DNA from: Phaseolus vulgaris
Taxonomy: Eukaryota; Streptophyta; Magnoliopsida; Fabales; Fabaceae
DNA: 64,000 nt
NCBI RefSeq assembly: GCF_000499845.2
Contig: NC_023749.2
Span: forward strand, 31,141,699 to 31,205,698
Direction: 5' to 3'
In this document: piece by piece, positions 1-64,000 of the stretch
Position numbering within the stretch: position 1 is the first letter of the stretch
Layout: each line of letters begins with the position of its first letter
Translations under genes and position numbers: made by a program
Notes under the pieces: generated by a model
What the model was told of the DNA's origin: nothing
The model's database searches: none
The model's input: the letters and a program-made list of their open reading frames with translations, nothing else

Positions 1-1389
1 AGGGATTTGTAGCAGATCACCTGGTCCTTCAGATAAGCAGGTCGACGGAGAGAGCAGCGAGAAGCCATAAGTCTTTGACGCAAGAAACTCTGAGATCGCC
101 GAGAGTTAGAGCTTGTCGAGGAGAGAAGGTGGACGTGATGCAGGTCTGCGCCGCCCATGAGCCAGACACTTGGATAACACAGTACAAGCGGTGCTTGGCA
201 GATGGCCTCCTCCCGCTAGATCCAACAGAAGCTAGGAAGGTAAAGAAAAATTCCAGCAAGTATACACTGATTGATGGCGATCTGTACAGGTTTGGGTTAC
301 TCACCCACTCCTGGAATGTATACACGGCGAGAAGTGCACGAGAGTTATGGCAGAGCTCCACGAAGGTATATGTGGAAGCCACGTCGGGGGTCGAGCTCTG
401 GCCGCGAGGACTCTCCGTGCAGGCTACTATTGGCCATCTATGAGAGAAGATTGCAAGAAATATGCCCAGTGCTGCAAACAATGCCAGCAGCACGCCGATT
501 GGCACAAGGCACCTCCCGAGGAGTTGAAGTCGATCTATAGCCCTTGGCCGTTTCATACTTGGGGAATCGACATCCTGGGACCTTTCCCGCTGGCGATCAG
601 GCAAATGAAGTACTTGGTGGTGGCGATTGAGTACTTCACCAAGTGGATTGAAGCAGAACCAGTGGCCCAGATCACCGCGCACAAGATCGAAGGTTTTGTA
701 TGGAAGAACATCGTGTGCCGGTTTGGAGTGCCTAAGCGCCTGGTGTCAGATAATGGGACGCAGTTTGCAAGCCACCTGTTGAAGAAGCTTTGCGAAGGGG
801 TGGGAATTCAACAAGTGTTTGCATCCGTCGAGCACCCTCAAACAAATGGCCAGGTGGATCAGCTAATCGGGTGTTGTTGAGAGGTTTGAAGAGAAGGCTT
901 GAGAAAGCCAAGGGAAGTTGGGCTGAGGAGGTACCCCGTATAGTTTGGGCGTACCACACCACCGAGCAGTCAGGAACCCACGAGACCCCGTTTAGCTTGG
1001 TCTACGGGTGTGACGCCATGATTCCAGTGGAGATCCAGGAGAGCTCGCCGAGATTCCAGAACTTTGTAGAGGAAGACTCGAATAAAGAGAGAAGGCTGAA
1101 CCTGGATCTGCTGGATGAGGTCAGGGAAGAAGCGAGGCTGAAGGCTGAGGCGGTGAAGAGGAGGATCGAGCGAAGATACAACTCAAAGGTGGTGCCAAGG
1201 CAGTTTAGAGAAGGCGATCTGGTGATGAGGAAGGCCCACCAGTACGAAATGGAGAATAAACTATCACCCAAGTGGACTGGACCGTTCAGAATAACCGAGG
1301 CGCTCGGGAACGGAGCCTACCGCTTAGAGACGCTGGAAGGAGGGGCGATTCCTGACCTGGAACGCCACACACCTGAAGTTGTACTATAG
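1..1389 (+). pseudogene. Tat-lineage pol 3' fragment: integrase, frameshifted
   Basis: Translation of 75-300, 347-880 and 790-1389 gives successive parts of a gypsy integrase in three frames. The zinc-binding region begins with HEGICGSH near 356 and is followed by the two Cys of CCKQC. The catalytic core shows WGIDILGP near 560 and the SDNG Asp near 750. The region of the catalytic Glu (after HPQTNGQ) is broken near 855, where one base appears to be missing. A C-terminal domain with GDLVMRKAHQYE and WTGPFRI follows and ends at 1389. At least two further frame changes lie between 290 and 340. This copy cannot make a full integrase, but it is recent enough to align almost throughout. Confidence 0.88.
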
Positions 1390-1642
1390 TTAAGAGCTTT
1401 GTAAGTAAAGACAAACACAATGTTATATTACAATGTCTCTGTTAAAACAGTTTGAAGGGGGCGCTCTTTTTTCCCTAAGGAGGGTTTTTAATGAGGCCAC
1501 CCAATAAAAGAAGAGTTTTCGAAGTATAAGGTGTTTTCAGATTGCATGTGTGCTATTTTCAAAAGTTTTGAAGAAAGACCTTGTCATTTGTACATGATTT
1601 AAGGCAAGAAAAGATATGTCGCGTGTTTTCTAAAAGGTTTAA

Positions 1643-1813
1643 GCCCTCATCGTTTTTCGCGATTAGAGGCACCAGTTAAGTTTTAAAGTCCTCATCGTTT
1701 TTCGGCGATTAGAGGCACCAGTAAGTTTTAAAGTCCTCATCGTTTTTCGGCGATTAGAGGCACCAGTTAAGTTTTAAGTCCTCATCGTTTTTCGGCGATC
1801 GGAGGCCCAGATG
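1643..1813. repeat. 45-bp tandem repeat, four copies
   Basis: A unit starting CCTCATCGTTTTTCGGCGAT begins at 1645, 1690, 1735 and 1780, an exact 45-bp period apart from one or two indels. It lies in the spacer between the end of pol and the antisense gene. Tat-lineage elements are known to carry variable tandem repeats in this 3' region, some of which have given rise to satellite DNA. Confidence 0.9.
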
Positions 1814-1849
1814 AAAGACCTCAACGCCCTCGCGCGTCTTGAGGCAAGT

Positions 1850-2290
1850 AAAAGACCTCCTCGCCGTCGAGCGAGTGCAGGCGAGAAAGAGGAAAAGTCC
1901 TCCGTGTTTCTGGGAGCGAGAAGATGTAACTCCCGGGGCAACGTAGAGGCAAGTTAAAGACCTCCTCGCCGTTGAGCGAGTGCAGGCGAGGAAAGGTCCT
2001 CAGTGCATCCAGGGGGGGGAGATGTACACCCTGGGCAAGTTGAGGCACCGGATAAAGTCCTTATCGCCGTTGTGCGAGCCAAGGCCAATTAAAGACCTCC
2101 TCGCCGTTGAGCGAGTGCAGGCGAGAGAAAGAAAAGTCCTCAGTGCATCCAGGGGGGAGGAGATGTACACCCTGGGCAAGTTGAGGCATCAGATAAAGTC
2201 CTTCTTGCCGTTGTGCGAGTTCAGGCGAGTTAAAGACCTTCTCGCTTATGCGCGAGTATAGGCAAGATAAAATCCTTCTCGTCTTGAACG
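1850..2290. repeat. 105-140 bp tandem repeat, about four copies
   Basis: Units starting AAAGACCTCCTCGCCGTTGA begin near 1850, 1955, 2091 and 2231. The middle two also share CAGTGCATCCAGGGGGG and TGTACACCCTGGGCAAGTTG. Unit length varies by internal deletion, and the last copy is degenerate. Short ORFs across this block are by-products of the repeat and not genes. Confidence 0.85.
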
Positions 2291-2862
2291 AGTTCAGGTA
2301 TGGCGAAGAGGGTGGAAGAAGCTTGAAAGGTGGCTAAGGTAGGTTCGAAGAGAACGCCTAGCCAGCCGGTCTTTAGCTCTGAAGTTCAGGGGGTAAAGGA
2401 AGATCCCAAGGGCATTTCTGCCCCAGATAAAGAAATGACTGCCAAAGCATGAGGCTAGGAAAAGCTGGTGTTACCAAGAGGTCTAGGCGATCGCGAAAAG
2501 TTCAAACACGGCGAGAAGGTTGAAAGACTTGTTTGATAAAGCAGGTCGAGTGGGATGTTGTTTGAGCCAATGATTGAGTTACAGTTCGTTGCTTGAAAGC
2601 TTTTCTTATGATCAGGTTAGCGCTTCAAGAGTACACGTTGTTTAAAGCGATTATTGCTTGAGTTTGAATCGGCTCGAGGCAGTTACGCCAAAGATCGTGT
2701 TTGCAAAATCGCTAAGTTAAACTCGGCAAAGTTAAGCATACAAAGAAGGTGAAAGCGCTCGAAAGGAGTCAGAAGAAAGAATATCCAAGTTTCGCGATTG
2801 AAATAAGTAACTGTTCAAAACACATATGCGCGAGTTTAGTTACAAGATGTATACAAGCAGAA
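2291..2862. other. Non-coding 3' spacer of the first Tat element
   Basis: Between the minisatellites and the stop codon of the antisense gene I see no coding region and no further tandem repeat. It probably contains the 3' UTR of the antisense gene on the minus strand. Confidence 0.5.
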
Positions 2863-5495
2863 TTATAAAGTAGCAGATGAGGTGGAGTTGGTTGAGTCTT
2901 CGGCGGGAACGACCTTTCCATCTACTACTTCGTTGTTTATTGACACCATGCTGAGGTCGAGATCGGGGAATAGGCATGCGAATTGTTCCCGAGCGGCTTC
3001 AAATCCAGCAACCAGAATCTGAGCGGAGCTTAGCTTAAGTTCTTCAATTTGCCTTTGAAATTCTTCAACCTGTTGCTTGAGCTCCTTGTTCTGCTGCTCC
3101 AGCTCTTCGACCTGTTTTCGGAGTTGTTCGTTGGTCTCTCGAGCATGAAGAAGGTCGTCAGCAACCTTCTTGGATTCCGCTTGAGCTTGGGTCAACTCGG
3201 CAGCCATCTTTCCTTTTTCCTTGATCGCCTCGGTGAGATCAGCCATGGCGTCATCCCTTGCTTTTTCTACTTGCCCGAGTAGTTTTTCGCGGTCAATCGA
3301 CCTTTGCTCCAGTTTTTGTACCTTATCGGCACTAGCTTGAATGTGAGCCTCCAGGTCGCTCGCCTTGGTGCGCAAAGGCACAATTTTGCTTTCTAGCTCA
3401 ACTTTCTCTTGGGCAAGGTCATGAACTTTGCGGCGGAGGTCAGTGGCCTCTTGACGCGCCAATCTGAGCTCGGTGCTCATCGCGTCTTCTACTCGGGAAT
3501 GCTCCATTTCCGCGAGCGTCAGATTGGCAGATAATTTCTCCACCTCGAGCCTCATGGTGCTGTTGTCAGTCCTGAGGTTGAAGAGATCATCTTGAAGCCT
3601 CTTGGTGGAGCTCTCCATAGCCCTCGTTATAATCGATGGGATATCCTCTGCGATGGTTTTCAGTTTAGCAGTCAGAGGTTCCCACATCCTTGTGACCTCG
3701 AGGGAAAGGTTTGCGGCTTGGAGAGGCGCCAGGGGGGCTTGTTGAGGGTTCTTGTCGCCACCTTCCTTAGCAATATTTTCAGTGGTTGCTTCCTGGCGTG
3801 GCGACGCAATCGGGGACTCGGTGATTAGGATTGGAGAGGTGTGAGCGACCTCATCCCCGATTGGAACGATTCCTGCAGCTGAAGTGTTGGAAGGAGGGCC
3901 CCCTCCTGCTGATATATGTGGTGTAGAGGCGCTCGGGGGGTCCTCCAAGAAATTTGGCTCTTGGGCCTCAGTTGCAGGTGGCGCAGTGGCCAATGGAACT
4001 GCTTGGACTGGTGGTGAAGGGGCTTGTGGTGTTGGCGATGAGGGAGGAGGAGCAGGCGTTGATGGGGGTGGTGAGGTTGGAAGAGGGGGTTGAGCAGGTG
4101 GAGAAGATGGTGCCACCCTCTTCCTTTTCGTGACAAGGCCATCCTCTGTGACCTCGTCGTCCTCTTCTTCCTCTTGGACGACTTGGGGGGCTTTCCGCTT
4201 AGGCCTCTTAAGGACCAGCTTCTTGCGTTGGGTGGGCTCCTTGGGCGGTGATCGCCCATGAATGATGGCCTTCTCGACCGCCGAGTTTGGCACCGTCTGG
4301 GAACCGGTCGCCAACCCGTGGTTTCGGGCGAGCGCCTTTAAATCGGCGAGCATGTTCTTACCCAACATGGTATCTGCATGAAACGAAAGTGCATGAGTTA
4401 GCTCAAAGGAGAAAAGGATAAGTGTGTGAGGCAATGAGACAGCAAAAACAGGCATGTGTGGAAAAGATAAAACCAAAGTCTTGTGCGTGTCGCACAAGAC
4501 GCCCAGAAACAGTATCAGAAGCAATATCAAGACAAGAGTGTAGCGTCCTAACCTATTTGGAATTCCAGCTGGTCCTCAAAGAACTCGAAGGAGATCAGGG
4601 TGGGGGTCAAGAATGTTATGTTGGCATCTGCCACCCTCTTCCAGAATAGGCAAAGGTCTCGGTCCAAAGCTCCCATGCTATCAGGACTTCTGGGCCTCCT
4701 GAAGCAGCTCTTGGACTCCTTTTTCCCCTTGTCCACCCAGTACAAGGGGAAGCCGTCGAGAAGGGAAGTGTCTTTATCATTTGCGCGTACTTGGATGAAC
4801 TTCCCCTTCCAATCCTTGTACGACTGCTGGAAGATGGTGAAAATGGATCTCCCAGCAATGGCATTCAGGCTGACCCACAGGCGGTCTCCTGGGTGCTTGG
4901 CCTCAAACAGGAACAAAAACACGTCCACCGACGCGGGCAACCCCAGGTGGGCGCACGTTATTTCGAAGGCTCGGACAAACGCCCAGCTGTTGGGGTGAAG
5001 CTGGGCGGCAGCGATGTTGAGCTCGGTCAGGAGTTCCCTCTCAAATCGAGTGAGAGGGAACCTGAGCCTGACCTTCTTGAAGAAAGTGGTGTAGACGAAG
5101 CAGAAGGGCCCGTCGGCGCTCACTTTGTCATCGGCACACACTGGCAGAGCGGCGGGGCAAGGCAGCACCATCATTCTCTCGTCGTGCTCCTTGTGAAACG
5201 ATTGGTGGGCCTCGTCCCCATTGGTCAACCGCAGAACCGCTCCCGCAGTGTTCACCGACGAGGTCTCCTTTAGAAGGGTTGGGTTAGCCCATGGGTATAA
5301 AGTCTTGAAGTCTGGCAGAGGGATGGGGGCTCCTCCAGCGTTAGATGGAGTCGCCTGAGCCAGGGGAGTTTGGGAAGATGCAGGCCTCACAGCCTGCGAA
5401 GAGGGAGCACCACGAACTTGTGTTGAGTCATGTGCTTGTGAAGGAGGGTTTCGCGCTGATGGAGGGGGGTTCGGGGTAATCTTGGTGCGAGTCAT
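2863..5495 (-). CDS. Antisense spliced gene of Tat element: Transposase_28-like plus coiled coil
   Basis: There are two coding exons on the strand opposite to pol: 5495-4553 and 4373-2863, joined across a 179-bp GT-AG intron (phase 1). The prediction is about 817 residues. Exon 1 (residues 1-314) carries a domain like the Putative gypsy-type transposon family (Transposase_28): LRFPLTRFERELL, then QLHPNSWAFVRAFEI, then SYKDWKGKF and FPLYW. Exon 2 starts with a basic stretch resembling nuclear signals (KRPKRKAP, TKRKRVAP) and a Pro-rich linker. A heptad coiled coil of roughly 220 residues and an acidic C-terminus follow. Read unspliced, exon 2 would begin with a hydrophobic run encoded by the intron, which I consider an artefact. 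The copy at 49419-51390 has the same architecture and intron phase. The function is unknown. Expression and splicing are inferred. Confidence 0.72.
4374..4552 (-). other. Predicted intron inside the antisense gene (phase 1)
   Basis: On the minus strand the donor reads AATAG|GTTAGG (GT at 4552-4551) and the acceptor TTTCATGCAG|ATACC (AG at 4375-4374). Exon 1 is 943 bases (remainder 1) and exon 2 is 1511 bases (remainder 2), so removal keeps the frame. It removes the stop codon that separates the two ORFs. Confidence 0.7.
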
Positions 5496-5503
5496 GGTAG
5501 CAA

Positions 5504-5743
5504 CTGCAAAGGAAGAAGAAAGAGAAAAAAAATAATAATCAGGAGGGTTACAAAGGCTGACTCGATCACAGAAGGAAGGTGAAAGACGAACGAATGTGAG
5601 TTCGTTGCGACGATCGACAAAGCCCTAAGTTACGCAGAAGGAGAAATGGAAAAACAGCCCACAGCGTATGCACCAGACAGTTACAGGATGATGCAAATCG
5701 GTGAAAATGCAAGGAAACCCGGCAGATGAAGGAAAGTAGTTAC
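5504..5743 (-). other. Predicted 5'-UTR intron of the antisense gene
   Basis: The minus strand reads GAAAG|GTAACTAC (GT at 5743-5742) and, after a pyrimidine-rich run, CCTTTGCAG|TTGCTACC with AG at 5505-5504. The intron is 240 bp and the ATG (5495) follows 8 bases after it. An unspliced leader would contain several upstream ATGs. No clear TATA box is visible upstream in this copy. Confidence 0.55.
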
Positions 5744-6080
5744 CTTTCGATGATCAGGAGAACGTTGAAGGGAGGTGGTGATCTAGAGCGTCGAGGAACG
5801 TCGAGAGCTTTCGCAGAAGGAAATGAGAGCGTATGCAAGTGTGAAGAAGGTGATGGAACAGTAGGAGCGTAAGGGGTTTAAGGGTTTTCGAAATAAGTTT
5901 TGGAAGCGCTAACGGCAGATGAAGAGAGCCGTTGATGAAGCCACGTGTCGAGCGATCGGTGAAGGGTTTGGTGGAGCGTCAGAGCAGCAGAAAGTACGAT
6001 CGCTTGGAATTCTGCGTCAGTGCCACGTAGATCGGTGTTGACGAGGGCTCTTTCAGTCTTTTCGCTAGACAAATCTTCGC

Positions 6081-6098
6081 TTAAGACTGGGGGGCTTG
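6081..6098 (+). promoter_or_regulatory. Polypurine tract of the first Tat element
   Basis: AAGACTGGGGGGCTTG lies directly before the 3' LTR start TGTACC. The younger element has the same layout, CTCGGGGGCTAG before TGTACTGG at 51729. It would prime plus-strand DNA synthesis. Confidence 0.7.
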
Positions 6099-6867
6099 TG
6101 TACCGCCCTGGTGGACGGGTGTGATGACGTGGCATCCTGCTATAGTGTAGGCATGTTGACAAGGCGCCAGGTTGGCAGATAGGAAGGAAGTCGGAAGGCA
6201 CGTGTGGTCGCCGATTGTTAAGTTGGCGTGTTCCGATTTCCAGTTTACCAGAATAGGCGATCGCCAGGTTGAAGATGAAGTCGCCAGATGTAGACTCAGG
6301 CGATCAAGCAGTCGGAGATCGCCAGAATAAGCACATCGCCGAAGGCGAAGGAGAAGCAGATTATGAAGGCGGCCGGCGAGACCACAGGGAAGGTGTATGA
6401 AGGCCCTAACTCGCCAGTTTCAGTAGAGATCGCACTCCTAAGTTAGCTATGCACTGGGCAGTACCATGCATAAATAACTTAGCCAAAATAAGAGTAGAAG
6501 CAGCGCCAAGTCAGGGAGCCTCCAGATGATGGCACGTGTACAGTCGGATGCGAGCCACGTGTCCAAGTCTGTAACTGCCAGGAGAGAGAAAACCACTAGG
6601 TATATAAGAGTTCTTAACAGACTTTCTGAGGTACGCACGTTCAGTTCATACACTTTACGCTTGCGAGTGAGAGAGGATTTGCACGGTTCTCGTTCTTAGT
6701 ATTTGGTGATACCGTCACTGACTTGAGCGTCGGAGTGCGATCGGCCGCAGCGGCGCCGCATCGTTTCTTTGCAGGTTCTTGAGATAGATCCAGAGGAGGA
6801 ACGGAAGTGAGAAGCGGCGCGCACGTCGATCCTTTGACGAGGCATTCTCCAGCGCTCCGGTCAACAG
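6099..6867 (+). repeat. 3' LTR of the first Tat element
   Basis: It starts TGTACC after the polypurine tract. A TATA box (TATATAAG) is at 6601-6608. Downstream is the U5 signature GAGCGTCGGAGTG...TTTGCAGG at about 6725-6777, a motif common near the end of plant gypsy LTRs. I place the end at GGTCAACA (6867), giving 769 bp. The partner LTR is outside the window, so the end is uncertain by tens of bases. Confidence 0.75.
6601..6608 (+). promoter_or_regulatory. TATA box of LTR promoter
   Basis: TATATAAG lies about two thirds into the LTR, followed about 120 bp later by the U5 motif. This is the expected place for the element's genomic RNA promoter. Confidence 0.65.
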
Positions 6868-7255
6868 GCAGGATCAGATTCTAAGCGCGGTTTCGTAAGT
6901 GAATGAAAACGTACCTTTCTCTGGCTTGAGCACAGTATTTATAGGATTGTCTAATGGGCTTTCTGTCCCTTGGGCTCATGGTGGTTATGGATATGTCTTG
7001 CCAGTCGTGCTCCGGAATACCCGGGGAACATATCTTCTTTAAACGCATATTCCTTATTTTTCGGAGGTGTATCTTAACCACATCTTCTTTAAACGCATAT
7101 TCCTTATTCTTCGGAGGTGTATCTTAACCACCTTAGCTTGTCACATAAATGCCCTTACATTTATTGTGCATTCGGTCGGTCGGTCAAGTGCATACGTTCG
7201 GTGCCTACCGGTACACAAACCTATGCTGAAAGAACTGTCCCACAAAGATCATTAA
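6868..7255 (-). repeat. Probable fragment of another LTR, minus orientation
   Basis: The composition is GC-richer than the following spacer. On the minus strand, CCTATAAATACTGTG near 6945-6931 looks like an LTR TATA box. The part near 7170-7210 (GGTCGGTCGGTCAAGTGC) is also LTR-like. No second end or target duplication was found, so this could be ordinary sequence. Confidence 0.35.
7031..7130. repeat. 50-bp tandem duplication
   Basis: 7031-7080 and 7081-7130 are two copies of the same 50 bp, differing at only two positions. The copies are adjacent, so this is recent local slippage or unequal exchange. Confidence 0.93.
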
Positions 7256-8998
7256 CTATTTGAGCAACCACCAACTACTTTGTATATAAGTGGAACCATG
7301 ATCAATTTTTTTCTCCACTGCCATATTGAATGCTGAGTCAAATATAACAGAGTCATAATGTACACGGTTCATCATCCTCAAATAACTCAATTATATTTAT
7401 TTTATTTGTTATTGATAAAAAAAAAGAGTAAAGAATCATAATGGATGATTAAGGTGAAATTGTCATCCTATGCACAATCTTTAAAAATGAAATATTAATA
7501 AGTGAATTTTAAGTATAATTCAACCTTACAAAACTGGATTATAAAGTAAGGTTTGCACTTGCTAATATACTATGAAATGTCTTTATCTTTAGTTGATGTG
7601 TGATTACTCATTCACATCGATACTCTCTAACTCGTGTGTGAGACTATATATTTATGGGTGACTGATAGTGACCTGATTGCGGGTGACCTAGTAAGCCCAA
7701 CAAATTTTTGCTATGATAAGTTCTAAATGATTATGATACCATATTAAAAAGGGAACTTTTAAATTTAAATCAACATTTATATGATGAGGTTTCCACCTAC
7801 TTATATATTATAAAATGTTTTTAAATCTAATAGTCATAATGTGGTTCTCCAACAATAAATAAAAATCATGTTTTTCTACATAATTTTTTTTTATCATCTT
7901 AGAAATTGTGTTTCTAAGCATGATTTCTTCTTTCTACGGTAATTTTTTTAAAAATTGTCTATTTAGTAAAATGTAACAAAAATTACCATTTAATAAATTC
8001 TCCTTCAATTGACTATGTTCTGTTTACATGTGTGGTATTGCAGTTGTTGTGGAGAAGTTACCGAGTGAGAATGCAACCAAATATGAAAAAACTTTTTCTT
8101 CTTCTGAGAGATAAGATGCTGAATCTGTCACTCCACGATTGCACAACGAGATGAACCTATATACAAATATTAATATATATATATATATATATTAAAAAAT
8201 TCTATATAATAATATATAATTTTATTATTTATTATTTATCAATAATAAAATAAGTATAGTTTATTTAACTTATATATACTTCATTTCCATAAAAAAGTTA
8301 TAAAATATATTTAATGTAATTCGGTTCATTTAATATATTAGAAGTTCAATTCTCATTAAGTATAGTTTAAATCTACTTTTCTAATAAAATTTGCGTAGTG
8401 GCAGAAAATAGGGCGTGTCTAAAGTGAATTGAATTACTTATAATGTAATCAAATTGGTTGCTATGTTTTTTTTTTCTTTTACTAAATAAGTGTCGGTACT
8501 GTCTAAAAAAATATCAATCACATATTATTAATTTCTTTATATAAAAAAGAAAAAATATTTTTATTAGTTGCGGTAGTAAAGGGTATTGAAACCTTTTTTT
8601 GTACATCTTGGACATGTATATGACTTGGAAAAGGATAGTTAATGGCATTAAAATGGATTGAAAGGTCTTGTCATGGGTATAGGTATACTATATGTGTGGA
8701 CAAATCAAATCTATGGGTTCGTAAAAATAAAAAAAAAATTGTAACTTATAATTAATTTATAAAAAAGAAAAGAAAATATAGAAAATTAATAAAATCATGT
8801 TTAAGAAATTAATTTATAAATAAGAAATGGTTACCCATGACCTAAGCATCTTACCCAATCTTAAGTAATTAATTAATGAATATGTTTAGTTCCAATTTAG
8901 GCCATATATAATATATCTATAAATTTCCAACTTCATACCCACAATTTAGGCATCTTGGACGTATATAATGATCGTTTTGCTTTTGAAGAGTATATAAG
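7256..8998. other. AT-rich spacer, no gene seen
   Basis: Long A/T runs and an (AT)n stretch near 8174-8190 dominate. No ORF of convincing length and no element ends were recognised. Confidence 0.6.
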
Positions 8999-9314
8999 TT
9001 TCTTCTGCCACCCCATATAAAACATAAAAATATTTTTTTATTCTTCTTGTGTCACCTCTATAGAGTAGTGTCTGGATTATAATCTAGACACACATTTGAA
9101 AAAAGACTTTTGAATTATGTAATCCAGAAATTAAAAAAGTCTTCCAAATTACATAATTCAGAAACTAATCATGCATATGAAAAGAAGTTTCCGGATAATG
9201 TAATCTAGAAATTAATTATAAATTTGAAAAAAGATTTTTGAATAATTCAAAATATTACAAATGGAAATTTTTAAAAATATAAAAATTTATGAAAAATGAC
9301 AGGAAGAAACAGCC
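8999..9314. mobile_element. Small MULE-like MITE
   Basis: The right end, on the minus strand, reads GGCTGTTTCTTCCTG; the left begins TTTCTTCTGCCACC. The identical 9-mer GTATATAAG flanks both sides (8990-8998 and 9315-9323), the target duplication size of Mutator-like elements. The interior has imperfect palindromes around ATGTAATCCAGAA. The left terminus seems to have lost a few bases. It resembles the element at 62179-62762. Confidence 0.65.
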
Positions 9315-9323
9315 GTATATAAG

Positions 9324-12177
9324 ATGACTTCTTAATGAATTTTAATAACTATAGATAAATATTTAAAAAAAACAAGCATTCAATTCAATCTTCACTTCTA
9401 TAATTGAGAGTACAACATTTCTGTACTAATGACCATTTGACAGACTACCTACCATTGACGTATCCATTTTTCTAGGATGATAACAATTAGGTATTTAGAA
9501 AAAAGTTTGAGGAGTACGTACAATTTTGTATTTTTCAATAAATTTTTAAACTTTTAACCTCTTTTGTTTCTACCGATTAACTGTTTATGCAGATCCAAGA
9601 GGTAGTGCCATCTATGTTTGGATCCAATAATCATCTAGAATTTAGGTTTTATTTGTTGTGAGGATTTCAGTGTTAAAGAGAAAGGATTTACAGAAAATAT
9701 ACATGGTTTGGATTAAGGGATAAGTAGGAAATGAGGAGAATGGATCTTGTTTTGCTCTTGACTTTTACTCAGCATGAAACAAGTTTAGAGAGTAAATTTG
9801 GGTCTTGGGTGATTTTGAGCCGTTAGATGAGAGGGAGTGATTTGAGGTCCGAGAAGGAAAATTTTTAATTAACTAAAAGGTTAAAAAAAAGTTGTATTAA
9901 TTATTAATAACTAATATAATAATATATTAGGTTTGGATGACACAAATACAACTAGAATGAAGGGTTATTATAAAATAGATGTGTCATTCATACAATAATA
10001 TAAATAATAATGCATTTTATTTATATTATTTTTTTATTATATTGTATGATATTTCATATTTTGTTTTATATATTTTCTCTTCTTTATAAATAAATTTGTT
10101 GTACAATTCACTCTACAATAACATTTTTTATCATAAAATGTCCTCTAAAATATTTAGATGGTTATGTATCTACGTACAATTTAATTTAATGAATACAAAA
10201 AACTTTCAAATGTACACATAATGGTAAAGTTGTATATACTTAGATATTATTATTTTTATGATTTTTTTCATGTTTCGACAATATCAAGTAACTCGTATTT
10301 TTTTCGAAAATAATTATTCAATGTACCAAAAGAAATTATTCAACGGTACCGAAAATAATTTTTAATATTTTAATTAACTCAAATCTACACAGAAATATCT
10401 TATATTTTATTATTTAGTATTTTTAAATACAATAGTAGATTTGTAAACTTATATTTTACACCTTTTAAGAAAATTTAAAAAAAAAATCACAACCATCATA
10501 GTAGTCACAAATCTCAATAAATTTTCCTTACAAATCTAAAGTCACGTACCTAAATCCAAACACATTGAGTTTCTTCACATATTCCACTCAAATTATTAGA
10601 TATTCACTCCCTCAAATCTTTAAAAATTCCATTTTCGATCCAAATACAACCTTAAAAACTTGTAAAGGCAGTGATGTATGAAACTATCTTCCTCACACGT
10701 ACTTAAAGAGAAGTAAAAAATAAAAACACAGACCATGTCAAATTTACTTTGTTGACCTTCACTATTTAAAACCTAACACAATAAAAATTAACAATGAATG
10801 AAATATAAAAATATATATATATATATAATCGATTATATAAATATATAACATAATTAAAAATAAAATATATATTAAATAATATTTTTAAAATAAAATATTT
10901 AATAATATAATAATAATAATAATTAACTATAACAATAAAAATATAACTACAAAATAATAAAAATAAAAATATTTTATATAATAATATTAATTATAAAAAA
11001 ATAAATATAAAAATTGTATTTTTAATTGAAGCAAATAACTTTTCAGATAATTTTTCATGTTCCGTGAATTTCAAATTAGTATTTTGCTCGAAGTGAGTTA
11101 TTAGATAGCATTAGAAACAATGTTTTACTGCATTTTTAAGTTTTGATGGACTTTTTTACAATAACGTAATTAAAATTATATTTTTAGTTGAAACAAAATA
11201 ATTTTCTGAAAAAATTTTAATGTTTTAATAATTTCGCATGATTCGTGTTTTTTCTAAAGTTAATTCTTACACATTATTAAGAACAATATTTTAATTACAA
11301 AAAATTAAATTCATAAATATATTAATTATATTTTATTTTTATTATTTTTTATATAAAAATAAATTTGTAATGTTAATTTTTTATCAATTAAAAAAAATTA
11401 TCAACTGCACATCTCACATCATTCACAATTTTTAATAAAAATTTTCTTCATTATTCGTTAAATATATCTTAATACAAATAATCTAACTTTACTTTCCACT
11501 AAAATTCTTCTCCTCAAATTCACTATTTAATTCAACAAAACATTAATAAATATCTTTTAGATATAGTTAGGGTTAAACCAATTATATTTACAAAGTATTT
11601 GCAACTTTCACTAATTTATCTTAAAATTTAGTTTTTCTTACTATACTGATTAACCATTATTTAATTAATAGATTAAATTATTATTATATAAATAAATATT
11701 AAAACAACTCAGTATATCTGTACAGGTGCAAGAAAACCAAATGGAACCATACCGTTTACAACAATTAAAATCCAAATAAAATGCATACTATGGGAACCAA
11801 TTTTGTACAGTCCAACTTCACACGCTACTAAAGATGGAAACAAAATCTGATATTAAATAAATACAAAATATTAATAAAATAGAGAATATATTTTATAAAA
11901 GGTATTTTTTTTAAAATCCAAAATTATATAAAAAAATAACCAATCTTATATCTCTTTCATAAATTTATTATAAAAATATATTTTTATTAATTAATATTTT
12001 AATATTTTATAAATTGTCAAAAGTAACATTTTTCTATAATTATAATTAATAAATGACCATTTTTTTTTTTTCTTTCAGTGCATCTTAAACATTCCTACTC
12101 ACTTATAAACTTTTAAAATTGCTCCATCATTTATTGGGGTGGCACTGGTAGGTGGCATTAAGGGTTCTTATTCTCTC
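9324..12177. other. AT-rich spacer upstream of the FAR gene
   Basis: There are no ORFs of note. It contains (AT)n near 10805-10825 and scattered TTTGGAT-type motifs (9635, 9930, 10550, 10635) that may be worn ends of MITEs, but no pair I could close. Confidence 0.55.
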
Positions 12178-12186
12178 TATATATAG
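12178..12186 (+). promoter_or_regulatory. Candidate TATA box of the FAR gene
   Basis: TATATATAG, followed after about 30 bp by a pyrimidine-rich candidate transcription start (ATCTTCTCC). The distance to the ATG is about 650 bp and is explained by a predicted 5'-UTR intron. Confidence 0.5.
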
Positions 12187-12262
12187 GTACTTAATCTACT
12201 TAATTTGAGCATCCTATCTTCTCCAAATCTCTGGCAACAAAGGGAAAACAAGGCTTTAAAAG

Positions 12263-12828
12263 GTTTGCAAGTTTGTTCCATTTACAATAATATGTTCAAT
12301 TTAAGCTGTTTATCTTCCAACTGCATCCCAAAAACATATATGTCCACCTGCATTACCTTCTAATATCAGAAATCTATAACAATTCCAAAGTATTTTTTTT
12401 TTTATTGAAAAAAATGTAAGTTATAATCTAAAAGTGAAAATTGATTTTTTAATTATTATTTTGAACTATGTAATCTGATATATTTTTTTAGTTTTAAATT
12501 TTATAGCTTAAAAAAATAGAATGAAAGATAAAATGAATTTTTTTATATTTATATGATATAAAAGACAAGTAAAAAAATTGATGTTAGTGGAAGATTTCAT
12601 ATAAACGAAAAATTCATATTATATGAATAAATGTGAATCTTCTTTCCAAAATTTATATATAAATAGTTTTATAATATTGAATTAGTTTTTAATTACTTAA
12701 TAAAATGTAAGTAACTGTTAATAAAAGGTAAGTAACTGAAATGAAAGAGACAAGTTTTAAGAATGATAGTATTATTCTATATTATGGTTCTCTTATTCTT
12801 AGATTTCTTTCATAATTTCTATTTATAG
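12263..12828 (+). other. Predicted 5'-UTR intron of the FAR gene
   Basis: The donor TTAAAAG|GTTTGC is at 12263 and the acceptor ATTTATAG|CAGTT ends at 12828, 11 bases before the start codon. An intron would give a short first leader exon after the TATA box at 12178. This is splice-site reading only. Confidence 0.4.
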
Positions 12829-12839
12829 CAGTTATTGAA

Positions 12840-15800
12840 ATGGAGTTGGAAAGAATGCATGAGTTCTTCAAGGGAAAGACCATTTTAATGACAGGCACAA
12901 CGGGCTTCTTAGCAAAAGGTACTAGTAAATACACAATGCATCTATAACAAATAATTTGAAGTTTTGCACTTGCCACTGAATTTGTCTATTACATGTGCAG
13001 TTTTCTTGGAAAAGATTTTGAGAACCCAACCCCAAATACACAAATTGTATCTTCTCGTACGAGCACAGACCAGTGATTTGGCTGCACAGCGCTTTCAAAA
13101 TGAGGTTAATCAATACTATAATATTATACATGTGCTTGCTATATGAATATATTACTACAAAATTAACTTTCATGAATAATAATTCTCCCAACAAAATTAC
13201 CTTAGAGATCAACCACACCAATCCAACTATTTTATGTGCTACATTTTGAAGCATAGTCGATTATCATCCATATAATTGATTATCTTTCCCTTTTAAATTT
13301 CTATTATCATTTTTTTCAGCCATAATACCTTATCTTTATACTTCCAACGAACTCTAGCAACCACCCTTCCACATGAAAAACACCTCCACGAACAATAACT
13401 TCCTTCAAACAAAACTCCACCACCTCAACTCACATGTAGTTCACACACTCCACAAACTCATCTCACACGAACAATCACCAACTTTTCCAAAGAAAAACGA
13501 AAGTGAGAAGTTCTACCAAATCCATTCACGAGTATTTAATGGAGTTTTAAAACGCTCAACTTCAATTATCAAAGGATTATTTGCCTCGTTCAGGAGTCTT
13601 TGCATGCATGGTCAATGTGTAGACCATATGAATCTCTATCATACACAATGTAAAAGTGAAGGGCACTTTGGTCTTCTCATGCATGTCCACTTGACTTTCC
13701 CTCTATTTCTTCACACTTGAGGGTGACACTCCCTTTACCCTTTCCTCTCACATCCACACTCGTATTTCCTTGTTAATCAACTGATACAAATATGTGACAT
13801 TCCTCAAATTCATCTGTGTAAACAATATTTATCCATAAACAAACATAGTATTACACCTTGTACATACATATTTTCCCTTGCTTTCTCTTCCAAACTTATA
13901 CCCTTCTTGCTGTCTTTTACCATTTTGTGCCATTCTCCAACTATCTCGGGTTGAATCTCCATACATACAATATCTTAGTCGATTGAGGTGTATCTTCCTA
14001 TTCTCAATCCATATATTGTCAAGTCTCCTCTCAGGTTTATTGATGTTTGCAACATCAAACATCAATAAAACTTGATCAAACCAAACTTTTCTCCTTTCAT
14101 GTTAAGCTTTTCGGGATATCTAAAGATCTCTTATAGTCTATCCCACCTTTAAAAATTTCTTCCCATATCTTTCCCTCCAAAATAATTGGGAAGTGCGAGA
14201 AGAAGAAGATGTCTTGCGCTTCTCGCATGATCCTAATCTTCTATCTCCCCCTCTTTCACTCATCACCTTTTAACCTTGGGATAATGAAAAATCAATTTTC
14301 TTACTAAATTTGATCACTGATTCATTTTCAACTGTACATATTGAATTGTGGCATTCATGCATTCCTTTAATGATCATATTACAGGTCATTCACACTGATT
14401 TATTTAGAGTGTTACGAGACCAATGGGGCAAAGATTTTGATTCTTTCATTTCCAAGAAGATTGTGGTCATATCAGGAGATGTTTCTCTCCATAATTTTGG
14501 TATGGAAGATGAACAACTCAAGATTAAGATGATTGAAGAGATCAACATTTTTATGAATTTTGCAGCAACAACCAAATTTGACGAGAGGTAAATTATCTAG
14601 TAGGAACCTACAGTTTTTGCTTCTTCATATTTGGATTCATTATTATTTTTCTACAGATTTGACATCTCAATGGAGGTAAATACAATGGGTGTCTTACATG
14701 TCTTAAACTTCGCAAAGCATTGTCCTGAGATAAAGATTTTTGTGCAGATATCAACTGGTAATTGTAGTTGATTATAACTTGACAATAATGTAATATAGAT
14801 TATTATATTTACCAAAACATCATTCAGTTACCATTAAGCCAATTTCCATTCATAACACATTTTTTGGTATGAATGAATGTTAGCATATGTGTGTGGAGAG
14901 ATTAAGGATGAAAAGACAATTATGCTAGAGAAACCCTTTGAGATGGGTCAGACCTTGAAAGAGACCTCGAAATTAGACATAACTACAGAAATGAATCTGT
15001 TGAAGAAAAAGATAGATGAACTTCGATCAAAGAATGCTACTGAAAACACAATCAAACATGCATTGAAAGATTATGGAATTGAGAGGTACATCAAATTCTT
15101 ATTTTGTTATAGCATTGATATTCATTAATCTATAAATGGCATTATTTTTGTGATGTATCAGAGCAAAGTTGTATGGTTGGCCAAACACATACACATTCAC
15201 AAAAGCAATGGGAGAGATGCAATTGGTTCATCATAAAGAGAATGTTCCACTAATCATTATACGTCCCACCATGGTTACTAGTACTCTTAAGGACCCATTT
15301 CCTGGTTGGATTGAAGGCTTGAGGTATATATTTTCAATATTATCTCAAATGTGTATTTCATCCCAATTATTCAACTTCCTGGACAAAAAAATAAACTCTT
15401 AGTTTATCAGTTCCACTTAAAGTTAAACTTTTAGAGTTTATTGGATTATGTCCAAGATTTTCCTAGGGAGGAACTATAAATTTATTTGTTTGTTTTGTAT
15501 TTACAGAACTCTCGACAGCATAATATGTAGCATTGGTCAAGGGAAAATAACAAGCTTTCTTGGTCATCCCAAGACAATTTTGGATATAGTAAGTTAAATA
15601 TATAAATTTAGTTTTGATTATATGTATTAATTGATACTTAAATAATTATGTGAAAAATAAAACATTAAAAGTTTAAACTACTTATCATTTAAGGTGTTCT
15701 TTTATATATCTACAAAAGCATTAGTTTGTTTTGCAAAACATTTTTGAATGTCTAAAGAATAACTCAGTGATTTTTTTTTGTTATAAAAATATTTACCTTA

Positions 15801-16632
15801 GAACATGATTTTGTTGGAAAAAAAATTACTAATTCATTTATGTGTGTATATACTAACTACCGTGTAATATGCAGATACCTGCGGACATGGTTATCAATTG
15901 TATGATGACAACAATTGTTGCTTGTTCAAATCAAACTCCTGAGAATTTCATCTACCACATCTCATCATCATTAAGAAATCCATTCAGAATTGTTGATGCT
16001 CGTGATTACAGCTATTATTATTTCATTAAATTTGCGCTCGAAAACAAAAATGGAAAGCCAATAATAGTGCCCAAGCCAACTTTGATATCAAGTAGGGCTG
16101 TTTTTGACATTTACATGACACTTCGATATGTTTTTCCTCTAAAGGTTTGTCAAATACCAAGTATAATAACTAAATAATGAAGCAAAACTATAATAATATA
16201 TTTCGCTAATCTTTTAAGGTTTCATGTTGATCCTTGTGCATGGGTTTGATATATTTAGGTCCTAAATGTGGTGAACAAAGCATTTTGTCAATGCTCTCAA
16301 GATGTTTACGATGATAGCTACAAAAAATTCAAAAGGGTGACACGACTAGTTGAAGTATACAAACCATACCTGTTTTTTAAGGGCATGTACGTGTTTTTCT
16401 TTGTCTATAAGTACTAGAAATGGTACATGAACTACTTTGATTCATAACCATCATTCTCATACAAATTACTTTTGATTATAGCTTTGATGATTCAAACACT
16501 CAAAATTTACGAAGAGCAACAAGTAATAACATTGAGGTTGCTGGATTGAACATTGACCCTAATAGCATCGATTGGGAAGACTACATGGTGAACACACACA
16601 TTCCTGGTCTTATAAAGTATGCGTTGAAATGA
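12840..16632 (+). CDS. FAR: Fatty acyl-CoA reductase (alcohol-forming), 10 exons
   Basis: Coding exons: 12840-12918, 13001-13104, 14385-14587, 14657-14757, 14884-15085, 15162-15323, 15507-15588, 15875-16144, 16259-16386 and 16482-16632. All junctions are GT-AG and all phases fit, giving 493 residues, the usual length for plant FARs (about 490-500). The N-terminal Rossmann domain has the NAD(P)H motif TGTTGFLA (18-25). The YxxxK catalytic pair is Y240/K244 in NTYTFTK. The C-terminal FAR_C (male-sterility) domain covers about residues 402-493. Family knowledge: the enzyme reduces long-chain acyl-CoA to primary alcohol with two NADPH, feeding cuticular wax or suberin. There is no N-terminal extension like that of plastid MS2/FAR2, so an ER-associated FAR1/3/4/5 type is more likely. 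Intron 2 (13105-14384) is unusually long. No internal stop was seen; the gene looks functional. Confidence 0.93.
13105..14384 (+). other. Long intron 2 of the FAR gene
   Basis: The intron is 1280 bp and separates the exon ending QRFQNE from the one starting VIHTDLF. I see no transposon ends or reliable ORF in it; a 115-codon frame at 13373-13720 has no recognisable features. Confidence 0.7.
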
Positions 16633-16928
16633 TCTTAGAAGTTATGCTTGAAATGGTTGTACACTACACTCTTAGTGTTTTGATAAAATTTTATTGTTTG
16701 GTTTGCAAAATAAGAGTGGACTATCACAAAAGAGAATTGAGCTTTATTCATTCCATTCATTGTTTAATTTTACTTTTACATTTGAGATTTTTATTTATGT
16801 TGTGAATTTTTAAATTGTTGAATGACTATCACTCTTCATTTCCCGACCATACTTCTCATTTTTGTTGCCAATGTGTTTTTTCTTTTATACAATTTGAACT
16901 ATGCGATCTTAATTAATTGTCATACATT

Positions 16929-17751
16929 CACTAGCACAAAAATAAGAAAAGAGCGCTCCTTATTTAATGCGGCTCAGCACTTAAACGCATTCGTAAAAAA
17001 CGCGGTGGCATTTTTGAAATTAATTTGATTTACAAATGCGGTTATTATTTTTAGCCGCATTTGTAAATTGAAGCGCTTGATTTACAAATGCGGTTATTTG
17101 AATAACCGCATTTGTAAATTGAAGCGATTGATTTACAAATGCGATTATTCAAATAACCGCATTTGTAAATCAAATTTACCCTAAAAATTTTACGCGCCTC
17201 AACAGTTTTGTAGTTTCTTTCTCTTTGCGCTCATCTCTCTTCTTCGTTTTCTCTCGTTTTCGAACTCATTGCTGCACTCGAAGGTATTTCGTTTCCATTG
17301 CAACTGCATTGAACTTCATTGCTTTTAATGACTTTCGCTTTCCCTATTGCTTTCGTTTTTAATGGGTTTCGGTTTCCATTGCTGCATATCGAAGGTACTT
17401 TCCATTGGCTCGCCGCTCCGCCATTGCTTCCGCCGCCGCTGTCGTCGCCGCTGCCGTTGTTCCTCTTTGTCCTCTTCCACTCTTCTTAAATCATATACTA
17501 AAACCCCTAAAACCCTAAAACCCCTAAAACCCTAAAACCCCTAAAACCCCTAAAACCCTTTTGCTAATTCAGAAGAATATACAAATGCGGTTATTTGAAA
17601 TAACCGCATTCGTAAATCGCATTTACAAATGCGGCTCTATAACCGCATTTGTATTTCTCTGATTTACGACTGCGTGCTTATCAAATGCGGCTCTATAGCC
17701 GCATTTGTAAATGTAAAATAGCCGCATTTGATTAGCATTTCTGCGCTAGTG
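16929..17751. mobile_element. Non-autonomous CACTA (En/Spm) element, 823 bp
   Basis: The ends are inverted: left CACTAGCACAAAAAT, right (minus strand) CACTAGCGCAGAAAT. A 3-bp target duplication ATT flanks both sides (16926-16928 and 17752-17754), as expected for CACTA elements. Both flanks carry subterminal repeats of ACAAATGCGGTTAT in direct and inverted order, including a near-perfect palindrome around 17080-17120. The centre (17190-17500) is GC-richer and pyrimidine-rich, perhaps a captured piece of a host gene's 5' region. No transposase is present. It sits about 300 bp after the FAR stop codon. Confidence 0.9.
17498..17560 (+). repeat. Telomere-like CCCTAAAA array inside the CACTA element
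   Basis: About eight units of C3-4TAAAA occur in a row, close to but not identical to the plant telomere repeat CCCTAAA. The array is internal to the transposon and therefore moved with it. Telo-box-like arrays also occur in plant promoters. Confidence 0.8.
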
Positions 17752-17776
17752 ATTCAAACTATTTGTATTCTTATCA

Positions 17777-18150
17777 TTACAAGAAAATTATTAAATATTT
17801 AATAATTTAGAGACAAAAAAATAATTAGTCTTTATATTGAATAACTTAGATACTATTTTATAACACTACAAGAAAATCATTAAATAACAACTAATTTAGA
17901 GACAAAAAATAATTAATCACTGTATTGATTAAGTTAGACATTATTTTATAAACTAAAATATTATTGGTACCTAAAGTAATTTTTATTATTAATAAAAATT
18001 TATAAAGTAGTTTCTAATTGGGTATCTAATATTAGCTACCAAAGTTTTAGCTACTACTAACTACTTTAGATTCTAAATTAGCCTTTAATTAAATTAGTGA
18101 CTAATTTATAATCTAAAGTAATCAGTACCTAAAACATTGGTATACAAATA
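17777..18150 (+). mobile_element. Two overlapping truncated copies of a fold-back MITE family
   Basis: One copy starts near 17777 (CATTACAAGAAAATTATTAA) and breaks off near 17872. A second starts at 17873 with CACTACAAGAAAATCATTAA and runs to about 18145. The internal consensus (AATTTAGAGACAAAAAATAA, TCTAAATTAG) recurs at 20690-21080, 54715-54960 and 58240-58390. The CACTAC start hints at a CACTA origin. No right end was found. Confidence 0.6.
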
Positions 18151-18310
18151 ATGACCAACATCTTACCTAATTATAGTCATTAAGAAACACCCTTTACATA
18201 ACCCAACCTTGTTTAGTACCAATAATGCATGATTAAGCCAATACCATGTGGATAAATTCCAAGCATAAAAATCCATAGTATCCATCCATACCATATGTTT
18301 ATGAACACGT

Positions 18311-19500
18311 CAATATCTTCCTCCATGTCCACATTTTCTTTCTGCACCTCCATAAATCTTTCAATTCCAAAATTACCTTGGACAAAAGGTGCAAGATTTT
18401 TTTTTTCATTTCCAAATGTATAATTCGTAAACCTTTCAAACTCTAAAATTCATAATACAACACTACAAGAAAAATCGCATTTATTTACGGAAAAAATCCG
18501 TAGGTAAATCAACATACTTTATTTTTAAAATTTTAATTATTATTGGAATATTTTTTTATTATCAATTATTATTTACAAATATTATTTTTTGCTATGACAA
18601 TCATAATTAATGTTAGAACTAAAGTGCAGCAGGTGGAACTCAAAGCCAAGTCCCTTGAGGAATGTCCATAGAAGCTTTAACCATTACACCAGTCAAGTTT
18701 TGATGTCATATTATGATTATTATTATATTTATGATTATGATTATCAATATTAATATAACTAATAAAATAAAAATTAATAACGTTTTTCATATATTTAATA
18801 TCATTATTATTATTAATATTATTAAATATTATTATTTATGAATATTAATTATGATTTTATAATTCTTCATATGATATTAATATTTTTAATATTATGTATA
18901 TAATTATTATGATAATAGTTGGTAGCTAATAGAGATCCATGGGTGATAGCTCGTAGGTAATAGAGATTTGTGGTAATAGTTGGTAGGTAATAGATATCCA
19001 TAGGTAAAAGTTGGTAGGTAATAAGATTCGTGGGTAATAGTTGGTCGGTAATGCTGAATTTACCTATGGATTCAGAATCTGTGGGTAATGTTCGTAGGTA
19101 ATGTCCGTAGATAATGCTAAATTTACCTACGGATTCAGATCCGTGGGTAAAAATCTGTAGATAATATTGATTTTTTTTGTAGTGCAATTTTGTATTCTAA
19201 ATTTTAGAGTTCAAATACATTTCGAATTATAAAATTCGGAATGTATCAAATACATTTCGAACTCTAAAATTTGGAATACAAATTTGTATTCCGAATTCTA
19301 TAAATCAAAAATACATTTTCGAACCCAAAAATATCTTCCAAACTCTAAAATTCAGAATATGAATTCTAAAGTTCATAATTTTAGAATTAAAAAAGGAAAA
19401 GAGGGGTGTCAATAAAAAAAATGAAGAAAAGGAAGTTATCATTTCATGTCTTCTCTGGAGGAGGTGCAAGAAGAAAGTGTAGAGGTGTATGAAGAAATTG
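18311..19500. mobile_element. MULE-like MITE split by a CACTA insertion
   Basis: Left CAATATCTTCCTCCATG... with CTTTCTGCACCTCC matches the reverse of the right end, CAATTTCTTCATACACC... with CTTCTTGCACCTCC. The interior has palindromic TCTAAAATT...GAATTC motifs on both sides of the CACTA element at 18461-19184; with that removed, the MITE would be about 466 bp. The terminal sequence style matches the MITEs at 8999 and 62179. I found no 9-bp target duplication here. Confidence 0.6.
18461..19184. mobile_element. Second non-autonomous CACTA element, 724 bp
   Basis: The ends CACTACAAGAAAAATCGC (left) and CACTACAAAAAAAATC (right, minus strand) are flanked by the 3-bp duplication CAA (18458-18460, 19185-19187). 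The right subterminal region (18920-19165) has many copies of a TCCGTGGGTAATAG / GTAGGTAAT motif, and the left has TCCGTAGGTAAAT. There is no transposase ORF. A stretch at 18620-18710 looks faintly like a reversed tRNA gene. Confidence 0.88.
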
Positions 19501-20032
19501 ATGTCTGCATACAGTAATTAAAGCATCAATAAAACCAAACTGATGGTAAATTTGAAAATAAATAAGTTAATTATTATAAAAAAAATATACATTTAATGTG
19601 ACTAATTGATTTAGTTTTTGTATTGATTTAACATGTTTGTTTTATTTCATAATTTTCTACTATATTTGTCTCACTTTTTATATTTTATTATACAACTTTT
19701 TTTCTTTATTACATATAGCGAGGACAATGCGAGTAGAACTGTCACATAAAATTTGTTTGGATCAACATGTTTAGAGGTGAGGGTGCAGGGAGAGGATTAC
19801 ATTATTTTTTCTTTCCTCTCACATATGCAAAGATAAGGAGGATGTCCACGTAGAAAATGAGTATTTTACGTTAATACCCTTAAAATATAACTTTGCAACA
19901 GTGCATGAAATGATATTGGTCATTTCATAAATATAAATATTATAATTATGAATATAATTATATATATATATATACAATATACAATATACAATATACAAAA
20001 TTAAATATTAGATAAATTTATTTAATAATTTT
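19501..20032. other. AT-rich spacer with (TA)n
   Basis: No gene seen. (AT)n and ACAATAT repeats occur at about 19955-19998. GGGTGCAGGGAGAGG at 19789 may be a worn MULE-MITE end. Confidence 0.5.
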
Positions 20033-20462
20033 TGTTCTCATTCCGGGGTTGGGGTCTAGAGAACTATTGAGATTGCTCTTCTTCTTCTTCTTCTTCTTCT
20101 TGTGTTGGTCAATCGTGTTGCGCTCTAACTCCTGGTACCTGTAGAAGGCACTCCGACGCTCAAGTTAATAAAGGTATTCGACACTCGGTTGACAAAGTAC
20201 TGTAGATTATGACGTACCTGGTTTTTAAAATGCATTTTATTTATATTACCTTAGTGGACCTTCCTTATTGGGCCAAATTAGGGAGTTGGACTGTGTTTAG
20301 AGCTACATTGCTTAGCTCTTAATCACATATTAGCTTCACTGACTTGATTTAAACATAATTGGTTACGAAGACTCCGTCGGCTTAACTGACTGGACATAGA
20401 TATCAGTTGGCCCATAGATGGGACCGAAACACGTCAGCAGTCGTTCAATCCTTACCAATACA
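20033..20462 (-). repeat. LTR remnant, minus orientation
   Basis: On the minus strand it begins TGTATTGGTAAGG, has an AT-rich TATA-like stretch near 20248-20239 and the U5 signature TTGAGCGTCGGAGTGCC...ACAGGTACC at 20177-20133. It ends at GAGAACA. A (CTT)n run lies at 20076-20101. No matching 5-bp duplication was found and no internal region adjoins, so it is a solo or truncated LTR of a gypsy-type element. Confidence 0.7.
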
Positions 20463-20689
20463 TTAACTAATAATGTTATATTGTCATAGAAAATTTCTTA
20501 AAATCAGTTAGCATTCATTCTTATTTTTAGTATATTTTTTAATAATTCATAATTTATTAAAGTTTGTAGTTTTAAAGCTTCCATATACTACTTAGAAATA
20601 ATTTGCATTCTACAACTTATCAACGAAAAATGACAAAAAGTCGAATATACCAACAACAACTTAAAAGATTAAAGTCAATTAAAAAAAAT

Positions 20690-21080
20690 ATCAAATAAAA
20701 ATTAATTTTAAAAATAAAAAATAATTAGTCACTATATTAATTAAATTAGATATTATTTAAAAATTAAAAAAATTATTAATATTTAAAATAATTTATATTA
20801 TTAATAAATTTATAAATTAGTTTATAAATTAGTATTTAACTAATTATCAAGATTTTAGTTATTAATTACTTTAAATTTTAAAATTGATAGCTAAAATTTT
20901 GATAGTTTAGATATCAATTAATTAATTATATATGAATTTAAAAACCAATTTATAAATTTAGAAACTATTTTAAATATTAATAATTTTTAATTTATAAGAT
21001 AATATTTAATTTAATTAATATAGTAATTAATTATTCTTTATTTTTGAAATTAATTTCTATTAAATGATTTTATAGTTGTA
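20690..21080. mobile_element. Fold-back AT-rich MITE
   Basis: The left half (AATTAGTCACTATATTAATT) is an imperfect reverse complement of the right half (AATTAATATAGTAATTAATT), so the whole piece folds about a centre near 20885. It belongs to the family described at 17777. Confidence 0.6.
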
Positions 21081-21214
21081 TATATTTTTTAAAGAACAAG
21101 ATGATAACTTTACTCATTTTATTTTTCAAGATTTTCAATTAGATGATAAGGTCAACCAAAAATGAGAAAAATGTAACAATATAACATTTAATTAAAGCAC
21201 AACCTTCTTAGCAT

Positions 21215-23740
21215 TAACAAACTATGTGAGATTTGTCTACCCAACTCAAAGGAAGTAGTGTTGATTGGTAAAAGAATCAACAATGTTTATCTTTTAGATA
21301 TCTCTTCTCCTACATCTATTGGATGTCTTCTTTCCAAACATGATGAATCTTGGTTATGGCATAGAAGAATAGCCCATATTCACATGAATCATTTGAATAA
21401 ATTGATTTCAAAAGATCTTGTGATAGGGTTACCCAAATTCAAGTTTGAGAAAGACCACATATGTGTAGCATGCCAAAAAGGGAAACGGATTAAACATTCT
21501 TTCAAACTGAAAAATGTTGTTTCAACCTCAAAACCCCTTGAGCTATTGCACATGGATTTGTTTGGTCCTTTAAGTACCATGAGCCTTGGTGGAAACTATT
21601 ATGCTCTTGTTGTTGATTATTTTTCCAGGTATACGTGGACACCCTTCTTAGAGTCAAAGAGTGATGTTTTTCTGCATTCAAGAAGCTTGCTAGAAGATTG
21701 TAGAACACATGTTGCAGCAACCTTGGTTCCATTAGAAGTGATCACGAAGGGGAGTTTCAAAATGAAAAATTTAGCACCTTTTATGAAAAGATGGGAATCT
21801 TTCACAACTTCTTTGCACCAAGAACTCCTCAATAGAATGGAGTGGTGGAAAGGAAGAACATATCCCTTGAAGAACTTGCAAGAACCATGCTAAGTGAATC
21901 TTCCTTACCCAAGTACTTTTGGGCTGATGCATTAAGCACTTCTTATTATGTGATGAATAGAGTGCTTATAAGGCCAATCTTGAAAAAGACTACATATGAA
22001 CTCTTCAATGGAAGAAAGCCAAACATTAGCCACCTAAAAGTGTTTGGTTGCAGATGTTTCATTATGAATAATGGGAAAGAAAATATGGGCAAGTTTGATG
22101 AGAAAGATGACAATGACATCTTCATTGGCTATTCTTCAACTAGTCAAGCCTATAGGATCTACAACAAGAGACTCATGATTGTGAAGGAGTTTGTTCATGT
22201 GGTGTTTGATGAAGTTGATCATGCAGACCAGGTTTCCTAAAAGAACCACGCAGAAGAAGATGAACAGAGCATCATTTTGCAGAAGCTGGAATCTTATCCA
22301 GAAAAACAATGATTGATTCTTCAAAACAACCGGTTGAAATTCTGCAGCAGGATGAGTTGCCCAAAGAATGGAGGATTCCAAGAGATCTTTCGATGGATAA
22401 CATCATAGGGCAGATCCAGAAGGGTGTTTCAACACGCAGTACTGTCTGAAACTACTGTAGGCACACGATGTTTGTCTCCCAAATTGAACCAAAGTCAATT
22501 GAAGAAGCTTTAAATGATGATAAGTGGATTGCTGCCATGCATGAGGAGCTGAATCAATTCACAAGAAATGATGTATGGTTTCTTGTTTCTAAGTCAGACT
22601 AGATGAACATCATTAGAACCAAATGGGTTTTCAGAAACAAACTGGATGAATCTGGAGTGATAACAAGAAACAGGGAAAGACTTGTTGCCAAAGGTTACAA
22701 TCAAGAAGAAGGGATTGATTATGATGAAACCTTTACTCCTGTGGCCAGATTGGAAGTTGTAAGATTGTTGCTTGCCTTTGCTTGTATGAGTGGGTTTAAA
22801 CTGTTCCAAATGGATGTTAAAAGTGTTTTCCTCAATGGAATTATCAATGAGGAAGTCTTTGTTTCTCAACCACCCGGTTTTGAGGATCATCTACATCCTA
22901 ACCATGTATACAAGCTTAAAAAGGCTTTGTATGGTTTAAAGCAATCTCCAAGGCAGTGGTGTGAAAGGCTAAGCAACTTTCTCTTGTCTAATGGATATGA
23001 AAGAGGAAAGATTGACAAGACTCTCTTTATCAAGAAGTCAAATTCTGAAATTATCTTGGTCCAAATATATGTTGATGACATAATATTTGGTGCTACCAAT
23101 GATAGTCTTTGTGAAGAATTTGTGGCTGCCATGCAAGGAGAATTTGAAATGTCAATGATGGGGGGCTTTCTTTCTTTCTTTGACTGCAGGTCAAGCAATC
23201 CAAAGATGGAATCTTTCTTAGCCAAGCAAAGTACTGCGGAGAAATTCTCAAGAAGTTTGAGATGGAGAATTGCAAGGAAGCTAGCACACCCATGCCAACA
23301 AGTTGCTACATGGATGCTGACCTAGCTGGGAAAGAGGTTGATCACGCCAAATATAGAGGGTTGATTGGTTCTTTACTCTATCTCACTGCAAGCAGACCGG
23401 ATATCATGTTTGTTGTATGTCTATGTGCAACATTTCAAGCAAATCCTAAAGAATCTCATCTCAAGGTTGCAAAACGCATTCTTAAGTATCTCAAGGGAAC
23501 AATCAACGTGGGCCTATGGTATCCTTTTCATTCCCCTATTCACTTAATTGGTTATTCTGACTCTGATTTTGCAAGATGCAAGTTGGATACAAAAAGCACA
23601 AGTGGAACTTGCCATCTTCTTCGTTCAAGTCTTATTTCTTGGCATAGCAAGAAGCAAGCTTGTGTGGCTCTTTCCACTGCAGAGGCTGAGTACATAGCTG
23701 CAGGAAGTTGTTGTGCACAAATTCTTTGGCACAAAAAAAG
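21215..23740 (+). pseudogene. Ty1/copia polyprotein relic, SIRE type
   Basis: Order: GAG-pre-integrase/zinc region (21258-21500; HRRIAHIHMNHL, CVACQKGK), integrase core (LLHMDLFGPLS, about 21545), integrase C-terminal part (21842-22240), then RT (22603-23200) with YVDD near 23070 and copia signatures (RLVAKGYNQEEGIDY, MDVKSVFLNG). RNase H follows (23262-23740) with SDSDFARC and KKQACVALSTAEAEYIAAGS. Frames change at about 21660, 21840, 22240, 22600, 23160 and 23260 and several stops intervene, so it is dead. Phrases such as SLCEEFVAAMQGEFEMSMMG point to the SIRE/Maximus lineage, common in legumes. Both ends and both LTRs are missing. Confidence 0.92.
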
Positions 23741-23757
23741 AATGTGTTATGTGTAGT

Positions 23758-23813
23758 GGAGAGAGAAAGTGGGAAGTAGGTACCTATATAGGAGAGAGAA
23801 AGTGGGAAGTAGG
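23758..23813. repeat. 33-bp direct repeat
   Basis: GGAGAGAGAAAGTGGGAAGT starts at 23758 and again at 23791. The short word GTTATGTGTAGT flanks both sides (23746, 23822), suggesting a duplicated segment at the broken end of the copia relic. Confidence 0.85.
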
Positions 23814-23829
23814 ATACGTGGGTTATGTG

Positions 23830-24560
23830 TAGTAGATAATCATAAAATCGGTTTCTTAAATCAATTTTAAAATTCTACAATTTTAATAAAAAAGAGTAAT
23901 CGTCCATAAATCCACATTTCACCCCTCTCTCTCCACTCTTCCCTAATAAAAGACACCAATCTCTCCACTTTCCTGACACTTAAGTGAGAACAAATAAAAT
24001 AAAATTTTAAAAATAAAAATATGCTTATTTAATAAATAAGAATATCAATTTAAAACAGAAAAGTAACCAATCTCTCCACTCTGTTGTCAAAATTAATGTA
24101 CCAATCTTTCCATTAGGTGAGAACAAATAAAATATTGTACTTCTAAATGATACTCACAAAAAAAAAGGATTTTAACAATAAAAGATTTTCACCTATGACA
24201 TCAAAATATATTAATTTTTCTAAATAATATTAATTATTTATTTTAAAACATTAATAATCAACACCCCTTTTAACACTACCTTAATAATCAACACCCTTTT
24301 TCTATAAAATCCCAAACTAACAGCGAATAAAAAAAATTAAAAAAAACAAATAATAAACTTGTATCTATTGATTTTATTTTATTTTGTTAAATTCTTTTTG
24401 TTTAAAAAAAATAAAATCTACTTACCATTTCTGTTATTACACAACAATTAAATATACACATTTTTATATTACAGAAGTATTGAACAAAAACAATTTAAAA
24501 AATGAATGATCCCGTTAGAACTCAAATCAACTCAAAGATAATGGTATTTTTAAAAAATGT
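23830..24560. other. AT-rich spacer, no gene seen
   Basis: Contains only short repeats such as CCAATCTCTCCACT (23960, 24070). No ORF or element end was recognised. Confidence 0.5.
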
Positions 24561-24579
24561 TGGTATAGTTACGGAAAAT

Positions 24580-24850
24580 GAGAGAGACGTAAATAATAAA
24601 TTATTATAAAAGAACGAACAAAAAAAGATAAAAAGGGAAGAGGAGAGATACTAAATAATAAATTATTATAGAAGAACCAACAACAGAAAGACAAAAAAGA
24701 TAAAAAAGGAAAAGAAGGGAGAGACGTAAATAATAAATTATTATAGAAGAACATTATTATAGAAGAACGAACCGAAAAAAAAAAGATAGAAAGGGAAGAG
24801 GAGACAAAGATGTAAATAATAAATTATTATAAAAGAAAGAACCGAAACAA
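24580..24850. repeat. Degenerate tandem repeat, four copies of 60-90 bp
   Basis: The word TAAATAATAAATTATTATA recurs near 24590, 24650, 24727 and 24812, each followed by GAAGAACGAAC-like and AAAAAGGGAAGAGGAGA-like words. The TAATAAATTATTA core is itself palindromic. A 61-codon frame on the minus strand is a by-product. Confidence 0.75.
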
Positions 24851-24887
24851 AAAAAAAATAGAAAGGGGAGTTGTTATGGCATTAGTA

Positions 24888-25523
24888 AGCGGCAGTAACG
24901 TGCACCGAGTAGCGTGCACCGATTGGAGAGGAGTAGCGTGCACCAATGATCGAGTCATTGAGTTGCGCCCGTCTCCCTTTCAATTAGGTGTTTGACTCAG
25001 TGATGGTACCTCTGAATTGCATATGTTAAGCCTTCTTTGCAATAACTCCATCGGAACCATTCTTCGTCTTCGTCACTCTTCTTTAAGAGGAAACATACTA
25101 ACAAAAAGAAGGAACATATAGAAGAACACTTTTCTTTCTTTCGCCTTCTTCTTATTATCCAAAAGTAAAAGTAATAAGGAGTTAAAGGGGAGCATTATTA
25201 AAGGACTTAAAATAAGGAGTTAAGGGGAATCGTGGAGGTTAACCCAAGAAGTGGGGAGTAGGAAAGAAGTTAAAAAGAAGATGCTACATTTCAAAATTGT
25301 TGCCACTACTTTAGTCACTACTCACGTTTCCTAATATTTGTTTCTCTCTCATAATTTTAAAATAAATCATATCTTTTAATTCAAAATCGATAATCTATTT
25401 CAAATATTTTTAAAAAGTAAAAAATGACGCAATAACCAAAATAATGAAATAAAACCAAATACTAATCTAAGGATAAAATAGGAAAAAATTTTAGAGCAGT
25501 TAAAGAGGGAATCCCTTTATATA
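24888..25523 (-). mobile_element. Tentative Helitron
   Basis: Read on the minus strand, a TC-starting end TCTATATCTATATATAAAGG follows an A at about 25524. The other end near 24888 reads GCTTACTAAT, that is, CTAA followed by T, with a short GTGCAC palindrome pair upstream. These fit the A|TC...CTRR|T pattern, but the hairpin is weak and no Rep/helicase is present. Confidence 0.25.
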
Positions 25524-25532
25524 TAGATATAG

Positions 25533-25574
<42 letters not shown>

Positions 25575-25575
25575 T
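25533..25575. repeat. (ATT)n microsatellite
   Basis: About fourteen uninterrupted ATT units, beside the candidate Helitron end. Confidence 0.95.
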
Positions 25576-27140
25576 ACTTTCCTTCCATTTATGTCATACA
25601 ATCGATTACAATTAAATTAGGAAATACTTTGTCGCTATTAGATTTATAATTGAAGTACGAGCACTAGATTTTTAAGCATATTCCACCAGATTATTAAGTT
25701 TCTTGTTTTAAAAAAATAGAATTATAGGGATTTTATCCGAACCCAGAACCTAAAACCTCCATCTAACATTTAATTCAGAACCGAGTCAGATTTGGTTTTC
25801 TTCGTTATCGTTGTTGTGATTGTTATTCGGATGGAAAGTAGGAGGAATTGGAGGTAGAATAAAGAATATTTAAATTTATTTAAGTTATTTACTTCTGTAA
25901 ATATACTATATTTTTTTTATAAAGTGATATAATTTAATTGGCTAACACCGGTGTCCAAAATTTATAGAAGAGTGATGATCCTTCTGAAATATTGGGAGTG
26001 AACAACGAATGGAAAAGTTTGTGCTACTGCCAAAATCACCATGACGTGTTTCTAAAGCTTTCTTCATTGTATTTAGACAAAGACATCTGCTACAGCTTAC
26101 AGGGGTCGGTGCTATTGTGTCATTATTACATTATCTACAAAATCTGATTTGAATATGATACATGTGATGGAAATATTTTCCTTCAAAGAATACTCTATTC
26201 CAACTCCTTTAGAAAATCAACATTATCTACAAAAACTGACTTCCAACCATCTCTTATTCTTTTCCTTATTTAAAATTGTGATTAAAATTGTGAGTGTATC
26301 TATTCAACAATTTGTAAATCAGTTTCTTTTATATGCACATACGGTTAAAAAAGACTTATTTGCGTACTATTTAAACATAAATAAATTTCAATCATATTAA
26401 TTTCTGTCACTGTCCAATAAGAATACATACAAATCCATCAACAGAAAATACAAAACGATTTTTCAGAATTAAAATATATTGTATGATATATCATAATCTT
26501 TATTAGCATGTGTTTACTACTATAATTAATTAAATAATTAAAGTTTTAGACAAAAAATTACCTTTGAAGATAACTTGACACACCTAGAGAGTTCCAACAC
26601 AATGCAAAGCTAAAGAAATATAGGAAATGAGCATGGATGGTTCAGTGTGAATTGGATAGGAGATAGGACTCTATTAAATAGAGTTCTTGAAAGTTTAAAT
26701 TCACCCAACCAATGAACATAAGTTTGAATTGGAACTTCATTGCCAAAAGAATCTTTGTGACATTGTCATTATTGTACCCAAAAGGAATCTATGTAGCCAT
26801 GTGGACATAAAGTTCTCAGCAAAGTGTACGCTTGGCATGTGTTTTGAGGAAGAAAAACAATGTTGGTGAGAAAATCAAGTTGTTGTTACACAGCCTTGCA
26901 ATTAAAGTTGCAATAGTGTGAGTAACTTTTTCTCATTTTGTGCCTATGCAAAGTTGTCAACCACGAAGGAAACTTTGAATAGAAGTTGTCAATGGTGAAT
27001 GCAGCTTCCAAGTTGCCAATGGTGAAAGCAACTTCTTTGTTATGAAATTGGAAAAAAATAAATGAAACAAAATGTAGTGTGGCGTGATGGTTTTATATAC
27101 ATGCGTGATGATATTCTATACACAAATGTCACAAAGATTG
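25576..27140. other. Spacer before the MULE relic
   Basis: No gene seen. At 26945-27045 a short sequence with GTTGTCAA/GTTGCCAATGGTGAA recurs three times (positions near 26953, 26978, 27015). Confidence 0.5.
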
Positions 27141-28050
27141 TTAAGGATTTGACTTCTCAGTACAAATTTTAATAATTATGTTAAACTTATATTTAATTCA
27201 GACACAACATTTGCTATATAATGGAACAACAATAGAGTCTTGTACACAAATGCATTCATCCTTTGTTCTACACATTTTCTTGTCTTAATTCTTGTATCCA
27301 AGTAAAAAAAATTGAGGAGAAAGTTTGTGGGACACATTATTTTCTCCTTCTAGTGTAAAGTTCAAACAAAATCGTCAAGGTAATATTCTTGTTTATCATC
27401 TTATTTCCTCCTATTTAGGCAACACACACATAATATATATATATATATATTTGTATAAGGTAATTTTATTTCTTTTAAAATGCAGATGGACACGTGGAAT
27501 GTCGGTGGAACGTCACTAAGCCAACATGAAGAACCAATAATTAGAGACATCGTGGACGACATAAGTGAAGAAGGAGAGAACTACGACTTTGATTGTTAAG
27601 GATTTGACTTCTCAGTACAAATTTTAATAATTATGTTAAACTTATATTTAATTCAGACACAACATTTGCTATATAATGGAACAACAATGGAGTCTTGTAC
27701 ACAAATGCATTCATCCTTTGTTCTACACATTTTCTTGTCTTAATTCTTGTATCCAAGTAAAAAAAATTGAGGAGAAAGTTTGTGGGACACATTATTTTCT
27801 CCTTCTAGTGTAAAGTTCAAACAAAATCGTCAAGGTAATATTCTTGTTTATCATCTTATTTCCTCCTATTTAGGCAACACACACATAATATATATATATA
27901 TATATTTGTATAAGGTAATTTTATTTCTTTTAAAATGCAGATGGACACGTGGAATGTCGGTGGAACGTCACTAAGCCAACATGAAGAACCAATAATTAGA
28001 GACATCATGGACGAAATAAGTGAAGAAGGAGAGAACTACGACTTTGATTT
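27141..28050 (+). repeat. 455-bp tandem duplication at the start of the MULE gene
   Basis: 27141-27595 and 27596-28050 are nearly identical, differing at only a handful of positions. Each copy holds the same leader, an (AT)n run, an intron acceptor and the first coding bases of the transposase. The junction shares the 5-mer GATTG. The first copy ends after about 37 codons, where the repeat restarts. Confidence 0.95.
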
Positions 28051-29993
28051 GGATGATGAAGATCAGTTCAACGGATCTTCTTCACGGTATATTTCGTCTG
28101 GCAGTCAATCCGAACATAACATTGACCACGACTTCAATGAACACATGTCTTTCATGTCAAAGGAAGCGACATTGAATGCCATAAAACAATACCACATAGA
28201 TAACGGTTACAAATTTCTTGTCGTGGAATCAAAGCCAGACAAATATGTGGCTCGATGCATACATTATGAGGGAGGGTGTCGATGGAGATTACGTGCACTT
28301 TTAGTAAAATCTGAAGTCAATGGGAGATAAAGAAAATTGATGCAAAACATAGTTCTTTGTCAACAAATCTTTCGACAGACCATGTTAATTTGGACTCAAC
28401 CCATATTGCGTCCATGGTGCTAACTTCAGTAAAAGCAAACCCTTCGGTCCCAATTAAAAGCTTAATTGCAGAAATAAAAAATATGTATGACTATACTATC
28501 ACATATAGAAAAGCTTGGTTGGGAAAACAAAAAGCTCTTGCTTTGGCATTTGGCGATTGGAATAATCCTACAATGATCTTCCTAGATGGTTGGAAGCAGT
28601 AAAAGAGAGCAATTTAGGGAAAATTGTGCAGTATATTGCTTCTCCTTATATGGTTGATGGTGTTCAAGACAATTCTTGTTACATGTTGGATCGTGTGTTT
28701 TGGTCTTTCAAGCCTTGTATCGATGATTTCAATTTTTTCAAGCCTATTGTACAAGTTGATGGGACATTTCTAACCGGAAGATACCATGGAACATTGTTGA
28801 CGCAATCGCTTAAGATGAGAATCGAAACATATTTCCATTGGCGTTTGCGATTGTTGAAGGCGAGACTCAGGAGACTTTAATTTGGTTCTTCCAATTATTG
28901 CGACAATATGTGACACCTCAACCAAATTTGTGCATGATTACTGATAGAGAAACCGGTATAATTTCAGCATTACAATCCAAAGAAGTTGGATGGGAAGGAG
29001 ACGACCTCATTTCTGTGTATTGCATACGCCATATTGCATCGAATTTCAACAAAAAATTCAAAATTCCTGAGCTCAAACGATAGTTGATTAACATGGGTAA
29101 TGACATTCCTTACCTTCTCTCACAAATAATTACGACCTTTTACCATTTAACTAATTTCATTTACTTCTTTATGACAGCTTATGAGATGAAACAACCCATA
29201 GTACAGGCAAAGTTATCAATTATGCGATTTGGGTTCAAACAAGCATTTTCCTGGATATATCGCATATCATTAGAGAAATAGAATCAAGCATATGATGGGG
29301 GAAAGAATTATGGTTATATGACCACAAATCTAGCGGAATGCATTAACTTCGTGCTTAAGGGAGCTCGTTCCTTGCCGATTCCTGCTTTGGTTAAGGCAAC
29401 TTTCGAAAAAACAAAAACATGGTTTGTTGAACGAGTCTTCAAAATAGACACCATGTTACGCACAGGTCATTATTATTCAGAAGATATCACAACCTTACTT
29501 AGAAAAAATCAACAAGATTCGACTATGTGTTTTGTGGAAAGGTTTAGTGCAAAAAATTCTGAATTTGACGTCCAAGAATTAGCCACCCCCCAACATGGTC
29601 GACGACCTCAATCATATACAGTTAGATTAAATGATTGGTGGTGAGATTGTGGCCACTTCCAAGCTCTTCGACTTCCCTGTCGTCATGTTATTGTCGTTTG
29701 TTCCTCTTATCATTTACAAATGGCGACATTCATTGATCCAGTTTACAACCTCCACACGATTAGAAAGGCATATCAAGTTGAATTTCACCCCGTTCGAAAC
29801 GAGAATTATTGGTCTACTTATATCGAGCCAAATTTCATACCAGAACCCCACATGCGACGTAAAAACTCGGGACGACCAATTACAACTCGTTTGCATAATG
29901 AAATGGATCAATCAATTCAGAACAAGACAAAAAAAATGTTCTTATTGTAGCAATGAAGGTCACAACAGAGGAAATTGTCCATTTAGACAGTAG
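27941..29993 (+). pseudogene. Mutator-like (MURA type) transposase relic
   Basis: Starts at ATG 27941 just after an intron acceptor (AAAATGCAG). In order: acidic N-terminus; MuDR N-terminal domain (about 28140-28330, CRWRLRALLVKS); a helical DNA-binding part (28357-28600); the DDE core with VQVDGTFLTGRYHG near 28755 and MITDRETG near 28935. Next are a SWIM zinc finger near 29645-29690 (CGHFQALRLPCRH) and a CCHC knuckle CSYCSNEGHNRGNC near 29938-29980. A further intron probably lies at about 29096-29178. Frame changes or stops near 28325, 28600, 28800, 29083, 29280 and 29640 destroy it. No terminal inverted repeats could be matched. Confidence 0.88.
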
Positions 29994-29999
29994 AGTCAT

Positions 30000-32940
30000 C
30001 CTTTGTAATGTTGTTCTCATCAAATATTTTAATATCATCTTCTTTAAATGACTTATATTCAATAATTTATTTTATTTTTAATACATTTATTTTACAAAAA
30101 TACATGTATATTATTACTTTTTACATATTATATAATTTATACTTTCATACATTATATAATCTAAAAATTTATACATAAATTATATCACATTTTTATAAGT
30201 GTATTTTTAACTTTAACAATATTTTTAAAAAATACTAAATATTTTTAATTTATCAAACAAATCATTTTTAACCTAATTTATTTAAAATTATTGTAAAAAA
30301 TATTCATTTTAATTATTCAACTTTATATATCATTTTCTTAAATAAACAAAATTAAATTTTGGTATTATTTATAAAATACTTTTTTTAATTGTATATTTTT
30401 ATTTTTAAAAATATTAATTATCATTTGTTTAAAAAAAATAAAATCAAGTGAACTTTGCCAATTGAATTGACAATTTTAATTGAGATAAAATACACTAAAA
30501 TTGTCAATTCAGTATTCAATTTTATTTAAACTGAAGCTGTCAATCCGTTATCAATTTTAATTAAAAAGATAAGTATACTTATATTAATGAATTTAATTTA
30601 TGATGTCTACAACAACTAACAACTTTAACAAAAAAAAAATCACTGTAATTTTTTCTGAAAACTGGCCATTTACTTAAATCTAAAAAAACCTACACCATTT
30701 TGATAAAATTCCCCATGAAAACACCTATGAGGATTGGTTTGGTCCCCTTTTCAGTCGGTTACATTTGTTGGTTTTACACATGTCTCTTCCACCCTTTCCC
30801 ATTGCATACAATCAATGACATTCACTCTCATTGGAGACTCACTATTGGCCGCCAACTCATCACCATGAAATCAATCTCAAGAAAAGACAGTAAATGTTAT
30901 TCACTCTTTTCAACTCATGCATCACTAATTTCTTCTCTTCTCTTATTACTATACCCCTGTTACAAAAAACATTACTACCATATACTACTGTACTTACTTT
31001 CTTACTGCGTTTCACTCTTCAGCTTTGAGCTTCTTGCAATATCTTCATGCTGCATTTTCGCCACGTCTCTCCCCAACACCCTCCTATTCGGTCATTCACA
31101 ATTTCCCCATTAATCTAACCTCGTCAAATGTGTTCAAGAATTCAACACAACAAATTCCTCATCAAACTCAAACATGTGTCTGTTAAGAGTGCTGTTTTAG
31201 GTTACAAGCTTCTGTACACTTTAATTAAGTTTAAGTATTAATTATATGAAGATATTTTTAAAGTGCAGACCCATAAGTTCTTAAGACAAAGAAAAGTATA
31301 AACGTAAGAGTTACTATATTGAAGTAATAATGTTAGAAGTTCATAAATTTATTATGTATAATGGTTTTGTAATTAGATATTTAAAATATTTTACACTGTA
31401 ACAAATAAATGATTTTTTTTCTCTAAATATAATAAATGATATATGGAACAAAGAGTCTTGTATATGATCCTTCTAAAGCAAATATTTTCTTAGTCCATAA
31501 TCATAACATCCTTTTAAAGCAAATATTTTCTTAGTCCATAAGAGTATATTTAGATTATTGATTATAATTTTTTTATTTATAAATTTAGCTTTTTCTTGTG
31601 ACAGGAAAAGTTTGACTTTAAAATAAACAAGTTTCAATATGTAAAGAAAATTAATTATTTTTTTTATAATACTTTAGTCTTGTATAATTGATCTATGTGA
31701 AGGTGACATGATTAAAATAATTGATTTTACATAATATTTATGTGTTGTTTGAATATACTTCAAATATTTGAGTTTGAGAAAAATTGTTTTATCTAAATGA
31801 ATGAACAAAATGAGTTATTTCTTGTATATATGTTGAGTAATGAAAAGTCAAATATTTCAATTGAGTGAAATTGTTCAAATTGTTGTTATTTATGAATCAA
31901 ATATTTTATTTTAGGTATAAGTAGAAAAAACTCAACTTGGATTACTTGTTGTATTCTGCAGAATTTTAAATTAGGCAAAGTCATTGAGCAAGTCTAATCT
32001 CGCTGGACAAAATTCAATTAATTAAAAATCTAACTTTTGATTGTTGGACGAGTAAATTCTTGCTAAGCAAGATGTTTTTATGCAAACTCTTGATGTAGTT
32101 AATGGACAATTACTTTGGTAGCTAGATGAGCAAATTTTTTATTAGGTGATTAAAATTTGTTAGGCAAGCTAATAGCGCCTTTGGCTGGACGAGTAGAATG
32201 GTGACTGAAAAAATTGCAATGTGCTCAATTTGTTGGGCAAGTAAAATGCTAGTTGAGCAATATTTTCAAAACTTTTGAAAAAAAAATAAATTTTTAAATG
32301 TTTCTAAATGCTAAAATCTGTTTATCTTTCACTATATTGTTATATTTGATCTATTTTTATTTGAATATTGTTATAATGTAATGGATAATTAATTAATTGT
32401 AATTTTTATTAACATTTAAATTGAGTTGGATGTATATGTATGAGTGAAAATCTACGATGGTATGGTTGTGATATGACATGTAATGTGTGCAATCATAGTT
32501 ATTTTTAGAGAATTGATATTGTTGAGATGTAAGTGATGTATTGAATTAGGGACTTGTTAAGAAGTTATCTTAACTCTAATGATATTTGAATCACATAAAG
32601 GAATATCAGGTGGTGAGAGTTAAAAGAAAGTACATATGACCTAATTTGCAATATAAAAAAACTATGTTTAGTAGGTCATAGAGATTTAACCTAACACATG
32701 AATAGAAAAATATATTGATTAAATTATTTATTTGAGATTGTATTCATTAGAGAAAATGAATGAGATGTAAATGTAACTTGTGTGTATAATTTAATATACA
32801 CATGTAAGAAGGTTTTTTAAAACTCTAGCTTACCTTGTTTTGTGTGATTGTACTTTTATTAATTGTGATGATTGTACGTTACACCGGAGCAAATGATGTT
32901 GCATGAAGAGGACAATTTCATGTAGATATGAGCTAAAAAA
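30000..32940. other. AT-rich spacer
   Basis: No supported gene. A 42-bp direct repeat (CTTTTAAAGCAAATATTTTC type) occurs at about 31468-31550. Between 31970 and 32260, words like GGACGAGTA and GGCAAGCTAAT recur irregularly. The stretch 32540-32940 resembles parts of the LTR at 41570-42955 (GATATCAGGTGGTGAGA; GATGATTGTAC), so it may be an old LTR piece. Confidence 0.45.
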
Positions 32941-33191
32941 TGTAAGGACCGAGAAAATAGTCTTAGAGTATAAATGGTACAATTAAAATGACACCTGAAT
33001 ATTTTATTATTAAAGTGAAAAAGTTATATAAATAGAAATTTAGTTATTCAGGCTTCATTTAGAAATTTAGATATTTTGAAACATTATATGAAAGAATTGT
33101 AGATATATTTGTATTATGTTTATATATTTATTTTGATATTTCAAGCACATTTTGGTTATTAGATATGGGTAAAAAAATTAGGGATGTTACA
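32941..33191 (+). repeat. 5' LTR of the Tekay-type element
   Basis: Begins TGTAAGGACCGAG and ends GGGATGTTACA directly before the tRNA-primer site. At 251 bp it is short for this lineage, so an internal deletion is possible. Confidence 0.75.
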
Positions 33192-33193
33192 TT

Positions 33194-33204
33194 TGGTATC
33201 AGAG
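33194..33204 (+). promoter_or_regulatory. Primer-binding site for initiator tRNA-Met
   Basis: TGGTATCAGAG, the plant initiator-methionine tRNA complement used by many plant retrotransposons, two bases after the LTR end. Confidence 0.85.
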
Positions 33205-33830
33205 TAGTTTATCCTTAGGATGACCTGAGGGTAGTGGGTTCATTGTGTTTCTTCTGCTTATAAATAATTATTGGAGTCTTAATTAAAGCTATAGTGAAAG
33301 GTTTTCAAATGTTTTTTTAAAGGTTTTTGAAATCTTTTCTGTGCTCTAGTAAATGTATGTTCTAAATGAAAATTTTAGTATTAAGAATGAAAGGATCTTG
33401 ATAAAGTAGTGAGGTGCACACTCATAACTGAATCGAGATGATTCTCTATCTTAATTCTAAAAGTTTGATGCTTAGCATATATTAAATTCTTGTGTGATTT
33501 ATTTCATTTTATTAAGTGTTTTTGTATTTGATTGAAAGTTGTCTTTTAGATTAACAGTTTTACATCAATAATTATTTTGGTGTAATACTTTATATTATAA
33601 GTATTATGATTTTGTTGATAAACTCAAATTCTAAATGATTTTGAGACGCTTGCCTTTGTAAGATCTAGATGTTGTCTTCAAAATGAATTGATTCTTTATC
33701 AATTTCATTTTATAGGAATAGGAATAGAAAACAATAGTTTCAAAATCTCTATAAAGTAAAAATGGATAGTTACCTAATAAGTGTAGAGCAAGTGCAAGTT
33801 AGATTTAGTTGTACCAAGGTTTAGTTTCAG

Positions 33831-33905
<75 letters not shown>

Positions 33906-34432
33906 GAAGAGTAAATAAGCAGTATGTTGAGGGTTTAAAGATTTAAGCACGTGTTTCCATGGGATGTACCAAAGTTAAGTTCCAAGATGAAGATATGAAT
34001 TTTCTTTGATCCGGAGCTTGGAAGATGTTAATGTCAAAAACATAGCATAAGATGGCTCTAGCTGAACAACAAAGCTTAAAAGGAAAGTTGAGATTTGGTG
34101 AAGAAAGAAGTTTACAAGTTGATTATATCATCTTGAGAAGTATTAATGATATTGAGAAATAAGAAAGATGAGATATCTTAATTGTGTTTAGGTTACAGTT
34201 AGACAAAGAAAATGTTGAAAAAGCAGCAGGTAGAGAAATTACTTGGATAGGAGAAAAAGTTTCACGCAGAATGGATGTTGTTTATTTTGATATGGATTTG
34301 AAAGCATTGTGTGATTCAGAATCGATACACTCCTTTATGTCAAGTATGTAGGAGATGAATTTGAATGTTATTCCAGGAATGGATTGACTATATGCCAATC
34401 ACATTCTCAAAGGTTGTGCTCAACAAAAGATA
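33205..34432 (+). other. Decayed gag/leader region of the Tekay-type element
   Basis: Position between the primer site and the RT-proximal coding implies gag and protease, but no domain is readable. Confidence 0.5.
33831..33902. repeat. (AT)n(GT)n compound microsatellite
   Basis: About ten AT units followed by about 26 GT units with a single GC interruption, inside the decayed gag region. Confidence 0.96.
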
Positions 34433-35125
34433 GTGATTCCAAATTCCAATGAGTCAGAATCTATATCTACTCAACAAGGGTGGTCTGAATTAAAGAAAGG
34501 ATCAAGTTGTTTTATAATCTTAGCTCAGATGGAAGTTAAGAATGAAGCTGAGATGAGTGGTATACCTATGATGAAGGAATTTGTGGATGTAATTCCAGAA
34601 GGAATACCTGGATTACCTCCCAAGAAAGAAGTGAAATTCTCCATTGATCTGGTACCTAGAGTTGGACCAGTGTTAATTGGACCTTACAGAATGACTTCAG
34701 CTGAGTTAATTAAATTAACAAATGGAAAAGTTGTTAAAGAAGTAGTTAATCAAACTCAATATATTTTCATGGGGTTTCCAATGTTGTGGGTTTAAAAGAA
34801 AGATGGATGATCTCGGTTGTGTATGGACTACAGGCAGTTGAATAAGTTGACCTCAAGAACAAGTATCCTCTACTCATAATTGATGATTTGATGGATCAGT
34901 GACATGGAGCCACAATTCTCAAAGTTTGATTTGGGATCTGATAGCATCAGATTTTGGTAAAGGCTGAAGATATGTAGAAGACGACCTTTAGGTCTCAGTA
35001 TGGAATTTGTGAGTATGTAGTGATGTTGTTTGAAGTAACAAACACTCCAGCTCTATTCATGGATTACATGAATAGAATTTTCTATTATTTTTTAGATAAG
35101 TTGTTGTGGTCTTTATAGACAACCA
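34433..35125 (+). pseudogene. Gypsy RT N-terminal fragment
   Basis: 34580-34740 encodes the linker before RT (EFVDVIPEGIPGLPPKKEV, FSIDLVP, PYRM). The RT that follows (34780-35120) is readable only in pieces: GWPF-like MDYMNRIF near 35060, then FLDK and a frame reading into the catalytic strand at about 35105. Many stops interrupt it. Confidence 0.75.
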
Positions 35126-36198
35126 TCTTGAGCTTTGATGTCTCCCAATCCATGGTGTTTGATGGAAGGCTGGAGTTGCTGCTTGTGAGGGTGGGTTCTG
35201 GGTAGATTAAAGTGTAATCCACTCCTTGTTTGAATCTAGAACTGATTTGAATCAAAACCCTTTTGAAAAAGAGTGTTTTCCAAACAAGTGGAAAAACAAC
35301 CTGTTGTTTTTTCGTTTCAACCAGTTGTTTGACACTTAGTGGTTTTTTAAAAGGGTTTGAAGTTGTTTGACTTGGTTGACTTTGTTGTTAAACCAATTCA
35401 ATCGGTTGTTTCGTGATTTCAACCGATTGTTTCTTTGAAAATCCTAACAAAATTCTGTTATGCTTTGTAAATCAGCTTTAAATGTTTTCTAACTGAATAG
35501 GCTCCTGCTTTAAATGTTTTTAACAAACCTTTGGAGTATATAAAGGTTGTTTTACGCTCATAAAGGAATCATAACAATTTTAGACATTTTGAAAGTGAGA
35601 AAACATATTTGAATTTTCAAGATTTGCATCAAGCTTTTGGATTTTCAAGAAGTGAGTGGAATAGGATTGCTATAATCTTTCAGTTTTGGATATTTTATCA
35701 GGTGTAATCCTTTCTCAATCTCTTGTATTTCTGTAATTGTTGTGTAAGTGCAGAATCAAAGGGTATTCTGATTTCTGTGGTGTTGGGTGCCAAAGGAAGT
35801 GTGTAGCTTGAGGTGTTCAAGGTCACTTCTTTGGTGGTTGTTGTTGTAATCTGAATTTTGATTGCATAGTAGATACTCAGGGGTTTCTGGGGACTGGATG
35901 TAGCTCTTGGGATAAGAGTGAACCAGTATAAATTATTTGTGTGCTTTTCTCTTGCCCTTAACTCATATACATTCTGATTTTAATTTGTTTTTAATACTGC
36001 TAATAAAAACAACTGATTGAACCGAAGAAACAAACAATTGTTTTTCTGTATATCATCTTAAACAGATTTGTTTCTATGATTCCTTGATTCCTTTCTCTGT
36101 ATTTCTGCATTGAAGTTCATTTTACCTTCAAATTTTGCGAAAATCTGTTTTAAACAATTCATCCCCCCATCTTGTTTAAAGCCATCTATTCTAACAGC
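35126..36198 (+). repeat. Copia-like (SIRE-type) LTR nested in the gypsy element
   Basis: The sequence breaks the gypsy RT at about 35125 and ends CTATTCTAACA at 36198, where gypsy coding resumes much further downstream in pol. It is rich in the words AACCGGTTGTTT / AACAACTGATTGAACCG on both strands, typical of legume SIRE-like LTRs. A TATA-like TATATAAAGG lies near 35538. About 0.7 kb of gypsy (rest of RT, RNase H) is missing across the insertion, so insertion was accompanied or followed by deletion; no target duplication is seen. Confidence 0.55.
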
Positions 36199-36676
36199 AC
36201 ATGCTCTTAGCAAGAAGTCAGTACAAGTGTCAGCCATGATGATTGAAGAGCAGAAGTTGATTGAGCAGTTCAGAAATCTAAATTTGGGAGTACAATACAA
36301 TTCCATGTTAATCATATTAGTTTTAGTAAGTTAGCTATAACTAATGATTTCCTTGGAATGATTAAGGAAAAGCAATTAAGAGAATCCTAGTCTGAAGTGT
36401 ATTGTGGATTTTCTAAGTATATATCAAGCTAAGGACTTTGTGATGGGAGAAGATGAGATCTTGAGATTAGGCAATGTTTGCATATCTACAAATGAAGGAC
36501 TGAAGAGAATGATTCTAGAAAACGGTTATAAGGGTTATATAAGTCTATGTCCTAGTATGAATAAGATGTACCAAGGTTTGAAGGAATCCTTTTGGTGGTT
36601 AGGCATGCGAAAAAAAATAGCTTAGTATGTTGTGACAAGTATGACATGTCAAAAGGAAAAGGTAGAACATTAGAGA
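36199..36676 (+). pseudogene. Gypsy pol fragment: end of RNase H and integrase zinc region
   Basis: Reads HALSKKSVQVSAMMIEEQKL just after the LTR. The integrase N-terminal region follows (ILRLGNVCIS, KMYQGLKESFWWLGM, MTCQKEK) up to 36670. Stops are present. It is interrupted in the middle of integrase by the solo LTR. Confidence 0.8.
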
Positions 36677-36681
36677 CCTAA

Positions 36682-37267
36682 TGATACAAACCGACAGATG
36701 ACTAAGGACACAACAAGAACTTCCCAAAAGGGTCATTCATCTCAAGATACAAAGTCAGACCCCATCAAGCCTCGAGAAAGAATCAACAAAAGAAGAAGCT
36801 ATAAACCAGAATACCAGAAGTTCTTCCTTTTGGTCTTCTTAAAAAAAATAGAATATGTTTGTAAATAATTTGGGCTCACTTTAGGGTTCCAAATAGCAAA
36901 GATAGGCTAGAATAAGGTACCTTTAGCATAATAGGGGGTGTAGTTAGCATTTTAGCTTGTTCTTGGCCTTTTTGGAAGGCATTTTGATCTAGTTTCTTGA
37001 AGGACAAGTCTAGGATGCGGGTTTGACTGTCAAACCCTAAGGATGCCTATTTTTTCTCTTTTCCCATCCTACCTCTTTAGCTTGTTCTCCAAGGCTCCTT
37101 CACCTATAAATAGGAAGCCTACCTACTGTATTTTACATGTTGAATTTGAATAGAAAAGTTACTCTGCACAATTCTAAGAAAAGTTACTCTCATCATAATT
37201 CTGCTAAAATCTCAATCTTAAGTAAAGTATCACCTAAAATGAAAACATCTAAAATCAACTCACATCA
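36682..37267 (+). repeat. Solo LTR, 586 bp, with CCTAA target duplication
   Basis: Starts TGATACAAACC and ends ACTCACATCA. Identical CCTAA flanks at 36677-36681 and 37268-37272. A TATA box, TATAAATAG, is at 37105-37113. Integrase coding reads through on both sides (QRP before, QQLDIP after), which proves the insertion. No internal region, so it is a solo LTR left by recombination, or a short non-autonomous element. Confidence 0.88.
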
Positions 37268-37272
37268 CCTAA

Positions 37273-38278
37273 TGATTATTGCAGCAATTGGATATTCCCG
37301 AGTGTAAATGGGATAACATTGTTATGGATTTTATTACCTATTTGCCAAGAATAGTAAGAGATCATGATGCAGTCTAGGTGATAGATGATCAACGGACGAA
37401 GAGCGCTTATTTTCTTCCAATTAATTTGAGAATAATATGGCCAAGTTAGCACAGATGTACATCAGAGGGATTGTGAGATTGCATGGAATGCCTTCACATA
37501 TTGTTTCTGATAGAGATCTCATATTTACTTCATAGTTTTGGCAGATTCTACAAGATTCTTTGGGAACTAGATTGGGAATGAACTATGCATATCATCCTCA
37601 AACAAATGGGAAGTCTGAGAGAACGATCCAGTCTTTAGAAGATTTGTTGAGGACATGTGTATTGGATCATCTGGGAAGTTAGAATGAGATTATGCCTTTG
37701 GTGGAGTTTGTATGGGAGGAAGTGCAAAACTCTTTTATGTTGGTATCAGAATGGTGAGACAATATTGGTTGGGATAGAATTAATTTAATAGATCACTGAG
37801 AAGGTGGAACAGATACATGACAAAATGAAAATTTCTCATAATAGGTAGAAATCATATGCAAATCAGAGGAAGAAACCTTTGGAGTTTACGGTTAAAGACC
37901 ATGTGTTCCCGAGAGTATCACTTACCAAGAGTGTAAGGACGAGCTATCAAGAAGAAGTTATTCCTAAAGTTTGTTGGACCCTATCAAATCCTAAGCCTGC
38001 ATAATGTCTTTTGTGTGTCTCAACTAAGAAAAGTATATCCAAGAATATAGTCACGCATTGGAAATGCATAATGTGCAAATCAAGGATAACATGTATTTCA
38101 AAGTAAAATTAGTTTAGATTGAAGACCATTAGTATGGTCAAGGTAGTGTGGGTTGATAGATTTGGTGATTCATCTAGAGAAATAGAAAAAAACCATGAGA
38201 GAAGCCTATCCCTGTCATCCTCGTCCCTTTTCTTATAAGTCAATTTTCGAGGACTAAAATTTTTCTTGTTAGGGAGAA
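37273..38278 (+). pseudogene. Gypsy integrase core and chromodomain-like end
   Basis: QQLDIPECKWDNIVMDFITYLP at the start contains the first catalytic Asp region (37275-37345). [20 protein letters not shown] holds the Glu near 37600-37650. ISMVKVVW near 38128 is the chromodomain-like tail. Polypurine TTAGGGAGAA precedes the 3' LTR start at 38279. Heavily frameshifted. Confidence 0.8.
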
Positions 38279-38330
38279 TGTAAGGATCGAGAAAATAATC
38301 TTTAAAGTGTTTATTGTATTGAGGTATTAC

Positions 38331-39186
38331 CTGATCCCATCCTTTATTAATTGCAGCTTGCAAAATAGTCAACATCCACTGCATAACATAGTAACCGCAC
38401 TCATAATTTCCAGATTGCCTGTTGGACTGCATGTGAAAATAAATGTATTAAATGAATGAGTGAAACACATTAAATTGAGTGAACAACAAATTATGTCCAG
38501 AGTAAGCACTAAAATAATAAGATTGCATGTTAGAATACATAACATTATATAATGTATAAGTAATAATATATGTTAAATGAAACTTTCGTACCTATCTATA
38601 ATGTTTTTAAAATAGGTAGGGGGTTTTATGCAAGGAGCAAAACCATGCAGCGGTATGATCTTGAACATATATGATAAATAGTTGCCAATGACGCCTATAT
38701 AACAAATCAGTTAATTAGTTTCTCTTATTTCAATAATTTATTATAACTTATTTAATAAATAAGGACTTACTCATGGATGTACGAAGCAAAATAAATTTAT
38801 TTTCCACCATTCTTTAAGGCAGTGGTGATGTATGTTTGTGTTTCCGACTTCTTGTTTCCAATTAATTGAATGACTTGAGGGTCTAAAAACCCATATATAT
38901 TGTGTTTCCCCTCATCCAAGCATAATCCAAAAAGATACCTAAATTTCAATAAGTTAGTACTAATATATTTAATAAATCAAACGTATAAAGATTTTAATAT
39001 TTGAACTTACATCATCCATAATTGCAGAACTGTTATGTTAATCTCTTGATCTCCAGATGCAAGGTCCAACAAATCAGACATGTGAACGTACAACGGTAGA
39101 TTACTATGCCTTCCAAAAACATTGGCATCCCATGGAACCTCTAAGACGGTTGTATCTAAAGCTGTAGCAACTTCCACCAATGCCAC
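38331..39186 (-). pseudogene. Ulp1-like (C48) cysteine protease relic, transposon-borne
   Basis: Exon-like pieces on the minus strand, from high to low coordinate: VPWDANVFGRHSNLPLYVHM...LQLW (39180-39010); YGFLDPQVIQLIGNKKSE (38910-38830); HWQLFIIYVQDHTAAWFCSL (about 38690-38600), containing the catalytic His; and QSGNYECGYYVMQWML (38425-38370), containing the catalytic Cys. AT-rich gaps between them look like introns. This domain arrangement is known from Ulp1 genes carried by plant CACTA and MULE transposons. It is cut at both ends by gypsy pieces, and a small piece of Tekay DNA is fused to the C-terminal frame. Confidence 0.78.
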
Positions 39187-41569
39187 GAAAGGTAGTGTTC
39201 ATAGATGATATCTTGATCTATTCTCGTACAAGGGAAAAACATGCAGAACATCTTAGAACTATCCTGAACATTTTGAGAGAAAAACAACTATATGCTAAAC
39301 TTTCAAAATGTGACTTCTGAATGTCAGAAATATAATTTTTAGGACATGTCATCTCTGCACAGGGAATATCAGTAGATCCTTCTAAAGTGGAGGTTGTACT
39401 TCAGTGGGAACGTCCTAAAATAGTTACAGAAATTAGAAGCTTTGTCGGGTTAGCAGGAAATTACAGGAGATTTATAGAAGGCTTTTCTAAAATAGTGGCT
39501 CCTTTGACCCAATTGACTAGAAAGGATCATCCTTTTGCATGGACTGAGCAATGTGAGAGAAGCTTTGAAGAGTTGAAAAGAAGGTTGACTAATGCTTCTG
39601 TATTGACAATCCCTGATACCAATTAGTCTTTTGGATTTTTTCTGTTATGCTTCCTATCAGGGATTGGGTTGTATTCTAATGCAGAATAAGAAAATTGTTG
39701 CCTATGCTTCTCGTCAATTAAAGATGCATGAAAGAAATTATCCAACTCATGATCTAGAATTGGCAGGAGTTGTCTTTGCTTTAAAAATATGGAGACATTT
39801 TATTTACAGAGTTAGTTTTAACGTGTTCAGTGATTATAAAAGCTTGAAGTATTTGTTTGATCAGAAGGAGCTTAATATGAAGCAGATGAGGTGGATCGAA
39901 TTTTTAAAGGACTATGATTTCTAGCTAATATACCATCCTGGGAAGGCAAATGTTGTTGCAGATGCGTTGAGTCGTAAAAAGATACAAATATCTTCGCTTA
40001 TGATTAGAGAGCTAGCATTGATTGAAGATTTCAAGAGTATGAATTTGGAGGTTTCCATGTCTTCAAAATGCATTAGTTGTAATACACTTGTTATAACTAA
40101 TGAATTTCTGGAGAAGGTGAAGGAGAAGCAGTTGGAAGATTCAAAATTGAAGAACTTCATGGGCTTATTAAATACTGACAAAGCTAAAGACTTCTCTTTA
40201 GGAATGGATGGTATTTTGAGATTTAAGAATAGAATATGCATACCAGGATAATGAAATAAAGAAAATATTGCTATCTGAAGGTCATAAAATCAAACCCAGT
40301 TTACATCAAAAAATGACGAAGATGTATCAAGATCTCAAGAAGTCCTATTGGTGGCATGGCATGAATAATGATGTAGCTAACTTTGTAGTTGCTTGCTTGA
40401 CTTGTCAGAAATCAAAGATTGAACATCAACGACCTGGAGGCATGTTAATTCAGTTAGACATTCCAGTGTGGAAGTGGGATAGTATCTCAATGGATTTTGT
40501 TACCCACTTACCACGTACTTTGAGGAAGCATGACTCTATTTGGGTCATAGTGGATAGGTTGACAAAGTCGGCACACTTCTTACCTATAGATTTGAGAATC
40601 TTTATGTGAAAGTTGGCCCAGATTTACATAGATGAAATAGTCATATTGCATGGTGTACCCTCCAGCATAGTTTCAAATAGAGATCCTAGAGTCACCTCCA
40701 GATTCTGGCAAACACTTCAAAAAGCTTCGGGGACTAAACTCAGACTTAGTTCAACATATCATCCTCAGACTGATGGACAATTAGAGAGAACTATCCAGTC
40801 CTTAGAGGATTTGCTTAGGACTTATGTGTTAGATCATTTGGGCAGTTGGGATAAAATTCTACCTTTGGTAGAGTTCACTTACAATAACAGTTACCAAGCT
40901 AGCATAGGAATGGCTCCTTTCGAGGCATTGTATGGAAGAAAGTGTAGGACACCTCTGTGTTGGTTTCAGGATGGTGAGAGTGTGTTAATTGCACAAGAAT
41001 TAATACAAGAAACCAATGAGAAAGTCAAAATGATTCAAGAAAGATAGAAAACATCTCTTAGCAGGCAAATATCTTATGCGGATCAAAGAAGAAGACCTTT
41101 AGAATTCTCTGCAGGTGATCATGTCTTTTTTAGAGTTACACCGTTCACTGGTGTAGGAAGACCACTCAAATCCAAGAAATTAACTCCTAAGTTCATAGGA
41201 CCTTATCAAATTCTTAGAAGAATAGGCCATGTGGCTTATGAAATTGCTTTGTCTCCTCCTTTAGCTAACATTCACAATATTTTCCATGTATCCCAGCTAA
41301 GAAAATTTGTACCTGATCCCAGCCACATTCTAGAGTTTCATTCCATCCAAGTGAAAGAAAATATGTCAGTTGAAGTGAAGTTAATAAGAATTTTAGATTC
41401 ACAAGTGAAACAACTTCGGGAAAGAAGTATTCCCATGGTGAAAGTATTGTGGGATCCCTTCTCTATAGATTCCACTTGGGAAATTGAAGAGGGGATACAA
41501 GCATCATACCCTAATCTCTTTCTTGGTAAGTTCATTTTCGAGGACAAAAATTTTTGTAGTTGGAGATAA
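39187..41569 (+). pseudogene. Second Tekay-type gypsy pol, 5'-truncated
   Basis: Begins in mid-RT at the catalytic strand ([18 protein letters not shown]). Then RT C-terminal half (39387-39626), RNase H (39631-39970; [25 protein letters not shown]), and the integrase zinc region (CLTCQKSK near 40405). The core has the Asp in WDSISMDFV, RDPRVTSRFW, and the Glu in [14 protein letters not shown]. An end with a chromodomain-like fold follows (ISPMVKVLW-type, near 41430-41520). In-frame stops occur at about 39319, 39626, 39922, 40249, 40607 and 41045. It is better preserved than the copy at 32941. Confidence 0.9.
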
Positions 41570-42955
41570 TGTAACAGCGTGGTACAAAAGCAGGGAAGCC
41601 CCCACTGCACCACAGTCTTCTTTTTCTCCTTCTTATTTTTTTTCCATCTATCCCTTCTATCTTCTCTCTTAATTTCTCACTTCATACCTCATCTATTTTA
41701 GAATTTGATCATACCACGCTGTAGCTGAGGAGTTACGAAACATTTCTACCCGATCAGATTTTTAAATAGAGTAAGTTCATTTTTGCTCTAAAGATCATTT
41801 GTTCTCTGTTTTTTCTTAGGATTTAGTCATCAATCTTGGTGGGGTCAATTGAGAAGTTTAATCCTCTCAACTTATTCTACTATATACTGAATTTTTGTTC
41901 TATTTGGATAACTTGGATTAGGCTCGTAAATCTTGAAGCTTATCCAGACTATGGAGAATAAAATTCTAGAGGTTGCTTGGAAAGCAAGCAACTAAGATAA
42001 GGGAAGCGAAATTTAATTTTTAATAGCACCCTAGGATAGAAGATCTGAATGTGGAAGGGACGTGGTCCCAATATTCAATTTCTCTTGTAGGGATATATTG
42101 TGTGTTTATATATTGTGTTGTTTGTTTATATATTATTTAAAATTTATAAAAAATATTAGATTTTGATGGTTTAATATTTAAGTGTTGTTTTTTATGTTAA
42201 TTAAGGTTTTGAATGTTGTGGATCGTGTTTGGAATGATATTGTATGATGAAATGGTGTGGAATTGAATTCATACATTTGGGATAATGTATGGACTAATGT
42301 TTGTTGTGTATTAAGTATTGATGCCTATGTGGTAACAGAGATCTCCGAGCTTCACTGATGATCTAAGTCACATAGACTAAGATATCAGGTAGTGAGAAGC
42401 TGATAAGGGAGTTCATGAACACGGTGACATATGAGATGCACGGCTTGGGTTGTATTGAACTTACCCTGATCCTTTCTGTTAGATTCGCTAGTAATCTTCG
42501 GATCAGGTGTTAGTCTCTGGTAGGACTTACTTAATACGGGTCTTCCGGAAGACGTTGTTTGTTGAATATTCAAAATGTGTAGATCCATGTGAGATCTATG
42601 TGATTGTTATATGTTGGAATTTGAAGAAGATTGAATAATTGAGAAATTGACCATGCAATTTGATTTTCTCTTTTAATTTAATTGTGTATATTATAAAATT
42701 TTATTTTCACAAGTTTACCCTTGTTTTTCGTGTTGTGTTTGAACTGCAATGATTGTACTATGTACACGAGTAGGTGACCATACAGGTGCAGGAGAGCCTT
42801 AAAGGTTTCAGAGTTTTATTTTGAGCTGTGGATATGTAAATATTTGTATTTCTATAAGTCATAATCTTTTAATAGAAATATTTTGAAAAACTTTAAGTTT
42901 GTATAGAAATATGTAGAACGTGTTTTAAAATAGTTAGATGTATTTTCTAGAGTGT
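41570..42955 (+). repeat. 3' LTR of the second Tekay-type element, end uncertain
   Basis: Starts TGTAACAGCGTGG right after TTGGAGATAA (purine tract). CAGCGTGGTAC at 41575 recurs inverted as ATACCACGCTG at 41711. The right end is not marked: homology with the duplicated host segment begins at 42956, so the LTR stops at or before there. Confidence 0.65.
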
Positions 42956-43351
42956 TTAATGAGAGTTATAATTAAAAAAATCATAGAATAAAAACATGTT
43001 TTACTATGTTTATGTTTTTTTTTTATAAAAAGTTTTCATGTTAGGCATCACTATGCAACTAGACATCTCAGTTAGACTGACACCGCAATTACTATGTTTA
43101 TGTTTATAAGTGTTATAATTTGTTTATCTTTATCACTATATTGTTATTATATTTATTATAAGTTATTAATATATTATGCTTAATATTATTATAGGGGAAT
43201 TATTGGTAAGTTTATAATTTATTATATATTTATTTTTAAAAAAACACTATATAGGAATGTTTAGGTTCAGTTGTAAATTTGAGATTATGAAGGAGATGAT
43301 CCTCCCATTATATTGAATTCATATAGAAAAAATATTATGTGTTAAGGGTGT
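42956..43351. repeat. Duplicated host segment, copy A left arm
   Basis: Matches 55778-56181 almost throughout and is cut exactly at GGTGT (43347-43351) by the Tat element. Continues at 52266. Confidence 0.93.
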
Positions 43352-43377
43352 TGTACTGGTAGGCTAAAACCGAGAGG
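43352..43377 (+). repeat. Residual 5' LTR (26 bp)
   Basis: Identical to the first 26 bases of the 3' LTR (51729 onward), after which the sequence goes straight into gag coding. A single deletion after insertion is the simplest explanation, because both target-duplication copies survive. Confidence 0.85.
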
Positions 43378-43488
43378 ATATATAATGAAAATTCTCAAAC
43401 CAGAAGAAGATGGCTTGAAAACTCTGGGGTTTGTGCAGGAACATCTTCCATAAAACATCCGTTTTATGATGTTATAGTCGATACTCCG

Positions 43489-46400
43489 TTGCCTGACAAT
43501 TGGAAGAACTTAACCATTGACAAATATGATGGAAGTACGGATCCTGATGAGCATATTGCAATATACACTACTCAAATCAGCTTGTATACATGGAATGATG
43601 CTGTTATGTGCAGAGTATTTCCTACAACTCTGAAAGGGGCAGCATTAAGCTGGTTTACACGCCTCCCACCTTTGAGTATAGATTGTTTTGATACGTTGAT
43701 AGAAAAGTTCGGTGCTCAATTTGCAACTAGTCGTCCCCATCATTTAACGTCAATCGCCTTAGTGAACATAAGACAAGAGAAAGGAGAGTCTTTAAGAATG
43801 TTCATGGAACGTTTTGGAAAGGTTGCTTTGGGAATCCGAAATCTTAGTCCAGAGGTCACCATGCATCATATGATAACGACATTAAAACCGGGACCATTTG
43901 CCGATAGTCTTTGCAAGAAACCTGCGATCAATCTGGATGAACTAAGGCAACGGGCATCAAAATTTATGCAAATGGAAGAATTAAGGGAGTTTCGAAACCA
44001 AGTAAGGGTTGATGGAGGCGAGAAGAGGGTGACAGAAAGAGAACACCCGCCTGTTGCAAGAAGAGCCCGAGAAGAATTCAGAGCTCGAAAGTTCCAGCAA
44101 TACACACCTCTAAATACGAACAGAGCAAGAATTTTACAGGAAGCCATGGCAGCCGAAATAATACCATCACCAAGAAAAGCAAGAACACCAGAAAGGGCAG
44201 ACCGCACCAAACATTGTGAATATCATAAAAATCATGGTCATCATACAGAAGAATGTATTGGGTTGAAAGATAAAATAGAAGAGTTGATTCATGCCGGACA
44301 GTTAAAACGTTTTGTTCAAAGGGGAAATCCAAGAGTATGGTTGAGTCCAGAGAGAGATACGAGGGGGCGAGAGCTGGGTGAAAGAAGGGTTGAAAGGTTG
44401 GAAAGGAGAGAAAAACAAGTGGAAAAAAGAGACGAAAGAAGGGTTGGAAGGCCAGACGAAAGAAGAGATAGAATCTATCAAAACACTCAATCAGTAAGAC
44501 GAAGCAGAGAGCGAAGTTTGGGAAGACCGGTTAGGGGGTTTATAAATACGATCTCAGGAGGTTTTTCTGGGAAGGAATCCTCATCTGCACGAAAGCAACA
44601 TTGGAGAAATATCAGGTCTGTTAATCATGTTTTCAAAAGAAGAACTTTACCACCAATGCTTTTCACAGACGAAGACTTCCAAGAAATTGATCCAGATCAT
44701 GATGATCCTATGGTAATCACGGTTGAAATAGCCGAATATGCTGTCATGAAGACCCTGGTTGATCAAGGGAGTTCGGTCGATATCTTGTTCTGGGATACGT
44801 TCAAAAGGTTACATTTGAGAGAAGAAGACATAGTGCCTTTTCGAGAGCAAATCATTGGCTTTTCAGGCGAAAGAGTTAACACAAAGGGATATGTTGATTT
44901 GGTGACAACATTTGGAAGAGGTAGCAAAGTTAGAAAAATTAAAATCCGATATCTGGTGGTGGATGCATCCACCTCATACAATGTGTTGCTAGGACGATCT
45001 TCCTTAAATAAGTTAGGAGCAATCGTGTCAACACCACATTTGGCCATGAAATTCCCAACAGAAAAAGGAGAGATAGCTACAGTTTATGTCAATCAAAGAG
45101 ATGCTCGAGAATGTTATGCAGCAAGTTTAAAAATGAATTTGAAGGTGGATAAAGAGGCTGAAAAAATAGTAGCCATGGTGGACTTGGATCCCAGATTGAA
45201 TGAGGAAAGGCTGGAACCGAAAGAAGAAACGACAGCAGTACTGTTAGGCCAAGACGACAGACAATGCACTTATGTAAGTGGAAGTATGCCTGATGAATTG
45301 CTTAGCAAACTTATCACACTGTTGCGTAGTAATAAGGATTTATTTGCCTGGCGGCCGTCTGATATCCCTGGAATTGATCCAGAGGTAATGTGTCACAAAT
45401 TATCTGTTTGCCGGGAAGCAAAGCCAGTATCTCAAAAACGAAGAAAGTTAGGAGAAGAACGACGACAAGCAGCAATTGAAGAAACTCAAAAGTTAATACA
45501 AGCTGGTTTTATCCGAGAAGCTAAGTATACCACGTGGTTGTCTAATGTGGTACTCGTCAAAAAACCAAGTGGACAATGGAGAATGTGTATAGATTACACT
45601 GATTTGAACAAAGCTTGTCCGAAAGACACATATCCATTACCTAACATAGACCGACTAGTTGATGGGGCATCTGGCCAAGAGATGATGAGTTTCCTTGATG
45701 CTTATTCGGGGTATAATCAAATACAGATGTATGCACCTGATATCCCGAAAACAGCTTTCACCACTGATGTTGCAAATTATTGTTATAAAGTCATGCCTTT
45801 CGGCTTGAAGAATGCTGGGGCAACATACCAAAGATTGATGGACAAAGTGTTTAAAGAACAGATTGGAAAGAACCTAGAAGTGTATGTTGATGACATGGTT
45901 GTTAAATCAAATGAGATACAGAAACACCTGGAAGACCTTGAAGAAGTGTTTGCTCAAATAAGGAAATACAATATTCGACTTAATCCAGAAAAATGCGTTT
46001 TCGGCGTCAGAGGAGGAAAATTTTTGGGATTTATGTTGACAAACAGAGGAATTGAAGCTAATCCTGACAAATGTGAGGCAATCATGCAGATGGGAAGACC
46101 AAAAAACCTAAAAGAAGTGCAAAGGCTAGTAGGGAAGTTGAATTCACTATCAAGATTTTTGCCAATATTGGCTGAGAAAACTAAACCGATTATAAACTTG
46201 TTGAAAAAATCTGAAAATTTTGTGTGGAGTGAACAATGTGAGCAAGCTTTATCTCAAATAAAGAGCATGGTGGCTGAACCTCCAATTTTAGTAAAACCTG
46301 TACCCAATCAACCCATCATAGTCTACTTAGCTACTTCAAATGAAGCAATAGGAGCCGCTTTAATCCAAGAAAACCTAGAGCAGAAACCGATATATTTTGT

Positions 46401-48402
46401 GAGTAGAACCCTACAAAATGTCGAAACCAGATATCCCAAAGTTGAGAGAGTTGCCCTAACATTAGTGTATGCTGCAAGACGCCTTCGACCATACTTTCAG
46501 AATCATCAGGTAATAGTGAGAACAGATTTTCCAATATATAAAATTTTAAAAAAACCAGAGCTTGCAGGTCGAATGGTGACATGGTCAATGGAGCTTTCGG
46601 AATATGGAATCAAATACGAACCAAGAGGACCAATCAAAGCCCAATCTCTTGCAGATTTTATCATTCAGATGCCAACATCAGCACAACAGGACCAGTGGAC
46701 TTTGTATGTAGATGGCGCGTCAAGCAAAAGAGGAAGCGGAGCAGGAATAGTACTTGAAGGACCCGATAACTTCCAAGTCGAAATGGCGCTCAAATTCGAG
46801 TTCAAAACATCCAACAATCAGAACGAATATGAAGCTCTTGTTGCAGGATTATTATTAGCCAGAGACATGGGAGTGGAAAATGTCCTTTGCAAAACGGATT
46901 CACAGCTGTCGGTGGGACAAGTGCACGGGGAGTATCAGGTAAAAGACCCTTTGTTAACGAAATATTATCATAAAGTCTTAAATATTATGCAATGTTTTAA
47001 CAAGGCCGAGATGAAATACATTCCAAGAGAATTAAATATGAAAGCAGATTCATTGTCTAAGTTAGCAAGCCAACAAAGACAAGTGCAACACAATTCCATC
47101 ATACAACAAACCCTCAGTCATCCGACAGTTAGTCTCGACGAATGCTTCAATATTGTAACAGCCAAAGATGACTGGATAAACACATACATCGAAATCATAA
47201 AAACCCAGGAGCAAGGTGTTCAGCCGGATGTCAAAATAGCAAAGAAAGTCGCTAATTTCATTCTAATCGGTGATGAGCTATATAAAAGGGGATACTCTAC
47301 GCCCTTGTTAAAATGTTTGACCAAAGAACAAGCAGAATATGTGGTCAAAGAACTTCATGAAGGAATTTGTGGACTGCATTGTGGAGCTCGAACAATGGCA
47401 ACAAAGGTTTGTAGAGCTGGTTATTATTGGCCAACAATCCGAGAGGACTGTGAAGTTTATGTCAAAACATGTAGAAAATGCCAAGAGTTTGGGAGCTTAA
47501 ATCATATCCCAGCGCAGGAGTTGCAAGAAATCATATCTCCATGGCCATTTGCAAAATGGGGAATTGATATACTTGGCCCATTCGCACTTGGACGAGGCCA
47601 AACAAAATTCATGATAGTAGCTGTAGACTACTTTACAAAATGGATAGAAGCAGAAGCATTGACAAAGATAACGGCACAGCAAGTCCAAACGTTTATATGG
47701 AAAAATATAATATGTCGATTCGGAATCCCACATACTATTGTAAGTGACAATGGCCGACAATTCATTGACAAAAAACTTATGGAATTTTATGCAGATTTGG
47801 GAATCAAGCCCACAACCACTTCGGTCGAACATCCACAAACGAATGGACAAGCTGAAGCCGCAAACAAGGTTATTCTTGGACAATTAAAAAAGAGGTTGGG
47901 GACTGCTAAAGGATTATGGGCAGAGAAATTACCGGAGATTTTATGGGCATATCGTTGCACACCGCAAACATCAACTGGAGAAACACCGTTCAATCTCACT
48001 TATGGAACAGACGCAATGTTACCAGTAGAAGTTAATGAACCCACATTAAGAAGACAAATGGAAGACTGGAATATCAACAATGAGTGTTTGAGAACCGATC
48101 TTGATCTTATTGAAGAACTTAGAGAAAAAGCAAAAATAAAAGAGACGGCAGTCAAACGAAGAGCAATGAAGAGATTTAATGCAAAAGTCAGATTTAGGGC
48201 TTTTAAAGAAGGGGATCTGGTGTGAAGAATGCGAACTGATGCTCGAAAGGATCCACGACATGGAAAATTGGCATCCAATTGGGAAGGACCTTTTAGAGTG
48301 CTAGAAAACTTACAAAATGGAGCTTATAGGTTAGAAACTTTGGAAGAGAAAATGATACCGAGAACCTGGAATGCAAGTCATCTAAAATTTTATTTCAGTT
48401 AG
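43489..48402 (+). pseudogene. Gag-pol polyprotein, nearly intact, one internal TGA
   Basis: Open for 1578 codons from 43489 (the first codon is TTG; the frame is open further upstream and the true N-terminus was deleted). Gag capsid-like part about residues 2-150; a CHHC cluster C243...C256. Protease active site DQGSS at 425-429. RT about 683-860 with YVDD at 799-802. The first RNase H (about 945-1060) lacks the usual first Asp. A second, archaeal-type RNase H at about 1069-1195 has D1075, NEYEAL, TDSQ and ADSLS, the hallmark of the Tat lineage. Integrase: zinc region 1287-1335 (HEGICGLH, CRKC); catalytic D1360, D1420, E1456 (35 residues apart). TGA at 48223-48225 follows GDLV; the same frame then continues to a normal end at 48402. 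That stop and the 5' deletion make it non-autonomous. Confidence 0.95.
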
Positions 48403-48495
48403 AATAGATGTAAATTACTTATCATATAATGAAGAGGAATTCTCAAGAAACAATCCGTTTTGTTATCTTTCATTATGTACATATACATTCTTCGT

Positions 48496-48735
48496 CTCTC
48501 GGCCTTGGATGCTTTCACTTCAGGTGAAATCCCACCCGAGAATAGATTTACATAAACTCTCGGCTTTGGATGCTTTCACTTCAGGTGAAATCCCACCCGA
48601 GAATAGATTTACATAGTTTTTTTTGGGTTTGGATGCTTTCATTCCAGGTGAAATCCCACCCGAGAATCGATTTACATAGCTTTTTCGGGCTTGGATGCTT
48701 TCATTTCAGGTGAAATCCCTCCCGAACAAACAAAT
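48496..48735. repeat. 61-63 bp minisatellite, four copies
   Basis: The word GGATGCTTTCACTTCAGGTG starts at 48507, 48568, 48631 and 48693 with small changes. Each unit contains the hairpin TTTCAC-TTCAG-GTGAAA. It occupies the same place as the minisatellites at 1643-2290 of the other Tat element but shares no sequence with them. Confidence 0.92.
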
Positions 48736-49418
48736 ATAATGCTCATTCTTGAAAATCTTCAAAACACACGAAAACCGAAAGATCAGAATTAGCTTTCGTT
48801 TTTTGAAAATCCCTGCTATCAGAATCTTCCTTTAAAATTTGTCAAATCTTAAAACATTTTATCTCAAAACCGAAAGATCAGAGCTAAAACACAATTCTAA
48901 AAACCGAAAGTCACTCGTACAACTTACATTACTAAACCGACAGTTGCATATTCCAGTCAATAATATATCAATTACGAATCAACCTTAATAAATTAAAGGT
49001 TTTTGATTAATAATTTTATACTTCGCAATTTTTTGACAAATAAAAAAAAAAAAACACACCGAAAGGTCCAAGTCATAACAGTTAATATCTTCATGCTCCA
49101 ACAAAATGTTGTCTTTAAACTAATAATAGAAACCGAGAGGTAAACTCAAATAATTCTAACATTTCTAACGCTTTCAACAAAAGAACTGAAAATTAGCAAG
49201 CCTCAACGATTATAACAGAATTATCAGAACATAACAGAATAAAATTACGATAATAACCACAAAAGCTTAAACATTTATATTAACAAAAGTTCCCAAAAAA
49301 AAAAAAGGAATTACATCACGAATGCAAATATCCAACAAAGCTTAGCATTCCAAAACAATTATACTTCTCCACAAGTAACCGAGAAGTATCCGACAAACTA
49401 AACCTTAAAACCCTATAC
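48736..49418. other. Non-coding 3' spacer of the younger Tat element
   Basis: No gene seen. The word AACCGAAAG(ATCAGA) recurs at about 48774, 48860, 48902 and 49059. It probably includes the 3' UTR of the antisense gene. Confidence 0.5.
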
Positions 49419-51390
49419 CTAATTTTCAATATTAATATCTTCAGCATCATTATCTGGAATCTCATTAGCAGGAACTAGCTCACCATTATAAAAGTCCTTC
49501 TTAACATCAAAATTACCTTCATCAATAGGAATTTTATAAAAGTATTTTGCTTGTTGAAGAGCCTTCTCAAAGCCAAGTTTGTGTTGTTCAAATATAAAAC
49601 TTTCGGCTTCAAAAACATTGGTCTTTAGCTGATTAATCTCCTCATCCATAAGTTTGATGGTGTTCTTGTCAGATTCATTAGCAGAAGATAGCGCCGATAC
49701 CTTCTCAGTCAAAAGTTGATTCTCCTTGCACAATTGAGCATTCTCCGTAATACATTTCAGGTTTTCATTCTTCAAATCAGAAATTTCTTTTCCAAGACCT
49801 TCATTTTCGATTTCTTGTTGTTCTTTCTGTTCTACCACCTTCTCTAACTCTAATGATAAAGAGTTCATTCTATCCTTATACTCAGCAAGATCATTCTTCA
49901 GCTTCTCAAATTCGGACAACGACACGCAGTTTCCATTCTTCTCTTTCATCATTTTTCCAATCAAAAGATTTCTACTTGATAATTCAATAACAGAATCCGC
50001 TAATGAAGCAGCATCCATATTTTTCAGCATATTGTAAGTTGATTCACTAAAAGATGTTTGAACGAATTTTGCATATTTATTCGTAGCACTAAAAATCGTT
50101 TCGGGAAGAGGTTCACATGAAACATTCCCACTATGGCGATGGCGCCGAGAAGATGAATGTGACTTCTTGCTGCTCCTATCCCATTTCTTTGATTTCTTCG
50201 AAGGACCAGCAACATCAACATTACTTGTCGGTTCCACCACGTCAACATTAGCAACTGGCTCCACGTTTTCTACTTCCACAACAGGATTTACCACATTCTC
50301 GCGTCGGGGAGTAACATCACCCACTTTGTTAAGCAGTTTCGAAAAGTAAGATCGAGCTTTCGGATTAGTACTTGCCATCAGAGCTGAAAATCAACAAAAA
50401 ATTTAGCAAAGTTAAAAAACTTATCCTAAAAAGCAAGAAAATGCGGAATAACCACGTACCAGTAAGATCTTCTCGAGGATGTGATGAAGTATACAACTGA
50501 AGCAAAGCACGAGTGGGAACTTGATACGAGAAACGACTAAAAACTTTAATAACATGACGATCGGCCACACCCATCGAATGAAAGGATATTGAGTTAAACT
50601 TCACAGGATCTTTCGTCCAATACAGAGGAAATTTTGGAGAATTTCCATTAAAGAAATATTCTCTTCCTAGTGGCTCTATTAGAATTTTGAAAAAACTTCC
50701 TTTAAAATCCTTATACGACGACGTAAAAGGCTTAAGAAAACACACATTGGACTTGCTAATAAGGGACAACCACCCTGGCCGTTTACCAGGCCGAGAACTA
50801 TAATTGTATAAAAACGCAGAAGGACTAGGAGAAAGTGACAATAATTTACACAAAATAATGAATGCTTGCATCGCAGCCCAACCATTAGGATGAAGCTGAG
50901 TAGGAGCAACATTAAGAAAATTAAGAACGCCCATTTGAAAATTGTTCAAAGGCAATCGAATATGAAGATCTCTGAAAAAACAAGCATAAAAATAAAAAAA
51001 TTCATAGCTATCACCTTCTCGGCCATGACACACATTATCAACATCACCAACACGCCGAAATGAAATGATATCATTTTCAATATCAGAATAATAAATTTGA
51101 GAACGGGAAAGAAAACTCCGAAGTTCGTTAGCAGAACGATACTTCGAGAAATACTCTCGGACTTTAGGATTGACCCATTGATAACCAGGACGAAGGTTTT
51201 TCTGGGGTATGATAAATCCAAATTCTTGAGGAACATCAACAGCAGGAGCTCCACTTGAATCATTCATACAAGATGGAGTAGCAGAAGAAGATTTTGACTC
51301 AGGAGGAACTTCTTCTCGAACCACTCGGCCAGTTGATTCACCACCCGCGCTTGAAAATTCATCAGTAGCAGAAGAACTTGAAAGAGACAT
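49419..51390 (-). CDS. Antisense spliced gene of Tat element: Transposase_28-like plus coiled coil
   Basis: Two coding exons on the minus strand, 51390-50460 and 50383-49419, joined across a 76-bp GT-AG intron (phase 1), predict 631 residues. The start is the ATG at 51390 (MSLSSSSATDEF); a longer frame to 51447 has only a CTG. Exon 1 carries a Transposase_28-like domain: IRLPLNNFQMGVLNFL, QLHPNGWAAMQAFII, SYKDFKGSFFK, FPLYW. These words line up with those of the copy at 2863-5495. Exon 2 has a basic stretch (KKSKKWDRSSKKSHSSSRRH), then a coiled coil of about 150 residues. Its C-terminal region (GFEKALQQAK...NGELVPANEI) aligns with GFEAAREQF...DGKVVPAEDS of the other copy. Both exons are fully open. 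TATAAATA lies 93-100 bp upstream. The function is unknown; nuclear location is a guess from the basic stretch. Confidence 0.75.
50384..50459 (-). other. Predicted intron of the antisense gene (phase 1)
   Basis: Minus strand: TTACTG|GTACGTGG donor (GT at 50459-50458) and TTGATTTTCAG|CTCTGATGG acceptor (AG at 50385-50384). Exon 1 has 931 bases and exon 2 has 965, so the joined length divides by three. It is the same phase and place relative to the domains as in the older element. Confidence 0.75.
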
Positions 51391-51482
51391 TACCTTCGCA
51401 AGAATTGAACGAAGATTGACAATATACTTCCTTCTAAACAGCAGCAAAGCTCACACAATCATAAAAAACCCAATGGCAAACC

Positions 51483-51490
51483 TATTTATA
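51483..51490 (-). promoter_or_regulatory. TATA box of the antisense gene
   Basis: On the minus strand TATAAATA (followed by GG) at 51490-51483, about 95 bp upstream of the ATG at 51390. It lies between the gene and the 3' LTR, not in the LTR, so the antisense gene appears to have its own promoter. Confidence 0.65.
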
Positions 51491-51716
51491 ACCCAGGCAA
51501 AACCCTAGAATTTCAAACGATATAAACCATGTGGCACCATTCAAACATATGTCATCTAACGGTCAAAATAGCAAGTTCCTGTCAAGTCATGAAAACTGAG
51601 CAAAATAAAGCGCAGAAATCAAAGCGTTCCATATCAAATCAAATCAAACGTCAAACATTATTATATTATATTAAGACACAAATATTTCTTTAAACTTGAA
51701 ATAAAAATATTTTTGT

Positions 51717-51728
51717 CTCGGGGGCTAG
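51717..51728 (+). promoter_or_regulatory. Polypurine tract of the younger Tat element
   Basis: CTCGGGGGCTAG directly precedes the LTR start TGTACTGG; compare 6081-6098. Confidence 0.7.
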
Positions 51729-51950
51729 TGTACTGGTAGGCTAAAACCGAGAGGTTTAGGCCGAGAACAACATTGAGTAAACAAGGGAAAAAGGTTGAAA
51801 CCGAGAGGTTTAAACCGAAACCTGAAAGGATAATAAAAATCATAATAAAGCCCAATTTAAATAAGGAACTTGCACAAGGGGGTGTAAAAGTAATAAAAAG
51901 GTGTGAGAAGAAAGTCCAAAAGTACTGTAGAAGGCCCATCAACGAAACCC

Positions 51951-51960
51951 TATAAATAGG
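51951..51960 (+). promoter_or_regulatory. LTR TATA box
   Basis: TATAAATAGG, about 75 bp before the U5 signature; drives the element's sense RNA in intact copies. Here it would read outward into host DNA. Confidence 0.7.
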
Positions 51961-52060
51961 AGGTCAGCACAAGAAAAAGGTAAGAGTGATTTTATCTGAT
52001 GAACGTTAAACCTTTTCTGACTTTGGCATCGGAGCGACTTGCAGGTACCCCCCACCTGTT

Positions 52061-52160
52061 GTGAGGAGAAGCCGAGAGCACCAGCCGAGAGGAGAAGCCG
52101 AGAGCACCAGCCGAGAGGAGAAGCCGAGAGCACCAGCCGAGAGGAGAAGCCAAGAGTTTT
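52061..52160. repeat. 26-bp tandem repeat in the LTR, 3.5 copies
   Basis: Units beginning GAGAGGAGAAGCCGAGAG start at 52061, 52087, 52113 and 52139, the last cut short. The first differs slightly (GTGAGGAG). Confidence 0.93.
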
Positions 52161-52265
52161 CATCAAGGAGAGAAGTACCCGGCCCAAGATAGTATTCAGC
52201 CCAAGATTGAAGGATTAGTCTTGATTAACCCATTTCAAGTGTTCTTGGTCCTTGTTGTAAGAACA

Positions 52266-53757
52266 GGTGTGTTTCGATTAAAGAGAGAATTTGTGGGGAT
52301 TTGAGGTAGTGGATTTATGAGGATGTGAGAGAGAAGTGTGAAATGTTTGGATTGAGATATGTTAGAGTAGATCTATGAGGAAAGTTTATTGGAGTTTCTG
52401 ATTAATGTGATGTTTGTGAGGAAATTTTGAATTATTTTAAAGGTGTAAAATGTTACTTTACAAATTTACCCTTACCAATTAAAAAATTAATAATGAAATA
52501 AGTTTATTTTTGTTTAAAAATAAATAACTTTCACATATTCATAAATTTAAAATTTATAATTAAAAATAAAAAAATATGTATTAAATGTAAATAGGTATAA
52601 TTTAAAAATTATAATTAAAAGAAGTATGTATTCAACAAATTAAATAAAAACAAGACTTAATGTAATTTCTTAAAATATTAAAATGTATTATAAAATTAAA
52701 AAATAAATCATTAAATAAATAAGATATTATATAAATATATTATTTTTTTAACATTAAAAACCCTGTAATAATGAAAATAAAATATATTACAAGAAAAAGT
52801 ATAACATAATTAACGATAAAAAAAAATCATAAAACATTATAATTAAGTAAATTATAACTCATAAACATAATAATCATACCTAGAAATATATTAATATAAA
52901 CACAACAATAAATTAAATAAAAAAAATTCTAAGTAATTTTTTAAAATATTAAAAATATATTATAAAATTAAAAAATAAATCAAATCTTATATAAATAAAA
53001 AATAATATTTTTTAATATTAGAAAATCTTACGGGAATGGAAAATGAAAAACACTATAAAAGGAGAATAAATGAGTGTGAATTCAAAAATAATATATGTCG
53101 GCATGATTTTCCTCTACATCTATTCATTTTGAGAAAAAAATTTATTTACTAGAATTGTGTATGGTAGGTCCATTTGACGTGAATCTAATAGAAGTTTAAT
53201 GAATAAAATAATTTTAATATATAATTTTCATAATAGATTAATATATATAATGGAATATCAAATTTTACATGAAAAAACTTAAATATTATCATTTATACTT
53301 TTTAGAGTGTTGTTATTAACAAAGATTTTAGGTATAAATATATAGAATAAGTTCATTTCTAGAGTATTAACGTGGAACGTGGAAGTTTTAAATGTTAATT
53401 GAAAAAATAAAGTTTACATGACGTTTTCATTAATTTTTGTAAAATTCAATTTAGATATAATATTTTTACCATGTTATTTAGATAGTTTCTATCTTATATT
53501 ATTTAAGAAGAAGCTTGTTTAATCTTATTAGAACCTGTTTGCAAATCAATTTTTATTTGAAGAAGCTTTTTAAAATATTAAATTCTAATTTTTTATAATT
53601 ATTTTACTATTATTTTTTAAATATTTGTTAAATCTTTCGGGGTTTTTTCAACTAGAGCGAGTTATTATTTATTTAACTTAAACCCCTCCATTTATACGTA
53701 CTTATTTTGACTTTATTATAATATTTAATTTATTACTTCAATACACTAATTGATATA
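52266..53757. repeat. Duplicated host segment, copy A right arm
   Basis: Matches 56177-57980. It lacks two blocks of about 170 bp present in copy B (about 57070-57235 and 57250-57420). AT-rich; no gene. The first bases after TAA, GGGTGTG(C/T)TTGGATT, resemble a PIF/Harbinger MITE end. Confidence 0.88.
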
Positions 53758-54152
53758 TAAAATTTTATCGACAATATTGAAACATCGTACGTTATAAATT
53801 AAATTTGCAGATAAAAAATGTTGGATCTAACAAGTTTAGAATAACTTTGAAAGTTAAAAGTTTCTTTAGTAAATGGTCTTTTTTATTCTCTATTTTTAAC
53901 AATAACAACTAACAAGTTTAGAATAATTTGAAAGTTAAAAGTTATCTTTCGTAAATGGTATATCTTTTTTTTCTCTATTTTTAACAATATGTAATTTCAT
54001 TGTTAATTTATTATTAGATAAAATAAGAGTATATTTAATATTATATATAGAGAGAGTGTTTAGTTGTAAACAAGGATAATTATAAATATGGTGTTGCAAT
54101 ATTATTGACATAATAGATTGTTTGGTTGCAACCAGATCTAGTAAGATCTGGA
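53758..54152. other. AT-rich spacer
   Basis: A 60-bp direct repeat (AACAAGTTTAGAATAA...AAAGTTAAAAGTT) occurs at about 53829 and 53910. No gene seen. Confidence 0.5.
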
Positions 54153-54495
54153 CTAAGAGAATTGTTGAAGATCAAAGGAGCAACAACACAATTTGCCGGT
54201 GCATTTTCCTGCACCGTAACCTATGAACCTGCACTGAGCATCACAGTCAGGAAATTGAGAACATGTTCCAGGACACTTCGGCGGATCTTGACTCCTCACA
54301 CCTACATTATGGATTTTCAAAACTAAAATTAGGAACAATTCACCAAAACCAAAACTCAAAGACACACATGTTTCACAAACATATGTTCTAAATATAATAT
54401 AATAATTTATACATACCAGATGAAATGACAAGAACAATTGTTGCTGCAAGGAGAACTTTGAACAAAATCATCCACATTACCGAATAACCAGCCAT
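54153..54495 (-). CDS. Defensin-like cysteine-rich secreted peptide
   Basis: Two exons: 54495-54417 and 54301-54153, with a GT-AG phase-1 intron (54302-54416), predict 75 residues. Residues 1-27 are a signal peptide (ILFKVLLAATIVLVISS core); the mature part has eight Cys with spacing CX3CX5CX3CX9CX4CCC. An intron right after the signal peptide and this Cys density are typical of plant DEFL/SCR-type genes. Family knowledge: such peptides act outside the cell in defence or signalling; which one applies is not visible. A TATA box lies 66-73 bp upstream of the ATG. Reading the frame straight through the intron would give a longer, wrong N-terminus. It lies between the two copies of the duplicated host segment and is not itself duplicated here. 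Confidence 0.82.
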
Positions 54496-54560
54496 TCTTA
54501 CAATTTTTCTGTTTTTCCCTCAATATGTTTTATATGATTTGTCAATATACATTATTTGCC

Positions 54561-54568
54561 TTTATATA
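54561..54568 (-). promoter_or_regulatory. TATA box of the defensin-like gene
   Basis: Minus strand TATATAAA at 54568-54561, 66 bp before the start codon. Confidence 0.6.
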
Positions 54569-54699
54569 CATGAATTCAACGTATTCTAATACTCAACTTT
54601 AAACTTTATTTTCATAATACTATAATATAATTGAATAATTATGAGTATTAATGTGTAAGTTTTAAATATTAATTAAAAAATAAATTTACATGATTTTCT

Positions 54700-55403
54700 T
54701 TAATTTCCATTAAAAAATCATTAAATAGAAATTGATTTCAGAGAAAAATAATAATTAGTTATTTGATTAAATTAGATATTATTTTAGAGACTAAAAGAAT
54801 TTATTGGTATATAAAGTAATTTTTATTATCTATAAACTACTCTCTAAATTGATAGCTAGCAATTAATTTAAATCCTAAAGTTTGTAGTTAAAACATTGGT
54901 AATTAGTTATATATCAATTTAAAAATTAATTTATAAATTTTATGTTAATTTAGAGATTATTAATGTGTAGCTTTTAAATATTGATTGAAAAATAAAAATT
55001 TATATCAATTTTATTAATTATTAATTTTATAAATTCAGTGTATATTTTAAAGATTCTATATCTTTTTAAGATATTGTAATTAATGAAGAGTTACGCGTCA
55101 TTATATAAAATAAGTTTATATATGAACTATTAATGCGTGATATTTAAATATTAATTAGAAAATAAAAATTAACAGGACTTTCATTGATTTTATAAAATTC
55201 AATATATCCTTTAAAAGCTAATTATTACTGTATAAAGAACAAAATTTCATTTTAATATTTATAAATAGGAAATAGATATAATCTATCAATGTATATTTTT
55301 TTTTAACATATGAAATTTTTTATTAGTCCTTCTTTAATTTTTTTGTATTTTTTTCTATTTTAATAATATATTTTTTTTTCATATGATGATAGATGATTGT
55401 GGT
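54700..55403. other. AT-rich spacer with old MITE pieces
   Basis: 54715-54960 matches the fold-back MITE family of 17777 and 20690 (AATAATAATTAGTTATTTGA, TTTTAGAGACTAAAA). The rest is featureless. Confidence 0.5.
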
Positions 55404-55925
55404 TGTTTGAGGTGTCATTCTAGCTGAGATGTCAAGTTGCATAGTTATACTTAATATGAAAAAATTTTATAAAAAAGAAAGTATTATAGATGTTTCTATT
55501 ATGGATTTTGTGTATATCAAGAGAAAATTAGGAATATAAATTATCAATTTGATATCATCCTAAAAATATTTGTAAGTTTTATTTATTTTTAATTAGTTGG
55601 TTGTAGAAAAACAGTGAAGAGAGAAATGTTTTACAAGCATTTCTTTAACACTACCCAATAACACTTATTACCAATATAATAAGTAACACTTATTATACTA
55701 ATTTTTTAATATTATAGATTCTGAAAGTTTGAAAATTTTTAAATAAAAAAGAAAACAATAGTACAATGAAATGGAGATTAATGAGAGTTATAATTAAAAA
55801 AATCATAGAATAAAAACATGTCTTACTATGTTTATGTTTTTTTTTATATAAAAAGTTTTTATGTTAGGTATTACTATGCAACTTGACATCTCAGGTAGAC
55901 TGACACCTCAATTATTATGCTTATG
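55404..55925. mobile_element. Inverted-repeat element (MITE-like) at the edge of copy B
   Basis: Left GAGGTGTCATTCTAGCTGAGATGTCAAGTTGCATAG-like stretch at 55409-55446 is an imperfect reverse complement of 55862-55912 (CTATGCAACTTGACATCTCA). Copy A has only the right arm (43041-43085). Target duplication not identified. Confidence 0.55.
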
Positions 55926-57980
55926 TTTATAAGTGTTATAATTTGTTTATCTTTTTCACTATATTATTATTATATTTATTATATTTTATTAATATATTAT
56001 GCTTAATATTATTACAAGGGAATGATTGGTAAGTTTATAATTTATTATATATTTATTTTCAAAGAAGAACACTATATAAGAATGTTTAGGTTCAGTATTA
56101 AAATTGAAATTATGAAGGAGATGATCCTCCCTTGATATTGAATTCATATAGAAAAAAAAATATATTATGTGCTAAGGGTGTGCTTGGATTAAAGAGAGAA
56201 TTTGTGGGGATTTGAGGGAGTAGATTTATGAAGATGTGAGAGGGAAGTGTGAAATGTTTGGATTGAGATATGTTAAAGTGGATCTATGAGGAAAGTTTAT
56301 TCGAGTTTTTGAGTAATGTGATGTTTGTGACGGAATTTTGAATTATTTTAAAGGTGTAAAATGTTACTTTACAAATTTACCCTTATTAAAAAAGGTAATA
56401 ATGAAATGAGTTTGGTTTGTTTTTGTTTAAAATAAATAAATTTAGCATATTCATAAATTTAAAAATTATAATTAAAAATAAATAAATATGTATTAAATGT
56501 AAATAGGTATAATTTAAAAATTATAATTAAAAGAAATATATATTCAACAAATTAAATAAAAACAAGACTTCATGTAATTTCTTAAAATATTATAATGTAT
56601 TATAAAATTAAAAAATAAATAATTAAATAAATAAGATATTATATAAATAAATATATTATTTTTTTAACATTAAAAATCCTGTAATAATGAAAAATAAAAT
56701 ATATTACAAGAAAAAATATAACATAATTAACAATAAAAAAATTCATAAAACATTATAATTAAATAAATTATAACTTATAAACATAATAATTATAGACAGA
56801 AATATATTAATATAAACACAACAACAAATTAAATAAAAACAAAGATTCTAAGTAGTTTTTTAAAATATTAAACATATATTATAAAATTAAAAAATATACA
56901 CATTTTATATAAATAAAAAATAATATTTTTTAATATTAGAAAACCTTACCATAATGGAAAATAAATAAAAAAAATACTACAACAGGAGAATAAATGAGTT
57001 TGAATTCAGAAATAATATATGTTGGAGTGACTTTTCCTCTACATCTATTCATTTTTTTTGAGAAAATGATATTTACTGTTTAGTGGTACATCTTCTCCTT
57101 CTTTTTCCCGCAAAATTTTGAATCCAAATAGCTATTATCCTCTCACTTATTTGTTTGTAAATAGTACATTCATTCACAGAAGCAAACAGACGTTAAAAGT
57201 AGAAGGAAATGTTTATGTGGTGGTGTGAGAAAAGAATTGTGTATGGTAGGCCTCATGAATATTTTTTGTCACACAAGTAAATTCTTCCTATTATCATTAT
57301 GTAGTATTATTGTGAGACAACTTAGGGAAAGTAGTCTCATAGGTGTAATAAATCTATGGCATTGTGATGTTAATGTCAATGACTTTATGATAAGAGAGGT
57401 AGTCAACTGGTTGAGAGTTTGACATGAATCAGGTAGAGGTTTAATGAATAAAATAATTTTAATATATAATTTTCATAATAGATTATAATATATATAATTG
57501 AATATCAATTCTTACCTATATTTAATGAAAAAACTTAAATATTATCATTTATACTTTTTAGAGTCCTGTTATTAACAAAGATTTATGTATAAATATATAG
57601 AATAAGTTTAGAGTATTAACGTGGAAGTTTTAAATGTTAATTGAAAAATTAAAGTTTACCTAACTTTTTCATTATTTTTGTAAAACTTAATTTAGATATA
57701 ATATTTTTACCAAGATAGTTTCTAACTTATATTATTTAAGAAGCTTGTTTAACCTGATTAGAACCTGCAAATCAATTTTTATTTGAAGTAGATCTTTAAA
57801 ATATTAACTTCTAATTTTTTATATTTATTCTATTATTATTTTTTAAATATTTATTAAATCTTCTGGGTTTTTTTCAACTAGAGCGAGTTATTATTTATTT
57901 AACTTATTCCCCTCCATTTATACGTACTTATTTTGACTTTATTATAATATTTAATTTATTACTCTAATACACTAATTGAT
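55778..57980. repeat. Duplicated host segment, copy B (empty site)
   Basis: Uninterrupted counterpart of 42956-43351 plus 52266-53757. The insertion point of the Tat element is GGTGT at 56177-56181, occurring once. AT-rich, no coding potential recognised; a 65-codon frame at 57225-57422 has no support. Confidence 0.92.
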
Positions 57981-58489
57981 ATAGTATTATTAATATTATT
58001 TTGAAAATTTTGATTAAAAATATGTTATGAAATAGTATAAGATTAATAATATAATATAAAATAAAAGCAGTAATTGAAACTAAAAAATTACAATTAAAAT
58101 AATTCATCTACTAATAAAAATTTAGAGATTTAAAATATATATTTTTAAAAACCAAAACTATAAACATCTCAAAACGTAAAATTTATAAGCTAATTACTTT
58201 CAAGTTTCAATTTCTAACTAGTTTTTGTGAAACATCACTACTAATAAAAACTAATTTTAGAGACAAAAAATTAATTAGTTGCTATAGTTAATAAATTAGA
58301 GACCAGAGACTTAAAAAATTCAGTTTCTATATTAGTTTCTATTATTGTTAAATAGTTTCTAAATTGATATCTAATTAGCTATGAAGGTTTGTTCACTGGA
58401 CTCACTATTTGATTCTTTGGGAGACGACTTGGGGTCATCTGACCACTGTTATACTATCATCTTTCTAGCATTGGACAAGTCTAAGCTGG
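57981..58489. other. Spacer with MITE scraps and Athila-like flank
   Basis: 58240-58390 again contains the AATTTTAGAGACAAAAAATT family. 58400-58480 (minus: GTCGTCTCCCAAAGAATC) resembles the spacer of legume Athila-type elements and probably belongs to the next feature. Confidence 0.45.
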
Positions 58490-61485
58490 ATTCATATTAA
58501 TTTGATAGAAAAACGACTGAAAAAACAAATATCAAGAAAGCAAGATTTGCAAGAATTATAAAACATGTCAGTCATTAGACAATCCTAAAAAGCTAATTTA
58601 TTTTATTTAGGCAGAAAATGAAACTCAAACAAAGCAAACAAAAAGCAAGAGACAAAAATAAATCCTAAAATATAATTCTCCTCCCCCACACTTAAATCAA
58701 ACATTTTCTTCAATGTAAAAACAATAAATAGATGTGTACGATAAAAGTAAGAGAAGGAATACTCCCTCTTCAAGCTTGACGGTAATTGGGGCCTTGCAAG
58801 GTATCTCTTCCACCGTCTCTTCTTGAGGAATCTCATGAAAGAGCTTTAGACGATGTCCATTCACCTTAAATGTCTTCGTACACGTTAGAGTCTGTAATTC
58901 TACAGCACCATGAGGATGGACATGGGTGATAAAAAAATGGACCAATCCATCTTGAGCGCAACTTTCCAGGCATAAGCTTTAATCTGGAGTTGAACATTAA
59001 CACACGTTGGCCTGCAACAAACTCCTTGCCAGTGATGAAGTGGTCATGGAGATGTTTGGTCCTCTCCTTGTAAATTTTGAGTTCTCATATGCCTCCAAAC
59101 GGATCTCATCCATCTCTTGCAGCTGGAGTTTTCCCTTCTCTCCTGCCTTGTCATAATCCATGTTGCTTGCCTTTATTGCCCAATAAGCTTTGTGCTCGAT
59201 CTCCACAGGTAGATGACAAGCTTTTCCAAAGACGATCCTAAAGGGAGACATCCCAATAGGTGCTTTATAGGTTGTACGATGGGCCCAAAGGGCATCGTCA
59301 AGACGTTTACTCCTATCCTTCCTTGTTGGGTTAACCATCTTTTCCCGAATGCGCTTTATTTCTCTGTTGGAGACCTCAACTTGGCCATTTGTTTGTGGAT
59401 GATATGGTGTGGATGCTCTATGGATCACCCCTATTTCCTAAATAGACCATCTAGTAACCTGTTACAAAAATGTGTGCCTTGGTTGCTGATGATAGCTTTA
59501 GGAATCCCAAATATGCAAAAGAGGTTAGAGCAAATAAAAGCCGCAACAACATGAGAATCATTAGTTCTTGTGGCTATTGCCTCCACCCATTTGGATACAT
59601 AGTCCACAACAAGTAAGATATAAGTGAATCCAAAAGAGACAGGAAAGGGACCCATGAAATCAATACTCCACACATCAAAGACTTCACAAAAGAGCATGGG
59701 TTGTTGGGGCATATGTTGTCTTTTGGAGATAGCAGCGCTTGCTCTTTAACATCTCTCACACGTCGATGAGACGGTCCATGCATCTCTAAAAATGGTTGGC
59801 CAAAAGAAACCACAGTCCAATACTTTTCTTGCAGTACGTTGTGCAGTTAAGTGTCCTCCAAAGGGTGAGGCATGACAAAAATTCAGCACAGATGGGATCT
59901 CATGGTCACGAATACATTTACATATGATTTGATCACTACAAAAACGCCATAAGTAAGGATCATCCCAAACATAGTACTTCGACTCACTCTTAAGTCTAAC
60001 AAAATATCCTTAATATCCAAATCAAATTCTTGGAGCAACAACATCCACCTAATCAACCTGGGTTTTGAGTCAGTCTTCTTTAGCAGGTATTTCAAGGCAG
60101 CATGATCAGTAAAAACAACCACCTTGGATTCAGGAGATATGATCTGAACTTATCCAGGGAAAACACAATGGCCAACAAATCCTTTTCCGTGGTGATGTAG
60201 TTAGATTGAGCATCGTCTAACGTTTTAGAGGCATAGTAGATCACATGTGACAGACCATCTACTCGTTGTGCAAGAACGACTCCAAGTGCATAATTTGAGG
60301 CATCACACGTGATTTCAGAAGGGAGTGTCCAGGGGGTTTTATATTGGCAGTGTCACAAGTGATGCTTTAAGGGAATCAAATGCCTCTTTGCATCCTTCTC
60401 CAAAATCAAACGATACATCCTTCTGCGGCAAGTTAGATAAAGGTAGTGCTATCGTGCTGAAATTCTTGATGAACCGCCTATAGAACCTTGCATATCCTAG
60501 AAAAGATCTAACCTCTCTAACAGAAGAGGGGTAAGGTAACTGTGAAATAACATTCAATTTAGCAGGGTCTACCTGAATGCCTTTTTCAAAAATTAGATGG
60601 TCTTGGACTATGCCTTGTGACACTATAAAATGACATTTTTCATAGCTTAAAACAAGATTATTTTCTACGCACCTATCAAGTACCTTACTAAGGTTAGTCA
60701 AACAATCATTAAACGAAGAACCATAAATTTTGAAACCATCCATAAAAACTTCAATGCAATGTTCAATCAAGTCAGAAAATATGCTCATCATACAACGTTG
60801 GAAGGTTCCAGGGGCATTGCACAAACCAAAAGGCATCCTTCTATAAGCAAAGGTTCCAAAGGGGCAGGTAAAGGTATTCTTGTGTTAATCTTTTGGTGCA
60901 ATACAAATATGGAAATAGCCAGAAAAACCATCCAAGAAACAGTAGTATGTCTTACCAGCTAAGCGCTCAAGCATTTGATCGATGAAAGGAAGGGAAAAGT
61001 GGTCCTTCCGTGTGGCTTGATTCAAGCGTATATAATCAATACAGACTCTCCAGCTGTTCTGCGCTCTAGTGGGAATAAGTTCATTACGCTCATTCTTTAT
61101 CACTCTTATCCCATATTTCTTAGGAACAACTTGAATTGGACTCACCCAAGTGTTGTCAGAGATAGGGTATATGATACCAGCTTGTAGCATCTTGGTGATC
61201 TCTTTCTTCACCACATCAAGAATCTGGGAATTAAGCCAACGTTGAGGTTGTCTCATAGGTTTTGTCCCTTCTTCTAGTAGAATTCTCTGCATACAAATAG
61301 CAAGGCTGATACCTGGAATATCTGCCATCGTCCAACCAATGGCTTTCTTGTGCTTTTTAATCACCTGTAACAATTTTTGCTCTTGTTCATCAGATAGAGC
61401 AGTGGAGATAATCACTGGAAGTTGCTCCTTTTTTTTCCAAATAGGCATACTTAAAGATGATTTGGAAGTGGCTTCAGTTCAAGTG
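58490..61485 (-). pseudogene. Athila-type Ty3/gypsy pol relic
   Basis: Minus strand, reading from 61485 down. A pre-RT region (LPVIISTALSDEQEQKLLQV) leads into RT (61448-60885, then 60836-60339) with SWRVCIDYIRLNQATRKDHF, MPFGLCNAPGTFQRCM and FMDGF at about 60746-60732. Then come RNase H pieces (60300-59990, [14 protein letters not shown]), integrase (59712-58997; [42 protein letters not shown]) and a tail with [11 protein letters not shown] near 58870. Stops and frame changes are frequent. The RT box reads FMDG where the lineage has FMDD, so a catalytic Asp is lost. No LTR recognised at either end. Confidence 0.9.
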
Positions 61486-62169
61486 AGGGCAGTTGGATGA
61501 TGGACGGTAATGGTCTATTACTGAGAAAAATTCAGCAACCTACAATTAATCGGAGTTAGAATCGTCTAATGTTGTCAAGTGTGTATCAACAACATTTGCT
61601 TTAGTTGGAAAACTTGCATCACAAAGGTTACAACAGTTAATTAATCAATGAAGTTTTCAAATTATTCATATTGTTAAATATAAGTATGTTCCCTATCAAC
61701 TTAAATCGAATTTTGCAGACATGTCATGAGTATTAATTTTAGTGTCTTTTTCTATCTTTTCAATTTCTCTTTCTTTTGGTTGATTGTGTATCACTATAAC
61801 AGTATAAATAACGTATGAGTCATACATCATGATTTGAACTGATTTGAGTCATACACTATAACAGCCTAAAGTCAGTTTTATAAAAAAAAATCAAACTTAT
61901 CATTTTAGATTGAGTTGTTCAAGTGAATATTTTGTTGAAATATACACAAACTTGATCATTTAATTGAATTTAGGATTTTTTCTAAATAGAATCCAACGTA
62001 ATCTCATGAAGCCTTATCCTTCACACTGTTTTTATCTTTTGTTTAGCGATTATTAAAATGTAAAAATGGTGGCTTTTTCTTTTGCCATCACTTCTGCAAT
62101 CAATATTCTGAACCAATTATTACTGGGCCCTTACTATGGCTTGCAGACCCATTACTTCAATTAACACTA
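61486..62169. other. AT-rich spacer, no gene seen
   Basis: No ORF or element end of note. Confidence 0.5.
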
Positions 62170-62178
62170 TTGTTTGTT

Positions 62179-62762
62179 GGCTTCTTTCTTCCTGCACCCT
62201 TACGTTTTTCTTCTTGCATTCCCACAATTTTCTAAATCCTGAAAATGACCTTGATCTTTTATTTGAAAAAAGAGCATCATGGTTACAGAAAATCGGGATT
62301 GGAAGTGTGCTACAGATCATCAATCCGGAACTGAATCTTTTTTCTGGATGAAGGGGTGTTCCAAAAGCAAATTTTGTATAAATTATTGATTTCTAGATTG
62401 TTGAATACGGAAGCCTAATTCTGTTACGGATTGGTGGATCCAGAATGTTTTTTTTTTAATTATGAATTTCTTAATCCAAAATGCATATTTCTGTTACGGA
62501 TTGATATATCTAGAATGTTTTTTTTCTAATGATGGATTTTTGAATGGGAAATGCATATTTTGAATTACAGATTGGTGGATCTAAAATTTTATTGGAAGTG
62601 TCAATCTGAAATTTTTCCGGATTCCATGATCCAGAATGCAAAAAAATAAGTAGAATTCAAGTATAATTTAGAGTTTTTAAAAAATAATAGGGATAATTTG
62701 ATCTTTGCATTACATTGTGGGGGTGCAGCAAGAAAAATGTAAGGGTGCAGGAAGAAACTGCC
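62179..62762. mobile_element. Non-autonomous Mutator-like MITE, 584 bp
   Basis: Ends GGCTTCTTTCTTCCTGCACC (left) and GGCAGTTTCTTCCTGCACCC (right, minus strand), matching on for about 60 bp (CCTTACRTTTTTCTT, CCCACAAT). Perfect 9-bp target duplication TTGTTTGTT at 62170-62178 and 62763-62771. The interior repeats ACGGATTGGTGGATC(C/T)A three to four times. Related to 8999-9314 and 18311-19500. A 71-codon frame inside is not a gene. Confidence 0.92.
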
Positions 62763-62771
62763 TTGTTTGTT

Positions 62772-63100
62772 TCTATTTTAATATATAACCATCACTACAA
62801 TAAAATAATAAATAAATGTCATTGACACCCATTTTATTTTTTATTTTTAAGAGAACATGTATATTTTTTGTGGTCTCTTAATCAATGTCACATCAACAAA
62901 TTCAAAGTGATTGAGGAACTAAATTCATAGAATTGTGATATTTAGATGAAACAAAAACTTATGGTAAAATCTAACTAACATTAAATATCAACAGAAAATA
63001 AATATAAATGAAGTGTTAAATGAAACCTAAAATTGGGGGAATGAAAAAGACTATTTAAGATTGCAATTAAGATTATTTATTTTTAATTTTGTGAATGTTC
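62772..63100. other. Spacer upstream of the small gene
   Basis: AT-rich, no element ends recognised; likely holds the promoter of the gene at 63206. Confidence 0.5.
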
Positions 63101-63110
63101 ATATATATAA
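63101..63110 (+). promoter_or_regulatory. TATA-like box
   Basis: ATATATATAA about 95 bp before the ATG at 63206. In AT-rich DNA such matches are common. Confidence 0.4.
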
Positions 63111-63205
63111 TCAAATTACATGGTTATAGCTAAACCTAGCAATAGTTCATTACCTACCAAAACCTTCACCATCTTATTCTGGCTGTGGCCATTTCAACCG
63201 TAACC

Positions 63206-63460
63206 ATGGCAGCCACCACCAACTTCTTCTCTCTCCAATCAACAAATAGCACCGAAAATGGTGGTGAAAACAAGGGCAGAGGTTGCGGAAAACCTGATGG
63301 GGTGGCCATGTGGTTCATCGATGGTGTCACCACAGCTTTCTTTGCTTCCTTGGAATATTGCTGCATCAGAATTGCCACCCAAGAAGATGTCGATGAGGCC
63401 AACGAAGACATGCCGTTGATCCTCAACGACGGAAACCTCCGCCGCCACCACCACCGGTAA
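63206..63460 (+). CDS. Small conserved-looking plant protein, function unknown
   Basis: Starts at the first ATG in a good plant context (CCATGGC) and encodes 84 residues; the frame is open upstream without another ATG. GC content and codon choice stand out from the AT-rich surroundings. Features: Ser/Thr/Asn-rich N-terminus, a Gly/Lys stretch, FIDGVTTAFFASLEYCC, an acidic part (TQEDVDEANEDMPLI) and a basic tail RRHHHR. I recall similar small plant-specific proteins of unknown role with a FFASLE...ED...LPL pattern, but cannot name the family. The opposite-strand frame (63166-63507) is a shadow. Single exon; intact. Confidence 0.65.
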   Translation: MAATTNFFSLQSTNSTENGGENKGRGCGKPDGVAMWFIDGVTTAFFASLEYCCIRIATQEDVDEANEDMPLILNDGNLRRHHHR

Positions 63461-63462
63461 AG

Positions 63463-64000
63463 GGAAACTGAAAGGAAAGAAAAGTTAACATTTTCTTGTT
63501 GCCCCACCTTTAGTGAAAGTCAACGTTTCTCTTTTCATGGTGAGTGTTGATGTTTTATAATATAGTGTGGTGCAGTTCTTGGGTTATGTAATTTCAGCAT
63601 TGTGAATGAAAATGAACACCTTTTTCCATTCATTGCTTTTGGATATATACAGAAAATGTTCTAAGATGATCTGAGTTTTATGGGAAAGAAAATGTTATTG
63701 TAAGCTTGGTTGATTTCGAATGCTAAAAGTGTTCTCATTGAAATTTTATTCAAACAAGTTAAGCAGATTGATGAAAAGAAAATCGTAGAAGGATGTCAAA
63801 TTTTTGAAAAACTCATGACCAAATTTGGAACATTACTATTACTTGGATCATGATCATGAGGGTTTTGAGTTTTGATTTGTGATGAGATAAACTTGAAGAA
63901 AAGGTTTAAGGGTAAAGCCAAAAGATTAAAGTTGCTTTGAAATATTTTTCTGTATGAAAAAAAAAAGCTGTTGCTGTGTTTTTGTGTCCCTCCCATGTTC
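63463..64000. other. 3' flank of the small gene
   Basis: Probably contains its 3' UTR (AT-rich with TTTTATAATATAG near 63553). No other gene seen before the window ends. Confidence 0.5.

Follow-up and report, generated by a model that had tools for sequence, protein, structure and literature searches.

A conserved and probably spliced intron in an antisense gene of a Tat/Retand-type retrotransposon from Phaseolus vulgaris

The window, a stretch of 64,000 nucleotides from Phaseolus vulgaris, contains an LTR retrotransposon of Tat/Retand type with the following parts.

43352..52265, + strand: Tat/Retand-type LTR retrotransposon, with a 26-nt 5' LTR remnant at 43352 followed by a deletion into the internal region
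43347-43351 and 52266-52270: target-site duplication GGTGT (5 bp), flanking both element ends
43489..48225, + strand: gag-pol ORF with gag, RT, RNase H, RVT_3 (second RNase H-like) and integrase (ORF list, Pfam)
51729..52265, + strand: 3' LTR, 537 bp

The 537-bp 3' LTR and the 5-bp duplication were present, whereas the 5' LTR was reduced to 26 nt. The RVT_3 stretch was placed by Pfam profile match at 1075-1192, between RNase H and integrase, and we take it to be the aRH domain. The two RNase H-like stretches in gag-pol thus fit the Tat clade, of which aRH is described as a mark in the part of PMC6317226 available. An antisense TRP28 ORF between pol and the 3' LTR, a Tat/Retand feature, was also present; the assignment to Retand rather than another Tat subclade comes from TRP28 alone and is putative. 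The element lies inside the first copy of a two-copy repeat (42956-43351 with 52266-53757, and 55778-57983), the second copy being uninterrupted there. A tandem array with a 61-63 bp unit was observed directly after pol (48495-48725), and a 26-bp tandem repeat close to the 3' LTR end (52063-52156). Elsewhere in the window, fragments of an element of copia type, with gag_pre-integrs and RVT_2, were found at 21258-23325, and identical 300-bp direct repeats with a spacing of 455 bp at 27136-27435 and 27591-27890.

On the strand opposite to pol, two ORFs were recognized, which can be read as the exons of one gene.

51483..51490, - strand: TATA box TATAAATA, 100 nt upstream of the first ATG (ATG1)
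51391..51396, - strand: leader donor-like AAG/GTA immediately 5' of ATG1
50460..51390, - strand: exon 1, 931 nt (310 codons + 1 nt), ATG at 51390, TRP28 at residues 144-199
50384..50459, - strand: phase-1 GT-AG intron, 76 nt, with branch-point-like TTAAC at 50415-50411
50376..50378, - strand: conserved Met (ATGGC), 5 nt past the acceptor, a possible start of an exon-2-only product
49419..50383, - strand: exon 2, 965 nt, with 2 nt before CTG ATG (50378) and a stop ending at 49419

The donor at 50459 was CTG/GTACGT and the acceptor ending at 50384 was TTGATTTTCAG. By arithmetic, the removal of 50459-50384 joined both minus-strand frames into 631 residues. The TRP28 domain (PF04195) in exon 1 reached 36.3 bits against a Pfam cut-off of 26.2, and its structure was predicted with confidence; a clear match was not found when the predicted structure was compared with solved structures. 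Exon 2 gave only sub-threshold Pfam matches, to coiled-coil families, and contained a basic stretch at residues 60-82 and a long helix at 154-281 (numbered from the Met at 50378). An ending of the form GFxxALxQ...LVP was shared, by eye, by the C-termini of the window exon 2, V. angularis models and the L039 family, one of the distant families described below.

The original prediction had described two ORFs, separated by 76 bp, as one spliced gene of about 631 residues. Its coordinates, GT and AG sites, frame-keeping join and length were all confirmed. The 76-bp intron interval was exact, but in the unspliced sequence the ORFs were not separated: the first frame continued through all 76 nt, met a stop ending at 50365 and shared 14 nt with the second ORF. 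The in-frame join proves little by itself, because 129 GT..AG removals of 60-400 nt connected the same ATG to the same stop; 4 of these 129 passed a loose consensus filter. With the first frame open, the frames overlapping by 14 nt and 129 removals available, the window alone therefore cannot decide. What exceeds chance is the conservation of the 50459/50384 intron among relatives rather than the in-frame join.

The source genome of the window (Phaseolus vulgaris, 537.7 Mb) was searched for copies, and the first 30 of 41 DNA matches, one of which was the window itself, were used as close copies. Both GT and AG were intact in 29 of the 30, and the interval was 76 nt long in 28 and 77 nt in 2. 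When 35 copies with 76-nt introns were compared with the window, GT was changed in none and AG in two. Losses of the splice sites were seen at the acceptor in L031, L059 and L067, and at the donor in L072 and L002/L053; many close copies were decayed. The dN/dS values of the diverged window-family copies (L027-L038 as listed) were 0.13-0.21 for exon 1 and 0.09-0.15 for exon 2, in a sample of 26 of the 30 copies that excluded L009, L031, L033 and L037. Both exons therefore code, as indicated by the low dN/dS in both parts. Measured against the diverged copies, exon 2 had about double the synonymous divergence of exon 1 (L036: 0.69 vs 0.33).

More distant relatives were obtained with the exon 1 protein, which gave 129 matches, and the junction pieces of 14 of them, with 91-58% identity in exon 1, were examined. 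A relative of exon 2 lay downstream in all 14 junctions, and from its first residue in 13. GT was present in 13, AG in 12 and both in 11 of the 14. Thus, the check on splice-site conservation in other copies, which had been suggested with the original prediction, was favourable at both distances, and again, through a homologous phase-1 intron, in the families about 25% identical that are described next. The introns of these junctions were 73-78 nt long and took all three values modulo 3. The 3' part of the interval (TTTTAAC...GCTAAAT...TTTCAG) was recognisable in most of the 14 junctions, a YTNAY branch-point-like motif occurred in 14 of 15 rows (the 14 junctions and the window), and a Met followed the exon 2 acceptor in 14/14.

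PF04195 loci about 25% identical to the window exon 1 were also found in the same genome: 150 of 9106 candidates were scored, and 28 rows, representing 25 different loci, were used. The anchor at the exon 1 end was present in 21 different loci, and GT stood at that place in 20 of the 21. An interval running from GT or AT to AG, 83-229 nt long, led into an in-frame exon 2 start in 18 of the 21 anchored loci (one of the 18 has AT for GT; duplicates were removed by hand). As for the remaining loci, 3 lacked an acceptor by the pattern used and 4 more lacked the anchor. The homologous intron in these families was phase 1 and GT-AG, with a length of 83-183 nt, and by hand it was placed in L039 and L058 at residue 310 plus 1 nt, the same as in the window. 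The distance from the acceptor to the exon 2 Met was 5, 8 or 14 nt depending on the family, always in frame with exon 1 (by hand); in L058 and the DYLSKM-type models, the Met did not stand directly past the acceptor. In the L039 family, the interval measured 183 nt, which is divisible by three, and had no stop, so that the ORF extended to 775 residues. The absence of stops in L039-type loci is uninformative because the loci were selected for long open frames. The pN/pS values of this family were 0.18 in exon 1, 0.82 in the interval and 0.26 in exon 2 (12, 11 and 9 of 13 copies, respectively), and the contrast had Fisher p values of 3e-5 and 8e-5. The L039 interval thus evolves like non-coding DNA, nearly neutrally.

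A second antisense gene of another family was located within the window.

2863..5743, - strand: second antisense gene, TRP28 plus coiled coil
5743-5504, - strand: leader intron, 240 nt, donor CGAAAG/GTAACT, acceptor CCTTTGCAG before the ATG
5495-4553, - strand: TRP28 exon, ending in phase 1
4552-4374, - strand: phase-1 intron, 179 nt, donor ATAG/GTTAGG, acceptor CATGCAG
4373-2863, - strand: coiled-coil exon

The underlying minus-strand ORFs were 5495-4548 and 4530-2863, and TRP28 scored 29.1 bits against the cut-off of 26.2. Read-through of the intron met a stop at the second codon. CTAAC was found 28 nt upstream of the interval end in the 179-nt intron. This gene repeats the plan of the gene at 49419-51390, with a 5' leader intron in addition.

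Among protein records, 185 proteins were found, of which 109 carried the anchor used; the models were mostly from cowpea and were predictions. By regular expression, 44 of 54 named gene models were spliced at this place, as compared with 0 of 55 intronless ORF calls from DNA. The other ten models comprised six classed as 'other', five of them with the same junction by eye, and four that read through or ended, one of them spliced by eye. The interval was retained in the Phaseolus coccineus model P0209. The bean model P0003 had the exact junction of the window (REDLT/ALMAS). Gene models are weak evidence, because P0003 derives from the degenerate, decayed copy L027 and carries a second intron that is probably artificial.

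Judged by sequence comparison, 49419-51390 is a real, conserved, intron-containing antisense gene. It is highly probable that both minus-strand ORFs belong, as exons, to a single Tat/Retand accessory gene from which a phase-1 intron is spliced out, so the claim of a single spliced gene was supported by the relatives. The gene would have its own promoter, located between pol and the 3' LTR, from which an antisense pre-mRNA is made, and the spliceosome would excise the 76-nt phase-1 intron and fuse the TRP28 domain to the basic, long-helix region in a protein of 631 residues. The RNA that is reverse-transcribed would run the opposite way; there the intron would read CT..AC and stay in. Its persistence through many copying rounds would be possible because an antisense intron is not removed from the replicating RNA. 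The comparison shows the position, phase and signals of the intron and constraint on both exons; from there we infer transcription, splicing and a fusion protein. The fusion protein may be a nuclear protein that regulates the element or serves as its cofactor, a suggestion that we regard as tentative though plausible.

Another explanation is that, in the window family, splicing mostly leaves the interval in place, where it would code, like an exitron, for a hydrophobic tail on a TRP28 protein, while exon 2 is translated separately from its own start-like ATG. The open interval frame and the 14-nt overlap of the ORFs agree with this, and the frame was open in window-family copies with an unbroken exon 1, in the L039 family and in P0186, P0241 and P0209. 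The interval was also strongly conserved: 3-7 of its 76 sites differed in diverged copies, so that it was conserved more than synonymous sites, and read in frame it had a pooled dN/dS of 0.21, the level of exon 1, from few and pseudo-replicated changes. Since the interval is conserved and open in the window family, intron retention may matter too. However, read-through reached a stop after 2, 17, 31, 43 or 47 codons among the relatives, and a tail whose end position varies in this way is not conserved. The near-neutral interval of the L039 family, the invariably in-frame distance from acceptor to Met and the immediate stop in the second window gene also argue against retention as the main mode, and this explanation is considered improbable. 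That there is no gene at all, and that two chance or decayed antisense ORFs flank a chance GT-AG pair, might be proposed in view of the 129 possible in-frame removals and the many decayed copies. It is contradicted by purifying selection on both exons, by the intron conserved in families about 25% identical and by the near-neutral L039 interval, and was rejected as hardly credible.

The third explanation extends the single spliced gene rather than opposing it: one antisense pre-mRNA might be alternatively spliced into several proteins. The 50459 donor would give the fusion, retention of the interval TRP28 alone, and splicing from the leader donor AAG/GTA (GT at 51393) to the acceptor at 50384 a coiled-coil-only protein that starts at the 50378 Met. 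TATAAAT lay 87-114 nt upstream of the ATG1 position in 10/10 sampled loci of the window superfamily, and was not found in the distant families examined (4 + 5 loci). AAGGTA preceded ATG1 in the same sampled loci (10/10, three of them from one subfamily), at a varying distance from the ATG, and in 28 of the 30 close copies. In 23 of 28 rows from the distant families, AAGGTAYG stood at the start of a leader intron (about 194-235 nt), and in 25 of 28 a leader acceptor rich in pyrimidines lay just 5' of ATG1; in each count, three rows were repeat fetches of loci already counted. This acceptor was absent from the window superfamily, where AAG/GTA persists before ATG1, so that the leader donor, if used, would reach only the exon 2 acceptor, 5 nt before the conserved Met. 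The Met past that acceptor in all 14 junctions is also in favour. On the other hand, AAGGTA may be a mere leader or initiation context, and L058 and the DYLSKM-type models lack a Met directly past the acceptor. Alternative splicing of this kind is possible, although we consider it rather doubtful. The reach of the leader donor is also the basis for a broader and equally speculative proposal, in which legume Tat TRP28 genes would be ancient, intron-bearing antisense genes with an optional TRP28 exon. The conserved leader donor (AAAG/GT) would select the TRP28 or the coiled-coil exon, one transcript would yield the fusion, the coiled-coil-only protein or, by retention, the TRP28-only protein, and the antisense position would let the element keep introns and regulated splicing.

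Antisense ORFs of such elements have been described previously. In common bean, FGENESH and GENSCAN reportedly revealed a 631-residue ORF2 opposite the polyprotein in pvRetro13 (Gao et al. 2014, PMC4093653), and an ORF2 was reported for 14 other Ty3/gypsy families as well, according to the parts available of that paper. The length of ORF2 equals the joined length obtained here, a likeness taken from the description alone; the LTR of pvRetro13 is 579 bp, compared with 537 bp here. The terms 'intron' and 'splic' do not occur in the main text of PMC4093653. The original prediction had regarded a spliced fusion as not generally described. This was only partly upheld: the 631-residue ORF2 was printed in 2014 and NCBI models already join the exons, but the 2014 paper makes no mention of an intron. 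For Retand, the available part of a survey placed a PF04195 ORF downstream of pol, in antisense, in every cluster analysed except two, and described coiled-coil-like domains in other antisense ORFs (Vicient 2025, PMC11963269). There, TRP28 and the coiled coil were treated as separate ORFs, 'intron' did not occur in that part, and 'splic' occurred twice, once in a reference title. The gene23 of maize Grande is antisense, with its own promoter and a nuclear protein, according to the available part of PMC7264820, which also called for antisense and spliced transcripts to be examined. An antisense intron was not mentioned in the antisense-ORF descriptions in the available parts of PMC11963269, PMC7264820 and PMC6317226. 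Ogre, also a Tat-clade element, has a regulated spliceosomal intron, but that intron separates gag-pro from RT on the sense strand (PMC6317226, in part). Spliced and unspliced coding antisense transcripts with nuclear products are described for HTLV-1 hbz and HTLV-2 aph-2 (PMC10186651, in part); the likeness would concern the way of working only, with a basic stretch and a long helix here, and a sequence relation is not expected. Antisense homing endonuclease genes with spliceosomal introns lie inside group I introns (PMC9548176, in part), where introns are likewise kept on the strand opposite to the mobile element's own RNA. No report of an intron in an antisense TRP28 gene was found in the literature searched, which left out most subscription papers. 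Within this literature, the fusion had already been published, in the form of a length listed in a table, and the intron had not. What appears to be new is the conserved intron, together with the leader donor that precedes ATG1 and the alternative products that both would allow.

In ORF-based surveys, the TRP28 and coiled-coil ORFs are counted as distinct accessory genes whose function is unknown. Should they instead belong to a single gene as its exons, the domain architecture, expression studies and element annotation would change, and a cDNA built from predicted ORFs alone would miss the protein. An antisense position relative to the replicating RNA would also be a simple reason for a retroelement to keep introns: a sense-strand gene would lose them at each round of reverse transcription, while an antisense gene would keep regulated splicing. 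Regulated splicing could thereby be put to the test in a group of elements common in plants.
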